From Poseidonibacter parvus (GTDB lineage: Bacteria; Campylobacterota; Campylobacteria; Campylobacterales; Arcobacteraceae): DNA of 64,000 nt. Shown piece after piece: positions 1-64,000 of the stretch. The translations under genes were made by a program, and so were the position numbers. Each line of letters opens with the position of its first letter. The first letter of the stretch is position 1. The notes beneath the pieces are model-generated. The model saw nothing but the letters and a program-made list of their open reading frames with translations, was not told the DNA's origin and did no database searches. The DNA is taken from NCBI RefSeq assembly GCF_001956695.1, contig NZ_CP019070.1, positions 248,001-312,000 of the forward strand, in the 5' to 3' direction.

Positions 1-54
1 GCAGACTCAGGTTTTGGCTCAATTGGTTTTGCATTAGACTGGCTAAATAAATGA
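1..54 (+). CDS. 3' end of an unidentified gene (partial)
   Basis: The first 54 bases are open in frame 1 and end at a TGA at 52-54. They encode a 17-residue C-terminus ending in FALDWLNK. The stop overlaps the ATG of tsaD by four bases (ATGA), which suggests translational coupling with the next gene. Too little is present to name the product. It is called coding only because of the clean overlap and absence of another explanation. Confidence 0.5.
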
Positions 55-1052
55 TTTTAAGTATAGAAAGTTCATGCGATGATAGCTCAATTGCAATAAC
101 AGACATTGAAACTTTAGAGCTTGTTTATCACAAAAAAATATCTCAAGAATTACAACATAGTGTTTATGGCGGAGTAGTTCCTGAATTAGCTGCAAGACTT
201 CATATTGAAGCCTTACCAAAAATACTTGAAGAGTGCGTGGAATATTTTCCAAAACTAAAAGCAATAGCCGTTACATCTGCACCTGGATTATCAGTTACAC
301 TAATGGAAGGTGTGACTATGGCAAAGGCTTTGAGTCTTTCACTGGATATTCCTCTTATCTCAGTTAATCACTTAAAAGGTCATATATATTCTCTTTTTAT
401 AGAAAAAGAAGAAGTATTGCCAATGACTATTTTATTAGTTTCAGGTGGACATACTCAAATAATAGAAGCAAATTCATTAAATGATATGAATCTAATAGCA
501 AGTACAATGGATGATAGTTTTGGTGAGAGTTTTGATAAGGTATCAAAAATGCTAGGACTTGGATATCCAGGTGGTCCAGTTGTTCAAGAATATGCATTAA
601 AGGGTGATGAGAATAGATTTGAATTGCCAGTTCCTTTAAGACAAAGTCCAAATATTGAGTTTTCATACTCAGGACTTAAAAATGCTGTTCGAATGAGAAT
701 TGAAAAATGTGTCTGTGAAGATGGAAATATTCAGATCCAAGATAAATATGATATTTGTGCATCATTTCAAAAAACAGCAGTTGCACATATAATGCAAAAA
801 ACAAAAAAACTGTTTAAGCAAAAAGCACCTAAGAACTTTGCAATTGTTGGAGGTGCAAGTGCAAATATTCACTTACGAACACAAATTGAAGAGTTATGCC
901 AAAAAAATGGTACAGCTTTATATCTAAGCCAACTTAAGTACTGTAGTGATAATGCAGCTATGATTGGTCGAGTAGCAGTTGAGCAATATAAGATGAATGA
1001 TTTTATAAACGTAGATGAAATTGATATTCAATCAAGATTAAAAGGATTTTAA
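51..1052 (+). CDS. tsaD: tRNA N6-adenosine threonylcarbamoyltransferase TsaD
   Basis: This is the Kae1/Qri7/TsaD ASKHA-fold enzyme that transfers the threonylcarbamoyl group to A37 of ANN-decoding tRNAs, working with TsaB and TsaE in the cytoplasm. The 333-residue length is usual for the family. Visible family marks are the [11 protein letters not shown] start, the region around [13 protein letters not shown] (residues 43-55), the metal-site NHLKGH segment, the LVSGGHT loop and the late GGASAN and SDNAAMIG motifs. The ATG overlaps the stop of the upstream gene, and the next gene begins one base after its stop, so it lies within an operon. Its function is well established in the family; nothing looks damaged. 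Confidence 0.96.
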
Positions 1053-1436
1053 ATGATATTTGAAATGGGTGCAAAACTTGATGGCGATAATCACGATACA
1101 TCAAAGTATGATGAGAAAGCAAAAAAGCCAAAAGCAAATAAAAAGAATAATAAAATTAATAAACCTACAGCTCCAAGTACTTTCAATAAAAATGAAATTT
1201 TACCAAAGAACCAACATCAATTAGTATTTACTTATGAAAAAAGAAAAGGGAAGCCTGTTACTTTAGTAGGTAGATTTTCATTAAGTGATGCAGATAAAAA
1301 AGAAGTATTAAAACTTTTAAAGAAAAAACTAGCTTGTGGTGGTGCTATTAGAGATGAATGGATTGAACTACAAGGCGATGTGAAAGAAAAAATTATCACT
1401 ATATTACAAAGTGATGGTTGGAAGTTTAGAAATTAA
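1053..1436 (+). CDS. SUI1/eIF1-like translation factor (YciH family)
   Basis: This 127-residue protein has a lysine-rich, low-complexity N-terminal half (about residues 20-45) and a C-terminal SUI1/eIF1 domain (about 52-127), seen in KRKGKPVTLVGRF, LKKKLACGGA and the terminal GDVKEKI...GWKFRN pattern. Bacterial YciH-type proteins are thought to influence initiation-codon and initiator-tRNA fidelity on the 30S subunit, but the role is not fully settled. The ATG follows directly on the tsaD stop, so the two are probably co-transcribed and coupled. The charged N-terminal tail may contact rRNA; that is inference. Confidence 0.88.
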   Translation: MIFEMGAKLDGDNHDTSKYDEKAKKPKANKKNNKINKPTAPSTFNKNEILPKNQHQLVFTYEKRKGKPVTLVGRFSLSDADKKEVLKLLKKKLACGGAIRDEWIELQGDVKEKIITILQSDGWKFRN

Positions 1437-1445
1437 AGAATAACA

Positions 1446-1865
1446 ATGATTAAAGAATCTTTTAAAAAAGCAATAATAGGTTTAGTTTCAATGCTTCCTA
1501 TGCTTTTTGCAATTATATTAGTACTTGGTCTTTTTGATACATATATTACAAAAGAAATGTTGGCTTCTATGTTTGTTTCTAATAATTTTATTGATAGTGC
1601 AATTGGAACTTCAATGGGGGCAGTTTTAACTGGCAATCCTATGATTTCTTATATCTTAGGTGGGGAATTAAGAGATTCTGGTGTTTCCTTATATGCTGTT
1701 ACTGCTTTTGTATTATCATGGGTAACTCTTGGAGTTGTTCAGTTACCAGCTGAGGTTGAAGTTTTTGGAGCAAGATTTACACTTTATAGAACTTTATTAG
1801 CTTTTATAACAACACTTACTATCTCTATTTTAACAGTTATAACGGTAACTTGGATTCAATCATGA
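1446..1865 (+). CDS. Permease, N-terminal half (ArsP/DUF318-like, split gene)
   Basis: A 139-residue membrane protein with about four hydrophobic segments (residues 8-30, 47-70, 79-102, 112-137). A GNPMISYILGGEL loop between segments resembles the glycine/proline signature repeated in PF03773-type permeases. Family members are usually about 300 residues with two such halves. Here the second half is encoded by the next ORF, which overlaps this stop codon. The substrate cannot be read from sequence: arsenical export is known for some members only. The gene follows the SUI1-like gene by nine bases. Confidence 0.7.
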   Translation: MIKESFKKAIIGLVSMLPMLFAIILVLGLFDTYITKEMLASMFVSNNFIDSAIGTSMGAVLTGNPMISYILGGELRDSGVSLYAVTAFVLSWVTLGVVQLPAEVEVFGARFTLYRTLLAFITTLTISILTVITVTWIQS

Positions 1866-2383
1866 ATAAAAACAAAAGTAATAAACAAAATAAGGAAATA
1901 GAATTTAAAGGACTTAAATTTTTATTTATTGTAATAATTGTTTATTTCGCACTTTTTATTTTCGATAAAGAAAATTCTTTTTTATCTTTAATAAAAAGCT
2001 ATGATGTATTAGTAAAACTTTTACCAGTTTTTGTTATGATTATTCTTATAACAACAATACTAAACTATTTTCTAAAGCCAAAATCTATTATGAAACATTT
2101 TGGAAAAGATAGTGGAGTTAAAGCATGGATTTATTCCATTTTAGGTGGAATTATAAGTGCTGGTCCAATGTATGTTTGGTATCCAATGCTTTCTCAATTA
2201 AAAGAAAATGGCTTAAAAAATGGCTTACTAGCTACTTTTATGTATACAAGGGCAATTAAAATACCTTTTATTCCAATTATGATAGATTATTTTGGAGCAC
2301 TTTTTACTGGAATACTTTTTATTTATATAATTATTGGTGCGGTTATTCAAGGTATTTTAATAGAGGTTTTAAAGAAAAAATAG
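1862..2383 (+). CDS. Permease, C-terminal half (ArsP/DUF318-like, split gene)
   Basis: This second permease half begins with a short polar lysine/asparagine tail and then has about four to five hydrophobic segments. The loop SAGPMYVWYPML echoes the GNP motif of the preceding protein. I chose the ATG at 1862 because it overlaps the upstream TGA as ATGA, the usual coupling arrangement; an in-frame ATG twelve bases earlier (1850) is also possible. The two halves probably assemble as a heterodimer equal to one full-length family member. The transported compound is unknown. Confidence 0.7.
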   Translation: MNKNKSNKQNKEIEFKGLKFLFIVIIVYFALFIFDKENSFLSLIKSYDVLVKLLPVFVMIILITTILNYFLKPKSIMKHFGKDSGVKAWIYSILGGIISAGPMYVWYPMLSQLKENGLKNGLLATFMYTRAIKIPFIPIMIDYFGALFTGILFIYIIIGAVIQGILIEVLKKK

Positions 2384-2396
2384 ATTAGGATTATAT

Positions 2397-3782
2397 ATGC
2401 AAAAAATATTTGATGAAGTAAACTCGCTAGATAAAAGATGTTACGAAGAGTTTGGATTAAGTGAAGATATACTTATGGAACATGCTGCTTTAAGTATGCA
2501 ATTATATATTCAAGAAAATCATAGTGATAAAAAAACTATTTTAATAGCTTGTGGTTGTGGAAATAATGGAGCTGATGGAATTGCACTTGCAAGACTGTTA
2601 CATAAAAAGTTTGATGTTTCTTTATATTTTTATTCAAAAGCAAAATCACAAATGGCAATACTTCAAGAAAAAAGAGCGAAAGCACTAGATATTCCAATTA
2701 TTGAAGAAGTGATTGATAGTGATATTATTGTTGATTGTATTTTTGGAACAGGTTTAAATAAAGCTTTAGACGATGATGCAGTTTTATTGATAAATGAATT
2801 AAATTCTTTAGATGCAATAAAAATAGCTTGCGATATACCTAGTGGTATTTCTTTTGATGGACAAGTTAAAAGTGTTGCTTTTGATGCTGATGTAACTATT
2901 ACAATGGGAGCTTTAAAAACTTCATTGTTTTCAGATATTGCAAAAGATTTTGTAGGTGAGATAAAAGTAGCTAATCTTGGAGTTCAAAGAGAAATATATG
3001 AAACCTCTACAAATAAATACCTTCTAGAAAAAAAAGATTTAAAACTACCAAATAGAAAGAAACACAATTCACACAAAGGCTCTTACGGACATTTAAATGT
3101 AGTTGCAGGTTGTAAAAAAGGTGCAGGAATAATTGCAGCAAAAGCGGCCTTTGGTTTTGGTACAGGGATTGTAAGTGTTGTTTGTCATGAAAATTTAGAT
3201 TTGCCTTATCATATTATGCAAACACATTTTATAAGTAAAAATTGTACAGCAATTGCAATTGGTATGGGACTTGGAAATTATGAAATAGCTGAGGTTCAGA
3301 AAATATTAGCAAATGATGTGAAAAAAATAGTTGATGCAGATTTGTTTTATGATGAATTATTACTTGATGTTTTAGATGAAGATATTGTTCTTACTCCTCA
3401 TCCAAAAGAGTTTTGTTCCCTTCTAAAATTAAGTAATATTGCAGATATCTCTGTAGAACAATTACAAAATAATAGAATAAAATATGTTGAAGAATTTACT
3501 AGCAAGTATCCAAAAGTAGTTTTACTATTAAAAGGAACAAATGTAATAATTTCTCAAGGTAAGAACTTGTATATTAATACCTTTGGGAGTGCCGTTTTAA
3601 GTAAAGGTGGAAGTGGCGATGTTTTAAGTGGGTTAGTTGGTTCCCTTCTTGCTCAAGGCTATGAGCCTTTAGATGCTGCGATTAGTGCTTCTTTAGCACA
3701 TGCATTAGCTGGGGCTAATTATAAGAAAAATGATTTTTCACTTATTCCATCAGATTTAATAGAAGAGGTTAGAAGATTATGA
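2397..3782 (+). CDS. nnr: Bifunctional NAD(P)H-hydrate epimerase / ADP-dependent dehydratase
   Basis: This 461-residue repair enzyme restores damaged NAD(P)HX. The N-terminal YjeF domain (about 1-205) epimerises the R form; GCGNNGADGIALARLL at about 52-67 is its nucleotide-binding signature. The C-terminal ribokinase-like domain (about 215-461) dehydrates the S form; GSYGHLNVVAG and the catalytic SKGGSGDVLSGLVGS (about 401-415) mark it. This is the same architecture as E. coli YjeF/Nnr. Its stop overlaps the ATG of cutA by four bases. Confidence 0.94.
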   Translation: MQKIFDEVNSLDKRCYEEFGLSEDILMEHAALSMQLYIQENHSDKKTILIACGCGNNGADGIALARLLHKKFDVSLYFYSKAKSQMAILQEKRAKALDIPIIEEVIDSDIIVDCIFGTGLNKALDDDAVLLINELNSLDAIKIACDIPSGISFDGQVKSVAFDADVTITMGALKTSLFSDIAKDFVGEIKVANLGVQREIYETSTNKYLLEKKDLKLPNRKKHNSHKGSYGHLNVVAGCKKGAGIIAAKAAFGFGTGIVSVVCHENLDLPYHIMQTHFISKNCTAIAIGMGLGNYEIAEVQKILANDVKKIVDADLFYDELLLDVLDEDIVLTPHPKEFCSLLKLSNIADISVEQLQNNRIKYVEEFTSKYPKVVLLLKGTNVIISQGKNLYINTFGSAVLSKGGSGDVLSGLVGSLLAQGYEPLDAAISASLAHALAGANYKKNDFSLIPSDLIEEVRRL

Positions 3783-4090
3783 ATATTACTTTAGTCCAAA
3801 CAACGTGTGTTTCAAAAGCTGAAGCAAAGAATATTGCAAAAGTTTTAATTGATTCAAAGCTTGCAGCTTGTGTTCAATTAAGTGAAATTGAGTCTTTTTA
3901 TAATTGGCACGATGAGTTTTGTTGTGATAATGAAATCTTAGTTAGTATAAAAACTAAAAAAGAAGACTTTGATAAAGTTAAAAGTAAAATAAAAGAACAT
4001 CACAGTTATGATGTTCCTGAAATTATTGAAATAGATATTAGTAATTCAAGTAAGAAGTACTTGAAATTTATAGAAGAAAATACAAAATAA
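3779..4090 (+). CDS. cutA: Divalent-cation tolerance protein CutA
   Basis: A 103-residue CutA1-family protein, the normal size for this trimeric ferredoxin-fold protein related in shape to PII. The LAACVQL strand, the YNWHDEFCCDNEILVSIKT segment and the late YDVPEIIEIDI motif are all typical. It is linked to copper tolerance in E. coli, though the molecular role remains unclear. It overlaps the preceding repair-enzyme gene by four bases and is the last gene of this run; a 13-bp perfect hairpin follows it. Confidence 0.93.
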   Translation: MNITLVQTTCVSKAEAKNIAKVLIDSKLAACVQLSEIESFYNWHDEFCCDNEILVSIKTKKEDFDKVKSKIKEHHSYDVPEIIEIDISNSSKKYLKFIEENTK

Positions 4091-4106
4091 AGTAATGTTT
4101 TTATAA

Positions 4107-4137
4107 AATTTAACAAAATTTCTGATTTTGTTAAATT
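4107..4137 (+). terminator. Hairpin after cutA
   Basis: A perfect 13-bp AT-rich inverted repeat (left arm 4107-4119, right arm 4125-4137) with a five-base loop lies just after cutA and directly before the tRNA promoter. There is no long T-run after it, so it may be a weak terminator or an mRNA 3'-end stabiliser. Confidence 0.55.
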
Positions 4138-4142
4138 AACTC

Positions 4143-4171
4143 TTGACAAAAGATCAAAAACATAATATAAT
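4143..4171 (+). promoter_or_regulatory. Consensus sigma-70 promoter of the tRNA operon
   Basis: TTGACA (4143-4148), exactly 17 bases, then TATAAT (4166-4171). Both hexamers match the sigma-70 consensus perfectly at optimal spacing. The start point would fall near 4178, about 25 bases before tRNA-Pro. Campylobacterota promoters often lack a recognisable -35 box, so a perfect one here fits very strong stable-RNA transcription. Confidence 0.9.
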
Positions 4172-4202
4172 TCCGTCCACTTTTCGTAAGAATAGTGACT
4201 GT

Positions 4203-4279
4203 CGGAGTGTAGCGCAGCCTGGTAGCGCACCTGGTTTGGGACCAGGGGGTCGAAGGTTCGAGTCCTTTCACTCCGACCA
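4203..4279 (+). tRNA. tRNA-Pro (TGG)
   Basis: A 77-nt cloverleaf. Acceptor stem CGGAGTG pairs with CACTCCG, the discriminator is A and CCA is encoded. The anticodon stem CCTGG/CCAGG encloses a TTTGGGA loop, giving anticodon TGG. It is the first gene of the operon. Confidence 0.96.
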
Positions 4280-4289
4280 TTTAAATTGT

Positions 4290-4367
4290 GGTAGGTATAG
4301 CTCAGTTGGTTAGAGCATCTGGTTGTGGTTCAGAGGGTCGCCGGTTCGATTCCGGTTACTTACCCCA
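4290..4367 (+). tRNA. tRNA-His (GTG)
   Basis: A 78-nt cloverleaf with the extra G at position -1 (4290) that marks tRNA-His, opposite discriminator C. The anticodon loop TTGTGGT gives GTG, and CCA is encoded. It lies ten bases after tRNA-Pro. Confidence 0.95.
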
Positions 4368-4384
4368 TTTTTAAATATTTTGAT

Positions 4385-4461
<77 letters not shown>

Positions 4462-4496
4462 CTTTTTTTAATCTTTTTTGTAAAAAAGATATTTAT

Positions 4497-4581
4497 GCGG
4501 ATGTGGTGAAATTGGTATACACGCTAGACTTAGGATCTAGTGCTTTACGGCGTGAAGGTTCAAGTCCTTTCATCCGCACCA
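4497..4581 (+). tRNA. tRNA-Leu (TAG)
   Basis: An 85-nt class II tRNA with a long variable arm. Acceptor GCGGATG pairs with CATCCGC, the anticodon loop CTTAGGA gives TAG, and CCA is encoded. Confidence 0.95.
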
Positions 4582-4623
4582 TTTATACTTAAAGTATCTT
4601 CAGTTTACTGAATTTATACTTTT

Positions 4624-4700
<77 letters not shown>

Positions 4701-4702
4701 TT

Positions 4703-4750
4703 AAAAAGCCATAAATAAAAAGTTTTTGACTTTTTGTTTATGGCTTTTTT
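4703..4750 (+). terminator. Strong intrinsic terminator inside the tRNA cluster
   Basis: A stem of about 21 bp (4703-4723 with 4729-4749, one U-G pair) closes on a five-base loop and ends in a run of T (4745-4750). The A-run on the left arm makes it work in both directions. It separates the five-tRNA operon from the second tRNA-Arg. Confidence 0.88.
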
Positions 4751-4764
4751 ACTTTTAAATAAAT

Positions 4765-4841
<77 letters not shown>

Positions 4842-4917
4842 CTAAAACACACTAACTTAATAATTTATCCCTCGCTAAATCATTATTTTTATGTAAACAA
4901 AATAATAAAGGATAATC

Positions 4918-5067
4918 ATGTCAATAATTGATGTAAAACTAACAGAAAAAGAAGAAATTTGTATAAGACTTGTTCAAAACAATGAAAACATATTTGATGC
5001 TTGTAGTAAAGCAGGAATAATACTTTCATCTGAATTACTTACAGTACTTAAAAACACTTCTAAATAA
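4918..5067 (+). CDS. Hypothetical 49-residue protein
   Basis: An ATG at 4918 preceded by a good ribosome site (AAGGA at 4907-4911) opens a 49-codon frame that ends at TAA 5065-5067. The product starts MSIIDVKLTEKEEI and contains two cysteines; it is probably a small helical cytoplasmic protein. I do not recognise a family. Support is the ribosome site, balanced amino-acid composition and a hairpin directly after the stop. It could be an accessory of the tRNA locus or an unrelated small gene. Confidence 0.55.
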   Translation: MSIIDVKLTEKEEICIRLVQNNENIFDACSKAGIILSSELLTVLKNTSK

Positions 5068-5077
5068 TTGTTAAATT

Positions 5078-5098
5078 CTATAGGCTCATTACCTATAG
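5078..5098 (+). terminator. Small hairpin after the 49-codon ORF
   Basis: A perfect 7-bp inverted repeat (CTATAGG / CCTATAG) with a seven-base loop, followed by GGATTTTAAT. It is short and lacks a clear T-tract, so termination is uncertain. The remaining bases up to 5300 are AT-rich and hold only the promoter of the secretion operon. Confidence 0.4.
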
Positions 5099-5254
5099 GG
5101 ATTTTAATATCTCATATAATTAATACACTCATAATAAAATTTTAATTTTCAATAACCATTGTCATTTTAATTCCAAATATTTTATTATAGTTGTTTTTAT
5201 TAATAAACTTGTTCACTTTTACCTTTTAAATTTAACACTTAATTAGAATTTTGT

Positions 5255-5260
5255 TATAAT
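5255..5260 (+). promoter_or_regulatory. -10 box of the type II secretion operon
   Basis: TATAAT at 5255-5260 in a very AT-rich region, about 40 bases before the TTG start of gspG; no convincing -35 hexamer. A second TATAAT-like match overlaps directly downstream. Confidence 0.5.
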
Positions 5261-5300
5261 ATAATTATTTTATATATAAATTGAGACAAAAGGCAAATTA

Positions 5301-5675
5301 TTGAAAAAAGCATTCTCTTTAATGGAATTAATGGTTGTAATTATAATTCTTGGATTATTAGCAGCGTTCGTGCTACCAAACTTAACAGGAAAAAGTGAAG
5401 AAGCAAAAAGTAAAATTGTTTGTATTCAAATGAAAAGTATTGCTCAAACATTAAAAATGTTTAAACTTGATACTTCATCATATCCAAAAACTGAAGAAGG
5501 TCTTTCTCTTCTTGTAGAAAAAAAATATTTTGAAGATGGAAAAGCACCAAGGGATTCTTGGGGTAATGAATTTATTTATATTCAAGGTGAAGAAGACTTT
5601 GATTTAATATCACTTGGTTCTGATAAAAAAGAAAGTACAGCTGATGATATTTATTATTCAAAGTGTAATCAATAA
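5301..5675 (+). CDS. gspG: Type II secretion major pseudopilin GspG
   Basis: This is the main subunit of the periplasmic pseudopilus that pushes substrates through the secretin. The 124-residue protein has a class III signal: a short basic leader MKKA, then FSLMELMVVIIIL with the invariant Glu at position +5 of the mature protein. The C-terminal half has the GspG pattern PKTEEGLSLLVEKKYF, DSWGNEFIYI and a calcium-loop-like LGSDKKESTADD. The start is TTG at 5301, supported by AAAGGC upstream and by the fixed leader length. The residue before the cleavage point is Ala rather than the usual Gly. First gene of a twelve-gene operon. Confidence 0.93.
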   Translation: MKKAFSLMELMVVIIILGLLAAFVLPNLTGKSEEAKSKIVCIQMKSIAQTLKMFKLDTSSYPKTEEGLSLLVEKKYFEDGKAPRDSWGNEFIYIQGEEDFDLISLGSDKKESTADDIYYSKCNQ

Positions 5676-5690
5676 TTGAAATTGAATAGA

Positions 5691-6218
5691 GTGAAAAAAG
5701 CTTTTACTCTATTGGAGTTAGTAGTTGTAATCATTTTAATTACAACTACATATTACTTAGTTTTTTCAAACACTAATTTTTCTGTAAAAAATGAAAGTAG
5801 TAACTTTTCATTAAAATCTTTGAAGCAATATTTATTATCAAATTTCAAATTTGAGAAAAAACTTGATTTTTTATGTATTCAAAAAGAGTTGAAGTGTTAT
5901 ATTAGAATTGATGATGAAATAAAAGAAGACTTTATAATTGAAAATGTATTTGAAGAAAAACCAGAAGTCTATGAATACAATAAAGATATGAATGTAATTG
6001 ACTATCGAGATGTTAATATTAACAATATAAGTGAAAATATTGTTTTTTTATTTTCAATTAATAGTGATTATAAAGGAAGCGAAATTATTTTAGATACATT
6101 AGATGAAAAAGTTTATTTGTTTAATTCAATATTTAATGAAGCTAAAATATTTACTTCAACAAATGAAGTATTAAATACATTTGATGAGAAACAAATAGAG
6201 GTTCAAGATGCTTTTTAA
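5691..6218 (+). CDS. Minor pseudopilin, GspH-like
   Basis: The N-terminus KKAFTLLELVVVIILI is a type IV pilin-like segment with Glu at +5, after which the sequence diverges. Position directly after gspG fits GspH. I prefer the GTG at 5691, which gives the same MKKAFTLLEL leader as the sibling pseudopilins; TTG at 5676 would add five residues. Length is about 175 residues, in the normal range. No strong ribosome site is visible, and translation is probably coupled to gspG. The C-terminal part is lineage-specific, so assignment to H rests on context. Confidence 0.75.
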   Translation: MKKAFTLLELVVVIILITTTYYLVFSNTNFSVKNESSNFSLKSLKQYLLSNFKFEKKLDFLCIQKELKCYIRIDDEIKEDFIIENVFEEKPEVYEYNKDMNVIDYRDVNINNISENIVFLFSINSDYKGSEIILDTLDEKVYLFNSIFNEAKIFTSTNEVLNTFDEKQIEVQDAF

Positions 6219-7422
6219 ATATCAAGGTTTTGACTCTACTGGAAAAAAAGTTAAATCTAAAATTGAAGCTTTAAATTTAAATGAAGCAAAGGGAAAGTTA
6301 AAAGTAAAAGGTATTTTATACACTTCTTTAAGTCAAGAAGATTTTAATTTATCAAAGTTTTCACTAAAAAGAAAAAAAACTCTTAGCTTATCTTCTTTAT
6401 CTTATCTCTCTAGAGATTTAAGTATTTATTTAAACTCAGGAATATCGCTAATCTCAGCTATTAACTTACTTAACCAAAGATACAAAAATGATAAAGTACT
6501 TAACTCATTTTTTGAATCAATTTCAACATATTTAGATGAAGGAAAGAATTTTTATGTTTCTTTAGAGTCTCAAAATGTAGTTAATCTTCCAGAATTTTTT
6601 AAACAATCTGTAAAAATTAGTGAAAATGGTGGATTATTAGAATCTGTTTTGTTAGAGTTGGCTCATTTTTTAAAAGAGCAAGATAGAATAAGAAAACAAG
6701 TTTCTTCAGCCTTGGCTTATCCTTTATTTATTCTGTTTATTTCTTTTTTTATGGTTGGTTTTATGTTAAGCTTTATTGTTCCAAAAATCACAAGTATTTT
6801 TACTCAGATTGATCAAGAATTACCCCAGAGTACTAAAATTGTAATTGCTTTAGGAGATTTTTTCTCAACTAATTATATGTATATATTAGCAATTTTATTT
6901 GTGATTATAACTTCGTTTATAATATTAATGAAAAAATCAAAAGTATTCAAATATGCCTTTGATAAATTTACTTTAAAACTTCCTTTTTTCTCAACAATGA
7001 TTGAACAAGGCGAGTTAGCAAGATTCTCATACATGAATTCTATTTTAATAAAATCTGGAGTTCCTATTGTACAAAGTATAAATTTAAGTGCTAATATTTT
7101 AAAAAACTCTGTGATTAAAAGGGTATTTGTAGAAGCTTCTAAAAGTGTAGTTGAAGGGAAAAAGTTATCAGTATTATTAAGTACAAATAATATTTATAAA
7201 ATTGATGAGGCTTTTATTCATTCGATTGCAATTGGTGAAGATACTAGTAAAATGTATGAAATTCTTAATAATCTTGCAACTTTATATAATGAAGCAAATA
7301 AAGATAAAACAGATATTTTTCTTGCTTTATTGGAACCTGTATTTATGTTAATAGTTGGTGTTACAATTGGATTTATTGTGATTTCAATGTTATTACCAAT
7401 ATTTTCAATGAACTTGGGTTAA
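6208..7422 (+). CDS. gspF: Type II secretion inner-membrane platform protein GspF
   Basis: The polytopic platform protein that links the ATPase GspE to pseudopilus assembly. The 404-residue length is usual. It has two homologous cytoplasmic T2SSF domains (about 65-190 and 265-390), each followed by hydrophobic segments near 168-195, 220-240 and 370-400. Conserved patches include SLSSLSYLSRDLSIYLNSG and QGELARFSYMNSILIKSGVP. It overlaps the upstream pseudopilin gene by 11 bases and has AGAGG before its ATG. Confidence 0.94.
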   Translation: MLFKYQGFDSTGKKVKSKIEALNLNEAKGKLKVKGILYTSLSQEDFNLSKFSLKRKKTLSLSSLSYLSRDLSIYLNSGISLISAINLLNQRYKNDKVLNSFFESISTYLDEGKNFYVSLESQNVVNLPEFFKQSVKISENGGLLESVLLELAHFLKEQDRIRKQVSSALAYPLFILFISFFMVGFMLSFIVPKITSIFTQIDQELPQSTKIVIALGDFFSTNYMYILAILFVIITSFIILMKKSKVFKYAFDKFTLKLPFFSTMIEQGELARFSYMNSILIKSGVPIVQSINLSANILKNSVIKRVFVEASKSVVEGKKLSVLLSTNNIYKIDEAFIHSIAIGEDTSKMYEILNNLATLYNEANKDKTDIFLALLEPVFMLIVGVTIGFIVISMLLPIFSMNLG

Positions 7423-7423
7423 T

Positions 7424-8086
7424 ATGAAAAAATCAATTGTTTTATTAATTTCACTTCTATTTATTTCTGCATTATCAATTCTGATTTTAAAGAATTTGGA
7501 AGATACTAATTCTTATATAAAAGAGCAAAGTAGCAGATTAAATAAAACGCAAATGATTACGTTAACTAGCAATGCTCAAGTTGAAGTAAGTAAAGTTATT
7601 AAAGATAATAAAGAATCAATAGATGAACTTCTTTTGGAAAATGATAACTTATCAATTCCCACAAAAGTAGGGAATAGTGAACTTTTATTCACTCTTGTAA
7701 AATATGATAAGGTTGATGTAAATTCTTTAAGTTCAAAAGATAGTAAAGAAAATAGTATTGAAAAGCTTTTTAATGAATATAATATCTCAAGTTTTTATAG
7801 TTTTAAAGATATTTATAGAGTACAAGAGAATCAATATAAAGAAAAAGATAATAGGTTTATAAAAAATAGTAAACAACTTGATTTTATTATTGATAAATTT
7901 ATAAAAGATACCTATAGTGATGAAATTTTAGATATAAAAAATAAAATAGGTTTTATAAATAAAAGTGCTAATAGCGATTTATACGAACTTTTTATAAAGA
8001 TTAATCATTTAAACGAGCTTTTTAAAGCTTATTATATACTTGATAAGGAAGGTAAGGTGGCATATTTTGAGTCTAGTTTCAAATAA
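7424..8086 (+). CDS. Probable minor pseudopilin GspK-like protein
   Basis: A 220-residue protein with a basic start and one N-terminal hydrophobic segment (KSIVLLISLLFISALSILIL) followed by a polar, helical periplasmic body. GspK proteins lack the strict Glu+5 and have this leader style. The place between gspF and the GspL-like gene supports the call. It is shorter than proteobacterial GspK (about 300 residues), and sequence similarity alone would not identify it. It begins one base after the gspF stop. Confidence 0.6.
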   Translation: MKKSIVLLISLLFISALSILILKNLEDTNSYIKEQSSRLNKTQMITLTSNAQVEVSKVIKDNKESIDELLLENDNLSIPTKVGNSELLFTLVKYDKVDVNSLSSKDSKENSIEKLFNEYNISSFYSFKDIYRVQENQYKEKDNRFIKNSKQLDFIIDKFIKDTYSDEILDIKNKIGFINKSANSDLYELFIKINHLNELFKAYYILDKEGKVAYFESSFK

Positions 8087-8981
8087 AAATAAAAAAGTGT
8101 TCTTATGTACTAATACTAAGATTGCAACAATAGAAAAAGTAGACATTATACTTTCTCCAGAATTTTACTGGGTTAGGATATTTGATATTCCTGTAAAAAA
8201 TATAATGCAAGCAAGGCATGTTTTACCAACATTATTTGAAGATATTTTAGAAAATATAACAAATTTATCATATCAGGTTATAAAACTTGAAGAGAATAAA
8301 TATTTATGCTTTGCTTATATCAATAAAAAAATATATGATGTAATCAAACAATCAGGCATCTCTTTATCTTTAGTTAATGGAGTATATTTTGCACAAAATG
8401 AATGTAAAAAATTTACGCAGTTTAATAGTGATGGAAAATCTTTTATGTACTCAGAGGATGGAATTTTAATAAAAGTTCCTAAATTAATTACAAGTAATTC
8501 CATTGATTTATCAGAAAAAATAGACTCTATTGAATTGTCTTCAAATAAAGTTAATATCAAATTGTATAATAATTTATTAACTTCAAAACAAATCTATTCA
8601 ATTCTTTTTGTTTTAATTAGTATTTCAATATTGAATATATATAAAATTATTGATTATAAAAAAGAAGTAGAAATCATAGATAAAAAAATAGAAAAAATTA
8701 AAATAGAATCTAATCTTCCAAAAAGTTTGCTACAAACTAAAGCTATTTTAAAAAGTAATAGTAAAAAATTAGAAAATGAAATTAGTAAAAGAGATTTCTT
8801 AGAATATATATTAGTTAAAAATAAAATCAAAATTAAAACAATAAATTTAAAAGCTGAAAATTTGAGTTTAATTTTAGAAAATTCTAATAAAAAAGATATA
8901 GAAGATTATATCTCAAAAAAATATAAAATATTATCTAGTAATATTAATGGAAAAGATTTAAATATAAGGATTAAATTATGA
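8067..8981 (+). CDS. Probable GspL-like assembly platform protein
   Basis: The product has a cytoplasmic N-terminal part (about 1-175), one transmembrane segment (about residues 180-200, ILFVLISISILNIYKII), then a coiled-coil and a small ferredoxin-like C-terminal domain. This is the topology of GspL, the protein that anchors GspE to the membrane. I chose TTG at 8067, preceded by AAGGTGG and overlapping the previous stop by 20 bases; an earlier TTG at 8040 would extend it by nine residues but overlap more. Assignment is by topology and gene order. Confidence 0.62.
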   Translation: MSLVSNKNKKVFLCTNTKIATIEKVDIILSPEFYWVRIFDIPVKNIMQARHVLPTLFEDILENITNLSYQVIKLEENKYLCFAYINKKIYDVIKQSGISLSLVNGVYFAQNECKKFTQFNSDGKSFMYSEDGILIKVPKLITSNSIDLSEKIDSIELSSNKVNIKLYNNLLTSKQIYSILFVLISISILNIYKIIDYKKEVEIIDKKIEKIKIESNLPKSLLQTKAILKSNSKKLENEISKRDFLEYILVKNKIKIKTINLKAENLSLILENSNKKDIEDYISKKYKILSSNINGKDLNIRIKL

Positions 8982-9373
8982 GTAGATTAAATCCTTTATA
9001 TATCATCGCTCTTTTTATTACTATCTTATTGATATCTTTTTATCTTTTAAATATTGAAAAAGAGAACTTTTTTAGTAAAAACAGTGAATATAAGTCTATT
9101 AGTAAAAATGCAAAAGATTATCAGGCATATCAAAGAACTTGGAATAATAAAAAAAATATAAATAAAACAATTGATCAGATTCTAAGGAATAAAATATATG
9201 TAAACTCAAAAATATCAAGATTTGAAACAAAAAACAGTATAAAAGTAAGTATTACTTCAAGCGATGAAAAAGCTTTAAACAATTTTTTAAATAGGGTTTT
9301 AAATAAGCAAATGATTATAAAGAAACTATTGATAGAAAAAACTAATATCAATTTAGAAATAGGACTTAATTAA
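8978..9373 (+). CDS. Probable GspM-like protein
   Basis: A 131-residue bitopic protein: a short cytoplasmic start, one membrane segment (about 7-25, LYIIALFITILLISFYLL) and a small periplasmic domain. This matches GspM, the partner of GspL. It overlaps the upstream gene by four bases (ATGA) and ends one base into the next ATG, so coupling is tight. The sequence itself is weakly conserved; the call depends on topology and position. Confidence 0.6.
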   Translation: MSRLNPLYIIALFITILLISFYLLNIEKENFFSKNSEYKSISKNAKDYQAYQRTWNNKKNINKTIDQILRNKIYVNSKISRFETKNSIKVSITSSDEKALNNFLNRVLNKQMIIKKLLIEKTNINLEIGLN

Positions 9374-9900
9374 TGAAAAAAATATTTAAATTCTTTTTCT
9401 ATTTAGTATTATTGCTCTTTTTCATAATTACACTTTTACCTAAAGAGTCTTTATATAATTTACTTGAACATAAATTATCAAATGAAGAAGTAATAATTTC
9501 AAATGAGAAAAGAGACGAAAAATTATTTGTATTAAATGTTAGTGATGCAAAAATTTATTATGAAGGAATTAATGTAGCAGTTATAGATAAAATGTCTTTT
9601 TCTACTTTTCTGTTTTTTAATAATATTAATATTTCTAATGTAAAAGTTGGTGAGAGTTTATCTAGAATGATTCCTTCATTAATTGAAAATATTGATATAA
9701 AGTATTCAGTTTTGGATTTTAAAAATGTTAAAATACAAAGTTATGGAAGTTTTGGAGAGATAAATGGAAAATTAGATATCTTTGCAAAAAAGATAATCTT
9801 AGAATTAAAAGCATCTCCTATTATGAAAAGAAAATATAGCAAATTATTAAAACAAATGAAATTAATTGATGGTAAATATATATGGGAAAAGAATTTATGA
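9373..9900 (+). CDS. Probable GspN-like protein
   Basis: A 175-residue protein with an N-terminal membrane anchor (FKFFFYLVLLLFFIITLLP) and a periplasmic body of alternating strands similar in style to GspN: INVAVIDKMSFSTFLFF, GSFGEINGKLDIF. GspN is present in only some type II systems and its job is poorly known. Gene order M-N-C fits. It overlaps both neighbours by one to four bases. Confidence 0.55.
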   Translation: MKKIFKFFFYLVLLLFFIITLLPKESLYNLLEHKLSNEEVIISNEKRDEKLFVLNVSDAKIYYEGINVAVIDKMSFSTFLFFNNINISNVKVGESLSRMIPSLIENIDIKYSVLDFKNVKIQSYGSFGEINGKLDIFAKKIILELKASPIMKRKYSKLLKQMKLIDGKYIWEKNL

Positions 9901-10718
9901 ATACAAGATTTAATAAATTGATACAAAAATCAATTCCTTACTTATTTATATTTCTAATTGCATATATTATTGCAACAGTTGTTTTTATCATTCTTCCAAA
10001 AAATGGAGTTGATTATATTGAAAAATCAACATCTTTTTTAGAGTATAAAAAATTTGATGGCTTTTATTCTAAAAATAGTATCAAAGTTAAAGCAAAAGTA
10101 AAAAAAGAGAATAAAGATAATCAAAAAACCTTAGTAAATTATAATTTAAAAGCTATATATTCAACAGTATCAAATTCAGGTTGGATAACAATTGTTAATA
10201 AAAGAACACAAAAAAGTTATATTTTATCCCAATTTGAAGATATTGATGGCTATGTTCTTACGCGATTATATAAAGACTATGTAATTATGGAAAAAGTAGC
10301 AAAAGAGTATAGATTAGATATCAAACAAGCAAATAATAAATTAAAAGAGTTAGTTTCTGAAATAGAAAAAAATACAAATATAAATATTATTGAAGATGCT
10401 TCAAATGTTAAGATTAAAAGAAGTTATTTAAATTCATATATAAATGATATTGATAAAATTTGGGAAAATATTCAAATTCAAGAAATTAGAAAAAATAGTA
10501 AAATCGAAGGATTTGAAGTAAAAAGAATTCAAAAAAATTCAGCTTTTACAAAGTTAGGATTAAAGAAGAATGATGTAATTAAATCTATAAACAATAATAC
10601 TTTAGAATCGTATGAAGATGCATTCAAAGTTTATAACAATATTAATAATATTAAATATTTAAATATAGAAGTTTTAAGAAATAATGAAATAGTGGAGTTA
10701 AATTATGAAATTGATTAG
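9897..10718 (+). CDS. gspC: Type II secretion inner-membrane protein GspC with PDZ domain
   Basis: GspC bridges the inner-membrane platform and the secretin and helps select substrates. After the ATG at 9897 (ATGA overlap with the upstream stop) there is a membrane segment at about residues 11-32, a homology-region-like periplasmic domain (about 60-110), and a C-terminal PDZ domain (about 205-273) shown by AFTKLGLKKNDVI and the following SINNNTLESYEDA. An ATG 15 bases earlier is possible. It overlaps the secretin gene by 14 bases. Confidence 0.82.
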   Translation: MNTRFNKLIQKSIPYLFIFLIAYIIATVVFIILPKNGVDYIEKSTSFLEYKKFDGFYSKNSIKVKAKVKKENKDNQKTLVNYNLKAIYSTVSNSGWITIVNKRTQKSYILSQFEDIDGYVLTRLYKDYVIMEKVAKEYRLDIKQANNKLKELVSEIEKNTNINIIEDASNVKIKRSYLNSYINDIDKIWENIQIQEIRKNSKIEGFEVKRIQKNSAFTKLGLKKNDVIKSINNNTLESYEDAFKVYNNINNIKYLNIEVLRNNEIVELNYEID

Positions 10719-12669
10719 GGTTGTTTTATTAGTATTAGTATTAATATTTAGTTTTTCATCTTTTGCAGATGAGAAGTTAAATATTAATTTTAAAGATTTA
10801 AAAATCATGGATTTGGTTAAAATCACATCTAAGATAATAGATAAAAATATTTTAGTAACCGAGAATATAAAAGGTAATGTAGATTTTATTTCAACAAAAC
10901 CAGTTGACAGAAAAGATTTAGTGAAAATATTGATTTATTCATTAGAAGCAAAAGGCTACACACTTATTCAAAGTAAAAATATAATGCGAATTGTAAAGCT
11001 AAATGATAGTGCAAAGAATAATGTACCTGTTGTTAACGGTAATAATAGTAAATTGTACTATCAAATGCTTACAGAAGTTTTTCCTGTTCATAATGCAAAT
11101 GCAGATTATATTGCTTCAAAAATCAGACATTTAATTTCAAAAAATGCAAAACTTGTTACTAATAAAGAATCAAATAGTTTAATACTTACAGATTTTAAAG
11201 ACAATATTAATACAGTTAAAAAGGTTGTTAATGTAATGACATATGGTGCTAAGAAAAGTATTGAAATCATTAGATTAGACAATATCAAAGCAGATGATGC
11301 AAAGAAAAATTTAATCAATGTAGCAAAATCAATTTTTAATGAAAAAATAGAAACTGAAAAAGTTTCAATTATCTCAAATGCAGATGATAATTCTCTTGTA
11401 ATAGTTGGTAAAAACCAAAATATAAAATATTTAAAAAAATATATTCAAAATATAGATAGTAATGATTCATTAGTTAAAAGAGTTGTAAAAGTAATTTCAT
11501 TAAAAAATGTTGAAGCTTCAAATGTAATAAAAATCATTGATGGAATTATTGGAAAAAAGAAATACCTAGATCCAAATGCAAAGCCATTAGCATCTGTTGA
11601 TGAAGAATCAAATTCAATTGTTTTAATGGGACCTTCTGATGAAATTGATTATATAAAAGCATTACTTAGCGAATTAGATAAAGAGAAAGCTCAAGTTTAT
11701 GTACAAGCTAGAATTATTGAAGTTACAAATACTTTAGTTGATGAAATTGGAATCAAATATGGAATTTTAGGAGGAAGAACAGGGAGTAAAGGCTTAGGAA
11801 CATTTTCTTCAAGTTTAAATGGAGGAAGTTCAATCGCATTTACTCCTGGAGATATTGGTTTATCTATTCCTACTCTTACATCTGGTTTAGCACTTGGAGC
11901 TTCAATTAGTTTGTTAGACCAAGATGGAGCTTTAGATATTGTCTCTGAACCATCAATTTTAGCTATTAATAATAAAGAAAGTTCAATTTATGTTGGTGAA
12001 ACTATTTCTGTTAAAACTTCATCTACTGTATCAGATGCAGGAACTACTAATGATAATTATTCAAGAGAAGATGTTGGTTTAACTCTAAAAGTAAAACCAC
12101 GTATTTCCAATGATAATAAAGTTACTTTAGAAATTACAACTGTTTTAGAAGATGTAAAAACTACAGAAACAACAAGTGGAAATGCAGATACAACAAAAAA
12201 AGAAGTTTTAACTACAGCAATTGTAAAAAATGGAGAATCTGTAATCTTAGGTGGATTAATAGAAGATAAAGTAGAATCAACAGAAAGTAAAGTTCCTGTT
12301 TTAGGCTCTATTCCTCTTTTAGGTAAATTATTTACACATGATAAAACTGATTCAAGAAAGAAAAGCTTAGTTATTATTGTTACGCCTTATATTATTCCAA
12401 AATCAAAAGATTTAACTTATGTTAGAGATAAATTATCTGAATTAAAATTATTAGAAGATAAGTATTTAAAAGAGTCATTAATTAGGTTAAAACAAAAACA
12501 AATTGATAATTTAAAAAAAGAAGATTTATATAAAGCTAAAATGCAAGAGCTAGATAAAGAGTATAAAGATATAAAAAATCAAAGTAATAAAGCTTTAAAT
12601 ATCCAAAATGAGGATATAGATAGCAGAACCGAGCATGAAAAAAGAGTTGCTGAGATATTAGGAAACTAG
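10705..12669 (+). CDS. gspD: Type II secretion outer-membrane secretin GspD
   Basis: The outer-membrane gate of the system, 654 residues. A signal peptide (about 1-21, ending FSSFA) is followed by periplasmic N0-N3 domains (about 22-320; the repeats SNSLILTDF, DNSLVIVG and SNSIVLMG mark N1 to N3) and the secretin core (about 330-570). The core holds VQARIIEVT, the VGETISVKT stretch, VKPRIS and VILGGLIED...VPVLGSIPLLGKLF. A charged, coiled C-terminal tail of about 80 residues follows; no pilotin gene is visible. Confidence 0.95.
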   Translation: MKLIRVVLLVLVLIFSFSSFADEKLNINFKDLKIMDLVKITSKIIDKNILVTENIKGNVDFISTKPVDRKDLVKILIYSLEAKGYTLIQSKNIMRIVKLNDSAKNNVPVVNGNNSKLYYQMLTEVFPVHNANADYIASKIRHLISKNAKLVTNKESNSLILTDFKDNINTVKKVVNVMTYGAKKSIEIIRLDNIKADDAKKNLINVAKSIFNEKIETEKVSIISNADDNSLVIVGKNQNIKYLKKYIQNIDSNDSLVKRVVKVISLKNVEASNVIKIIDGIIGKKKYLDPNAKPLASVDEESNSIVLMGPSDEIDYIKALLSELDKEKAQVYVQARIIEVTNTLVDEIGIKYGILGGRTGSKGLGTFSSSLNGGSSIAFTPGDIGLSIPTLTSGLALGASISLLDQDGALDIVSEPSILAINNKESSIYVGETISVKTSSTVSDAGTTNDNYSREDVGLTLKVKPRISNDNKVTLEITTVLEDVKTTETTSGNADTTKKEVLTTAIVKNGESVILGGLIEDKVESTESKVPVLGSIPLLGKLFTHDKTDSRKKSLVIIVTPYIIPKSKDLTYVRDKLSELKLLEDKYLKESLIRLKQKQIDNLKKEDLYKAKMQELDKEYKDIKNQSNKALNIQNEDIDSRTEHEKRVAEILGN

Positions 12670-14172
12670 ATGAATATTCAAGAAATACACAATACCAATC
12701 TATTACCTTATGAAATTGAGAATTATACTTTTGCTTTAAAAAATTATGTTTTATTTTCTAAAGTTGATGATGAAATTGTAATTATATTATCAAAAGAATA
12801 TATGAGTACTTCTTTTGATTATTTATCAAAATGTGAATATGAATATGAAGTAATGTTTTTAGATGAAATCTCTTATGAAAAACTTTACAATAAGTTTTTG
12901 GAAATTAGAACAGATAAAGAAATGAACGCAATTCAACAAGAACAAGAAGATGCAACAATTGAAGATGAAGATTTTTCAGTTAGTGAGTTTTTGAAAGTTG
13001 GAAGTGATATTTTAACATCAGAAGAATCTGCTCCAATTATCAAATTTGTAAATTCACTTTTTTATCAAGCAATAAAAAAACAAGCTTCAGATATTCATAT
13101 TGAAATGCATGAATTTAAAGCAGAAGTAAGGTACCGTGTTGATGGGGTACTTTCAAAGCATATAGAGCTTGATAAGAATATTATGTCTTTAGTAATTTCA
13201 AGAATTAAAGTTGTTTCAAATTTAGATATTTCTGAAAAAAGAATACCTCAAGATGGTAGAACACAAATTAAAATTGCTGGAAAAACTTTAGATATTAGGG
13301 TTTCAATTCTTCCTACTTTTTATGGTGAACGAGTTGTAATGAGAATTCTGATGCAAAGTGAAGATATTTTATCTTTAAAAGAGTTAGGTTTTCCTTCTTA
13401 TATTACAAATGAATTAGAAAAAATACTTAAAAACTCATATGGAATGGTTTTAGTTACAGGACCTACAGGAAGTGGAAAATCAACTACATTACACTCATTA
13501 TTACACCAAGTTGTAAGTGTTGAAAAAAACATTATAACAGTTGAAGATCCGGTTGAATATAAATCAAATAAATTTTCACAAATCCAAGTAAATGATAAAG
13601 TAGGGCTTTCTTTTGCTTCTGGTTTAAGATCAATTTTAAGACAAGATCCTGATATCATTATGCTTGGAGAAATTAGAGATAAAGAAACAGCTTCCATAGC
13701 AGTTCAAGCTGCACTTACAGGGCATTTACTTTTCTCAACTTTACATACAAATAGAGCACCTGCAGCAATTACAAGACTTATGGATATGGGAATTGAAAAC
13801 TTTTTAATTTCTTCATCTCTTTTAGCAGTTTTAGCACAAAGGTTAGTTCGAAAATTATGTGAAGCGTGTAAAGAAGAGGATGATTCTGAGGCATCACATG
13901 CTTTATTTAATTTAAATAAAGACATAAAGCTTTATAAACCTTGCGGTTGTAATGAATGTAAATTTACAGGTTACACAGGAAGAATTGCAATAGGTGAGCT
14001 TTTTGTTCTAACAGAAGAAGTAAAAGAGTATCTAAAAACAGATGTTGATGATAATACTTTGATGAAATTAGCTGCTAAAAATAAAATGATATCATTAGAC
14101 CAACAATTAAGATTAATGCTAGAAAATGGTGAAACTTCAGTCGCTGAAGCTGTAAGAATTGGTATTAAATAA
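12670..14172 (+). CDS. gspE: Type II secretion ATPase GspE
   Basis: The cytoplasmic hexameric ATPase that powers pseudopilus assembly, 500 residues. Walker A GPTGSGKS lies at about 263-270, the Asp box DPVEY just after, Walker B IIMLGEIRD at about 328-336 and the His box TGHLLFSTLHTN next. A tetracysteine zinc motif, CEAC...CGCNEC (about 397-430), is typical of GspE and absent from many PilT paralogues. The gene starts directly after the gspD stop. Its extra acidic N-terminal region likely binds the GspL-like protein. Confidence 0.95.
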   Translation: MNIQEIHNTNLLPYEIENYTFALKNYVLFSKVDDEIVIILSKEYMSTSFDYLSKCEYEYEVMFLDEISYEKLYNKFLEIRTDKEMNAIQQEQEDATIEDEDFSVSEFLKVGSDILTSEESAPIIKFVNSLFYQAIKKQASDIHIEMHEFKAEVRYRVDGVLSKHIELDKNIMSLVISRIKVVSNLDISEKRIPQDGRTQIKIAGKTLDIRVSILPTFYGERVVMRILMQSEDILSLKELGFPSYITNELEKILKNSYGMVLVTGPTGSGKSTTLHSLLHQVVSVEKNIITVEDPVEYKSNKFSQIQVNDKVGLSFASGLRSILRQDPDIIMLGEIRDKETASIAVQAALTGHLLFSTLHTNRAPAAITRLMDMGIENFLISSSLLAVLAQRLVRKLCEACKEEDDSEASHALFNLNKDIKLYKPCGCNECKFTGYTGRIAIGELFVLTEEVKEYLKTDVDDNTLMKLAAKNKMISLDQQLRLMLENGETSVAEAVRIGIK

Positions 14173-14568
14173 ATGAAAAAATCTTTTTCATTAATGGAAG
14201 TAATTATCGCAATAATAATGTTAAGTGTTGTAATGCTTACATTGTTACAAGTTAAAAGTGATAATATCTTTTTAGTGACTAAGAGTAAAGAAAAATCTGT
14301 GTTCCAAGATTATATTCAAACAGCAATTAATATCAATGAAAAAGATAATATCAATGAAAATAGATATTTAGGAAAATTATATACATTTAAAAATGATGAT
14401 ATAAGAAGAGAATTAAAAGATATTAAAATAAAAGTAAAAAAAGAAGAAGTAGATACTGCAAGTTTTAAAAATGATGTTGTAAATTTTAGTATCACTACAT
14501 ATGAAACAAGTTATAGCATAGAAGATGATATAAAAAAAAATATGTATTCTTTTAAAATTAAGTTGTGA
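14173..14568 (+). CDS. Minor pseudopilin, GspI-like
   Basis: The leader MKKSFSLMEVIIAIIML is a clear class III pilin signal with Glu at +5, followed by a 110-residue soluble part. GspI usually begins with a FTLLEVLVA-like sequence and is about this length. With the GspJ-like gene next to it, it would form part of the pseudopilus tip (I-J-K complex). It starts directly after the gspE stop. Confidence 0.72.
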   Translation: MKKSFSLMEVIIAIIMLSVVMLTLLQVKSDNIFLVTKSKEKSVFQDYIQTAININEKDNINENRYLGKLYTFKNDDIRRELKDIKIKVKKEEVDTASFKNDVVNFSITTYETSYSIEDDIKKNMYSFKIKL

Positions 14569-14570
14569 TT

Positions 14571-15074
14571 ATGAAAAGAGCTTTTACACTACTTGAGGTA
14601 GTAATATCTATTACAATTTTTATGATTCTATTATTGTTCTTATATAAAGTTCTTGATCAAACGAAGCTTTCAAATACACAATTTAAAACAAAAGAAATTG
14701 ACATTAAATCAACAAATCAATTAAGTAATATCTTTCTTGAAGATATTCTTGAAAAAACAACTAAGATTACATTTAAAATAGATAATGATAAGAATACACA
14801 AATTACTTTTAAAACTTCAAATACATATCATAATCCTTTTTATACTTATGTAACATATCTTATTTCTTCAAATGATAAACTAATTAGAATGGAAAGTAAA
14901 GATAAGTTTTTATTTCAAGATACTCCAATTGAATTTTATGATAATGCTTTTATAGATATTCTCTTGGAAGATATAGAGTATTTTGAAGTAGTATCTAATG
15001 ATACAAACTATACGATTGTAATTAAGCAGAAAAATAGAGATAGGTTGATTTTTAGTGCTTATGAATTCTTGTAA
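14571..15074 (+). CDS. Minor pseudopilin, GspJ-like
   Basis: The start MKRAFTLLEVVISITIFMILLL is a pilin leader with Glu at +5; GspJ proteins typically carry an EVxxAxxIF-like stretch. I use ATG 14571 rather than the in-frame GTG at 14565 since it gives the standard short leader. Length is about 167 residues. It is the last gene of the secretion operon and is followed within ten bases by a strong terminator. Confidence 0.72.
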   Translation: MKRAFTLLEVVISITIFMILLLFLYKVLDQTKLSNTQFKTKEIDIKSTNQLSNIFLEDILEKTTKITFKIDNDKNTQITFKTSNTYHNPFYTYVTYLISSNDKLIRMESKDKFLFQDTPIEFYDNAFIDILLEDIEYFEVVSNDTNYTIVIKQKNRDRLIFSAYEFL

Positions 15075-15082
15075 AATCAAGT

Positions 15083-15118
15083 AAAAAAAAGCCAACAAAA
15101 GAATTGTTGGCTTTTTTT
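15083..15118 (+). terminator. Bidirectional terminator of the secretion operon
   Basis: An A-run, stem AGCCAACAA / TTGTTGGCT (15090-15098 and 15104-15112), five-base loop and T-run to 15118. It serves the plus-strand secretion operon and can also end transcription of the minus-strand repeat-protein gene. Confidence 0.9.
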
Positions 15119-15147
15119 ATTAAGGAGAGGGGTTTCTTGTTAAATTA

Positions 15148-15510
15148 TTAACAAGAAGTATGAAGTCTAGTATCAGTATCTTCTTCTGGATAGAATGAAG
15201 CTAGTGTACAATGACTAATAGCAGATGCTGCTAAAATATTAGTACTTGCTGCTGATGTTTGCGTATTGTTAAAACTTAAATAATCTGGTGTATCACTATT
15301 TTCTAGTGGATAAAAAGATGCAAATACTTTGTTATCACTAGTTGCTACTGCTAAAGTTTGATAAGCTTTTGAATCATCTTGAACTGAAGAAAGATAACTT
15401 GGAGTGTCATCGTTCTCAACTGGGTAAAAACTTGCAAATGTATCTTGTGCTGATAATGCACTTCCGGCTAATAAACTTAATCCTATAATAGTTGTTGATA
15501 ATTTTTTCAT
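15148..15510 (-). CDS. Small exported protein with three ASFYPxE...DT repeats
   Basis: A 120-residue protein I do not recognise. A Sec signal peptide (1-21, ending SALSA before QD) is followed by three copies of a short motif, FASFYPxEN-DTP-YLS, at about residues 25-41, 63-79 and 103-116. The first two copies are nearly identical and the third is degenerate. Two cysteines (101 and 120, the last residue) could form a disulfide around the third copy. AAGGA precedes the ATG and TATAAT (15563-15568 on this strand) lies upstream. It is convergent with the type II secretion operon, so it may be a secreted substrate; that link is only positional. Confidence 0.8.
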   Translation of the reverse strand: MKKLSTTIIGLSLLAGSALSAQDTFASFYPVENDDTPSYLSSVQDDSKAYQTLAVATSDNKVFASFYPLENSDTPDYLSFNNTQTSAASTNILAASAISHCTLASFYPEEDTDTRLHTSC

Positions 15511-15562
15511 TTTAAAATCCTTTTAAATATTAATTTTTTATTTTCGTTTGTTTGATAAGTGT

Positions 15563-15568
15563 ATTATA
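15563..15568 (-). promoter_or_regulatory. -10 box of the repeat-protein gene
   Basis: TATAAT on the minus strand, about 53 bases before the ATG. No clear -35 box. Confidence 0.5.
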
Positions 15569-15619
15569 GATTTTTTATGTGTATCTTGCGTAAAGAGTTC
15601 GTTTATTGTTTGTGTAGTG

Positions 15620-15651
15620 TTGAATCATGAACTAATAGTTCTATGATTCAA
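15620..15651 (-). terminator. Hairpin after sbtB
   Basis: An inverted repeat (TTGAATCAT / ATGATTCAA, extended inward by six more pairs past a one-base bulge) lies about 25 bases downstream of sbtB. It lacks a good T-run on the minus strand, so it is a weak terminator or 3'-end stabiliser. Confidence 0.45.
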
Positions 15652-15676
15652 ATTATAAGAATTAGTTTAAAAAGAT

Positions 15677-15967
15677 TTATAGTAACATCATGGCATCACT
15701 AACGATACATTTCCCACCGTATCTTTTAGTAAAGGCTCTTATTTCTTCTTTTATCTCTTCAAATTTTGAGCTATCACATACTGTAAAAATATAGTTATTA
15801 CTTTGTATATCACTAAACTGATCAGCCATTTTTATTCCATGACCACCTGATCCTTCTATATCTTTGATGATTGTATATCCCGTAATATCTTTTTCTTTAA
15901 ATAAATCTAGTACTTTATTTAAATAAATTGATTCTATTATCATTTCGATTTTTTTCATGCTTTTCAT
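15677..15967 (-). CDS. sbtB: PII-like bicarbonate-transport regulator SbtB
   Basis: A 96-residue ferredoxin-like PII relative that binds and gates SbtA, in cyanobacteria according to adenine-nucleotide state (notably cAMP/AMP). The T-loop region IEGSGGHGIK and the terminal GGKCIVSDAM pattern fit SbtB. It begins three bases after sbtA, and the end of sbtA (TGGGGGTAA) supplies its ribosome site, so production is coupled. The cysteine-rich C-terminal extension of some cyanobacterial SbtB proteins is absent. A second ATG lies three codons later. Confidence 0.86.
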   Translation of the reverse strand: MKSMKKIEMIIESIYLNKVLDLFKEKDITGYTIIKDIEGSGGHGIKMADQFSDIQSNNYIFTVCDSSKFEEIKEEIRAFTKRYGGKCIVSDAMMLL

Positions 15968-15970
15968 AGT

Positions 15971-16960
15971 TTACCCCCAAAGTAAATTTATTAAATAGTA
16001 ATATAATGGTATCCCTAATGATATATTAAAAGGGAAAGTGATTGCTAAGCTAAGTGGTAAATAAATACCTGGATTAGCTTCTGGAACTGATAATCTCATA
16101 GCTGCAGGAACTGCAATATAAGAGGCACTACCGCTTAGAAGTGCAAGTAAAAATGCATCACCTTTTGATAATTCAAAAAAGTAAGCTAATGCCATTGAAA
16201 GTGAGGCATTAAAAATTGGCATTGCTATTGCAAATATAATTAAGAATAGTCCTAATTTTTTTAGTTCATAAATTCTTTTAGCAGCTACTATTCCCATATC
16301 TAATAAAAAGAATGCAAGCATTCCTTTAAATAATGTACCAAATAATGGTTCCATTGAATCCCAACCTTTTTGACCAGTTAAAATTCCAATAATTAAAGCA
16401 CCTACAAGTAAATAAACAGAAGGGTTTAAAAATGCTTCTCTTAAAATTTCACCCCAATTTGTACCTGTTTTTTCTTTATTATCTTTGTCATTTTTGTCTT
16501 TTGCAAATAATGTTGCAAAAACTAAACCAATGATAATTGCAGGTGATTCCATAAGCGTCATAGCTGCAACCATATATCCCCCATACTCAACTCCAATTGT
16601 TTGAAGATAAGTAATTCCAGTAATAAATGTAACTGCACTAATAGAACCAAATGTGGCAGCAACTGCAACTGCATTATAGGTATCGAGTTTTATACGCAAG
16701 ATAAAATAACTATAAATTGGTACAAGTGTTGCCATAAATACAGCTAAGCCAAGTGATTTAAAAATATAAATATCTATACCACTTTTTGAAAGTTCATATC
16801 CACCATGAAGTCCAATTGCTATTAATAAATAAAGAGAAAATAGCTTTGGTAAAGGCTGCGGAATCGATAGTTCTGATTTGAAAAATACTGCTAGCATTCC
16901 AAGAAAAAAGAATAAAATAGGAGGGTTTAAAATATTTTGTAATATTAAGTCTAAGTTCAT
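15971..16960 (-). CDS. sbtA: Sodium-dependent bicarbonate transporter SbtA
   Basis: A 329-residue inner-membrane transporter of the SbtA/DUF897 family with about ten hydrophobic segments in two inverted halves and a central hydrophilic linker with KDKNDKDNKEK (about 155-165). Conserved stretches include the early SKSGIDIY, the GSISAVTFITG helix break and SGSASYIAVPAAMRL, the last typical of the substrate site. It concentrates bicarbonate, probably for carboxylating enzymes. It shares a 136-bp divergent promoter region with tctC. The pairing with sbtB makes the assignment firm. Confidence 0.92.
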   Translation of the reverse strand: MNLDLILQNILNPPILFFFLGMLAVFFKSELSIPQPLPKLFSLYLLIAIGLHGGYELSKSGIDIYIFKSLGLAVFMATLVPIYSYFILRIKLDTYNAVAVAATFGSISAVTFITGITYLQTIGVEYGGYMVAAMTLMESPAIIIGLVFATLFAKDKNDKDNKEKTGTNWGEILREAFLNPSVYLLVGALIIGILTGQKGWDSMEPLFGTLFKGMLAFFLLDMGIVAAKRIYELKKLGLFLIIFAIAMPIFNASLSMALAYFFELSKGDAFLLALLSGSASYIAVPAAMRLSVPEANPGIYLPLSLAITFPFNISLGIPLYYYLINLLWG

Positions 16961-17096
16961 AATTTGTTTCCTAATTGAAATATTAAAAGCGATTATACTT
17001 TTTTTTTATTTTTATTAGCTTATAAATTTGTGATTTTATTTTTCTTACATTTTTTTCCTTTATACTGCTTTTATATAAAAAATAAAAGGCTAAATT
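16961..17096. promoter_or_regulatory. Divergent promoter region sbtA / tctC
   Basis: On the minus strand TATAAT (16992-16997) sits about 32 bases before sbtA, behind a long A-tract (upstream-element-like). On the plus strand TATACT (17061-17066) sits about 31 bases before tctC, with AAAGGC as ribosome site. Neither has a consensus -35 box. Confidence 0.55.
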
Positions 17097-18068
17097 ATGA
17101 AAAATTCGATTACAAAAGTTTACAAGAATCTTGCATTTGCAGGATGTTTAGTTGCAGGACTTGCTACATCTTCTGTTGCATCAAGTGTTGATAAAGTTCA
17201 CTTCCTAATTCCTGGAGGAGCTGGTGGTGGTTGGGATGGAACTGCTAGAGGTGTTGGTGAAGCTTTAAAGAAATCAAATCTTGTTCAAGAAACATCATTT
17301 GAAAATATGTCAGGTGGAGGTGGTGGTAAAGCCATTGCATACTTAATTGAAACTGCTAAAAAACAACAAAACACATTAATGGTAAATTCAACTCCAATTG
17401 TAATTAGATCGCTTCAAGGTGTTTTTCCTCAGTCTTTTAGAGACTTAACTTTAGTTTCTTCAGTTGTTGCTGATTATGGAGTTTTAGTTGTTAAAAATGA
17501 TTCTAAATACCAATCATGGGCTGATGTAAAAGCTGCTTTTGATAAAAGTCCTAGAAATGTAAAAGTTGCAGGTGGAAGTTCAAGAGGTTCTATGGATCAT
17601 TTAGTTGCTGCTCAAATTTTTAAAGCTGCTGGTGGAAATCCAACATCTGTAAGATATGTACCTTATGATGCAGGTGGAAAAGCACTTGCTGGTTTATTAA
17701 CTGGTGAAGTAGATGTTTTATCAACAGGTTTTGGTGAAGTATTAGAAAAGCATAAAAAAGGTGAATTAAGAATCATTGGTGTAACTTCAAATGAAAATAT
17801 TGAAGGAATTCCAAGTTTCAAAAGCATGGGTGCAGATGCATTTTTTGCAAACTGGAGAGGTTTCTTTGGAGCTCCAAACCTTTCTGAAGAAAAAACACAA
17901 GCATTTGCTGATGTGATTGGAAAAATGTATGACACACCTCAGTGGGAAGTTGTTAGAAAAAGAAATGGTTGGGCAAACTTATATCAACCAACAACAGAAT
18001 TTAAATCTTTCCTAGAAAAACAAGAAGAAGTAATTGGTTCTTTAATGAAAGAAATGGGATTCTTATAG
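17097..18068 (+). CDS. tctC: Tripartite tricarboxylate transporter, periplasmic binding protein TctC
   Basis: A 323-residue periplasmic solute receptor with a signal peptide (about 1-29, ending SSVASS). The family marks are the IPGGAGGGWDGTAR loop, NMSGGGGGKAI, VAGGSSRGSMDHL and YDAGGKALAGLLTGEVD, which contact a carboxylate ligand. TTT receptors bind citrate, tricarballylate or other carboxylates; the exact ligand is not visible. It is followed by a hairpin and then tctB and tctA, with a two-component pair after them, the usual Tct layout. Confidence 0.93.
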   Translation: MKNSITKVYKNLAFAGCLVAGLATSSVASSVDKVHFLIPGGAGGGWDGTARGVGEALKKSNLVQETSFENMSGGGGGKAIAYLIETAKKQQNTLMVNSTPIVIRSLQGVFPQSFRDLTLVSSVVADYGVLVVKNDSKYQSWADVKAAFDKSPRNVKVAGGSSRGSMDHLVAAQIFKAAGGNPTSVRYVPYDAGGKALAGLLTGEVDVLSTGFGEVLEKHKKGELRIIGVTSNENIEGIPSFKSMGADAFFANWRGFFGAPNLSEEKTQAFADVIGKMYDTPQWEVVRKRNGWANLYQPTTEFKSFLEKQEEVIGSLMKEMGFL

Positions 18069-18074
18069 GATAAA

Positions 18075-18097
18075 GAGAAGAGGGTTTTCCTCTTCTT
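18075..18097 (+). promoter_or_regulatory. Intercistronic hairpin between tctC and tctB
   Basis: A stem of 8 bp plus one G-T pair (AGAAGAGG / CCTCTTCT) with a GTTTT loop follows tctC. Such structures often protect or partly terminate the message so that the binding protein is made in excess over the membrane parts. Confidence 0.55.
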
Positions 18098-18116
18098 ATT
18101 ATTAAAGGTTAATAAT

Positions 18117-18605
18117 ATGACAAAAAATACAATAGGTTCAATATTTTTTTTAGTTTTTTCAAGCTTTTATTTTTTTAATGTATTTAGTATTAAGAAAATG
18201 CCAGGTAGTCAGTTTGAAGTAATGACAGCTTCTACTTTTCCTTTTTATATAGGATTAGCTGGAATAATAGTTTCACTTATGATTCTTATATTTTCTCTTA
18301 TAAAAAAAGATGATAATGATTTTTTAACATTGAAGTATTTAAAAACATTAGATTTTAAAACTACATTATATTTCGTTATTGCGATGATTTTTTATGGGTT
18401 TACAATTAGAACATTAGGATTCATTATCTCGACTATAATTTTTTTACTAATAGGTTTTTTACTATTAAAAGAGAAAAATATAAAAAGAATATTACTAATT
18501 TCATGCGGTGTTTCAATAGGATTTTACCTATTGCTAAATAATGTTTTAGGTGTTTATATAGACCCTGGAATGTTATATGAATATTTCTTAGGAGAACAAT
18601 CATGA
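18117..18605 (+). CDS. tctB: Tripartite tricarboxylate transporter small membrane subunit TctB
   Basis: A 162-residue protein with four hydrophobic segments (about 7-25, 40-62, 82-102, 105-145), as expected for the small TctB subunit. Sequence conservation in this family is low; the size, topology and place between tctC and tctA carry the assignment. Its TGA overlaps the ATG of tctA by four bases. Confidence 0.88.
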   Translation: MTKNTIGSIFFLVFSSFYFFNVFSIKKMPGSQFEVMTASTFPFYIGLAGIIVSLMILIFSLIKKDDNDFLTLKYLKTLDFKTTLYFVIAMIFYGFTIRTLGFIISTIIFLLIGFLLLKEKNIKRILLISCGVSIGFYLLLNNVLGVYIDPGMLYEYFLGEQS

Positions 18606-20119
18606 TGGATGGTATATTAGCAGGTGTTGTTACTGCATTTTCTATGTATAATATTTTAATGGTTGCAGTAGGTTGTTTTGCTGGAACTTTTATTGGAATG
18701 CTTCCTGGACTTGGACCAATTTCTGCAATTGCATTAATGATTCCAATTACATATGGAATGGAGCCTTCTTCTGGTTTAATTCTAATTGCAGGTGTTTATT
18801 ATGGTGCAATTTTTGGAGGTTCTACATCTTCAATTTTAATTAATGCTCCTGGAGTTGCAGGAACTGTTGCTAGTTCTTTTGATGGTTATCCAATGGCGAA
18901 AAATGGTCAGGCTGGAAAAGCTTTAGCAATTGCTGCATATTCATCATTTACAGGTGGAACAATTGCAGCAGTATTTTTACTTTTTGCAGCACCAGCACTT
19001 GCAAATGTAAGTTTGAGTTTTCAGTCATCTGATTATTTTGCTTTAATGGTTCTAGGGTTAACAGCAGTTGCAGCTTTTGCTGGAAAAGGAAAGTTTTTAA
19101 AAGCAGCTATTATGACTATTTTTGGACTAATGTTAGCAACTGTTGGAACAGATTCTGATTCAGGAATTGCAAGATTTACTTTTGGAAGATTAGATTTAAT
19201 TGATGGAATTTCATTTTTACTTCTAGCAATGGCAGCTTTTGCTTTATCTGAAGCTATGATGAATATTTTAGAAAATCATAAGCAAACAAAAGAAGAAGTA
19301 GATGCTCTTAAAAAAGATATTGGTTCATTAAAAATTACAAAAGAAGAAGTAAAAGAGATGGCTCCAACTGTTGGAAGGTCATCTGTTCTTGGTTTCTTTG
19401 TTGGAGTACTTCCAGGTGCAGGGGCAACTATTGCTTCATTTTTAGCATATGGAATGGAGAGAAGTATTGCAAATGTAAAAGATAAGCTTACTTTTGGAAA
19501 AGGAAATGTAAAAGGTTTAGCAGCTCCTGAAAGTGCAAATAATGCAGCTTGTTCAGGTTCATTTGTACCTTTATTAACACTTGGAATCCCAGGTTCTGGT
19601 ACTACTGCTATTATTTTAGGTGCATTAATTTCTTATGGAATTCAACCAGGACCAACTATGTATGTAGATAATCCAGCACTATTTTGGTCTGTAATTATTT
19701 CAATGTATATTGGTAACCTTGTATTATTAGTTTTAAATTTACCATTAATTCCCTATATTGCAAAACTATTAACAATTCCAAAACAATTGTTATTACCATT
19801 GATTATCTTTTTCTCATTAATTGGAGTTTACTTAGTTACATTTAACAACTTTGATATTTATATGATGACAGGTTTTGCAGTTGTTGCATTGTTTTTAAGA
19901 ATAGTTGATTTCCCAATGGCTCCTATGATTTTAGGATTTATTTTAGGTGGAATGATGGAAAGTAATCTTAGACGAGCACTTACAATTAGTGATGGTTCTT
20001 TAGCTTTTCTTTGGGAAAGACCAATTACATTAAGTATTTTAATATTAACAATTGTATTATTATTCTTACCACTAGTTAGTGAATATTTTGCTAGAATTAA
20101 AAAAGGTAAAAAGGCGTAA
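18602..20119 (+). CDS. tctA: Tripartite tricarboxylate transporter large membrane subunit TctA
   Basis: A 505-residue protein with about twelve hydrophobic segments. It carries the two conserved TctA signatures: GMLPGLGPISAIALMIP near residue 35 and GVLPGAGATIASFLAYG near 270, together with YYGAIFGGSTSSILINAPG. It forms the sodium- or proton-coupled channel for carboxylates delivered by TctC. The ATG at 18602 overlaps tctB; a second ATG follows immediately. Confidence 0.94.
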   Translation: MMDGILAGVVTAFSMYNILMVAVGCFAGTFIGMLPGLGPISAIALMIPITYGMEPSSGLILIAGVYYGAIFGGSTSSILINAPGVAGTVASSFDGYPMAKNGQAGKALAIAAYSSFTGGTIAAVFLLFAAPALANVSLSFQSSDYFALMVLGLTAVAAFAGKGKFLKAAIMTIFGLMLATVGTDSDSGIARFTFGRLDLIDGISFLLLAMAAFALSEAMMNILENHKQTKEEVDALKKDIGSLKITKEEVKEMAPTVGRSSVLGFFVGVLPGAGATIASFLAYGMERSIANVKDKLTFGKGNVKGLAAPESANNAACSGSFVPLLTLGIPGSGTTAIILGALISYGIQPGPTMYVDNPALFWSVIISMYIGNLVLLVLNLPLIPYIAKLLTIPKQLLLPLIIFFSLIGVYLVTFNNFDIYMMTGFAVVALFLRIVDFPMAPMILGFILGGMMESNLRRALTISDGSLAFLWERPITLSILILTIVLLFLPLVSEYFARIKKGKKA

Positions 20120-20135
20120 GCTTTCTTTTTACCTT
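20103..20135 (+). terminator. Hairpin across the tctA stop codon
   Basis: A perfect 11-bp inverted repeat (20103-20113 with 20125-20135) spans the end of tctA and the gap to the regulator gene. No T-run follows, so it is more likely a partial terminator or stabilising structure than a full stop. Confidence 0.5.
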
Positions 20136-20148
20136 AAAAGAGGTATTC

Positions 20149-20829
20149 ATGGAAAAATTTAAAAAATATACAATTTTATATCTTGAAGATGATGAAGCTG
20201 TAAGAACAATCAACTCAAGGTTTTTAAAACGTATGTTTAATGAACTTTATGAAGCAGCAGATGGTCTTGAAGGACTATCTTTATATAAAAAACACAATCC
20301 TGATATCATTCTAACAGATATACAAATGCCTGAGATGGATGGTATCACACTTGCAAAACAAATCAGGCAAAATGATAATACAACTAAAATAATTATTTCA
20401 ACAGCTTTTAGTGATAAAGAATATTTATTAGAAGCAATTGAATTACATTTAGAAAAATACATAATTAAACCACTTACAAGTAGAAACTTAATCCCAGCAC
20501 TTACAAAAGCAGTTGATGATTTAGAAAAAAACAAAAATTCTAAAATAGAAATTACAGAAGATTTCTATTTTAATACTCAAACGTCTGTTTTTTATTTTGA
20601 AGAAAAGGTTATAGAATTAAATAAAAAAGAGCTACTATTTTTAAAGCTATTATGCTTAAATAAAAACAGAGTTGTAAGCTATGAAGAAATAGAACAATAT
20701 GTCTGGGAAGAAGAGTATATGAGTTTAAACTCATTAAGAACTACGATTGGATTTTTGAGAAAAAAGATACCAGTAAATTGTATTAAAAACATTTCAAATA
20801 TGGGATATAAATTAAAACTTGAAAGTTAA
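20149..20829 (+). CDS. OmpR/PhoB-type response regulator (TctD-like)
   Basis: A 226-residue regulator with a receiver domain (about 6-120; acidic pair in YLEDDE, phospho-acceptor Asp57 in LTDIQMPEMDG, the conserved Lys in YIIKPL) and a C-terminal winged-helix DNA-binding domain (about 135-225, SLNSLRTTIGFLRKK and ISNMGYKLKL). Its place behind tctCBA and in front of a sensor kinase suggests it controls carboxylate uptake. It overlaps the kinase gene by 11 bases. Confidence 0.9.
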   Translation: MEKFKKYTILYLEDDEAVRTINSRFLKRMFNELYEAADGLEGLSLYKKHNPDIILTDIQMPEMDGITLAKQIRQNDNTTKIIISTAFSDKEYLLEAIELHLEKYIIKPLTSRNLIPALTKAVDDLEKNKNSKIEITEDFYFNTQTSVFYFEEKVIELNKKELLFLKLLCLNKNRVVSYEEIEQYVWEEEYMSLNSLRTTIGFLRKKIPVNCIKNISNMGYKLKLES

Positions 20830-23008
20830 TTACCAAAGAAAAATTGAACAAGGTGTAAAGAAAACTACACTACTTAGCTCCACAATTATTATCATTATTG
20901 TTGCAACTGTAATTGGTGCAACACTTATTAAAACAGAATACAATAACTTTAAAACTCATATAGAAAATTTTAAAACCACTTTAATTGAAAGAGAAAAATT
21001 TTATATTAAAACAGCTGTAGAAAACTTAGTTAGTGATATGAAGTTTGAAGAAGAAGCAATTTTAAATTCTAAAAAAGAAAGAATAGAGAAACAATCTATA
21101 ATTGCTTATAATTTAGCTTACTCTTTATATGAGAAAACTAAAAACTTATCAAAAGATGAACAAATAAATTTTATAAAAAATTCGATAAAGCAAATCTCAA
21201 AAAAACAAAGTGATATTAACTATTTTATTTTAAATACAAGTGGTAGATTGATTTTGAATAGTGAAAATAATAGTGATGAAAATGAAGTTTTTTTAGATTT
21301 TGAGGATATAAATGGTTTAAAGTTTATAAATAAAATGATTGATTCAAATAAAGATAAACAAAACTTTATTGAATATTTTTGGTATAAACCAAATAGTAAT
21401 ATCACAGCAAAAAAGATTACATATACAAGACATTTAAAAGAGTTAGGAATTATAATTGGTTCAGGTAGTTTCCTTGAAGTAGAAAAAAATAAATTAAAAA
21501 AGAGAATATCAAAAAAGATATTTAATCAAAACTATAATACTGAAGAGTTTGTTTTAATATATAAAATAAATAGTTTAAATAACATTGCTAGTAAAAGTGA
21601 TTTATTAACACAAAAACATATTATTTCAAGTAAAGTTGAGCTTAAAGCTATGGAAGATTTACTAATAGAAACAAACTATAAAGGAAATGATTATATTTAT
21701 TTTGATAATAAAAGGAAACTCCTTTATGGAACTTTTGTTACAAACTTACGTTATTTTATAGGAATTGGAGTTGATTTAACTCAAATCAATAATATTATAA
21801 AAAAAGAAAGAGCTACTTCAATTGATAACCTATCTAGTAAAATATTAAAATTAGCAATCATTATTTTAATAATGACTGTAATATTTTTTATGTTCTCACT
21901 TGGGTTTACAAGAAAAATAGAGAAACTTTTCATACAATATAGACAAACAGTAAAACAAAACGAAGAAAAATATGCACTTCTTTTTAATTATAGTAATGAT
22001 GGTTTTATAATTTCACAAATGAAAGAAGATAAAACACTTATTTTAAGTCTTAATAAAACTGCACTAAAAATAACAGGGTATGAATCTAGTGAAATTTTAG
22101 AACAAGAGTTTTTTGACCTTTTTAATAATCTAGATTTAGAAGAAACTAAAAAATCTAAGTCTTTATCCAAAACAGTTAAACTAGTAAGAAAAAACAAAGA
22201 AATTAGAACTATTGAATTAAATATAATTGTATATTCATACGAAAATCAAAATCTACTTTTTGCATCTTTACGAGATATAACAGAAAGAACTCTTTTAAAA
22301 GAAGAAAAACTAAAACAGCAAAATATATTAATTCAAAAATCAAAAATGGCAGCAATGGGTGAAATGATAGGAAATATTGCACATCAATGGAGACAGCCTT
22401 TATCACAAATTTCAGGTTTGTTTTTTGACATAGAATCAGCTTATGATTATAAAGAATTAGATAAAAAATACTTATCTCAAAGAGTTGATGATGCAAATGA
22501 TCTACTTGAATATATGTCTAAAACTATTGATGATTTTAGAAACTTCTTTAATCCAACTTCCAAAAAAGAAGAGTTTCTAATCCAAGATGCAGTTTTTAGA
22601 GCAATAAAGATTTTAAAATCAACTTTAGAACATCATAAAATCGATATTCAAATTCAATGTGATAAAAAATACAAGATTTATGGATATAAAAATGAATATT
22701 TACAAGCAATAGTTAATATTATTTCAAATGCAAAAGATATTTTAGTTGATCAAAAAATAAAAAATGCAAAAATAAAAGTATATGTAAAAGAAATTGATGA
22801 TGAAATTATATTATTTATTGAAGATAATGCAGGTGGAATTGATGCTTCAATTATGGATAAAATATTTGATCCATATTTTACAACTAAATATGAATATGGA
22901 ACAGGAATTGGGCTTTATATGACAAAATTAATTATTGAAGAGAAAATGAATGGAGTTATAAAAGTTGAAAACTTAAATGATGGAGCGGTATTTTCTATTA
23001 AAGTATAG
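20819..23008 (+). CDS. Membrane sensor histidine kinase with periplasmic cache-like domain and PAS
   Basis: A 729-residue kinase. Order: membrane segment (about 18-38), extracytoplasmic sensory domain (about 40-340, dCache-like, with an ITYTRHLKELGIIIGSG segment), second membrane segment (about 343-365), PAS (about 383-490), HisKA with His522 in [11 protein letters not shown], and HATPase_c (NAKDIL, DNAGGIDASIMDKIFDPYFTT, GTGIGLYM). TTG at 20819 is the start, inside the regulator gene. It probably senses a carboxylate and phosphorylates the regulator upstream of it; ligand unknown. Confidence 0.88.
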   Translation: MKVNYQRKIEQGVKKTTLLSSTIIIIIVATVIGATLIKTEYNNFKTHIENFKTTLIEREKFYIKTAVENLVSDMKFEEEAILNSKKERIEKQSIIAYNLAYSLYEKTKNLSKDEQINFIKNSIKQISKKQSDINYFILNTSGRLILNSENNSDENEVFLDFEDINGLKFINKMIDSNKDKQNFIEYFWYKPNSNITAKKITYTRHLKELGIIIGSGSFLEVEKNKLKKRISKKIFNQNYNTEEFVLIYKINSLNNIASKSDLLTQKHIISSKVELKAMEDLLIETNYKGNDYIYFDNKRKLLYGTFVTNLRYFIGIGVDLTQINNIIKKERATSIDNLSSKILKLAIIILIMTVIFFMFSLGFTRKIEKLFIQYRQTVKQNEEKYALLFNYSNDGFIISQMKEDKTLILSLNKTALKITGYESSEILEQEFFDLFNNLDLEETKKSKSLSKTVKLVRKNKEIRTIELNIIVYSYENQNLLFASLRDITERTLLKEEKLKQQNILIQKSKMAAMGEMIGNIAHQWRQPLSQISGLFFDIESAYDYKELDKKYLSQRVDDANDLLEYMSKTIDDFRNFFNPTSKKEEFLIQDAVFRAIKILKSTLEHHKIDIQIQCDKKYKIYGYKNEYLQAIVNIISNAKDILVDQKIKNAKIKVYVKEIDDEIILFIEDNAGGIDASIMDKIFDPYFTTKYEYGTGIGLYMTKLIIEEKMNGVIKVENLNDGAVFSIKV

Positions 23009-23034
23009 ATAAACTAACATTTAAATACTACTAA
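23009..23034 (+). promoter_or_regulatory. Island operator site 1 (SDR operon)
   Basis: ATAAACT, then AACAT (23016-23020), six bases, ACTACTAA (23027-23034); 16 bases later comes a -10-like TATTAT. Matches site 3 (30313-30338) at 21 of 26 positions. It lies directly upstream of the first island operon. Confidence 0.75.
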
Positions 23035-23076
23035 AAATATCTAATTAGATTATTATATAACAAAAAAGGCTTTATC

Positions 23077-23838
23077 ATGAAAGCTAAAAAGCGAATCTGG
23101 ATTGTAGGTGGAAGTAGTGGTATTGGCTTAAAACTAGTAAACTTGTGTTTAAATGCTAATTATCAAGTAGTTGTATCCTCTAGAAGTGCTAGTACAAACG
23201 AGTCATTATTAGCACTAAAAGATGTTTTCTCGCAAGATTTAGCACTAGTAGACCTTGATGTATCTAATAAGCAAAATATTGTAAGTAGTGTTAAACAAGC
23301 TTGGAATGCTTTTGATGGTTTAGATATCTGGTTTTATAATGCAGGTGCCTATGAAGTTATGACTATTGATACTTGGGATAGTGAAAAATTTGAGCAAATG
23401 AATGAAGTTAACTATCTTGGAATTATAAGATTAATGAACGAATTACTTCCATATTTTAAAGAGAGTAAAAAAGGTCATTGGGTTTGGAACTCTAGTATCT
23501 CTTCTTATTTTGGTTTACCTCAAGGGGGTGGATATTCAGCTCCAAAAGCAGCTTTAGTAAATCTTGCACAATCTTTACAACCAGAATTAGACCCTTTAAA
23601 TATAAAACTTCAAATCATAAATCATGGTTTTGTAAAAACAAGACTTACAGATAAAAATAAATTTGAAATGCCACAATTAATGCAGCCAAAATATGCAGCA
23701 CAAAAGATTTTAGAAGGAATTGAAAATCCAGACTCTTTTGAGATTAGGTTTCCTTATATTCTTTCTTTATTTTTAAGAATATTAAGAATATTACCATATA
23801 AAGTCTCACTATATTTAACAAAAAAGATGCTTCCATGA
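23077..23838 (+). CDS. Short-chain dehydrogenase/reductase
   Basis: A 253-residue classical SDR. The nucleotide-binding GGSSGIGLKL lies at about 11-20, NAG at about 89-91, the catalytic Ser in WNSSISS and the YSAPK active-site motif near 151-155. The C-terminal part ends in a hydrophobic and basic stretch (SLFLRILRILPYKVSLYL) that may sit on the membrane. Substrate unknown. SDRs of this type recur in light- or singlet-oxygen-induced clusters of other proteobacteria. It has AAAGGC before its ATG and an island operator upstream. Confidence 0.87.
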   Translation: MKAKKRIWIVGGSSGIGLKLVNLCLNANYQVVVSSRSASTNESLLALKDVFSQDLALVDLDVSNKQNIVSSVKQAWNAFDGLDIWFYNAGAYEVMTIDTWDSEKFEQMNEVNYLGIIRLMNELLPYFKESKKGHWVWNSSISSYFGLPQGGGYSAPKAALVNLAQSLQPELDPLNIKLQIINHGFVKTRLTDKNKFEMPQLMQPKYAAQKILEGIENPDSFEIRFPYILSLFLRILRILPYKVSLYLTKKMLP

Positions 23839-24254
23839 AAACACAAGATTACGCTTTATTCTTTGAAAACATTACAAAAGAAACACCAATAAAAGAGTAT
23901 GAAAATGTATTTGATATTAATGCAAAGTTCAAGGACCCTTTTAATGAGGTTAAGGGCTTAGATAAAATATACGATATTTTTCAAGATATGTATATAAAGC
24001 TTGATAACCCAAGATTTAAAGTAATTGAAATAGTAGAACAAGGTGATATCTCATACTTAAGATGGATTTTTGAGTTTAATTTTAAAAACGATTCTTTACT
24101 TAATTCTTTTGAAGGAGTTTCAAGGGTTGAGTTTAATGAAAATCAAAAGGTTATCTCTCATGTTGATTATTGGGATAGTTCAGAAAACTTATATGAAAAA
24201 ATTCCCATTCTTTCTTTTTTCATCAAATTAGTAAAAAGAAAAATCAAAAGCTAA
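23835..24254 (+). CDS. SnoaL-like/NTF2-fold protein
   Basis: A 139-residue single-domain protein of the NTF2-like fold: KEYENVFDINAKFKDPF at the start and the later YLRWIFEFNF, VSRVEF and HVDYWDSSENLYEKIP stretches match the nuclear-transport-factor-2/SnoaL-like group found beside SDR and CFA genes in photo-oxidative clusters. It probably binds or isomerises a small hydrophobic compound; unproven. It overlaps the SDR gene by four bases. Confidence 0.78.
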   Translation: MKTQDYALFFENITKETPIKEYENVFDINAKFKDPFNEVKGLDKIYDIFQDMYIKLDNPRFKVIEIVEQGDISYLRWIFEFNFKNDSLLNSFEGVSRVEFNENQKVISHVDYWDSSENLYEKIPILSFFIKLVKRKIKS

Positions 24255-24255
24255 G

Positions 24256-25521
24256 ATGAAAACTCTTGATAAAAAGACTGTAATCTATTATAGTTTAATA
24301 GCTATACCTTTAGCAATTGTAGGCTTACCTTTATATATTTATTTACCAACTTTTTACGTAAGTGATGTAGGTATAAATGTAAGTATTGTAGGTTTGATTC
24401 TTTTTATTGCAAGACTTACAGATGTTTTTACAGATCCTTTTTTTGGACTTTTAAGTGATGAGAGTGTAAAGAAATTCTCTAGCAGAAAACCTGTTATGAT
24501 TTTAGGTTCTTTTATTTTGATACTGAGTTTTTACGCACTTATTAATCCAAATTTACAATATCCTGAACTTTGGCTTTTTTGTTTTTCTGTTTTGATTTAT
24601 ATAGGATGGAGTATGATAAATATTCCCTATCTTACATGGAGTAGTGAGATAAGCCAAATATATGAAGAAAAAACTATTTTAAATAGCTCTCGCGAACTTT
24701 TTACTATTATTGGAGTATTAATTGCTTTGCTTGTTCCTTACGTTTACAAGGTAGCTCAAAACCCAAATGAAACTCTAAATTTACTATATTTTACTTTTTT
24801 GTTTTTATTCTTGCCTTTATTTTTAATTACAATGAATAAAATAAAAATTAATGCAGATATACAAAGTAGTGATTTTTCTTTTAAAAATATTAAAAGTGTT
24901 TACAAAAAAATACCAGATATAAAGCTTTTACAAGTAGGTTACTTTCTTAATAATCTTGCAAATGCTTTACCTGCAACACTTTTTTTACTTTTTATAGAAC
25001 TTGTTATAAAGGAAAAAGACTCAAGTGGAATGGTTTTGATTTTATATTTCTTTGCAGGTATTGTAGCCTTACCTTTTTGGTATAAACTTTCAAGTAAAAT
25101 TGGCAAGAAAAAAACATGGATATCTTCTATTTTATTAGCTTCAAGTGCTTTTATTTTTGTGCCTTTTTTACAAGAGGGTGATTTGACTGCTTTTATAATC
25201 ATTAGTATAATTACAGGACTTTGTTTAGGTGCTGATATGGCAATGCCTACATCTATACAAAGTGATTTAGTTCAAAAAACAAAAATGTTATCTTTTAATA
25301 TCTCAGGTTTACTTTTTGGTATTTGGACAATGATTACAAAGTTAACTCTTGCTCTTGCAGTTGCTTTAGGTTTTGTAATACTTGGTATTTTTGACTTTGA
25401 AGCAAGTAGTCCTAGTAGTACTTCATTACTGATATTGTCTTTACTTTATGGTTTAGTTCCAGTTTTCTTTAAACTTGCAGCCATTTACTTTATTAATAAA
25501 TACAAAGATATTCAACAATAA
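24256..25521 (+). CDS. GPH-type major facilitator transporter
   Basis: A 421-residue membrane protein with about twelve hydrophobic segments of the MFS_2/melibiose-carrier type. The loop after helix 2 shows RLTDVFTDPFFGLLSD with the RKP motif close by, the family's cation-coupling signature. Substrates of the clustered version are unknown; co-location with lipid-modifying enzymes suggests a lipid or lipid precursor rather than a sugar, which is inference. Gap to the previous gene is one base. Confidence 0.85.
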   Translation: MKTLDKKTVIYYSLIAIPLAIVGLPLYIYLPTFYVSDVGINVSIVGLILFIARLTDVFTDPFFGLLSDESVKKFSSRKPVMILGSFILILSFYALINPNLQYPELWLFCFSVLIYIGWSMINIPYLTWSSEISQIYEEKTILNSSRELFTIIGVLIALLVPYVYKVAQNPNETLNLLYFTFLFLFLPLFLITMNKIKINADIQSSDFSFKNIKSVYKKIPDIKLLQVGYFLNNLANALPATLFLLFIELVIKEKDSSGMVLILYFFAGIVALPFWYKLSSKIGKKKTWISSILLASSAFIFVPFLQEGDLTAFIIISIITGLCLGADMAMPTSIQSDLVQKTKMLSFNISGLLFGIWTMITKLTLALAVALGFVILGIFDFEASSPSSTSLLILSLLYGLVPVFFKLAAIYFINKYKDIQQ

Positions 25522-25528
25522 AAAGCAG

Positions 25529-25554
25529 GTTTCTTTATAAAGAAACATTTTTTT
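25529..25554 (+). terminator. Terminator after the MFS gene, overlapping island operator 2
   Basis: A perfect 18-base palindrome (25529-25546; 7-bp stem with TATA loop) followed by seven T (25548-25554). It should end the SDR operon. Its 3' part overlaps the next promoter's operator. Confidence 0.7.
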
Positions 25555-25562
25555 ACTACAAA
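25537..25562 (+). promoter_or_regulatory. Island operator site 2 (lipocalin/CFA operon)
   Basis: AACAT (25544-25548), six T, ACTACAAA (25555-25562), then 15 bases to TATAGA. Since the AACAT and T-run also belong to the terminator, part of the match could be coincidental, but the spacing to ACTACAAA and to the -10 box is the same as at the other sites. Confidence 0.6.
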
Positions 25563-25605
25563 AAAACCTTATAAAAATATAGAATGTCATTATAAGGAGT
25601 TTGAG

Positions 25606-26136
25606 ATGAAATTAAATATTATATCTTTTTTTATTACCATGGTTATAACTCAAACTCCTTATGTTCTTGCAAAAGCACCTGCGCCTGTAAACTATTTAAA
25701 TGCTAAACAATTCAGTGGCTTATGGTACGAAATTGCAAGAACATATAATGATTTTGAAAAAGACTGTGTAGGTTCAACAGTTGAGTATAAACATGTAGAA
25801 CCTTTAAAATATGAAATAATTAATAAATGCTTTAAAAATACCTTTGATGGGAAAATCATAGAATATAATGGTACTGCAAAACCTAGCAATGGAAAAGATA
25901 TGTCAGAAATTGATATGACATATTTTTGGGTTTTTACAAAAGAATATAGAATAATAAATTTAGATGAAAACTACGAATGGGCAGTTGTATCTGATATAGA
26001 TATGAAAACTCTATGGATAATAAATAGAAAACCTTTTATGAAAAAAGAAAAACTTGACAATATTGTGGCTTCTTTAGATAAACACATGGATACCTCAAAA
26101 TTAATTTACACTCCACATAAAAAGAAAGAAGACTAA
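25606..26136 (+). CDS. Bacterial lipocalin, secreted (Blc-like), copy 1
   Basis: A 176-residue lipocalin with a Sec signal peptide (about 1-22, cut near VLAKA). Lipocalin motif 1 is FSGLWYEIARTYNDFEKDC; the later YEWAVVSDID and TLWIINRKP match Blc motifs 2 and 3. Blc proteins bind fatty acids or lysophospholipids. It has no lipobox, unlike the second lipocalin at 36914-37450, so it is probably soluble in the periplasm. AAGGAG precedes the ATG. It is the first gene of a lipid-related operon, and one base separates it from the next gene. Confidence 0.88.
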   Translation: MKLNIISFFITMVITQTPYVLAKAPAPVNYLNAKQFSGLWYEIARTYNDFEKDCVGSTVEYKHVEPLKYEIINKCFKNTFDGKIIEYNGTAKPSNGKDMSEIDMTYFWVFTKEYRIINLDENYEWAVVSDIDMKTLWIINRKPFMKKEKLDNIVASLDKHMDTSKLIYTPHKKKED

Positions 26137-26137
26137 A

Positions 26138-27406
26138 ATGAAAAATGAAAAAAGATTAAAAATTGCAGTACTAGGTGCTGGTATTAGTGGTTTAGGAAGC
26201 GCATATTTATTAAGTAGAAAACATGATGTAGATTTATATGAAAAAGAGAATAGACTTGGAGGTCATGCAAGAACTACACAAGTTAGTGAAAATGGTAAGA
26301 CTTTTGGAGTTGATACAGGTTTTTTAGTTTTTAATCATGAAACATATCCATTACTTACAAAACTTTTTAAAGAGCTTGATGTAAAAATTGAAAACAGCGA
26401 TATGAGTTTTGCCTTTTGGAATAAAAAAACTAACCTAGCTTATAATGGTGAATCATTAAGAGGAATGTTTTTTCAAAAGAAAAACCTTTTTTCATACTCA
26501 CACTTGAAAATGATAAGTGATATTTTAAAATTCAATAAAAAAGCTAATAATGATTTAGATACAGATCATGCTGATTTAGATTTAACTTTAGGAGAGTATT
26601 TAAAAGATTACTCTTACTTTTTTAAACAAAGATATATTATTCCAATGGGTGCTTCTATTTGGTCAACTCCTAGTGAAAAAATGAATGAATTTCCTGCAAG
26701 AACTTTTTTACATTTTTTTAAAAACCATGGACTTTTAGGTGTTGATACACAACATCAGTGGTTAACAGTAAGTGGTGGTTCAATCAACTATGTAAATAAA
26801 ATTTCAGAATTTATCTCTGGAAAAATTATAAAAAATAGTGATGTAATATCAGTTGAAAGAGAAGATGATGAAGTAGTACTTGTTCACGAAGATAATAGCA
26901 GATCAGTTTATGACAAAGTGATTTTCGCAATGCATGCACCTGATGCTTTAAAGTTAATTGATGAACCGACAATTGATGAGTTAAATATTCTTTCATGTTT
27001 TGAATATAAAGAAAACAAAGCACTTTTACATAATGATACAAAAGCTTTGTACCCAAATAAAGATGTATATGCAGCTTGGAATTATAAAACAAATGAGAAA
27101 GATGATAATAAAACAGATGAAAATGTAACACTATCTTATTGGATAAATAGATTACAAAATTTAAAATCAGAAAAAGAGTATTTTGTATCATTAAATGAGA
27201 CACAAAAAATTGATAAGGTTATAGAAGAAATATCATACGAACATCCACAATTTGATGTAAAAGCAATTGATGCTCAAAGTAAAAGAAATGTAATAAACGG
27301 TAAAAACAATACATATTTTGCAGGAGCATATTGGAGATATGGATTCCATGAAGATGGTTTGTATTCTGCTAATACAATTGCCCAAGAGTTTGGATGTGAG
27401 TTATGA
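26138..27406 (+). CDS. FAD-dependent amine-oxidase-like protein (COG2907)
   Basis: A 422-residue flavoprotein. The FAD dinucleotide-binding motif AVLGAGISGLGSAYLL lies near residues 10-25, with LYEKENRLGGHARTT just after; a C-terminal FAAGAYWRYGFHEDGL closes the FAD site. COG2907 proteins nearly always sit next to DUF1365 and CFA-synthase genes, as here. Related flavoproteins act as fatty-acyl desaturases in furan-fatty-acid synthesis, so an acyl-chain oxidation role is plausible but not shown. It overlaps DUF1365 by four bases. Confidence 0.84.
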   Translation: MKNEKRLKIAVLGAGISGLGSAYLLSRKHDVDLYEKENRLGGHARTTQVSENGKTFGVDTGFLVFNHETYPLLTKLFKELDVKIENSDMSFAFWNKKTNLAYNGESLRGMFFQKKNLFSYSHLKMISDILKFNKKANNDLDTDHADLDLTLGEYLKDYSYFFKQRYIIPMGASIWSTPSEKMNEFPARTFLHFFKNHGLLGVDTQHQWLTVSGGSINYVNKISEFISGKIIKNSDVISVEREDDEVVLVHEDNSRSVYDKVIFAMHAPDALKLIDEPTIDELNILSCFEYKENKALLHNDTKALYPNKDVYAAWNYKTNEKDDNKTDENVTLSYWINRLQNLKSEKEYFVSLNETQKIDKVIEEISYEHPQFDVKAIDAQSKRNVINGKNNTYFAGAYWRYGFHEDGLYSANTIAQEFGCEL

Positions 27407-28143
27407 GTCACAAGTTTCAAGAAGGAATAATTTATCATAAAAGAGTAAGTCCAAAAAAACATGAGTTTAAATATAAGTTCTTTATGCTTGATATTGATAT
27501 GAATGCTTACGAAAAACTTGATAATAAATATTTCTCAAAAAATAGCTTTAATCTTTTTTCTTTTAACACAAAAGATCACTTTGGTGCAAGTGATGATTTT
27601 AGAGTAAATATAAAAGAGATACTAAATAAATACTCTATTGAAGCTACACAAAAAATGAGATTTATAACACTACCTAGTATTTTAGGATATGTTTTTAATC
27701 CTATTAGTGTGCTTATTCTTTTTGAAAAAGATACACCAACACACATGATTGCTGAGGTTCATAATTATAATGGTGGAAGGGTTATTTATCCAGTAAAATT
27801 AGAATCAAAAGATAATAAACATTTTAAAGGTGTAGGGCTTAAAGATATGTATGTATCTCCTTTTTTCCAAAGAGATGGAAGATATGAGTTTTCATTAATA
27901 TATGAAGCAAATCAGTTTTCATTAGGCATAAATCTTTTTGAAAATGATAAAAAAATGTTGAATTCAACATTTGTAGGAAAATCAAGAGTTTTTAATGAAG
28001 TAAATGTTCTGTCACTATTTTTCTCTCATACACTTTTAACTGTATGGGTAGTTACTAGAACGTTATGGCAAAGTTTAAAACTTAAATTAAAAGGCTTAAA
28101 ATTTAATAAGCCAACAGCACAAGACCAAGTAAGGAGGGCATAA
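27403..28143 (+). CDS. DUF1365 family protein
   Basis: A 246-residue COG3496/DUF1365 protein: GIIYHKRVSPKKHEF at the N-terminus, then LPSILGYVFNPISV and EVHNYNGGR, all family hallmarks. The biochemical role is unknown. The fixed neighbourhood (flavoprotein, CFA synthase, DUF3833) implies a shared membrane-lipid pathway, probably acting on phospholipid acyl chains. It ends two bases before the CFA gene, with AAGGAGG at its end serving as the next ribosome site. Confidence 0.88.
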   Translation: MSHKFQEGIIYHKRVSPKKHEFKYKFFMLDIDMNAYEKLDNKYFSKNSFNLFSFNTKDHFGASDDFRVNIKEILNKYSIEATQKMRFITLPSILGYVFNPISVLILFEKDTPTHMIAEVHNYNGGRVIYPVKLESKDNKHFKGVGLKDMYVSPFFQRDGRYEFSLIYEANQFSLGINLFENDKKMLNSTFVGKSRVFNEVNVLSLFFSHTLLTVWVVTRTLWQSLKLKLKGLKFNKPTAQDQVRRA

Positions 28144-28145
28144 TA

Positions 28146-29372
28146 ATGAAGACTTTATGGAATAAACTAGGGGATAAGTATTTATCAAAAATCACTCAAG
28201 GAACTTTAGAAGTAGTTTACAGTGATGGTAGTACAAAAATATATGGTAATAACCAAGAACCAAAAGCAAAACTTGTTTTAAATAATGCAGATTTGTTTAG
28301 ACGATTGACATTATTTGGAGATATTGGTTTTGCTGAATCTTATATGGATAAAGATTTTGAATGTGATGATTTAACTGCATTAATCAAAATAGGTATTATT
28401 AATTCTGAATCACTTGAAACTAAAAGTGAAGATGCAAAGAAATTCTCACTTCATAATTTATTCCCAGTTATGAATAAAATAAAGCATTCATTAAGAAAGA
28501 ACTCTAAAACTAGGTCTGCTAAAAATATTCAAGAGCATTATGATTTATCAAATCAATTCTTTGAACTATTTTTAGATGATACAATGATGTACTCATCAGC
28601 TGTTTTTGAAAAGCCAGATGAACCACTTTTTGAAGCACAAAAAAGAAAAATTGATATTTTAGCAAAGAAATTAAATCTTAAAAAAGGCTCAAAAGTATTA
28701 GAAATTGGTTCAGGTTGGGGTGCTATGGCTATGCATTTAGTAAAAGAGTATGGTTGTGAAGTTACAACTTTAACACTTTCAAAAGAGCAAAAAAAGCTAT
28801 GTGAAGGTAGATTCAAAGAGCATAATATTGAAGAGTCTGTAGATGTAATATTAAAAGATTATAGAGATATGCAAGGGCAGTTTGATGCAGTAATTGCAGT
28901 TGAAATGTTCGAAGCAGTGGGGCGTGAGTATTTTGATGTGTTCTTTAAAAAATGTGAAGAGCTATTAAATCCTCATGGAATTTTAGTGATGCAAATTATT
29001 ACAATGCCTGATCAAAGATACTCTTCATACTGTAAGGGAACTGATTTTATTCAAAAGTATATTTTCCCAGGTGGTCATCTTCCAAGTGTTGGAAAAATAC
29101 TAGATGTTACAAGTAAAAATACAAAATTAAACCTTCTTCATATGGAAGAATACACAGAACATTATGCAAAAACTTTAAATGTTTGGCATGAGAACTTTAA
29201 CCAAAAATTAGAAGAAGTAAAAAACTTAGGTTTTGATGAGTACTTTATTAGAATGTGGAAAATGTATCTTTGTTATTGTGAAGCTGGATTCTTAACAAGA
29301 AATATTAATCTTGTTCAAGTTGCTTTTACAAGATATCAAAACGTTGCATTAAATCAAGGTTTAGTTGCATGA
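28146..29372 (+). CDS. cfa: Cyclopropane-fatty-acyl-phospholipid synthase family methyltransferase
   Basis: A 408-residue SAM-dependent enzyme that adds a methylene or methyl group to unsaturated phospholipid chains. The SAM site VLEIGSGWGAMAM lies at about 184-196; YDLSNQFFELFLDDTMMYSSA upstream and EMFEAVG and FIQKYIFPGGHLPS downstream are characteristic. The clustered type (with DUF1365) may act as a methyltransferase in furan- or branched-lipid synthesis rather than a plain cyclopropane synthase; sequence alone does not decide. AAGGAGGG precedes its ATG, and it overlaps the next gene by four bases. Confidence 0.91.
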   Translation: MKTLWNKLGDKYLSKITQGTLEVVYSDGSTKIYGNNQEPKAKLVLNNADLFRRLTLFGDIGFAESYMDKDFECDDLTALIKIGIINSESLETKSEDAKKFSLHNLFPVMNKIKHSLRKNSKTRSAKNIQEHYDLSNQFFELFLDDTMMYSSAVFEKPDEPLFEAQKRKIDILAKKLNLKKGSKVLEIGSGWGAMAMHLVKEYGCEVTTLTLSKEQKKLCEGRFKEHNIEESVDVILKDYRDMQGQFDAVIAVEMFEAVGREYFDVFFKKCEELLNPHGILVMQIITMPDQRYSSYCKGTDFIQKYIFPGGHLPSVGKILDVTSKNTKLNLLHMEEYTEHYAKTLNVWHENFNQKLEEVKNLGFDEYFIRMWKMYLCYCEAGFLTRNINLVQVAFTRYQNVALNQGLVA

Positions 29373-29911
29373 AACTAAAATTTCTTTCATTAACTATTAT
29401 TACAAGTATTATTTTTATAATATTCATAGGATGTTCAAAAATGCAAATAGAAGACTTTACAAATAAAAGCCCTGAATTTATTCCACAAGAATATTTCAAA
29501 GGTAAATTACGAGCTTATGGTTTAGTAAAAGACAGAAGTGGAAAAATTATCAGAACTTTCAAAGGTGAACTTGAAGGTTCTTGGGATGAAAATGGCATTG
29601 GTACTTTAGATGAAAAATTTGTATATGATGATGGAGAAAAACTAACTAGAGTTTGGAAATTAAAACCAACAGGCAAAAAAACTTTTGATGCAACAGCAGG
29701 AGATATAATTGGAACTGCAAAAATGATTGCTAATGGAAATACTGTAATGATTGATTATGTTATGGAAGTACCTTATAATGACAGTACTATTAATATCTCT
29801 GTAAAAGATTGGCTTCACTTACAAGATGATGGAGTAATAATAAATCACTCAAAAATGAAAAAGTTTGGCTTTACTGTTGGTGAGCTAGTTATTACCATCA
29901 TCAAAGATTAA
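29369..29911 (+). CDS. DUF3833 lipoprotein
   Basis: A 180-residue protein with a lipoprotein signal (about 1-21, IIFIGCS lipobox), then the DUF3833 body: FTNKSPEFIPQEYFKGKLRAYG near the start and GSWDENGIGTLDEKF, YVMEVPYND later. The fold is probably lipocalin-like. Its job is unknown, but it regularly ends this operon type in other bacteria, so it may carry or sense the modified lipid at the envelope. Confidence 0.85.
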   Translation: MKLKFLSLTIITSIIFIIFIGCSKMQIEDFTNKSPEFIPQEYFKGKLRAYGLVKDRSGKIIRTFKGELEGSWDENGIGTLDEKFVYDDGEKLTRVWKLKPTGKKTFDATAGDIIGTAKMIANGNTVMIDYVMEVPYNDSTINISVKDWLHLQDDGVIINHSKMKKFGFTVGELVITIIKD

Positions 29912-29950
29912 AAATACTAAAGTATCAAATAAGAATAGAAGGGTATTAAA

Positions 29951-30307
29951 ATGAAAGCAATAATATTTATAGCACATGGAAGCAAAAAAGACAAATCAAA
30001 TAATGAGTTTAAAGCCTTAGTTGAAAATATTTCAAAGAATGTTAAAACTTATGAATTGAAAAAAGCAGCTTTTTTGGAATTAGCAAGCCCAAGTATTGAA
30101 GAGACTGCATTAGAGTTTATAAAAAAAGGTGCAAAAGATATATCTTTTTACCCATTCTTTTTAAATTCGGGAAAACATGTATTAATTGATTTACCTGAAA
30201 TAATCGATGGATTAAAAAAAGAGTACAAAGATATTAACTTTACACTATTAGAACATTTTGGAAAATCAAAAAGAATTGAAGAGATTATACTAAGTGATAT
30301 TGAATAG
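29951..30307 (+). CDS. CbiX/SirB-type chelatase or cobalamin-related protein
   Basis: A 118-residue single-domain protein of the CbiX family: FIAHGSKKDKSN at the start with the metal-binding His near residue 9, PSIEETALEF in the middle and FFLNSGKHVLIDLPEI with a second His. Short CbiX proteins insert cobalt, nickel or iron into sirohydrochlorin. It is not overlapped with DUF3833 (39-base gap), and no island operator precedes it, so it may be read through. Tetrapyrrole chemistry agrees with the presence of hemH in the island. Confidence 0.78.
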   Translation: MKAIIFIAHGSKKDKSNNEFKALVENISKNVKTYELKKAAFLELASPSIEETALEFIKKGAKDISFYPFFLNSGKHVLIDLPEIIDGLKKEYKDINFTLLEHFGKSKRIEEIILSDIE

Positions 30308-30312
30308 ATAGT

Positions 30313-30338
30313 ATAAACTGACATTTTTTCACTACTAA
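30313..30338 (+). promoter_or_regulatory. Island operator site 3 (flavoprotein/UbiB operon)
   Basis: ATAAACT, GACAT (30320-30324), six bases, ACTACTAA (30331-30338), then about 17 bases to TAAAAT. The strongest match to site 1 in the window (21 of 26). Confidence 0.75.
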
Positions 30339-30380
30339 TGTTTATTTAAAAGTAATAAAATAAAACAAAAAAGTGGAAAA

Positions 30381-31325
30381 ATGAAAATAGCAATTATCGG
30401 TGCAGGTTTAAGTGGATGTAATGTTTATAAAAACCTAAAACAACAAAATCATGATATTACAATATTTGAGAAATCAAGAGGTACAGGTGGGAGACTTAGT
30501 ACTAAATATATTGATGATAAATTCATAGACCATGGAACACCTTTTATAAATACTAGAAATTATAAATCTGCAAACTTTTTAGATTTCTTAGATAAAAAAG
30601 TTACACAAAATACTCTAAGAAATATTGATAAAAAATACTACCCTACAAACGGAATCAACAAATTATGTTCATCTTTGATTAATAAAAAAGATTTAATTAC
30701 AAATACTAGAATAACTAATGCAAAATTAATTAATCAAAAATGGACTTTAACAGATAATACGAATACTATATATGATGATTTCGATTTTGTAGTTTTTACA
30801 ATTCCTGCTACACAAATTTTAGAAAATGATTTTGATTTAGATGAAGATACAAAAGAACAATTACAAAATATTTCATATGCTCCAATGGCTAGCTTGATTT
30901 GCTATACAAATAATACAAACACTAAAAAAATTAAAAATCAAGACCTAAATAAAAGTGAACTTTTTTACAAAGTTATAGATAATTCAACAAAATATGATTA
31001 TGAAGATTTTGAAAGTTATGTATTTCATCTAAATAAAGATTTTGTTTTAGAAAATATGAATTTAGAAAAGAATGAATTATTTGAATTAATTCATCAAAAA
31101 ATCTCAAAAGAGTTTGATATTAATTTAAAAGAAGATTTCAATGTTGTTGAACATTTTTGGAAATTTGCTTTTGCAAAAGAGCAACTTGAAAAAGATTTTA
31201 TTTTAAATAAAGAAAAATCTTACGGGATTTGTGGTGATTATTTCAATGGTATTAATTTAGAAGCTACCTATCAAAGCTCTTTAAAGATATCAGATGAAAT
31301 AAATTCAATTTATAAAAAAGGATAG
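30381..31325 (+). CDS. Renalase-like FAD/NAD-dependent oxidoreductase (COG3380)
   Basis: A 314-residue flavoprotein. The FAD motif IAIIGAGLSGCNVY covers residues 2-15 and FEKSRGTGGRLST follows; FVVFTIPATQIL and the C-terminal GICGDYFNGINLEATYQSS match the COG3380/renalase group, which oxidises reduced nicotinamide isomers in better-studied members. These proteins are frequent in photolyase/CFA clusters. First gene behind operator 3; it is four codons' width or less from the next gene. Confidence 0.85.
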   Translation: MKIAIIGAGLSGCNVYKNLKQQNHDITIFEKSRGTGGRLSTKYIDDKFIDHGTPFINTRNYKSANFLDFLDKKVTQNTLRNIDKKYYPTNGINKLCSSLINKKDLITNTRITNAKLINQKWTLTDNTNTIYDDFDFVVFTIPATQILENDFDLDEDTKEQLQNISYAPMASLICYTNNTNTKKIKNQDLNKSELFYKVIDNSTKYDYEDFESYVFHLNKDFVLENMNLEKNELFELIHQKISKEFDINLKEDFNVVEHFWKFAFAKEQLEKDFILNKEKSYGICGDYFNGINLEATYQSSLKISDEINSIYKKG

Positions 31326-31328
31326 AAA

Positions 31329-31598
31329 ATGTTAACAGAATTAATGAATACAGTAATAGGTGCAAAAATAGCAGCAGAAGAAAAAATGAAAACAGATTTA
31401 AAAGCTTTAAAAAAAGATGGAAAAATGAAAAAGTGTGATTTTAAAAAGCATATAAAAGAAATAGAAAAAAAAGGTAAAAAAGAACATAAAGAGCTTAAAA
31501 AACATGTAAGGTCTATGATGAAAGAGATAATCAATGAACTAGGACTTGCTACTAAAAAAGATTTAAAAAGATTAGAGCAAGAATTAAAAAAGAAATAA
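31329..31598 (+). CDS. Small lysine-rich phasin-like protein
   Basis: An 89-residue, very basic, wholly helical protein with about one third lysine. The C-terminal ELGLATKKDLKRLEQEL is like the end of phasin-family proteins, where a short coiled coil mediates oligomerisation. A matching gene often stands next to an AarF/UbiB-type gene. There are no polyhydroxyalkanoate genes in the window, so a granule role is not supported. Spacing to the flavoprotein gene is three bases. Confidence 0.75.
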   Translation: MLTELMNTVIGAKIAAEEKMKTDLKALKKDGKMKKCDFKKHIKEIEKKGKKEHKELKKHVRSMMKEIINELGLATKKDLKRLEQELKKK

Positions 31599-31617
31599 TT
31601 AGACAAAAGGATATGTT

Positions 31618-33156
31618 ATTAAATATTATTCATTATTAAGAATCTATAGGGTTTTTACATTTTTATTAACTGTTTATTTAGTTATAAAAAAGAAAGATAG
31701 CTTTTTATTTTTAAAGCCTTTGAAACCTCAAAGATTAAAAAATACTATTGTTAAATTAGGAGCTAGTTTTATAAAACTTGCACAAGTTCTAGCTACTAGA
31801 TCTGATTTTTTTTCACAAGATTATTTAGATGAGTTAAAGAACTTACACGATCAAATTCCTCCTATGCAAAAAGATGATTTTGAAGAAATTTATAACATAG
31901 CTTTTAAAGATAAAGATATTTTTACAAGTTTTGAAAATACACCAATTGCATCTGCATCTATTGGACAAGTACATAAAGCGTACTTAAAAAATGGAAAAAA
32001 AGTAGCAGTTAAATTAAGAAGAAAAGGTATAAAAGAGCAAGTATTAGCAGATATTAAAATAATCAGTTTTTTTAATACTTTATTTAAACCATTATTTTCT
32101 TCATATACAAAAAATTCTATTGAAGCAGTAATTTCAGAGTTTTCAAAAATGATTGTAGAAGAAGTTAGTCTTAATCAAGAAATGAAAAATCTAAAGACTT
32201 TCAAAAAAACTTATAAAGATCAAAATGTAAGATTTCCAAAAGGCTACGCAAAACACTCATGTGACGATGCTTTAGTTATGAGTTTTGAAGAAGGTTTTAG
32301 ATTTGATGATAAGGAAAATATTCTAGGTAATAATATAGATTTTAAAGCAATTATTGCAAACCTAGTAGATTTCTATACTACTCAAATGCTTATCAATGGA
32401 TACTTTCATGCAGATCCTCATCCTGGTAATTTACTTGTGAATAAAAAAGGTCAATTAATACTTTTAGATTTTGGAATGGTTAAAACTGTACCAAATGATA
32501 AAAGAATAGCTATTATTGAGCTTATAAAAGCTGCTAACGAGCAAGATTATGACACATATATAAGTGCAAGTAAAAAACTAGGAACTATTGCTTATGAAGC
32601 TCCTAGTTCAGAGTTAGCGGAATTTACTGCAAAAATGTTTGATATTTTCTCAAATGATAATTTGGATAGTGAATCAATGCAAAAACTAGCTTTTGAAGTA
32701 TTAGAAAGCACAAGAGATTTACCTTTTAAGTTACCAAGTGATGCTATTTATATTTTAAGAGTTAGTGCAATTGTTGAAGGATTAGGAACTACATATATAG
32801 AAAACTTTAATGGTGTAAAAGATATTTTACCAATACTTACAAAAAATCTTCCAAAAGCATTGGGTGCAAAAGAGTCAATATCACAAACAATAACAGAAGA
32901 GATCAAGGACTTGCCTTTTATTGTAAAAGATTTGAAAACAGTTATTAAAAAGGCTAGTGAAGGGACTTTAGAAGTTGAAGTATCAAATAACCAAGTAGAG
33001 TATATTACAAACACTACAAGAAAACTTATAAAATCTTATGTAATATCTCTAGGACTTATTTTTTCTTCAATGTTCTATTTATTGTATGGTTTTGAACCAA
33101 AAGAAGTCGCGATTGGGCTTTTTGCTTTAGGATTTGCAAGGTTATTATACAAATGA
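31618..33156 (+). CDS. AarF/UbiB (ABC1) family kinase-like protein, probable ATT start
   Basis: An atypical protein-kinase-like protein of the UbiB/COQ8 group, linked to quinone synthesis. Present are LGASFIKLAQVLATRSD, the KxGQ-like ASASIGQVHKA, AVKLRRKG, the catalytic-loop GYFHADPHPGNLLV and the metal-binding LLDFGMV; two membrane segments end the protein. The frame is open from 31603 and encodes a family-like N-terminus (YYSLLRIYRVFTFLL), but its first ATG/GTG/TTG is TTG 31720, which would delete that region. AAGGA at 31607-31611 is ideally spaced for ATT at 31618, so I start there. TTG 31720 is the conservative alternative. Confidence 0.82.
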   Translation: MKYYSLLRIYRVFTFLLTVYLVIKKKDSFLFLKPLKPQRLKNTIVKLGASFIKLAQVLATRSDFFSQDYLDELKNLHDQIPPMQKDDFEEIYNIAFKDKDIFTSFENTPIASASIGQVHKAYLKNGKKVAVKLRRKGIKEQVLADIKIISFFNTLFKPLFSSYTKNSIEAVISEFSKMIVEEVSLNQEMKNLKTFKKTYKDQNVRFPKGYAKHSCDDALVMSFEEGFRFDDKENILGNNIDFKAIIANLVDFYTTQMLINGYFHADPHPGNLLVNKKGQLILLDFGMVKTVPNDKRIAIIELIKAANEQDYDTYISASKKLGTIAYEAPSSELAEFTAKMFDIFSNDNLDSESMQKLAFEVLESTRDLPFKLPSDAIYILRVSAIVEGLGTTYIENFNGVKDILPILTKNLPKALGAKESISQTITEEIKDLPFIVKDLKTVIKKASEGTLEVEVSNNQVEYITNTTRKLIKSYVISLGLIFSSMFYLLYGFEPKEVAIGLFALGFARLLYK

Positions 33157-33404
33157 AAAAATTAAAATTAGAATTAAATGAAGACGATAAAAATAGATTA
33201 ATACAAATGGCATGGCAAGATAGAACTACTTTTGATGCAATTAAAAGAGAGTTTGGTCTTAGTGAAAATCAAGTTAAAAATGTAATGAGAACACTTATTT
33301 CAAAACCTGCATATAATAGATGGAGAAAAAGAGTTCATAATCGTAAAACAAAACATGAAAAGAAAGTTGAATATAAACCAATTAGATTTCAAGGGCCTTG
33401 GTAG
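33153..33404 (+). CDS. TIGR03643/DUF2805 family protein
   Basis: An 83-residue basic helix-turn-helix-like protein: IQMAWQDRTTFDAIKREFG, then LSENQVKNVMR and YNRWRKRVHNRKTKH, all family hallmarks. It is probably a nucleic-acid binder, and members are typically found beside photolyases or cryptochromes. Function is unproven. It overlaps the UbiB-like gene by four bases and ends the operon. Confidence 0.86.
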   Translation: MKKLKLELNEDDKNRLIQMAWQDRTTFDAIKREFGLSENQVKNVMRTLISKPAYNRWRKRVHNRKTKHEKKVEYKPIRFQGPW

Positions 33405-33695
33405 AAATTTTTCTTTATTTGTTCCGTAATCCTTTAAGGTTTGTGGAATTTTATAGTTTTTACTTTTTGAACACTTTGTGGAACAGGGAAAGCTCGTAAT
33501 AGCTGACTATGTTCAAAATATAAGAGAATTTGAAACATTTAAATTGTAAGACGGTAACTTTTTATTACAAAATATCATGTAATATAATTAGAATTAATCT
33601 ATTCTTAATTGAAAAAAATAGATAATTTATAAACAATAAATCAAAAAATAATAAATATAATCTTGTTAAACTATTAAAAAAAATGGAGTATTAAA
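33405..33695. other. Intergenic region, 291 bp, no gene seen
   Basis: AT-rich, with a TTTGTGGAA direct repeat about 36 bases apart (near 33440 and 33476). I see no ORF with a ribosome site, no RNA gene and no clear terminator. It must contain the promoter for the MCP gene at 33696, but no convincing -35/-10 pair stands out. Confidence 0.4.
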
Positions 33696-35939
33696 ATGTT
33701 TTCAAATCTAACAATAAAAGGTAAACTTTTTATATCTGCCGGTATATCAATTTTTGGACTTCTAGGACTACTTATACTTTTCTATTTTTCTGCACTAAAA
33801 ATTGAATCGCTAGAAACTGGTAAACAATATATTGAGACCTTAAAAGCTGATATGTTGATGCTAAGAAGAAATGAGAAAGATTTTATTCTTAGAAAAGATT
33901 TGAAATATCTTGATAAATTTAATAAAAATGTAGTAGTACTCCATAAAAATGTTAATAGCCTAATTACTAATTTAGATGAAAATAATATTAATAATGCGAA
34001 AGTAAAAGATTTTAGTAAAATCATTAATTCTTATAAAGAAGATTTTAAAACTTTTGTAAAAAAACAAGAGCATATTGGAGTAAATGAAAAATCAGGTTTA
34101 TATGGTAGCTTAAGAGCAAGTGTTCATAAAGTACAAGAGAGTACAAAAAAATCTGGAAATTATGAACTTTTATCTATCGTTTATGACTTAAGAAAACAAG
34201 AAAAAGATTTTATGCTAAGACGAAATCTTAAATATGTAGATAAGTTTAATAAAAAAATAGATGATTTACTTTCAAAAGAATCTTTGATAAATAGCAATAC
34301 AAAAGATAGTTTATTATCCTATAAAAAAGATTTTCTTAATTTAGTTAAAGAAGAAGAAGCAATAGGTCTAAATAATAAACTAGGTCTTCAAGGAAAAATG
34401 CGTGCTACTGTTCATAAAACTGAAACTATTTTAAAAGCTACTGTTATAGAAGTAGCTAAAATTGTTGATGAAAAAGTTTACTTCCTAGAAAAGATGATTG
34501 TTTTTTTAGGATTAGCATTTACTATAGTAATTGCACTTATATCTTATTTTACTGCAAATAACATAGTAAAAAGTGTAACTACATTTAGAGATAGTTTATT
34601 TAGTTTCTTTGATTATTTAAATAGAAAAGTTGATACAGTAAAACTATTAGAAATAAAAGGAAATGATGAAATAGCTCAAATGGGATCAATTGTAAATGAA
34701 CAGATTCAATCTATAGAAAATAATCTAGAACAGGATAGATCTCTTATAAACAATACGATATTAACTTTAAAAGAGTATGAACAAGGAGACTTCAGCCTTA
34801 AAATTACTTCTAATTCATCAAATCCTGAATTAAATGAACTAGTGACTATTATAAATAATATGAGTGTTAACTTAGAGAAAAATATTGATGATATTTTAGA
34901 AGTTATGAAATCATATTATGCTTCAAATTATACTAAACAAATATCAACGGTAGGAAAGAAAGCACATTTAGAAAAGCTGTCATTGGGTGTAAATGATTTA
35001 GGAAAAAGTATCTCTGAACTTTTAAAAAAATCTCTTGAGATAGGTTTTACTTTAGATAATTCATCTGATATTTTAATAGAGAATGTACAAATACTAAATG
35101 ATTCTTCAAATTCTGCAGCTACTTCACTTGAAGAGACTGCAGCTGCACTTGAAGAGATTACAAGTACAATCATAAGTAGTAATGAAAGTATTACTCAAAT
35201 GAGTATCTATGCAAAAGATTTAAATTCTGCTGCTATACAAGGTCAAGAAGATGCTTCCAATACAAGTACTTCTATGGATACTATTACTAAGCAAGTTACT
35301 TTAATTAATGAAGCTATCTCGATTATTGATCAAATTGCCTTCCAAACAAATATCCTATCACTAAATGCAGCAGTTGAAGCTGCTACAGCTGGTGAAGCTG
35401 GTAAAGGATTTGCTGTTGTTGCACAAGAAGTAAGAAACCTTGCAAGTAGATCAGCAGAAGCTGCTAAAGAGATTAAAGATTTAGTTGAGAATGCTACAAT
35501 CAAAGCAGATGAAGGTAAAAAGATTAGTGCTAAAATGATTGAAGGTTATAATTCATTATTAGAGAATATAGAAAAGTCAACTAAAAAAATTGATGAGATT
35601 TCACATTCAAGTAAAGAACAACAAAGTGGAATTACACAAATAAATGATGCTATTAATCAGTTAGACCAACAAACACAACAAAATGCATCAATTGCTTCAA
35701 AAACAAATGAAATTGCAAAAGACACTGATAGTGTTGCAAAAATGATTGTATCTGATGCTAATAGTAAAGAGTTTATTGGTAAAGATGAAATTAAAATTGT
35801 AAAAAAAGAAATAAAAACTACACCAATAAATTTAGCTCCAAAAATTAAAGTGAAAAAAGAAAAGATTATGAGTTCATCATTATCAAATAAAACAATTACA
35901 CCTCAAGATGACAAAGAAGATGAATGGGAGAGTTTTTGA
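33696..35939 (+). CDS. Methyl-accepting chemotaxis protein with HBM-type sensor and CheR-tether tail
   Basis: A 747-residue chemoreceptor: membrane segment (about 10-32), periplasmic helical bimodular domain (about 35-250), second membrane segment (about 265-287), HAMP-like linker, and a long cytoplasmic signalling domain whose hairpin tip is [20 protein letters not shown]. The sensor has two related modules, each with an RR(N/Q)EKDF(I/M)LR-like helix, the HBM signature seen in receptors for organic acids. The C-terminus DEWESF fits the xWxxF pentapeptide that tethers CheR/CheB. Ligand unknown. It stands alone. Confidence 0.9.
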
Positions 35940-36042
35940 TAAATAGTGATCTAGTAATAGTTAATCAAACATAGAAAATGCTAAATATATTGTGTAATTA
36001 GATGTGAAAAAAATTGTTGTAAAAACAAGTTAATAACCTGTA

Positions 36043-36308
36043 TTATATAGCTTTAATTATATTGCTTGGTTGTAAATCTAGAAGTTTAATATCTTCATGA
36101 CCAACTGGTACAATGCTGTAACTTTTTCTTTTTGCGTTTAATACTAAAAATTCGTGGTCATCTTTTAAAGTTAAATTATAATGTCTTTTTAAATACCCTA
36201 GAAGCTTACTTGTTACAGTTACTCTATCAAGCTATCAATCTTTTTTAGTATTGCTTCCGTCGTGATATTTGATAAACCACCACTTCCTATTTTACTTAGT
36301 TTTACCAC
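36043..36308 (-). pseudogene. Frameshifted small gene (about 88 codons)
   Basis: On the minus strand a GTG at 36308, preceded by AGGA, opens a frame beginning VKLSKIGSGGLSN that stops after 29 codons. The sequence continues in the next frame (DRVTVTSKLLGYLKRHYN ... VPVGHEDIKLLDLQ) to TAA at 36043. One extra base near 36228-36231 would join the two parts into a continuous 88-residue protein. I do not recognise a family. Either a true decay product or a one-base sequence error; the neighbouring LysE remnant favours decay. Confidence 0.7.
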
Positions 36309-36437
36309 TGACTAGTCCTATTTATGTTTTTTTATGGTTATACTATAATCTCAAATAAATATCAATAGCAATATAAGATAATGATTGTTCACAATACTGT
36401 AATTAATAATTCAAATTTGCCCGTAATCACTATTACT

Positions 36438-36752
36438 TTATTTGTCAGACATAAATAATTTGACACCAAATGCCATCATAATCAAACCTGAGATTAAATC
36501 AAGTGTTTTTCTAACGGATTCTTTTGTTATAAATACATTGGCAGAACATATGGTATATATTAAAAAGCCTTGCCAAATCATTGCGATAATAAAATGAAAG
36601 GCTGCTAATATCATTGATTGTACAAGTGCTGAACTTTCAGGTGAAATAAACTGTGGTAAGAAAGCCATATAAAACACTATGGTTTTAGGGTTAAGTACAT
36701 TTGACATAAAACCTTCTCTAAAAGAGCGTATAAAATAATAACTAACAGTTAG
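36438..36752 (-). pseudogene. 5'-truncated LysE-family exporter remnant
   Basis: The remaining frame encodes RSFREGFMSNVLNPKTIVFYMAFLPQF and two more hydrophobic segments, the C-terminal half of a LysE/RhtB amino-acid exporter. Family members are about 205 residues; here the open frame reaches back only to a TAG just upstream of 36752, so at least 100 N-terminal residues are missing. The ATG at 36707 is an internal Met of the family and not a real start. It lies between the small frameshifted gene and a lipocalin. Confidence 0.82.
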
Positions 36753-36913
36753 CTATTAACTAAAAATATGTAATACGGGTCTGTCAACAAGAAATAGGAC
36801 ACAAAAAGATGCCTTATAGAAGAAGTTCAACAACCTGTACTTTTTGGAACTTTTACAAAACTCTAAATGGTCTTGTTTTCAAGCAAGACCATTGAAATTT
36901 GTATTATGAAGTA
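36753..36913. other. Scar region between LysE remnant and lipocalin
   Basis: About 160 bases without a supported gene. It contains a sequence near 36777-36803 (GGGTCTGTCAACAAG...) that looks like an insertion-sequence end, and a hairpin at 36866-36893. No transposase is present. The missing LysE N-terminus was probably lost at this junction. Confidence 0.4.
36866..36893 (-). terminator. Hairpin after the second lipocalin
   Basis: A perfect 10-bp inverted repeat (AATGGTCTTG / CAAGACCATT) with an eight-base loop, 20 bases after the lipocalin stop on the minus strand. The T-content after it is modest (TAGAGTTTTG), so it is a moderate terminator for the photolyase operon. Confidence 0.6.
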
Positions 36914-37450
36914 TTATTCTTGAATTGTCCAAATAAATTTATCTACATCAAACCCAAAAGATTCTGCTTTTAAAAGTAGTCTTTGTTTTGTTTTTTCATC
37001 AATAGTTTTTTCTCTACTTAAAATCCATAAATACTCACGTGATGGACTTCCTACAAGTGCTACTTTGTAATTTTTATCTACATCGATAATCCAGTAATCT
37101 CCATAAAAAGGTCTAAAGAAACTTACCTTTAATTTTGAGTTTGTACTATCAACTGCATATGCAATACCTTTGGCTTCTTTTTTCTTTTCATCTTCAATTT
37201 TAGTACATCTATTGATTACATCAATTTTCTCATCATTTCTTAGATTATATGTTGCAGTTACGTTTTTACAACCTTTTTCAAAAAAATGCTCAAATCTAGC
37301 AACTTCATACCAAGTACCTTTGTAACTATTTAAATCTACGCTTTTGTTTGTTGGTAAATATGCATGTTTTGTGCTACAACCAACAAAAAAAAGTACTAAC
37401 GATAAGCCTAGAATGTATTTTAAAGCATGTTTTAAACTAATTTCTTTCAT
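36914..37450 (-). CDS. blc: Lipocalin lipoprotein (Blc-like), copy 2
   Basis: A 178-residue outer-membrane-type lipocalin. A lipoprotein signal ends in FFVGCSTKH (lipobox Cys at about 25). Motif 1 is YKGTWYEVARFEHFFEKGC; RPFYGDYWIIDVD and VGSPSREYLWILSR follow as in E. coli Blc, which binds lysophospholipids. It is the last gene of a seven-gene operon, 13 bases after the DASH-type cryptochrome. The soluble paralogue at 25606-26136 is in another operon of the same island. Confidence 0.91.
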   Translation of the reverse strand: MKEISLKHALKYILGLSLVLFFVGCSTKHAYLPTNKSVDLNSYKGTWYEVARFEHFFEKGCKNVTATYNLRNDEKIDVINRCTKIEDEKKKEAKGIAYAVDSTNSKLKVSFFRPFYGDYWIIDVDKNYKVALVGSPSREYLWILSREKTIDEKTKQRLLLKAESFGFDVDKFIWTIQE

Positions 37451-37463
37451 ATTAAATCCTTTT

Positions 37464-38777
37464 TTAATCTATGATTTTAAATATCTCTTCTTTAACTTTT
37501 AATGCCATTTTAGCATAATCAAAACTTGGTATTGATTCTTCTTTATTTAAATACTTTTGCACATAAGCTTTTCCTTTATATGCTCGTGATTGCTTCATTG
37601 GATCAAACACTCTGTATTGTTTATCATTACCAACTCCAGCTTGATAAGCCCAATTTCCGTAGTTTGAAGCACATGAAAAATCTAATAAATATTCTTGAAA
37701 AAAAGCAGCACCATACCTAAAATCAAGCCCAAGATTTTTTACAAAATAGCTAGCTAGTAATTGTCTTAATCTATTAGAAACCCATCCTGTAGTTTTTAGT
37801 TCAATTACTCCTGCATCAATAATATCAACACCAGTTTTTGCATCAAAAAACTCTTGTAGTTTTTGCGAATTTATACTAAAGTCATAGCTTCTATTTTCCA
37901 TTAGACCAGTTTTTAAAAACAGCTTATTAGAACTTTGTTTCATTACTAAGTGAAAATAATCACGCCATAAAAGCTCAAAAAATATCCAATAAGAGGACTT
38001 TGACTCATAGCTTTTACTTTCATACTCTTTTAACTTTTGATACACTCTTCTTGCACTAATACATCCTATACTTAAATAAACAGAAAACTTTGTAGAATTA
38101 TCAAAACCATCAACTAAACTTCTTGTATCAAAGTATTTATGCATATATTTTGATAAGTACTCATCTACTCTTTTAAATGCTACTTTTTCTCCACCCTTTA
38201 GTATTAAGTTTTCATTTAATACTTCTAATTTTTCATCTTGAAGGTTTAAGCTTAGTGTTTCTTTTTGATTTGCTATTTCAAACTCTAAAGGTTCTAGTAT
38301 TTGCATTTTATTTGTTTTTAAAGCTTTTTCAACTTTATTTCTAAAGTTACTAAAACTTTTGCTTATATCTATATCAAAAGCTTCAAGCATTGTTTGCTTA
38401 AAATAAGAGTCACAATGAAAGTTTTCAAGTTTTTGTTCAAACTCTAATTCTTGCGTACCTACTTCTTTTTCATAAAATATTTTAATAGAATATTTCGCAG
38501 AAAGTGTTTTTAAACTATTACTTATATCTTTTACACAATAAAGAGGAATGTTCTTTTTCCCTAGTGTTTCTTTAAGTTCATTTATTGCTTGAAATATTAG
38601 CTTTTTTCTAAAATTGCCACAGCTTTTAAAACCAAAATTTGTACCTTCTAAAATTTCTAAAGGGTAAAGACAAAATACTTTTTCTTTATTTTTTAAAGCA
38701 TTAAATAAAGCATAATTATCATCAATTCTAAGATTATTTCTAAAAACTACTACATTTAATTTTTCTTTATTCATCAT
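37464..38777 (-). CDS. DASH-type cryptochrome / photolyase
   Basis: A 437-residue flavoprotein of the photolyase/cryptochrome superfamily. The N-terminal antenna domain starts VVVFRNNLRIDDN; the FAD domain (about 200-430) shows TGWVSNRLRQLLASYF, the ASNYGNWAYQAGVGND segment and FDPMKQS, which are diagnostic for the cry-DASH class. These proteins repair pyrimidine dimers, mainly in single-stranded DNA, and may act in light signalling. It overlaps the neighbouring FeS-BCP-type photolyase gene by 11 bases. Confidence 0.87.
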   Translation of the reverse strand: MMNKEKLNVVVFRNNLRIDDNYALFNALKNKEKVFCLYPLEILEGTNFGFKSCGNFRKKLIFQAINELKETLGKKNIPLYCVKDISNSLKTLSAKYSIKIFYEKEVGTQELEFEQKLENFHCDSYFKQTMLEAFDIDISKSFSNFRNKVEKALKTNKMQILEPLEFEIANQKETLSLNLQDEKLEVLNENLILKGGEKVAFKRVDEYLSKYMHKYFDTRSLVDGFDNSTKFSVYLSIGCISARRVYQKLKEYESKSYESKSSYWIFFELLWRDYFHLVMKQSSNKLFLKTGLMENRSYDFSINSQKLQEFFDAKTGVDIIDAGVIELKTTGWVSNRLRQLLASYFVKNLGLDFRYGAAFFQEYLLDFSCASNYGNWAYQAGVGNDKQYRVFDPMKQSRAYKGKAYVQKYLNKEESIPSFDYAKMALKVKEEIFKIID

Positions 38778-40155
38778 ATAACTCTTTTAAATAATCTTCT
38801 GCAATTTGTAAATGATTTTGAAGTTTTTCTTCTGGCATTTTTTCTAAAATGGCTAGTTGCATTCTCATTCTAATATTATTTTTAAAAAGCTCTTTGTATT
38901 TATTTAAAAATCTCCAATAAAGTCCATCCATAATCTTACACCAGGCTTCACTTTTTTTATAATCATTTGACATTTTTACAATATAATTACTTGAGCTAAT
39001 ATATGGTTTTGTAGTAATACTTCCTCCATCACTAAAGCCACTCATACCATAGACATTTCCAACCATAACCCAATCATAAGCATCTATATATGAACTCATA
39101 AAAAACTCATAAACATCATTTGGGTCTATTTCTAAAAGTAAGAATATATTTCCTAAAATCATAAGTCTTTCTATATGATGATTATATGAAGTTTTATCAA
39201 GTTTTTTAATCACATCATCAAGTGGAGTTATTAAGCTTTTTGCTTCAAGTATTTTTTTTGGCATTTTATTTTTAAATTCAAAAAAGTTTGTAGTTCTTAA
39301 TTGGACATGAGAAGATTTATAAATAGAAAGCATAAACTCTCTCCATCCAATAACTTGTCTTATAAAACCTTCTTTTGCATTAAAAGGTACATCAACTTGG
39401 CTACTTTTTTCAATAACATGATTTAAATCTAATAGCCCAATATTTAAACTTGATGAGATATTTGAGTGAAATAAAAACTTTCCATCTTTTACAATGGCAT
39501 CTTGATAAGTTCCATATTTAGAAAACTTATTTTCTAAAAAGTATCCTAAGTTTGCCTTAGCTTCATCAAAAGTTACAGGATATAAAAACTCATCACAGCA
39601 GCCAAAACTATCAAATTTTTTACAATAGTTTTTTGCTTCAATTATATATTCATTTTCAAAAACTAGTTTTAATGGTAAAAACTCATCTTTTGGCATCTTT
39701 TTTCTGTTTTGTTCATCAAAACTCCACTTTCCGCCTTCTGGTTTTCCATTTGGACAAAACAGTTCTAAATCTTTTCTTCTGTTTATATAGTATTTATGAA
39801 AAAATCTATTTTCATCTTTTGGATTTAAAAAATTTGGATTATCTAGTATTGTTAAGTTTTTTAAGTTTTTAGAGATTTTTTTAATAAGCCAATCATCAAC
39901 TACATCATATATTGTTATGTTTTCATCTGTGTAGTCGTCTAAATAGTTTTCATTTCCGCAATATTGAACTTCTATATCATTTTGCTCTAAGTAGTTTTGA
40001 TAGAACTTCATAGAAGCTCTATGCATTACTAGTTTTTGAATATGGAATTTGTACTGTGTAAAAAAAAGAGGCTCTTCAATAAGTAAAATTTTGAAACCTC
40101 TTAATTTCTCTATATTTTCAAAAAGTTGGTGAGGGTAGAGTAAAAATATATTCAT
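38767..40155 (-). CDS. FeS-BCP/CryPro-class (6-4) photolyase-like protein, cluster cysteines missing
   Basis: A 462-residue protein of the prokaryotic (6-4) photolyase class. Marks are LIEEPLFFTQYKFHIQKLV, HRASMKFY, WREFMLSIY, YNHHIERLMILGN and the FAD-site WVMVGNVYGMSGFSDGGS. In most members a CxxC pair and further cysteines near the C-terminus hold a [4Fe-4S] cluster just before the LYW motif. Here the matching stretch is KMSNDYKKSEAWCKIMDGLYW with only one Cys, so the cluster is probably absent. Four bases separate it from the NMT1-like gene. Confidence 0.87.
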   Translation of the reverse strand: MNIFLLYPHQLFENIEKLRGFKILLIEEPLFFTQYKFHIQKLVMHRASMKFYQNYLEQNDIEVQYCGNENYLDDYTDENITIYDVVDDWLIKKISKNLKNLTILDNPNFLNPKDENRFFHKYYINRRKDLELFCPNGKPEGGKWSFDEQNRKKMPKDEFLPLKLVFENEYIIEAKNYCKKFDSFGCCDEFLYPVTFDEAKANLGYFLENKFSKYGTYQDAIVKDGKFLFHSNISSSLNIGLLDLNHVIEKSSQVDVPFNAKEGFIRQVIGWREFMLSIYKSSHVQLRTTNFFEFKNKMPKKILEAKSLITPLDDVIKKLDKTSYNHHIERLMILGNIFLLLEIDPNDVYEFFMSSYIDAYDWVMVGNVYGMSGFSDGGSITTKPYISSSNYIVKMSNDYKKSEAWCKIMDGLYWRFLNKYKELFKNNIRMRMQLAILEKMPEEKLQNHLQIAEDYLKELYDE

Positions 40156-40158
40156 TTC

Positions 40159-40929
40159 TTACCAAATATTATTGTAGTTTTCTTTGCTTAGTTTTATAAC
40201 TTTAAGCTCTTCTAAGAAATGTGATAAATCAAGCCATTTATCTTTATTTGAATTAATCTCACTCTTTAATCTAGGAATTGTATCTTCAATGATTTTATCC
40301 ATTAATTCACTTTTTTCTTCTAAAATCTTAGAACTTGTAATAAATTCTAAGGCAGAAAAATTAGGATAAGGAGAAAGATTCTGATCAATAAAAAGATTTT
40401 CAAAGTTTTCATGTTCAGCTTCAATTCCTTCAAAATTATAAAAACATAGCCAAGCTCCATCGAAACTATGGTTATTCTTCATATTTTGGATATGCCAGAA
40501 ATCTGTTTCTATAAACTCTACATTTTTTCTATCTAGGGCAAAACCTTCTTTTTTTGCATATCTTTTTAGTATTTCAAAGCCAATTTTATTTGTTATTTCA
40601 TTAGCTGCTGGTGTTGTAATTTTTATTTTCTCATTATTGATTAACTTCATAATACTAGTTTTTCTAATCATAACACCACCTCTTGTTTCAAAGAAACAAC
40701 CAAGTGATTTAATACCAGTAAAATAGTGTTCAAAAAGATGAATAGGCTCATTACAATGAATATCGATTGAACCTTTGCTTAATTCTTCAAAACCATCATA
40801 ATGTTCTTTTGGAACAATTATATTTAAGTCTATATTTGCTTTTTTGTATTCACCTTTTTGTAAACCTACAATCATAGGTAAATGGTCTGGATTTAAAAAC
40901 CATTCTAAAGCTAGATTAATCTTTGTCAT
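40159..40929 (-). CDS. NMT1/THI5-like periplasmic-binding-fold protein without signal peptide
   Basis: A 256-residue protein of the THI5/NMT1 fold: it opens INLALEWFLNPDHLPMIVGLQKGEY, the usual first strand and helix of the family, with no signal sequence before it. Bacterial members usually bind pyrimidine precursors in the periplasm; yeast Thi5 is a cytosolic enzyme. Without export the present protein is likely cytosolic. It stands between hemH and the (6-4)-type photolyase in one operon. The role is unknown and substrates other than thiamine precursors are possible. Confidence 0.75.
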   Translation of the reverse strand: MTKINLALEWFLNPDHLPMIVGLQKGEYKKANIDLNIIVPKEHYDGFEELSKGSIDIHCNEPIHLFEHYFTGIKSLGCFFETRGGVMIRKTSIMKLINNEKIKITTPAANEITNKIGFEILKRYAKKEGFALDRKNVEFIETDFWHIQNMKNNHSFDGAWLCFYNFEGIEAEHENFENLFIDQNLSPYPNFSALEFITSSKILEEKSELMDKIIEDTIPRLKSEINSNKDKWLDLSHFLEELKVIKLSKENYNNIW

Positions 40930-40947
40930 TTAAAGCCTTTTAATTTG

Positions 40948-41895
40948 TTAACTTACTTCTATGTTACATTCATTTTCATATAAATGCTTAACCGTTTTCA
41001 TAAAATACTCATCATGATTTGGTGCTTTTGCAACTCTATAATCTGCAATTCCTACTTCATCTGCTATTTCTTTATACTCTACAACTAACTCAAACTCAGT
41101 TTCAGAGTTATCAACTGTAAATGAAATTGGATAAACAAGTACTTTTTTACCTGCCATTTCATTTAATGTTACATCCATATAAGGCTTAATCCACTCAACA
41201 GGTCCAAGTCTTGATTGATATGCTACTTGAATATTTTTGAATTTGATACCTTGTTTTTTTAGCTCTTTTTTTGCACACTCTACATTTTTTAAAACGTGAT
41301 CTTGGTATGGGTCACCTTTGTCAATAATTCTTTGTGTAAGACCGTGAGCTGAGAATATTAATTCATAATCTTCTGTGTTAACATCACTCATTCTTTCTTT
41401 GATTCTTTCTACGATTGCTTTGTTATAATCTTCATTATCATAATATGAATCTAAAGTTTTGATTTTAGCTTTGATTTTAAGCTTCTTAGCCCATTTTTGC
41501 AGCTCTTCAATAGAAGATTTTGTAGTAGTTGATGAGTAGTGAGGATACATAGGAATTGCATAAATCTCATCATAATCTCTTAAGTCTTCTAGAACATCTT
41601 TTGCAAAAGGAGGTGTATATCTCATTTTATAAAAAACATCAGCGTCAAGAGTTTTGTTTAAACGTCTTACTAATCTTTTTGTATGTCCTACAATTGGTGA
41701 CATACCTCCAAGTTCGGCATAGTTTTCTTTTGCTTCTTTTTTTCTTAGAGTAGTAATTAATAAACCAATCATTGCTCGAATTGGCTGAGGCGCTCCAATA
41801 ATATATTTGTCATTAAACATATTTTTTAGAAAAACTTCAACCTCGTCTAAATTATTTGGACCACCCATGTTCATTAATACAACAGCTTTTTTCAA
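40948..41895 (-). CDS. hemH: Ferrochelatase HemH
   Basis: A 315-residue ferrochelatase, inserting ferrous iron into protoporphyrin IX. It shows LMNMGGPNNLDEVEVFL, YAIPMYPHYSSTTTKSS, the active-site His in LIFSAHGLTQRIIDKGDPY, and SRLGPVEWIKPY and FTVDNSETEFEL near the end. The start is TTG at 41895 with AAAGG upstream. Being in a photolyase operon is meaningful: free protoporphyrin IX is a strong photosensitiser, so more ferrochelatase lowers singlet-oxygen formation. Confidence 0.94.
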   Translation of the reverse strand: MKKAVVLMNMGGPNNLDEVEVFLKNMFNDKYIIGAPQPIRAMIGLLITTLRKKEAKENYAELGGMSPIVGHTKRLVRRLNKTLDADVFYKMRYTPPFAKDVLEDLRDYDEIYAIPMYPHYSSTTTKSSIEELQKWAKKLKIKAKIKTLDSYYDNEDYNKAIVERIKERMSDVNTEDYELIFSAHGLTQRIIDKGDPYQDHVLKNVECAKKELKKQGIKFKNIQVAYQSRLGPVEWIKPYMDVTLNEMAGKKVLVYPISFTVDNSETEFELVVEYKEIADEVGIADYRVAKAPNHDEYFMKTVKHLYENECNIEVS

Positions 41896-41970
41896 GATAT
41901 TACCTTTATTCTTATTTTATATGGTATTTTATTGGTTTCTTGAGTTATCTTGTATAGTAAAATTGTTGTT

Positions 41971-42423
41971 TTATATTTTTCTAGGTTCTAAAAGACCTTT
42001 TGTAATTGAATGTCTATATTCAAACATATCTTTTAATTCTTTTTGAATAAAAAAATCAAATAGTTCTCCAAATTTTCCAAAAGGAAGTTTATATTTAACT
42101 ACATCTTTAAGTTCACAAAGCGAGCCTTTTTTTGTAAAAATATGAGAATGTTCCCAATATTTAAAAGGCGATTTAATCGCAATATCAACTAATAAATTTG
42201 GACTTTGTAGTTTATCAATTTTTACTTCCCAAGATGTTGGAATAAAATTTTTTACAGTTCTTATCTTTACAACTCCACCTTCATGTGGAACAAAATCTTT
42301 GTTGATTAGTTCAAAATCCATATTTAAAGGTGTAATTGCTTCAAGATTTTTCATATTTGTATGAAAATCAAAAAGTTCTTGTATTTCACAATTTATTAAA
42401 GTTGTTTTTTGAAATGTTTTCAT
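41971..42423 (-). CDS. SRPBCC-family ligand-binding protein
   Basis: A 150-residue START/polyketide-cyclase-like protein: the beginning FQKTTLINCEIQELFDFH, then NLEAITP, and WEHSHIFTKKGSLCELKDVVKY match the SRPBCC pattern (long C-terminal helix over a curved sheet). Such proteins bind hydrophobic molecules. It pairs with the TIGR01777 gene upstream (one-base gap), an arrangement common in photolyase clusters. Ligand unknown. Confidence 0.83.
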   Translation of the reverse strand: MKTFQKTTLINCEIQELFDFHTNMKNLEAITPLNMDFELINKDFVPHEGGVVKIRTVKNFIPTSWEVKIDKLQSPNLLVDIAIKSPFKYWEHSHIFTKKGSLCELKDVVKYKLPFGKFGELFDFFIQKELKDMFEYRHSITKGLLEPRKI

Positions 42424-42424
42424 T

Positions 42425-43285
42425 TTAACTCTTTTTGATTAGATGTGTTAATGCTTCATCTATACTTTTATATTTAAATTCAAAACCACTATCTAATAAT
42501 CTCTTTGGAGTAACACACTGTCCATCTGTTAAAACTTTTGCACCTTCACTAAATATTAAATTAAAAACAAACTCTGGTATTGGCAAAATAGTTGGACGAT
42601 TTAGAACCTTTCCAAGAGCTTTTGTAAATTTATAATTATTAGTTGGTCTTGGTGCTGTAAGATTGTAAATACCTTCACATGAACTATTTTCACACACATG
42701 TTCATAGGCATTTGTTAAATCATCAATATGAATAAATGAAAAATCTTGCTGTCCATTTCCAATCGTTCCACCAAGCCCTAGTTTGAAAGGTGTTAGCATT
42801 TTAGCCATTGCCCCACCATCTCCTAAAACTATTCCAAATCTAAAAATTGCAGTTCTTACATCTAGATTTTTTGCTTTTAGAGCAGCTTCTTCCCAATCTT
42901 TACAAAGATTTCCTAAAAAGTCATCTTCATATTTATAATTTTGTTCATCATAACAAGCATCATTTTTATAAATACCAACTGCTGATGTAGAAATAAAAAC
43001 TTCAGGTTTATTTTTTGCTTCACTCATAGCATTTACTAAAGCATTTGTAGTATCTAATCTACTACTTCTTAAAAGTTTTTTATATTTTTGCGTCCATCTA
43101 TTTATAATATTAGCACCACTTAGATTTATAAGTATATTAGCTTCTTCAATAATAGATATGAGTTTTTTATTATCTTTTAATTCTTCTCTTTTAATTCCAA
43201 GAACTTTAAAGCCTTTTGCTTCAAATACTCTTTTTAAATTCGTACCAACAAATCCACTTGAACCTGCTATTGCTACTGTTTTCAT
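42425..43285 (-). CDS. TIGR01777 family NAD-dependent epimerase-like protein
   Basis: A 286-residue extended-SDR protein: IAGSSGFVGTNLKRVF at the N-terminus (nucleotide-binding), NLSGANI, FISTSAVGIY with a Ser/Tyr site, FRFGIVLGDGGAMAKML and the C-terminal DUF1731-like LPIPEFVFNLIF stretch. This is the YfcH/SulA-like group. The substrate is not known. It is the first gene of the island operon on this strand, with GGAG before the ATG and operator 4 about 55 bases upstream. Confidence 0.89.
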   Translation of the reverse strand: MKTVAIAGSSGFVGTNLKRVFEAKGFKVLGIKREELKDNKKLISIIEEANILINLSGANIINRWTQKYKKLLRSSRLDTTNALVNAMSEAKNKPEVFISTSAVGIYKNDACYDEQNYKYEDDFLGNLCKDWEEAALKAKNLDVRTAIFRFGIVLGDGGAMAKMLTPFKLGLGGTIGNGQQDFSFIHIDDLTNAYEHVCENSSCEGIYNLTAPRPTNNYKFTKALGKVLNRPTILPIPEFVFNLIFSEGAKVLTDGQCVTPKRLLDSGFEFKYKSIDEALTHLIKKS

Positions 43286-43340
43286 GGAATACTCCTTTGA
43301 AAATCTTTTATTTGTTAGATTATAATATAATTAAAACTCA

Positions 43341-43366
43341 TTAGTAGTATATTTATGTTGTTTAAT
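43341..43366 (-). promoter_or_regulatory. Island operator site 4 (photolyase/hemH operon)
   Basis: On the minus strand AACAT (43359-43355), six bases, ACTACTAA (43348-43341), then exactly 16 bases to a perfect TATAAT (43324-43319). This is the cleanest -10 box of the five sites. Confidence 0.75.
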
Positions 43367-43370
43367 AAAC

Positions 43371-45638
43371 TTACAATTTGATTTGTATTGTAAACTTTGC
43401 TCCAGTATATTCTTCATTTTCATAAGTATAAGTTTCATTTTCTACTTTTATATTTGCATCAAAAAGTTTGTCTAAGATATCTTTACACATATAAAGACCT
43501 AATCCTGTACCTTCATTAGATTCTTTTGTTGTAAAATATGCATCAAAAATTTTGTCTTTAATTTCCTTATCTATTCCCTTTGCATTATCTTTAATTTCTA
43601 GAATTAAACTATCATTTTCTTTTTTAGCTTTTATAAAAATCAATCTTCTTTGTTTATACTTTATTAATTCATCTCTTGCATTATTTAGAAGATTAATTAA
43701 TATTTGGATTACTTCATTTTCTAAAGATTTAATTTGTACATCTTCAATCTCTTTAATAACCTCAATATCTTGAGTTTTAAATTTTGGCATTAAAAGTTTT
43801 AATGTTTTTTCAAAAGGAGAAGATAGGTCAAATTCTTTCAAATTATTAGAGTTTGGATTAAAGAAGTTTCTAAAGTCATCTATTGTTTGAGCCATGTATT
43901 GTGCTGAATGAGTTATTGTATCTAATTCATCTGTTAATTGTTTAGGATCTAAGCAGTCCATTTCTTGTTGTAGTTTAGCACCTGTTGATGCCATAGTAAT
44001 TGTCGATAATGGTTGTTTCCATTGATGTGAAATATTTGCAATCATTTCTCCCATTGTTGCCATTTTACTTTGTTGATATAGTAATACTTCTTTTTTCTGG
44101 TTATCTTCTTTTAAAGCTTCTTTTTCTGTTACATCTAGAATAAATATTATAATATTTTGAACTTCACCTTCTTTATTGAATATTGGAATTTTAGAAGTTT
44201 CTAATACTCTTTTCCCTTTTCTTGTAGAAAGATATTCAATAACTCCAATTTTTTCTTTTTTTGTTTTTATAATTTCTAAATCATCTTCATAATATTTTTC
44301 ATAATCTTCAGGAAAAATTGTCTTCAATGGAATATTTTTCAACTCTTTTACACTGTGTTTAAGAGAATTCGCTACAGCTTTATTTACAGTAATAATATTG
44401 TTTTTTGTATCTTTTAGTACCATCATCATTGGTAAATTATCTATGATTAGATTGAATTCCTCTAGCATTGATTCGAGTTTTAAAGTCTCTTGTTCTATTA
44501 GTTTTTGTTTATAATCATAGAATATATTCTCTATAAACTTTGATAAAATTATTGATAGTATTAAAAGTATCAAAGTTACAATTATTGAAATTGTAAAAAT
44601 AGTTAATATTTCATTATCATATTCTTCTTCTAATTCTTTTTGTTTTTTATTTACTAATAAATTAATACCATCATAATTAAATCCTGTAGCAATAACCCAA
44701 TCAAATATAGGTATTTTTTTTAAATATGATATTTTTAAATATTTTTCTTCATTAAGTTCTGAAAATTGATATTCTATATACACAGATTTATTATTAGATT
44801 TTAAGAAGTTTTTATATTCTTTTAAAAAATCATGCTTTGCATCTTTAATATTTGCTAATTTAGTAGCAGTTGATAGTAAATCTCCTTTCGCGTTTATAAC
44901 AAAAATAAAACCATGATCACTCTGGTTTAAAACTTCTAAAAGTGTTAATACTTCTTTTTTGATTTGTTTTTTATAATCATCTTTAAATCTTGCTGTTGTA
45001 ATAATTAGATTATATGGTTCAATTTTTTTTATAATTCCAAGCTTTTCAAATTGTTTAGTTTTATCATCTGGTTTATTAGAATACCAAGACATAAATCCTT
45101 CACCTTTAGTCTTAGCAATTTCTATAGCTTTTTTTACAGTGTATTCCCCTCTTAAATCTTTTTTATTTAATACAGAAGTTCCTTGGTACTCTTTATGCAC
45201 TGGTTGAAGAATATTTATACCTTCTAATGTATGTATAGAAAAATATCCTTGACCATCATTGAATCTTAAAGCTTCAATAGAATTTTTTATATGATAAATT
45301 ATCTCTTCTTTTGATAGCTTGTTTTTATTCTTTTCATAAATATTTGTAGCTATTTTAGTTGCTAGATTTATTTTATCTTGTAAATCATCTTTTAGTTGTT
45401 TATCTTCATTTATAATTTTATTATTTATTAGTCTAGCTAAAGAGTCTATTTCAACTTTTATTCTATTCTTATTTGATTCTAAAAAATCTTTTTTGATTTG
45501 TTTTTGTTCTTCTTTTAATGTACTATCATACTTTGATGTAATATAAGTTGTGATGAAAATTGAGCTTAAGAGGATTAAAATAGTAGGAGTATATTTAATT
45601 ATTTTAAGTAATATGTTTTCTTTTTGTATCGAATCCAT
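43371..45638 (-). CDS. Membrane sensor histidine kinase with periplasmic cache domain and PAS
   Basis: A 755-residue kinase. Membrane segment (about 12-32), a large periplasmic cache region (about 33-340) with GQGYFSIHTLEGINILQPVHK and a second repeat-like HGFIFVINAKGDLL, second membrane segment (about 350-370), PAS (about 395-510), HisKA with His538 in ANISHQWKQPL and a complete HATPase_c (NNARDEL, DNAKGIDKEIKDKIFDAYFTT, GTGLGLYM). No response regulator adjoins it in frame. Its ribosome site lies in a perfect hairpin (45644-45667), which may limit translation. Confidence 0.88.
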   Translation of the reverse strand: MDSIQKENILLKIIKYTPTILILLSSIFITTYITSKYDSTLKEEQKQIKKDFLESNKNRIKVEIDSLARLINNKIINEDKQLKDDLQDKINLATKIATNIYEKNKNKLSKEEIIYHIKNSIEALRFNDGQGYFSIHTLEGINILQPVHKEYQGTSVLNKKDLRGEYTVKKAIEIAKTKGEGFMSWYSNKPDDKTKQFEKLGIIKKIEPYNLIITTARFKDDYKKQIKKEVLTLLEVLNQSDHGFIFVINAKGDLLSTATKLANIKDAKHDFLKEYKNFLKSNNKSVYIEYQFSELNEEKYLKISYLKKIPIFDWVIATGFNYDGINLLVNKKQKELEEEYDNEILTIFTISIIVTLILLILSIILSKFIENIFYDYKQKLIEQETLKLESMLEEFNLIIDNLPMMMVLKDTKNNIITVNKAVANSLKHSVKELKNIPLKTIFPEDYEKYYEDDLEIIKTKKEKIGVIEYLSTRKGKRVLETSKIPIFNKEGEVQNIIIFILDVTEKEALKEDNQKKEVLLYQQSKMATMGEMIANISHQWKQPLSTITMASTGAKLQQEMDCLDPKQLTDELDTITHSAQYMAQTIDDFRNFFNPNSNNLKEFDLSSPFEKTLKLLMPKFKTQDIEVIKEIEDVQIKSLENEVIQILINLLNNARDELIKYKQRRLIFIKAKKENDSLILEIKDNAKGIDKEIKDKIFDAYFTTKESNEGTGLGLYMCKDILDKLFDANIKVENETYTYENEEYTGAKFTIQIKL

Positions 45639-45643
45639 AAGAT

Positions 45644-45667
45644 TCCTTAATTAACTGGAATTAAGGA
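45644..45667 (-). promoter_or_regulatory. RBS-sequestering hairpin of the sensor kinase
   Basis: On the minus strand a perfect 9-bp inverted repeat, TCCTTAATT then AATTAAGGA, with a six-base loop. The AAGGA ribosome site of the kinase gene forms part of the 3' arm, five bases before the ATG. It would hide the ribosome site when folded; it could also be a protein-binding dyad. Confidence 0.65.
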
Positions 45668-45694
45668 GATTTTACTCTTTTTTATCTGAAAATT

Positions 45695-46426
45695 TTATAA
45701 ACTTCTCTCTTCAATATACTCTCTAAAATCTTTAGCTCCATCTTTTGAGCTTGTTACGATATCATCAATATTTATAAAAGATATTTCTAATTTTGATTGT
45801 TCAACACTTTTCATAGATTTTATTTTATCTACATTTACAATGTATGAACGATGAACTCTAAAAAAGTTTTTTCCTTTTAGTACCTCTTGCATATCTTGCA
45901 TTTTTTTTCGCACATATGCATCCGTATCTTTTGTTCTAATTATTACTTCATCAAGGTCTGCTTTTATATAGTAAATATCATCAATATCTATCATATAAAT
46001 TTTTGAACCTCTTTTAGCTACAATTTTTTTACTAACTTCATTTGTAGAAGTACTTTCATTATTTGAAGTATTCATAAATCTTTTAATTTTTTCAAGAGAT
46101 TTTTTTATTGATTCATTTGAAATAGGTTTTAATAAATAATCTAAACCCCCTGTTTTATAAGCTTCAAGTGCATATTCATCAAAAGCTGTTTGAAAAACTA
46201 TAAAAATATTAGGATTCATTTCTAAAATTGTATTTGCAAGTTCAAGCCCACTCATAGTAGGCATTGAAATATCTAAAAATGCAACATCAAACTTTGATTT
46301 TGTTGCAATTTTTATAGCATCAATTGGGTTATTGCATTCATGAATATTTGAAATACCTTCTTCATTTAATATTCTTTTTAATCTACTAAGTGCTAGTTTC
46401 TCATCATCAACAATAAGTACTTTCAT
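45695..46426 (-). CDS. LytTR-family response regulator
   Basis: A 243-residue regulator with a receiver domain (about 1-120; VDDEK, phospho-acceptor Asp52 in AFLDISMPTMSG, Lys in LLKPIS) and a LytTR DNA-binding domain (about 138-240; KKIVAKRGSKIYMIDIDDIYYIKA, then FFRVHRSYIVNVDKI). It follows its LytS-type kinase by 11 bases, as the last gene of the operon that begins with a DUF523 gene and photolyase and that carries island operator 5. Confidence 0.93.
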   Translation of the reverse strand: MKVLIVDDEKLALSRLKRILNEEGISNIHECNNPIDAIKIATKSKFDVAFLDISMPTMSGLELANTILEMNPNIFIVFQTAFDEYALEAYKTGGLDYLLKPISNESIKKSLEKIKRFMNTSNNESTSTNEVSKKIVAKRGSKIYMIDIDDIYYIKADLDEVIIRTKDTDAYVRKKMQDMQEVLKGKNFFRVHRSYIVNVDKIKSMKSVEQSKLEISFINIDDIVTSSKDGAKDFREYIEERSL

Positions 46427-46437
46427 TTATTACCTTT

Positions 46438-47427
46438 TTATTTTTTAAGTTTAATTATAAAAGCCATTTTATCATTTTGTATCTCTTTATCCAAGTAACC
46501 AATTTTTAAAAGCTTTAATCTTGTAGCTAAATTACTTAATCCTGTTCCAAATTTAATATTTTTTGATATTAATCCATCATTACAAACTTCAATAGTTTTA
46601 TCTTTTGAACTTATATAAACATTTAGCTCTTTTTGTAAATAACCGTGTTTTATCGCATTTTCAACAAGTAATTGAATTGAGAATTTAGGAACCATAATAT
46701 TTAAATCATCAGAAGGTATATCAAGATGCATTTTTATATTATTTTCAAATCTTATATTTTCAATTTCTAAATATGTTTCAACCATTTTAATTTCAGCATC
46801 AAAAGTTATTAAAGTGTCTTTAGTAATTGCATTTCTTAAAAAAACTGATAAATCAAGTGTTGCTTTTTCTGCTTTTTTTTGGTCTTGATAAATTAATTCT
46901 GATATTGAATTTAGTGCATTAAATAAAAAATGAGGATTTAATTCATTTTCTAAAGCTTTTATTTTTGATTCTAGAACTTCACTTTTAATAGCTTCATTTT
47001 TATATTTCATTGAAATAAATTGATGAAGAATAACTCCAATTAAAACTGTAAAAAAGCCAATAATAATGGCAATATAAAGCCAAATAGGTCTAATAAAATC
47101 TATTATTGCAAAATCAGAAAAAGAAAATAGAAAATAAGAACTTGTAAAACCTAAAAATCCAGAAAGAAAAGAAAAAATAAAAGAAATCATGTACCAGAAT
47201 TTTTCTTGAAGCTTTGGAAGTATAAAATCATTTGAGATAGTAATAAAAATAAATGCACTAAGAGAAACACAAACTGCACTAGCTGTTCCGTAAATAATAG
47301 TTGAGAACTCTTTTAAATTACTGTTAATTAAATATAAAAAAAGTGAAATGAAAAACCCAAAAAATGCACCAATTATAATAATATATAACCAATCAAGTTT
47401 TGATATTTTTAGTTTTACACTAGTCAT
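46438..47427 (-). CDS. LytS/YehU-type sensor histidine kinase
   Basis: A 329-residue kinase with four hydrophobic segments (about 13-33, 39-63, 74-97, 106-130), a short coiled linker and the His_kinase domain with His166 in LNPHFLFNALNSI, followed by an HATPase (VENAIKHG, GTGLSNLATRLK). No extracytoplasmic domain is large enough to bind a ligand, so the signal may be sensed in the membrane. It partners the LytTR regulator after it and overlaps the CrtI-like gene by eight bases. Confidence 0.91.
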   Translation of the reverse strand: MTSVKLKISKLDWLYIIIIGAFFGFFISLFLYLINSNLKEFSTIIYGTASAVCVSLSAFIFITISNDFILPKLQEKFWYMISFIFSFLSGFLGFTSSYFLFSFSDFAIIDFIRPIWLYIAIIIGFFTVLIGVILHQFISMKYKNEAIKSEVLESKIKALENELNPHFLFNALNSISELIYQDQKKAEKATLDLSVFLRNAITKDTLITFDAEIKMVETYLEIENIRFENNIKMHLDIPSDDLNIMVPKFSIQLLVENAIKHGYLQKELNVYISSKDKTIEVCNDGLISKNIKFGTGLSNLATRLKLLKIGYLDKEIQNDKMAFIIKLKK

Positions 47428-48850
47428 TTAGTTCCTTATTTAATATCTCAACACCAAGAGCGATACCTGGCCAACCTTGACCTGCGAAAATAGTATCTCC
47501 TACATTATGAAGATTTTCAAAAGGAGTATTACAAGAAGGTGTTTGCAAAATATTTTTGATTGTAATTGCTTTTCCTCCGCAATTATACCTATTTATATAT
47601 CTTTTAAAGGTTTTAGACGTTGCACTAACGCAGTTTTTTATATCTTCTTTTTTTATTGATGTGAAGTTTTTTAAAAACTCATTTACAATAAACTCTTGAG
47701 TAAGTGTTTTTTGTTTTTCATAATCTTCTTGTAAAAGGTTTTTCCAATAAAGTGCTTTTGTATGAGTTGAAATTGTAATACTATATGAATCACTTGACAT
47801 TTTTTTATCATCTAAACTTGAAATAGAAATAAAAAAAGAGTTTGAAATAGAGTTTGGAATATTCTCATCTAAAATAATTTGATAATGATGTAAAAGTTCT
47901 TCTTTAATATTCTCTTTTTTCAAAGACATATAAATAACAAAAGCACTTTGGTCTGAAAATGAGAAACTATTGTAATATTTTTTAATTTGTTCATCATCAA
48001 AAAGAATTGAACTATCATATGCTGTACTATTTAAAATCACTTTTTTTGATTTGTATTCATTTTTATTTGAAATAATTCTAAAAAAATCTTTCTCTTTTTT
48101 GATATTTAAAATCTCTTCTTTTGAGTGAACATCTATATCTTTTAATAAGCCATCAAAAATTGCTCCCATTCCACCATTTGCATAAAAAACATCATGAAAA
48201 GGATAAGATAATCCAAGTGCCAAAGATATCAATGACACTTCATTTGAAGTTGTTTGAAGTGTTATTAAAAGCTGTGAATTAATAAAATCTTTATACTCTT
48301 TTGTAATATCATTTAAAGTTTCATCTATAAAGGAATCAGCACTTTTTAATATATCAAAACCAAAAATTGAAAAAAGTTTTAAGTTTGAGCTAATTGTTTT
48401 AATATATGAAGATAAAGAATGTTTTGCAAAATATAAATCTTTAAATTGCCAAAATCTAGCATCTAGGTCTCTTATTTTTGTCCAAAATATTCTATTGTTT
48501 TTATGTGGATAAATTTCATTTAAATTTTCTAAGAACTCTTCAAAGTCTTTTACTCTGTCAAGTGTTTTTCCATTTTGAATAATTCTAATTGCAATTTCAC
48601 TTTTTTTGATATCTGGTACGAAAGAAGCTTTATCAAAGATGTTTTTTATTGGATGATTATCTTCATAACCTACAAATGTTGTAGCTCCTGCATTAAAATA
48701 GTTTCCTTTCTTTTTAAATGTACTTGCACAACCTCCAAGGTTTATATCTTTTTCAAAAAGTATTAAATCCTTATCTTTATTAAGTGCAGAAATTAAAGCT
48801 CCTCCAATACCAGAACCTACAACTGCAATATCTTTAATATCAGTGCTCAT
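47420..48850 (-). CDS. CrtI/phytoene-desaturase-like FAD oxidoreductase
   Basis: A flavoprotein of about 476 residues. The FAD motif IAVVGSGIGGALISAL lies near 7-22, LFEKDINLGGCASTFKKKG follows, and VGDTIFAGQGWPGIALG closes the C-terminus; this is the carotenoid-desaturase/retinol-saturase superfamily. I take ATG 48850, overlapping the photolyase gene by 11 bases, over an earlier in-frame ATG at 48904 that would overlap by 65. No other carotenoid genes are in the window, so the substrate is open. Confidence 0.83.
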   Translation of the reverse strand: MSTDIKDIAVVGSGIGGALISALNKDKDLILFEKDINLGGCASTFKKKGNYFNAGATTFVGYEDNHPIKNIFDKASFVPDIKKSEIAIRIIQNGKTLDRVKDFEEFLENLNEIYPHKNNRIFWTKIRDLDARFWQFKDLYFAKHSLSSYIKTISSNLKLFSIFGFDILKSADSFIDETLNDITKEYKDFINSQLLITLQTTSNEVSLISLALGLSYPFHDVFYANGGMGAIFDGLLKDIDVHSKEEILNIKKEKDFFRIISNKNEYKSKKVILNSTAYDSSILFDDEQIKKYYNSFSFSDQSAFVIYMSLKKENIKEELLHHYQIILDENIPNSISNSFFISISSLDDKKMSSDSYSITISTHTKALYWKNLLQEDYEKQKTLTQEFIVNEFLKNFTSIKKEDIKNCVSATSKTFKRYINRYNCGGKAITIKNILQTPSCNTPFENLHNVGDTIFAGQGWPGIALGVEILNKELND

Positions 48851-50183
48851 TTTTCGCTCTTTTAAATTTTTCAATAGCTTGTTTTCTTGACAATGAAATA
48901 TCAACCATACTTTTTGGATAATCTACAAATAAATTTGATGATGCGCCATTTTCTATATGAAAAAGTTTAGCGTCTAAGTCTTTTAATTGTGGAAGTACGC
49001 TTTTGATAAAAATAGCATCTTTATCAAATTTTTTTGATTGTAAATACGGATTAAATATTCTAAAATATGGACTAGCATCAGCGCCTGTACTAGCACCCCA
49101 TTGCCAACCTCCAATATTTGAAGAAGCTTCATAATCTAAAAGTTTTGATGCAAAGTATTTTTCACCCTTTTTCCAATCAATAAAAAGGTTTTTTGTTAAA
49201 AACGATGCAACAATCATTCTTAAACGATTATGCATTGTTCCTGTTTTATTTAGATGAATCATTGCTGCATCAATTATTGGAATTCCTGTTTTACCTTCGC
49301 ACCATTTATTAAAATCATCTTCATTTTCATTCCATGAAAGCTCGATATTATTAAAGTTTGAGTGTTCTGAATATGGATAATGAACTAGTATGTAGTTATA
49401 AAATTCTCTCCAAAAAATCTCTCGTATAAAGAATTCACTATTTTCATCGTTAAAAGATTTAAAATAATTAAATACTTGTTTAGGAGATATTAAACCAAAT
49501 CTTAAATGAACAGATATATTTGATGTTGCATTTACGTAAATATAATCTCTTTGAACTTTATAATCATTTATTTTTTCTTTAAATTGCTTTAATAATTCAT
49601 AAGCCTCAAGTTCTAAAAAATCTGGTAATTCTTGTTCTTCAAAGTTCATTTGTTTTAAACTTGGAATAAAATCATAATCAAAAATAGATTTTTGAAGAGT
49701 TTCATTTCTTTTTAGCTCTTCAATATTGTTTGAAGAAGTAATAAGTTTTAAAGAGTTGTAAAAAGGTGTGAATACTTTATATGGTGTTCCATCTTTTTTC
49801 AAATGGTCATTTGGATTTAAAATAAACGAATCAAGAAACCTTCTCATTGGAATTATTTCTTCTATTTTTTCATCTCTTGTTTTTGCATAAGAGTCAAAAT
49901 CAACTGAGCATAAAACTTCATCAAAGCCTTTTTCAACAAGTTTTTTGAATACATTTACAGGTTCATCAAAAAATATTGCTAAATCCAGACCAATGTTTTT
50001 AAGTTTTTCTTTTAAGCCTAAAACAGACTTATATATAAAACTAACTCTCATATCATCTTTTGAAAGTGATTTTAAAATATTCTTATCAAAAATAAAAATA
50101 GGTAATACTTTCCCTTTTGCGTTAGAAAGTATTGCATTATCTTCTATTCTAAGGTCTCTTCTAAACCATAATACTTGACTCAT
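48840..50183 (-). CDS. phr: Class I CPD photolyase
   Basis: A 447-residue deoxyribodipyrimidine photolyase. LWFRRDLRIEDN starts the antenna domain; WREFYNYILVHYPY, TGIPIIDAAMIHLNKTGTMHNRLRM and WQWGASTGADASPYFRIFNP identify the class I CPD type and its FAD and lesion-binding site. It reverses UV dimers using blue light. It follows the DUF523/DUF1722 gene with a four-base overlap, similar to the ybgA-phr pairing in E. coli, and precedes the CrtI-like gene. Confidence 0.94.
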   Translation of the reverse strand: MSQVLWFRRDLRIEDNAILSNAKGKVLPIFIFDKNILKSLSKDDMRVSFIYKSVLGLKEKLKNIGLDLAIFFDEPVNVFKKLVEKGFDEVLCSVDFDSYAKTRDEKIEEIIPMRRFLDSFILNPNDHLKKDGTPYKVFTPFYNSLKLITSSNNIEELKRNETLQKSIFDYDFIPSLKQMNFEEQELPDFLELEAYELLKQFKEKINDYKVQRDYIYVNATSNISVHLRFGLISPKQVFNYFKSFNDENSEFFIREIFWREFYNYILVHYPYSEHSNFNNIELSWNENEDDFNKWCEGKTGIPIIDAAMIHLNKTGTMHNRLRMIVASFLTKNLFIDWKKGEKYFASKLLDYEASSNIGGWQWGASTGADASPYFRIFNPYLQSKKFDKDAIFIKSVLPQLKDLDAKLFHIENGASSNLFVDYPKSMVDISLSRKQAIEKFKRAKNEH

Positions 50184-51133
50184 TTATACGCCAATATTGT
50201 TGATCTAAGTGCTAATTCCTTTGGGTATGGATTTAAGAACTTTTGTGTTTTAAGATACTCTATATTAAATCTTTTAGTGTAAAGGTTTAATAATTTTATA
50301 ACTGCAATAAAAGGAATAATTTCATTTTTAAACTCTTCAAATGCTTCTAATAATTCTTCTTTTTCTTCTTGAGAAATAAGTTTTTTAAAGTATCCATAAA
50401 TGTGTAAAACTACATTATAAGTATTTGAAATAGTACCTTTTTCATAAATTGCTCTTAAAAATGAATGTTTGTACTCTTCTAAAACAACTTTTATATCTCT
50501 TTTATCATGATTTGCTACAATTTTTCCAAGCTCTTTATATGCTTCATGTGATTTTGCATAAATTAAATATTTATAAGAAGTGTGAAACTGTACTAAATCA
50601 TTTATACTTGGGTTTGAATTTAAAAATTCAAAAATATGCTTGTATGCAAATATTTGCATAAGAAAATTTTCTCTAAGCCAAGCATCATTTAATCGTCCTT
50701 CTTCTTCAGCTGGTAAAAGTGGATATTTCTCTTTTACTTTTCCTGCAAATATTCCAACACCAACATTCTCACTTTGACCTGATTTATTTTCAGGATATAG
50801 TTTAACTCTCTCCATTCCACATGTTGGAGATTTTGATTTAAAGATAAAACCACATAATTCTTCTTCTTGAATTTCATCTGCTATTTGCTTAGAAATATCA
50901 TGAACTTCTTTTGTAACATCTAAATTTGTTGTTGATGTTTTAACTTTTATTATGCCATCTTTTCTAGTTAATCTAATGGCTTCTCTAGGAGTTGGGAAAA
51001 TCATTTTTTCAGGACAATATGGAACAAAATCAAAATACTTACTAAGCTGTTTTACAATAAATCCATCTTTTGAATGTCCACCATCGTATCTACATTGTGT
51101 ACCTAAAAGGCAAGAAGAAATACCTATTTTCAT
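50180..51133 (-). CDS. DUF523-DUF1722 (YbgA-like) protein
   Basis: A 317-residue fusion. The N-terminal DUF523 part (about 1-150) shows SSCLLGTQCRYDGGHS, CPEK and SPTCGMERVKLY, with cysteines suited to metal or Fe-S binding. The C-terminal DUF1722 part (about 185-310, FHTSYKYLIYAKSHEAYKELGK) is the YbgA domain. E. coli ybgA lies directly before phr, as here. The chemical role is unknown. It is the first gene behind operator 5, with AAGGA before its ATG. Confidence 0.89.
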   Translation of the reverse strand: MKIGISSCLLGTQCRYDGGHSKDGFIVKQLSKYFDFVPYCPEKMIFPTPREAIRLTRKDGIIKVKTSTTNLDVTKEVHDISKQIADEIQEEELCGFIFKSKSPTCGMERVKLYPENKSGQSENVGVGIFAGKVKEKYPLLPAEEEGRLNDAWLRENFLMQIFAYKHIFEFLNSNPSINDLVQFHTSYKYLIYAKSHEAYKELGKIVANHDKRDIKVVLEEYKHSFLRAIYEKGTISNTYNVVLHIYGYFKKLISQEEKEELLEAFEEFKNEIIPFIAVIKLLNLYTKRFNIEYLKTQKFLNPYPKELALRSTILAYK

Positions 51134-51181
51134 TTATTATCCTTAATTTTAATATTGTATTATAATAAAGTTATTTGTTTT

Positions 51182-51207
51182 TTTGTATTACATAAATGTT
51201 AATTGAT
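51182..51207 (-). promoter_or_regulatory. Island operator site 5 (photolyase/LytTR operon)
   Basis: On the minus strand AACAT (51200-51196), six bases, AATACAAA (51189-51182), then 17 bases to a perfect TATAAT (51164-51159). The most divergent of the five sites in its second half. Confidence 0.6.
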
Positions 51208-51257
51208 AAGGTTTATTTAAAATATAATTTGTAGTCAAAGAAATAGAAGTTTAAACT

Positions 51258-53896
51258 CTATTTCTTTGTATCTAATTCTTTTAATTTGTTTTTTAAAGCT
51301 TCAACTTCAAATGTCTTTTCTTTTTCATTTGAAATATCAACTAAAGTATGAATAATCTTTTTAACAGATTGTCCTTCGCTTTCTTTTACTGCTTTAGAGA
51401 ATGATTTAACCCATTTGTACTCATCTGAACTATTTAATACTCTTATTTCTAAATTGTATTCATCTATTTTTCCAAGAAGAAGTTTTTCATATAATCTTGT
51501 TCTTTTTTCTAAGTCATCTACATGAATTCTATTTTCATACCAAGCCATTATATCTCTTGTATTACTTTCTATATAATTCTTTTCAAATCCAAAGATTTCT
51601 GACCAATGTGTATTTAGATAAACATGTTTTCTTTCAACTACATCATATTCAAATATTCCAACTTTTGCTGAATTTAAAACAATTTGTAGTCTAACATTAG
51701 TGTTTTCAACGTCATCTTTTATTACTCACATTCTTTGTGCGTCTGTATCTCTTTCTTCGTACATAGCACGCATTTCTGTGTAAGCTGTTTGAAGTTCTTC
51801 ATTTGTAGATTGAAGTTCTTCATTTGTAGTTTCTAGTTCTTCGTTTGAACTTTGAAGTTCTTCATTAGAACTTTGAAGTTCTTCATTTAAACTTTGCATT
51901 TCTTCATTTGAAGTTTCAAGTTCTTCAATTACTGTTTGTAAATGCTCTCTTGTTCTTGCTAATTCTAAATTTAATCTTTCAACTTCTTCACTATTATTAT
52001 TTATATTATCAATAATGTCATAGCTTTTTAAATTTTCTTTTTCTTCTTCTTGAAAACAAACTAAAAATAAATCATTTGTAAGGGAATTATCTAGAGGAAC
52101 AATTACCATTCTTACAAATTTATTTTGTTCTGCAAGTGCTACTTTTGTAAATTGAGTTTTAACAATATTTGGATCTTTTTTACAATCGTGCAGTCCTGCT
52201 CTTAATTCAACTGATAAATCACTATGTATATTTTTAAATACATTTTGAGTCATTTCTCCTTCAGGGTGTACTAAATAAGGATTTCTACCTTTTATAAAAA
52301 TCATATCTGAAACATCATTTACAACTATACACATAGGCATTATATGTCTTTGAATATGATCAACCATCATTTCAGACACAGTTGGAATACTTTTATTGCT
52401 TTCTCTTTCAAGTTCATATCTTTTGTATGTAGTTGAAGCTTTGAATGATTTTGGCATTAATGGGGCTACTTTTTGTCCCATATACACGGCTTCATAGAGT
52501 TTCCATTTTTTATCGATAATTTTAAATTGATTATTAAAAGAGCCGATTGATTCTGATTTTCCTAAAAATAAAATACCTTTCTCATTTAATGAATAATGGA
52601 ACATTGGGAAAAGTCTTTGTTGTAGTTCTGCTGTAAAGTAAATTAAAAGGTTTCTACAAACAATTAAATCAAGTCTCATAAATGCTGGATCATTTGTAAT
52701 ATCATGCTTAGAGAAAATACACATATCTCTAATTGGTTTAATTATTTCATATTCATCATTTTTAACTGTAAAATATTTTTTTACAAAGCTTTTATCAATG
52801 TCAATTAATGCACTTTCTGGATATCTTCCCATTCTTGCAAAAGATGTAGATATTTCGTCAATATCTGTTGCAAATAATTGGATTTTATAATCTTCAAAGT
52901 CTTTATCTAAGATTTCACTTAAAACCATTGCAATTGTATAGGCTTCTTCACCTGTAGAACATCCAGGTGTCCAAATACGAATATGCTTATTATCTTTTCT
53001 TTTAATTAGTTTTTCAAGTTGATGATGAAGTTCTAAAAAAGCATCTTTATCCCTAAAAAATGACGTTACACCAATTAAAATATCATTGAAAAGTGCTTCG
53101 ATTTCTTCTGAGTTGTTTGTTATATGCTCTGAGTAAGTGCTTAAATTTGTAATTTTTAAAGCTGCCATTCTTCTTTGAATTCTTCTGTTTACAGTAGAGG
53201 ATTTATATAATGTAAAATCAATATTTTTATTTCTATGTAATTTTGCTAAAATATTTTTGTAAACTTGTGTTTCTTCGTTCATTATACTAGCAGGTTTATT
53301 TTTGTCAGGATAGTTTACAATTTCAGCTATTTCCTTTGCCATTACTTCAACATCCAAGATTAAATCTACATTTCCTGTATTAATAGCAGAATTAGGCATT
53401 CCATCATATTTAGAGCTTTGAGGTTGCTGTGCAATTGTAAAACCACCTTCAGCTTTAATAGCTCTAATTCCACGAGAGCCATCACTTCCTGTTCCACTTA
53501 AGATTATACCAATAGATTTGTTTTCTTTACTTGCTGCAATTGATTCAAAAAGAATATTTATAGAAGGTTTTGGACCATATGTTAATTGTTTAGGATCCAT
53601 TAATACTATGTGATTACCTTCTACTAAGATATTTTTATTAGGAGGACAAATATACATAATATTTGATTCTATTAATTCATTACTAACTGCTTCTTTAATT
53701 TTAATAGGAGAGTCTTTAGCTAGTAAATCAACCATCAAACTTTTATATGTTGGAGATAAATGTTGAGCAACAATATAAGCAAAGTTTGTATTGATTTCTA
53801 CATTTTTTAGAAAAGATTGCAATGCTTCTAAACCTCCAGCACTTGCACCAATTCCAATTACTATTAAATCATCATTTTTTCTTCTATCTTATCCAA
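51258..53896 (-). pseudogene. CheB-CheR-PAS fusion gene, broken by a frameshift and a stop
   Basis: The intended product is about 880 residues. A well-placed start exists at TTG 53896 (AGGAG nine bases upstream), but its frame runs into TAA after ten codons. Adding one base in the A6 tract (53875-53880) restores DDLIVIGIGASAGGLEAL and the CheB methylesterase (VAQHLSPTYKSLM, ILSGTGSDGSRG), then CheR (WTPGCSTGEEAYTIAM) and a NEEL coiled coil. An in-frame TGA at 51728-51726 then cuts off a PAS domain (LNSAKVGIFEYDVVE ... SFSKAVKESEG) that remains open to 51258. Either decayed, phase-variable, or two sequence errors. Confidence 0.85.
51790..51930 (-). repeat. 21-bp coding repeats (NEELQS coiled coil)
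   Basis: About six to seven imperfect tandem copies of a 21-base unit encode the heptad pattern (S/T)NEELQS/NEELET. It is a coiled-coil linker after the CheR domain, typical of CheB-CheR fusions. Confidence 0.85.
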
Positions 53897-53960
53897 AATA
53901 ATATTCTCCTTTTGTTGAATGTATGATACCATAACTTAGCTATTCAAAGCTTATTTATTC

Positions 53961-53966
53961 TATAAT
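53961..53966 (+). promoter_or_regulatory. -10 box of the cytoplasmic kinase gene
   Basis: TATAAT about 20 bases before the ATG at 53986, with AGGAG at 53976-53980 as the ribosome site. The short leader suggests that a start point lies about ten bases before the ATG. Confidence 0.45.
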
Positions 53967-53985
53967 AATTAAAATAGGAGAGTTC

Positions 53986-55596
53986 ATGAAATCTTTAAGA
54001 CAAAGAGCACTAGATGTATTAGAAAATAAAGAAGAAATTAATATAGACTCTATTGATATTAAAGAAGTTATAGAAGAACTACACGTAAACCAGATTGAAC
54101 TTGAGTTACAGAATCAAGAATTAAGAGATCAAGAAACTGTATTATTACAAGCAGAAGAAGAAGAACTTATGCTTCTTTTTATGAATGCCCCAATTGGTTA
54201 TCTTGTTTTAGATAATGAATATTATATTCATAGGTATAATAAACACGCTTTTGAAATTTTCAATTTTCTAGAAAGTAGAAGAAATATTTATTTTTTCTCT
54301 TTTTTTAAGAATATGAATCAGATGAATAGTTTTATTTCTTGGGTAAAAAGTAATAATAGTACTTTTTTTGATATATCAATCAAAAGTATAAAAGGTGAGA
54401 TTAAATGGATTAGAGTAACTCATGAAATTACAAAACTTAACAATAAAAGTATGTATCTTTTATCTGTTGTTGATATAACAAAAGAAAAAGAAAAAAAAGA
54501 GAAACTGCATCTTTATGATACTGCATTAGATAAACTACCTGTTTCTATTATTATCACTGATAAAGATGGTCATATTACATATGTAAATAAAGAATTAATA
54601 TCAAGTAGTGGGTATTCAAAAGAAGAATTAATAGGGGAGAGACCTTCTGTTTTTAAATCAGGATTTACAAGTCCTAAAGAGTATTCTGAAATATGGAATA
54701 GTATTTCAAATGGAGATACATGGACTGGGATATTAAAAAATTTATCAAAATCTAAAAAGATTTCTTGGATGGCAGTAGCAATTAGTCCAATTTTTGATGA
54801 AAAAAAGAATATTATAAATTACATAGCCGTTGAAACTAATATTGATGAAAAAATAAAAATGGAAGAAAAACTAAAAAAACAAGAAGATATTATGCTTGTT
54901 CAAGCAAGACATGCTGCAATGGGAGAAATGATTTCTATCATTGCTCACCAATGGAGACAGCCTTTATCCGTTATCTCGACAGCTGCAACTGGAATTAAAA
55001 TGCAAAAAGAATTTTATGCAATAAGTGAAGAAGATGAAATTAAAAGTCTTGATATGATTAATGAATCAGCGCAATATTTATCTGAAACTATTGAAGATTT
55101 TAAAAACTTTTTTAAAAATAATAAAATTCTTGCACAAACAAATGGAAATAAGATAATAGAAAAAATAAAGAAACTAAACTCTGAAACACTAAGAAGTAAC
55201 AATATTAATTTTAATATAAGCACTTCTGATACTTCTGATATTTTAACTTATGAGAATGAATTATTACAAGTTTTAATAAATATAATTAATAATGCAAAAG
55301 ATGCATTATTAGCAGCTACAGAGTTAATAGCTAATCCTTTTATTACGATAAAAATTTATAATCAAGATACTTCTTTAGTTTTGGAAATAGAAGATAATGC
55401 AGGTGGAATAGCAGAAGAAATTATGGATAGAATCTTTGAACCATATTTTACTACAAAAGGACCTGCAAGTGGTACTGGCTTAGGTCTTTATATTACAAAA
55501 ACTATTATTGATAAACATCTAAAAGGTTTAATCGAAGTTAAAAATACTGATTTAGGTGCATTGTTTATAGTAACTATTCCAAATTTAGAAAATTAA
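53986..55596 (+). CDS. Cytoplasmic PAS-PAS histidine kinase (orphan)
   Basis: A 536-residue kinase without membrane segments. An N-terminal helical segment with [19 protein letters not shown] leads to PAS 1 (about 60-165) and PAS 2 (about 175-295; [22 protein letters not shown]), then HisKA (His321 in [14 protein letters not shown]) and HATPase_c ([37 protein letters not shown]). The HisKA region is almost identical to that of the next kinase (55609-58065). No regulator lies beside it. Its divergent neighbour is the broken CheB-CheR gene. Confidence 0.9.
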
Positions 55597-55608
55597 GACT
55601 TCTTTTAT

Positions 55609-58065
55609 TTAAATAGGAATTTCAATTTTAAAACATGGACCTTGATATTCTATATCATTGTAAATAAAATTTTCATTTTTAACAGTAAGTGAACCATTCA
55701 TATGATTTGTAATAATCTCACTACTCATATAAAGACCTATCCCCGTTCCTTGTGATTGATGTTTTGTCGTAAAATAAGGTTCAAAGATTCTATTTATAAT
55801 CTCTTTGGGAATTATATCTCCATTGTTTTTTATTTCTATAAGTACATTTTTTTTATTAGTTCTTGAGTTTATAAATATATATTTATCCTCTATTTCTAGC
55901 TCATCAAGTGCATCTCTTGCATTGTTAATTATATTTATAATAACTTGGATAAGTTCATTTCTTAATCCGTAGATTTTAATATCATCTATATTTTGTATAA
56001 TTTGTATGTCTCTATTTTTTAGTTTCGAACTTGTAAGTTTTATCGCAGATGTAAAACAAGATTCTAAAGAAAACTCTTTTAATTCTTTGTTATTACTAAG
56101 AAAATGTTTAAAATCTTCGATTGTCTCAGACAAATATTGAGCTGCTTCATTAATTGAATCAAGGCTTTTTATTTCATCTTCTTCATTTGATATATTAAAC
56201 TCTTTTTGCATTTTAATTCCAGTTGCAGCTGTTGAAATTACAGATAAAGGCTGTCTCCATTGATGTGCAATATTTTCAATCATTTCACCCATAGAGGCCA
56301 TTTTTGATTGTTGATAAATAACAGATTCTTGTTCTTTTAACAAGTACTCTTTTTCTTTTTCTTTACTTATATCACTAAATATTCCTATATAGTTTATCAC
56401 TTGTAAATTTTTATCTAATATTGAATTAATTGTAAGCCATTCTGTATAAAGGCTCTTGTCTTTTTTTAAATTTGTAATTTCACCTTCCCAATAATTGTAA
56501 TTATTAAGATTATTCCACATATTTATATAAAAATCTTCATTTCGCACGTCTGATTTTAATATTCTAATACTTTTACCTAATATTTCTTTTTTAGAATGCC
56601 CGGTTATACGTTCAAAAGCAGAATTAACATCAACAATATTTGTATATCTATCCGTAATTACAATACCATCTTGTGTATTATCAAAAACAGTGTATGCTTG
56701 TAAAAGTTTTTTTTCTCTTTCTTTTCTTTGCGTAATATCTTGGGCAATTGAAATATATTTATAATTTTCTGTATCTTTATTAATTGCAAAAATATTAATT
56801 TCAATTATTGCTTCTTTTTTGAGTTTATCTAGTACTTTTATCTCTTTTTTTATATTTATATTTGAATCATTTTTAATAAAGAGTCTTCTAAAAAAACTTT
56901 TTTCTTCATATTCCCAACAACTTAAATTCCAAAAAGATTTATCTATTGTATTTTTTAATTGTGCATTTAAAAACTCTAATAAAGAACCATTAATATCTAA
57001 GATTCTTCCCTTATTATCAAGAATTGCTGTCATTAGATGTGAATCTTGAAACAAATGTTTGAATTTTTCTTGGTTTTCTAGCTGTAATTTTTGTAATTGT
57101 ATTTCTTTTTCTTTACTTTTTTTATATACTAAAATCAATATCAAAACAATGATTATACAAATAACAACAATACTAATAGATATAAAAAAGAATTTATAAC
57201 TTTTTTGATTCCATGAAATTAAACTTTCTTTATAATCTAAGTGTAAACTAATGATAAAAGGATAATCCTGAGTTAATGTATATGTAACTATTTTCTTAGT
57301 GTTATTAATTTCTTCAATTCCTGTAGAAATATTTAAATCAAATGCATTTTGAAGTAAAGAACTTATTTTTTGTTGTTTTCCTATAGAGTTAATATTTTTA
57401 TTAGATAGTAAAAGAATATTATCTGTTCTTGATAAGGTAATTTCAAACATATTATTTGCACTTCTTTCTTTAAACTTACTAAGAATAAAATCAGAATTTA
57501 AATTTATAATTACGCTATATTTTTTGTCATTTATATAAGTGTCTTTTAAAATAGGTATAAAAGATAAGTTATCTTCTGGTATATCATCTTCTCCTAATAC
57601 ATTTGTACCTGAAATAAAATCTCTTCCTAACCATGGATAAGAAACTCTAAGTATATTACTTTGAAGTAAGGGCTTGGGATAGAAAAGATAATCATTGATA
57701 ATCAAACCTAGGTTTAAATCATTTGAGCTATAAATGATTTTATTCTTATCTAAGATATTTATTGAACGAATAATAGGAAATCTTTCTAGAATATTATGTA
57801 GTCTAATATTCGTAAGTCTTTGACTCTCTTTTGTATCTATTATACTAGAAATATTTTCTATAAGTATTTCAATATTATGCATATTTTGATTTAAGTTTTC
57901 AGCTAAATATTTTCCATTTAAAGAAGAAATCTCTAATTGATTGTCAATAGCTTCTTTTTTCAGGATTTGTGCAGATGATACTATTCCAAGTATTATAATA
58001 ATTAAAATAGTTAAAGAACCAAATATAATTAAGTTTACATCTTTTGTAGCTAGTTTTCTTAACAT
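55609..58065 (-). CDS. Membrane histidine kinase with dCache-like sensor and two PAS domains (orphan)
   Basis: An 818-residue kinase. Membrane segment (about 13-33), periplasmic sensory domain (about 34-290, with FPIIRSINILDKNKIIYSS), second membrane segment (about 293-316), PAS 1 (about 330-445), PAS 2 (about 455-570), HisKA with His601 in [14 protein letters not shown] and HATPase_c ([26 protein letters not shown]). A GATase-like binding protein gene, the SBP at 58077, is 11 bases upstream and probably delivers the ligand. It ends 12 bases from the convergent kinase at 53986. Confidence 0.9.
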   Translation of the reverse strand: MLRKLATKDVNLIIFGSLTILIIIILGIVSSAQILKKEAIDNQLEISSLNGKYLAENLNQNMHNIEILIENISSIIDTKESQRLTNIRLHNILERFPIIRSINILDKNKIIYSSNDLNLGLIINDYLFYPKPLLQSNILRVSYPWLGRDFISGTNVLGEDDIPEDNLSFIPILKDTYINDKKYSVIINLNSDFILSKFKERSANNMFEITLSRTDNILLLSNKNINSIGKQQKISSLLQNAFDLNISTGIEEINNTKKIVTYTLTQDYPFIISLHLDYKESLISWNQKSYKFFFISISIVVICIIIVLILILVYKKSKEKEIQLQKLQLENQEKFKHLFQDSHLMTAILDNKGRILDINGSLLEFLNAQLKNTIDKSFWNLSCWEYEEKSFFRRLFIKNDSNINIKKEIKVLDKLKKEAIIEINIFAINKDTENYKYISIAQDITQRKEREKKLLQAYTVFDNTQDGIVITDRYTNIVDVNSAFERITGHSKKEILGKSIRILKSDVRNEDFYINMWNNLNNYNYWEGEITNLKKDKSLYTEWLTINSILDKNLQVINYIGIFSDISKEKEKEYLLKEQESVIYQQSKMASMGEMIENIAHQWRQPLSVISTAATGIKMQKEFNISNEEDEIKSLDSINEAAQYLSETIEDFKHFLSNNKELKEFSLESCFTSAIKLTSSKLKNRDIQIIQNIDDIKIYGLRNELIQVIINIINNARDALDELEIEDKYIFINSRTNKKNVLIEIKNNGDIIPKEIINRIFEPYFTTKHQSQGTGIGLYMSSEIITNHMNGSLTVKNENFIYNDIEYQGPCFKIEIPI

Positions 58066-58076
58066 ATACTTTCTTT

Positions 58077-58865
58077 TTAGTTCAATTTTATTATAGGCTC
58101 TAAGCCATTTTTTATTGCAAGATTTTTTAATCGATTATCTTTTTTTATACTGCTTATAAAACTCTCTACTGCATTATAAAATTCATCATTATTGTAAGCC
58201 ATAGCCCAAGCATAAGATGTTAAGTGATAAGTTTTGGGAGGTTTGATTAATTTTGCCCATGAAGTTTTATTAAGTACTTTGGTACTGTAAGGATAGTCCG
58301 TCATAAAAACATCTGCTCTTGATGCTTGTACTTCCTCATCTCTTTGTTTAAAACCTTTTATTACAAGAAGTTTGGCATTTTTTAATCTATTTTTCATTAT
58401 TGGTTCATGATAAGTTCCCTTTGCAACAGCTACGACAATATTAGGTTTATCAATATCTTCCCATGTTTTAATATTTTTATTAGTTTTTGTAGTAATTGCA
58501 TAAATATCACTTTGTAAATGTGCACTTGTAAATCTTAAGTGTTGGGCTCTTTTTTTTGTATTACCTATTGCAAACATTGCAATATCACATTTATCATTTT
58601 TTATATCATTGATTAAAGTTGGAAAAGAACTCTCTACAAATTTGAGTTTTACTTTTAACTCTTTTGCTAACTCTTTTGCTAAATCACTATCAATTCCGCT
58701 TAACTTTTGAGTTCTTTTATCTATATAGGATATTCCATAATATTGTGGCCAAATGCAAACTTTTAATTCGTTATTTTCTATTATTTTATTTAGTTTATTG
58801 TTCTTTGCATTCAAAGTAAAACTAGAGACAAATATTATAAAAACGAAAAATATTATTATATTCAT
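58077..58865 (-). CDS. Periplasmic solute-binding protein (SBP_bac_3 type)
   Basis: A 262-residue protein with a signal peptide (about 1-20). It shows IENNELKVCIWPQYYGISY, SGIDSDLAKELAKELKVKLKFV, NDKCDIAMFAIGNTKKRAQHLRFT and VAVAKGTYHEPI, the amino-acid-type binding fold. There is no ABC permease beside it; it precedes a sensor kinase in the same operon. It could present a ligand to the kinase and not to a transporter. Confidence 0.87.
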   Translation of the reverse strand: MNIIIFFVFIIFVSSFTLNAKNNKLNKIIENNELKVCIWPQYYGISYIDKRTQKLSGIDSDLAKELAKELKVKLKFVESSFPTLINDIKNDKCDIAMFAIGNTKKRAQHLRFTSAHLQSDIYAITTKTNKNIKTWEDIDKPNIVVAVAKGTYHEPIMKNRLKNAKLLVIKGFKQRDEEVQASRADVFMTDYPYSTKVLNKTSWAKLIKPPKTYHLTSYAWAMAYNNDEFYNAVESFISSIKKDNRLKNLAIKNGLEPIIKLN

Positions 58866-58924
58866 ATAGAAGCCTATTTAAGTTATTTAATCAATATATC
58901 ATAATTAGTATTTGAAACAAATGT

Positions 58925-59638
58925 TTAAATAAAAACCTTAGGTAACCATCTTTTTAAAAAATCATTTCTTGAGTATTTAACAGCTCCTAAATCAAACTTA
59001 TATTGCATATATGGATGACCTAAATTCCAAAAGGAAAAGCCTTCTTTTTGCAACTCTTGTGCTAGCAAGACTAATTGTAGTTTTCCATAATTATTATATT
59101 TTTTATCTTTTGAGCTAAAGCCTGTCAGCGAAGTATAAGTATCATAGATTTTATAGCCAATTTCTGCAGCTATTAATTGTTTTGTATGTTTATCTATTAT
59201 TTCATAAGAAACAAGCTTAAAATCATTGTTATCATAAGTTTTATGTAAGTTGATAAGTAAGCTTTTGTATTCACCTATTAACCAATTTGGTTCGTGATAT
59301 TCATCTATTTTTTCAATTACTTCTTTAAATCTTGTATTTGATGTAAATTCATAATCATCTTGTTTTATTAGTTTTTTTACTTTTTTACTAATATGAAGAT
59401 TCTCAAAATCTAAAAGGGCATATTCAAATTGCATTTCAGGTAATAAATAAAGCTTATCTTGGTAAATAGTAGAAGTGCAAATAAAACCACAACGTGCTAA
59501 ATATATATAAAAGTCTTTTGAAAAATCATCACAAAAGTAGTAGTTTGTATCTTCATTTGAATAAATATCATTAAAAAGAATATCTGTATCTTTTATATTT
59601 TCAAATGTTAAGTAGTATATTGTATTGTCTTTGCTCAT
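58925..59638 (-). CDS. Aat-like leucyl/phenylalanyl-tRNA-protein transferase homologue
   Basis: A 237-residue protein that resembles the Aat (L/F-transferase) GNAT fold: LLPEMQFEYALLDFENLHISKKVKKL near 67-92, TRFKEVIEKI, then PNWLIGEYKSLLINLHKTY and the C-terminal LGAVKYSRNDFLKRWLP. Aat normally tags N-terminal Lys/Arg proteins for ClpAP. The usual GESMFS motif is here SLTGFSS, so substrate recognition may differ. No ribosome site precedes the ATG at 59638, so the start is uncertain. Confidence 0.65.
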   Translation of the reverse strand: MSKDNTIYYLTFENIKDTDILFNDIYSNEDTNYYFCDDFSKDFYIYLARCGFICTSTIYQDKLYLLPEMQFEYALLDFENLHISKKVKKLIKQDDYEFTSNTRFKEVIEKIDEYHEPNWLIGEYKSLLINLHKTYDNNDFKLVSYEIIDKHTKQLIAAEIGYKIYDTYTSLTGFSSKDKKYNNYGKLQLVLLAQELQKEGFSFWNLGHPYMQYKFDLGAVKYSRNDFLKRWLPKVFI

Positions 59639-59702
59639 AAAAGGATTTTAGCATAGATTACGTTTCATTTAATTATAATAAACAATAATCATAAGGCTTT
59701 TT

Positions 59703-62498
59703 TTGAATACACTAATTACAAACAATCAAACTACAAACTTTCATAATCATTTAGAAGATTTACTTAAAACTTGTAATAGTTTTATTTTTAATGTTGCATT
59801 TATTAATTTCTCAGGATTACAGTTGTTGTTAGATAGCTTAAAAACTTTGGAAGAAAAAGGTGTTAAAGGAAAAGTTTTAACTTCTACATATTTAAATTTT
59901 ACTCAAGTTGAGGCCTTGAGGAAAATAAAAGAGTTTAAAAATATTGAGCTTAAAATATATGATAGTTCTTTAAGTAATATCGGCTTTCATTCAAAAGCTT
60001 ATATCTTTGAATTTGATGAGGTTTACGAAATATTATTAGGTTCTTCAAATATAACAGCAAGTGCTTTTAAAACGAATATTGAATGGAATATAAAAACAAT
60101 ATCTAAAAAAGAGGATTTGTTTTTAAATGATGTGTTAAATGAGTTTAAAGCTTTATGGAATAGTTCATATAATGCTAGTGAAGAGTTTTTATTAGAGTAT
60201 GAAAAATTTAAGAAAAATCAAGAGTTTCAAAAAGTATTTAAAGTAAGTGATATAAACAGTTCAAATACTTTAAATAGCAACTATATGCAAAAACAAGCCT
60301 TGCAAAAACTTCAAGATTTAAGAAAGAAAAAACAAATAAAAGCCTTAGCCCTTGCAGCAACAGGTACAGGAAAAACTTATCTTGCAGCTTTTGATGTAAA
60401 AACAGTAAGACCAAAAAGGTTGCTTTTTATAGTTCATAGAGAAAATATTTTAATAAAAGCAAAACAAAGCTTTGAAAAAATAATAGATAAAAACTTCACT
60501 TGTGGTTTATATACAGGAAACAAAAAAGAGCTAGATAAAAACTATTTATTTGCAACTGTTCAAACTATGAGTTTAAATTATGAGATTTTTAATAAAGATG
60601 ACTTTGATTATATAATTATTGATGAAGCACATCATGTTGTTTCAAACTCTTATATGAAAGTAATAAACTATTTTAAAACAAAATTCCTTCTAGGTTTAAC
60701 AGCAACTTCAAATAGAATGGATGGAGAGTCTGTTTATAAAGTATTTGATGAAAACATTGCTTGTGATATTACACTTAATGATGCTTTAGAAAATAGCCTT
60801 GTAACACCTTTTCATTATTATGGAATTAGTGATATTAATAGTATTGATTATAGTAATATTGATATTTCAAAAGTTGATGAGATAGCTAGAGTTTTAAATG
60901 TAAACAAAAGAGTTGATTATATAGTTGAAAAAATGAATTTCTATTCTCATAGTGGTTCAAAAAGAAAAGTTATTGCTTTTTGTGTTTCAAAAAAACACTG
61001 CCTTTACATGAGTGAGCAGTTTAATAAAAAAGGTATAAGCTCAACATATTTATTAAGTGATAATAGTATAAGTAAAAGAGAAGAGGCTATTAAAAACTTA
61101 GAAGATGATACAAACTCTTTAGAAGTTATATTTACAGTTGATATTTTCAATGAAGGTATTGATATTCCATCTATAAATACTGTTTTAATGCTTCGACCAA
61201 CTTCTTCACCTATTATTTTTATACAACAACTTGGTCGTGGTTTACGTAAGTATAAAAATAAAGAGTTTTTAACTGTTTTAGATTTCATTGGAAATCATAA
61301 TAAAGCATATTTAATAGCTTTAGCATTAGCTGGAAATAAAATAATTGATAAAGAAAGTATCAAAATATCTGTTCAAAATAACTTTGCAAATATGCAAAAT
61401 GTATTTATAAAAATGGATGAAATATCAAAGCAAAGAATATTAGAACAAATTACAAATCAAAACTTTAATCATATAAAGTATTTAAAAGAGCAGTACTATA
61501 AGTTTAAAGAGATTTTAGAAAATAAAAGAGTTTTTTTACTTGATTATTTACATTATGAAAACATGCTATGTCCTTTAGCTTTTATAAGCCATAGCAAGTC
61601 GTATATAGAATTTTTATCTTTAGTTGAAGATAATGAGCACTTAAAACAAATATGTAAAGATGAGGTATTTATAAAAGCTATAAGATTTATTGATTATTTA
61701 CTTCCTATAAAAAGAGTTTATGAGTTTGTGATTTTAAAATACTTACTTTCAAACAAAAGCATAGATGAAAAAATAGCTTTTAAAATACTTGGCAAATATC
61801 TAAATAAAATAAATAAAGAAACTATAATACATAGTTTTAATTTCTTAAATCAAAACTACTTTGATAAAGCACAAGTTTCAAGGTATCTTAAACTTGTAAA
61901 TTATGAGAATAACAAACTTACAAAAACAAAAGAGTTTGAGGCAATGTTGTTAAATAATGAATACAAAAAAATATTTGAAGATAGTATTGATTATGGAATT
62001 ATGCGTTATGAAAAAGAGTTTGAAGCTAAAGATTATGGTTTGCCATTTTTAAAACTTTTTGCAAAATATAATATGCTAAATATTGCACAGCTTTGTAATT
62101 TTAATAAAATACATTCTTCTTTTAGAGGAAGTGGATTTTTAAAATATCAAGACGATTTCTTTTTGTTTATAAATTTAGAAAAAGAAAAGTTTTCAAAATC
62201 ATCATATTATGATAATGCCTTTTTATCAAAAGATACTTTCACCTATCAAAGTAAACCAAGTACTGCTCAAGATAGTGTAGATGGAAATAAACTAATAAAC
62301 AATAAAAAACTAAATATAAAACTTCATATTTTTGTGCGAAAATTTGCACAAGTTGATAAAAAAACTCAAGGCTTTATATATTTAGGCTTAGCAAATACTA
62401 TAAAATATGAAGGGAATAAACCAATATCAACTACTTTAAAACTAGAAACTCCTTTGAGTAATAAACTCTATGAAGAATTTACAAAAGTTGTTGATTAA
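59703..62498 (+). CDS. PLD-nuclease / DEAD-box helicase / DUF3427 protein
   Basis: A 931-residue multidomain protein. N-terminal phospholipase-D-like nuclease domain (about 15-160; FHSKAYIF and LLGSSNITASAF, one HxK site), SF2 helicase (about 195-560; Walker A AATGTGKT near 217, DEAH near 308, LTATSNRMDG, QQLGRGLRK) and the C-terminal DUF3427 region (about 620-930). Proteins of this make-up are thought to act on DNA, some in defence islands. Start is TTG 59703 with AAGG upstream; no partner genes flank it. Confidence 0.88.
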   Translation: MNTLITNNQTTNFHNHLEDLLKTCNSFIFNVAFINFSGLQLLLDSLKTLEEKGVKGKVLTSTYLNFTQVEALRKIKEFKNIELKIYDSSLSNIGFHSKAYIFEFDEVYEILLGSSNITASAFKTNIEWNIKTISKKEDLFLNDVLNEFKALWNSSYNASEEFLLEYEKFKKNQEFQKVFKVSDINSSNTLNSNYMQKQALQKLQDLRKKKQIKALALAATGTGKTYLAAFDVKTVRPKRLLFIVHRENILIKAKQSFEKIIDKNFTCGLYTGNKKELDKNYLFATVQTMSLNYEIFNKDDFDYIIIDEAHHVVSNSYMKVINYFKTKFLLGLTATSNRMDGESVYKVFDENIACDITLNDALENSLVTPFHYYGISDINSIDYSNIDISKVDEIARVLNVNKRVDYIVEKMNFYSHSGSKRKVIAFCVSKKHCLYMSEQFNKKGISSTYLLSDNSISKREEAIKNLEDDTNSLEVIFTVDIFNEGIDIPSINTVLMLRPTSSPIIFIQQLGRGLRKYKNKEFLTVLDFIGNHNKAYLIALALAGNKIIDKESIKISVQNNFANMQNVFIKMDEISKQRILEQITNQNFNHIKYLKEQYYKFKEILENKRVFLLDYLHYENMLCPLAFISHSKSYIEFLSLVEDNEHLKQICKDEVFIKAIRFIDYLLPIKRVYEFVILKYLLSNKSIDEKIAFKILGKYLNKINKETIIHSFNFLNQNYFDKAQVSRYLKLVNYENNKLTKTKEFEAMLLNNEYKKIFEDSIDYGIMRYEKEFEAKDYGLPFLKLFAKYNMLNIAQLCNFNKIHSSFRGSGFLKYQDDFFLFINLEKEKFSKSSYYDNAFLSKDTFTYQSKPSTAQDSVDGNKLINNKKLNIKLHIFVRKFAQVDKKTQGFIYLGLANTIKYEGNKPISTTLKLETPLSNKLYEEFTKVVD

Positions 62499-62508
62499 GA
62501 TTTAAATC

Positions 62509-62540
62509 ATGGAGTTTATATTTTTATAAAAAAACTCCAT
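62509..62540. terminator. Bidirectional terminator
   Basis: A perfect 10-bp inverted repeat (ATGGAGTTTA arm, 62509-62518, with 62531-62540) lies between the convergent helicase gene and the membrane-protein gene, overlapping the end of the latter. Loop is AT-rich. Confidence 0.65.
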
Positions 62541-63492
62541 TTACTAAATAGTATTTTAGAACATAAAAAGTACAAATAAATACAAATAAAGCATTAAAAA
62601 TTAGTGAATATTTTAAAGTATAATCAAGTGATCTATTTACTATTAGTTTTAAACTAGAAAATGCAAATGCAAAAAATGTTCCTAAAAATAATGTTCCCCA
62701 TATAAAATAGCCAATATAAGAATACTCTCTTTGAAGCATACAAAATGGGCATTGGTGTGTTGGAAGTTGATAAATATATGTTCCAAAAAAGTAAGTAACT
62801 GCATAATAAGAAATATATAAAAATAGTATATTTATAATTATATTTAAATAGATATTTTTTTGAAGATTAACAAAAATACTCAAAAAATAAAGCAAGTAAA
62901 AAATCACTAAAAGCATAGTAGTATTTAAATTAAATGGAATTTGATCACCCGTTGAACTTGCTCCAAAAATCACAGAACAACACAATACTGGCTCTTTTGT
63001 AGATATATTTGTCAAATACAAAATATCAAGACTTAACTCAATAATAACAAGTATAAAAATAAAAATAAAAAACCAAAACTTTTTCTTTGTATAAGGATAG
63101 GTTTTTTCTTTTAAATCTAAGCTATTTAAAATCATCCAAATACCTATGAAAAATAGCAGAAATACTTTAAAAACTAAAAGAGTTTGACCGTATTCATTTG
63201 CATCAATAACCCCAGCTGCACACATGGCTCCAGGAACTATATGAGATAAAAGATCAATACTATAAGCAAAATAGGGCATTAAAAATATTTTAATAAGCAT
63301 GGTAAAAGTAATGATTAAAATCACTAAATACGAACGTTTTTCTAGCTTATATTGTGTTTGTGTAGTTTTTGAATAATCCCATTTTTTTATAATAAATAAA
63401 GCATAAAAGAAAGAGATAGCAAGTAAAATAAAAAGTATTACTTGCGTGAATAAAAATACAATAATTTCATTTGATAAAAGTACATTATTCAA
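62524..63492 (-). CDS. Polytopic membrane protein with CPFC motif
   Basis: A 322-residue protein with eight to nine hydrophobic segments and six cysteines in conserved-looking positions: PGAMCAAG, PVLCCSVIFG and CPFCMLQ, the last a thioredoxin-like CxxC beside a membrane segment, similar to DsbB/VKOR-type redox proteins. It overlaps the upstream ABC ATPase gene by four bases and is likely its partner. The function is unknown; redox, copper or haem export could be considered. Confidence 0.7.
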   Translation of the reverse strand: MNNVLLSNEIIVFLFTQVILFILLAISFFYALFIIKKWDYSKTTQTQYKLEKRSYLVILIITFTMLIKIFLMPYFAYSIDLLSHIVPGAMCAAGVIDANEYGQTLLVFKVFLLFFIGIWMILNSLDLKEKTYPYTKKKFWFFIFIFILVIIELSLDILYLTNISTKEPVLCCSVIFGASSTGDQIPFNLNTTMLLVIFYLLYFLSIFVNLQKNIYLNIIINILFLYISYYAVTYFFGTYIYQLPTHQCPFCMLQREYSYIGYFIWGTLFLGTFFAFAFSSLKLIVNRSLDYTLKYSLIFNALFVFICTFYVLKYYLVNGVFL

Positions 63493-64000
63493 ACTATTTC
63501 TCCATCTTTTATATTTATTACTTCATCAACAAAATCAAGATTTTCAAAAATTGGATCATGAGTTGCAATAATGATTGTTTTATCTAAAGTTTTTAGCTTT
63601 CTCATTGCTTCTATAAACTTTAAAGAATTGTCTTTGTCTAAGTTTGCAGTTGGCTCATCACAAAGAATAATATCAGGATTATTTACTAAAGCTCTTGCAA
63701 TTGCAACTCTTTGTTTCTCTCCTCCTGAAAGATTTGAAACTGTTTCATTTTTCTTATGTTCAATATTTGCAAGATTTAACGCAATACTTACTTTTTCATT
63801 GATTTGTTTTTGTGTAAATCCTAAAGGAACTAAAGGTATTGAAACATTTTGTATCACATCAAGTTCATTAAAAAGGTTATATGATTGAAAAATAAACCCT
63901 AAATTTGTCGCTCTAAAAGAAGATGCATGTAAATCAGGTAATTTTGCAATGCTATCACCATTTACAATAATATCACCACTTGAAGGCTTAGAAAGTGTTC
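63489..64000 (-). CDS. ABC transporter ATP-binding protein (LolD/MacB-like), partial
   Basis: The C-terminal 170 residues of an ABC ATPase; the gene continues beyond the window end. Seen are PSSGDIIVNGDS, the Q-loop GFIFQSYNLFNELDV, the signature LSGGEKQRVAIARALVNNP, Walker B IILCDEPTANLD and the switch His in IIIATHDP. The LolD/MacB/FtsE type usually pairs with an FtsX-like permease, which is not in view. An ATG at 63857 is internal and is not the start. Confidence 0.92.
   Translation of the reverse strand, partial: TLSKPSSGDIIVNGDSIAKLPDLHASSFRATNLGFIFQSYNLFNELDVIQNVSIPLVPLGFTQKQINEKVSIALNLANIEHKKNETVSNLSGGEKQRVAIARALVNNPDIILCDEPTANLDKDNSLKFIEAMRKLKTLDKTIIIATHDPIFENLDFVDEVINIKDGEIV

Follow-up and report, generated by a model that had tools for sequence, protein, structure and literature searches.

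A probable recent pseudogene of the accessory CheB-CheR-PAS hybrid family in Poseidonibacter parvus

We analysed a 64,000-nucleotide stretch of the Poseidonibacter parvus genome (the window, bases 248001-312000 of a single contig of 2,866,429 bases). Its minus strand carries a gene of the known accessory CheB-CheR-coiled coil-PAS hybrid family that is probably a young pseudogene, inactivated recently. Until then it would have encoded one protein of about 880 residues, in which methylesterase and methyltransferase domains were joined to a PAS sensor. With the frame broken by one base near the start, only 10 codons would be translated, and the PAS domain would be lost separately through a nonsense codon. 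Probably one lesion arose first and the other once selection had relaxed, and we infer that no useful product is made.

Layout of the locus and its two lesions

The gene starts at a TTG (53896-53894, minus strand) preceded by AAAGGAG, a good ribosome binding site. The frame entered from this TTG and the CheB frame are one base out of register, and a run of six A (A6, 53880-53875) lies between them, as the first-pass annotation had described. The CheB frame then runs without a stop from 53888 to 51729, and a single in-frame TGA (51728-51726) separates this body from 155 further open codons that end at a TAG (51260-51258). At this base composition, the chance of an open frame is about 1e-6 for 155 codons and about 4e-28 for 720 codons. 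The features of the locus, with coordinates given in the window, are as follows.

53986-55596, plus strand: intact divergent PAS histidine kinase gene of 536 aa (ORF and Pfam), a neighbour conserved in P. lekithochrous (synteny)
53897-53985, no strand assigned: intergenic region of 89 bases common with the divergent sensor kinase gene, holding the ribosome site AAAGGAG of the minus-strand gene
53864-53896, minus strand: TTG start and 10-codon frame (MDKIEEKMMI) to a TAA, read from the sequence
53875-53880, minus strand: A6 tract; the start frame and CheB frame fall out of register here or close by (sequence and orthologue comparison)
51729-53888, minus strand: open body of 720 codons, with CheB (aa 11-187), CheR_N (210-259), CheR (274-463), a linker and a NEEL coiled coil (about 641-709), from Pfam and orthologues
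51726-51728, minus strand: in-frame TGA, aligned with a serine codon of the P. lekithochrous orthologue
51261-51725, minus strand: 155 open codons 3' of the TGA, encoding a PAS_3 domain (Pfam) and sharing 50% identity with the orthologue (alignment)
51258-51260, minus strand: TAG, at which the reading frame naturally ends
51233-51268, minus strand: hairpin overlapping the TAG, a possible transcript end (fold z -4.5), which has no T run and so is absent from the terminator scan

The body encodes a CheB domain that covers the full Pfam profile (PF01339, E 1e-53) and has the motifs GASAGG, AQHLSP and GTGSDG, and in the same open frame are CheR_N (PF03705) and CheR (PF01739, E 2e-52). The PAS_3 match (E 3e-10) is located behind the TGA. 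The gene is thus a member of the CheB-CheR-PAS hybrids by descent, though not intact. We considered whether the PAS piece could be a separate protein and rejected this, as its first ATG (51548) falls within the PAS domain.

The gene had been described as broken at both ends. This holds for the 5' end, where the frame is broken, and not for the 3' end, because the TAG lies inside a strong hairpin and the end of the gene is not ragged and looks undamaged; what had been taken as the second broken end lies 155 codons further upstream, at the nonsense codon. Nor does the proposal of a deliberate truncation of the PAS part fit, given that the frame of the PAS part has stayed open and conserved and has its proper end. 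Recoding of the TGA as selenocysteine was also rejected: the fold z near it is 0.01, and the position is serine in P. lekithochrous and other residues in other relatives, with no cysteine in the nearest relative. Within the body, the codon repeats of the NEEL-type coiled coil form a strong inverted repeat (51847-51881), followed by T on the opposite strand, which was listed as terminator-like and is probably a by-product of the protein repeat.

Orthologues, selection and age of the damage

The closest named relative carrying the hybrid gene is P. lekithochrous A1R12. Its orthologue (992 aa, L006/L035) is a single 992-codon frame that is 76% identical over the body and adjoins the same divergent PAS histidine kinase; it has two PAS domains, unlike the P. 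parvus copy. The orthologue in a metagenome-assembled genome (MAG) of an uncultured Campylobacteraceae (858 aa, L007/L036) is also one uninterrupted frame, of 858 codons, with 62% identity. These hybrids of Arcobacteraceae and other Campylobacterota share the CheB-CheR order, the NEEL coiled coil and the catalytic motifs with the P. parvus gene, and differ from it in having one intact frame, which in P. parvus is interrupted by a frame break and by a nonsense codon. Among the 14 relatives examined, those with a readable start enter the GASAGG motif in frame from that start. Since the orthologue frames are intact at both sites, both lesions are derived in the P. parvus lineage.

Our literature search found no paper on the CheB-CheR-PAS hybrid family in Arcobacter. 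The F7 chemotaxis operon cheYARDB described for Arcobacter carries canonical CheB and CheR (PMC9321776), with the same catalytic domains as the hybrid, and the solved structures 1chd, 1af7 and 5ftw match. In contrast to the hybrid, which has no receiver domain and adds the coiled coil and PAS, the canonical proteins are encoded by separate genes and CheB has a receiver domain.

The body was reported as intact and under selection, and both points stand. Against P. lekithochrous, the body has a dN/dS of 0.16 (CheB 0.09, CheR 0.12) and the PAS part one of 0.36; these values are rough because synonymous substitutions are close to saturation. When the MAG orthologue is taken as the outgroup, lineage-unique changes in P. 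parvus and P. lekithochrous number 36 and 31 in the body and 13 and 11 in the PAS part, so this three-sequence comparison shows no excess of changes on the P. parvus lineage in either part. Such a balance would be seen if relaxed selection had acted too briefly to leave a mark, or if the damage were a sequence error. The low dN/dS of the body and the lack of acceleration indicate that, if the gene is dead, the damage is recent. It resembles young bacterial pseudogenes whose reading frame is broken in an A tract: a single-base break in an A run, an AT-rich genome and a body that is still conserved are common to both. It differs from the typical case in its second, independent nonsense lesion.

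Frame breaks elsewhere in the genome and the possibility of error

The main alternative is a sequencing or assembly error at the A tract in place of a real frame break. The start of the gene would then be intact and the TGA its one interruption; were the TGA an error as well, nothing in the gene would be broken. We consider this alternative unlikely, though it fits several observations. The body is otherwise under selection, and almost no further decay is visible: 720 and 155 codons remain open with the catalytic motifs in place, which is what an intact gene with sequence errors would also give. The assembly is a single contig and has one more gene in which a single base breaks the frame at an A tract, a kind of error that can be expected in some long-read assemblies.

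We compared genes from 784 kb of P. lekithochrous with 2.04 Mb of the P. parvus genome (461 genes, 154,535 codons). The survey raised 13 and 15 stop or frame flags, most of them at gene ends, where they reflect the choice of start or stop, and those far from the ends were read individually. The hybrid gene was flagged automatically through its TGA, and its frame break was read directly at the 5' end. Mid-gene frame breaks were found in 3 of the 461 P. parvus genes (the hybrid, a TonB-dependent receptor and a homologue of a 157-aa protein), and only the hybrid has a mid-gene nonsense codon. In the reverse direction, there were one or two such cases among 470 in P. lekithochrous. As the two numbers are similar, frame breaks are not unusually common in the P. 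parvus assembly.

Of the two other P. parvus cases, the TonB-dependent receptor gene (Plug and beta-barrel; G000:C1, about 1,836,991-1,839,158; L128:16991-19158) has its A-tract break near codon 59 and is intact in two congeners. The homologue of the 157-aa P. lekithochrous protein (G000:C1, about 1,254,528-1,254,535) is broken at a short TATTAC-like repeat. In P. lekithochrous, a gene for a thioredoxin-like protein (G001:C12, about 348,640-348,860; L149) has a TGA where P. parvus has a cysteine of the CxxC motif; this could be selenocysteine or a nonsense change.

The sole mid-gene nonsense codon of the comparison thus falls in a gene that also has one of only three frame breaks, and a TGA created by substitution is of another kind than a homopolymer error. 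With the nonsense codon taken as given, the chance that one of the three breaks would fall in the hybrid gene is about 1.9% by length, a figure to be read cautiously because the gene was chosen for its two lesions. It favours linked events, as would be expected once selection is lifted. With so few frame breaks and no other mid-gene nonsense codon, relaxed selection accounts better than two errors for a gene with two lesions, and the earlier suggestion of two assembly errors together is unlikely. If the frame break does prove to be an assembly error, the A tracts of this genome would be worth re-checking.

Residual expression, switching and loss in other genomes

Some protein could still come from the broken gene if the A tract allowed slippage or if translation re-initiated, giving a PAS-less regulator with CheR activity (or CheB and CheR activity) whose level the frame break would set; we consider this improbable. 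Slippage by RNA polymerase or the ribosome would give some protein ending at the TGA. An A precedes the AAA codon, so a -1 slip would keep its pairing, and transcription is known to produce single-base insertions at A/T runs. However, these climb steeply with run length, and none restoring a frame was found in a genome-wide study (PMC5574713). Six A is low in this dependence, the A6 slip site is not conserved among the orthologues compared, and the product would have no PAS domain. Slippage rescue on its own is accordingly very unlikely.

Phase variation, in which the length of the A tract would vary between cells and switch the gene on and off, had been put forward in combination with a nonsense variant, and we give it equally little weight. 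The tract is near the start, and the other A-tract break noted above is in a TonB-dependent receptor, a surface protein. Against this, A6 is short, and 388 of the 1577 ORFs of at least 150 aa (25%) have an A run of six or longer within their first 60 bases, which makes the tract unremarkable. The tract is also not shared by orthologues, and the nonsense codon would still remove PAS whichever way the switch stood.

The least probable reading, which we regard as close to negligible, is a deliberate remodelling into a CheR-only enzyme, with re-initiation at a TTG (53822) giving a 698-residue product without the CheB nucleophile and PAS: the CheR domain is intact and GGAGG lies 10 bases before this TTG, but GGAGG corresponds to codons of the conserved Gly-Gly motif, P. 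lekithochrous has the same GGAGG followed by TTA, which is not a start, and this form is absent at this locus in every close relative.

Recent decay, one of the options left by the first-pass annotation, is therefore the reading that we retain. It is consistent with the intact syntenic orthologue, with purifying selection until recently, with two lesions in one gene, and with the accessory distribution and independent loss of the hybrid, which is present in 24 of 104 genomes of the family. The orthologue in G080, an IS-rich complete genome of another genus (63% identity), is interrupted in its CheB part by an insertion of about 1.15 kb after residue ~73 (G080:C1, 3,014,000-3,015,149). A search of this insert for transposases of the rve, IS1595 and DDE_Tnp_1 families found none, although DDE_Tnp_1 matches number 54 in that genome. 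In G098, a more distant copy contains an in-frame TAA. Together with the independent G080 insertion, this indicates that loss of the hybrid is recurrent.

P. parvus keeps separate canonical genes for CheB (357-codon frame) and CheR (281-codon frame), both intact at 1.495-1.498 Mb, an arrangement in separate genes that the Arcobacter F7 operon also has. Because these are retained, and because the hybrid is absent from most relatives, its loss is presumably tolerated. With a conserved body, two fresh lesions and an independent break in another species, the locus is a clean small example of the loss of an accessory chemotaxis-like hybrid, and it suggests that Arcobacteraceae can dispense with the CheB-CheR-PAS hybrid.
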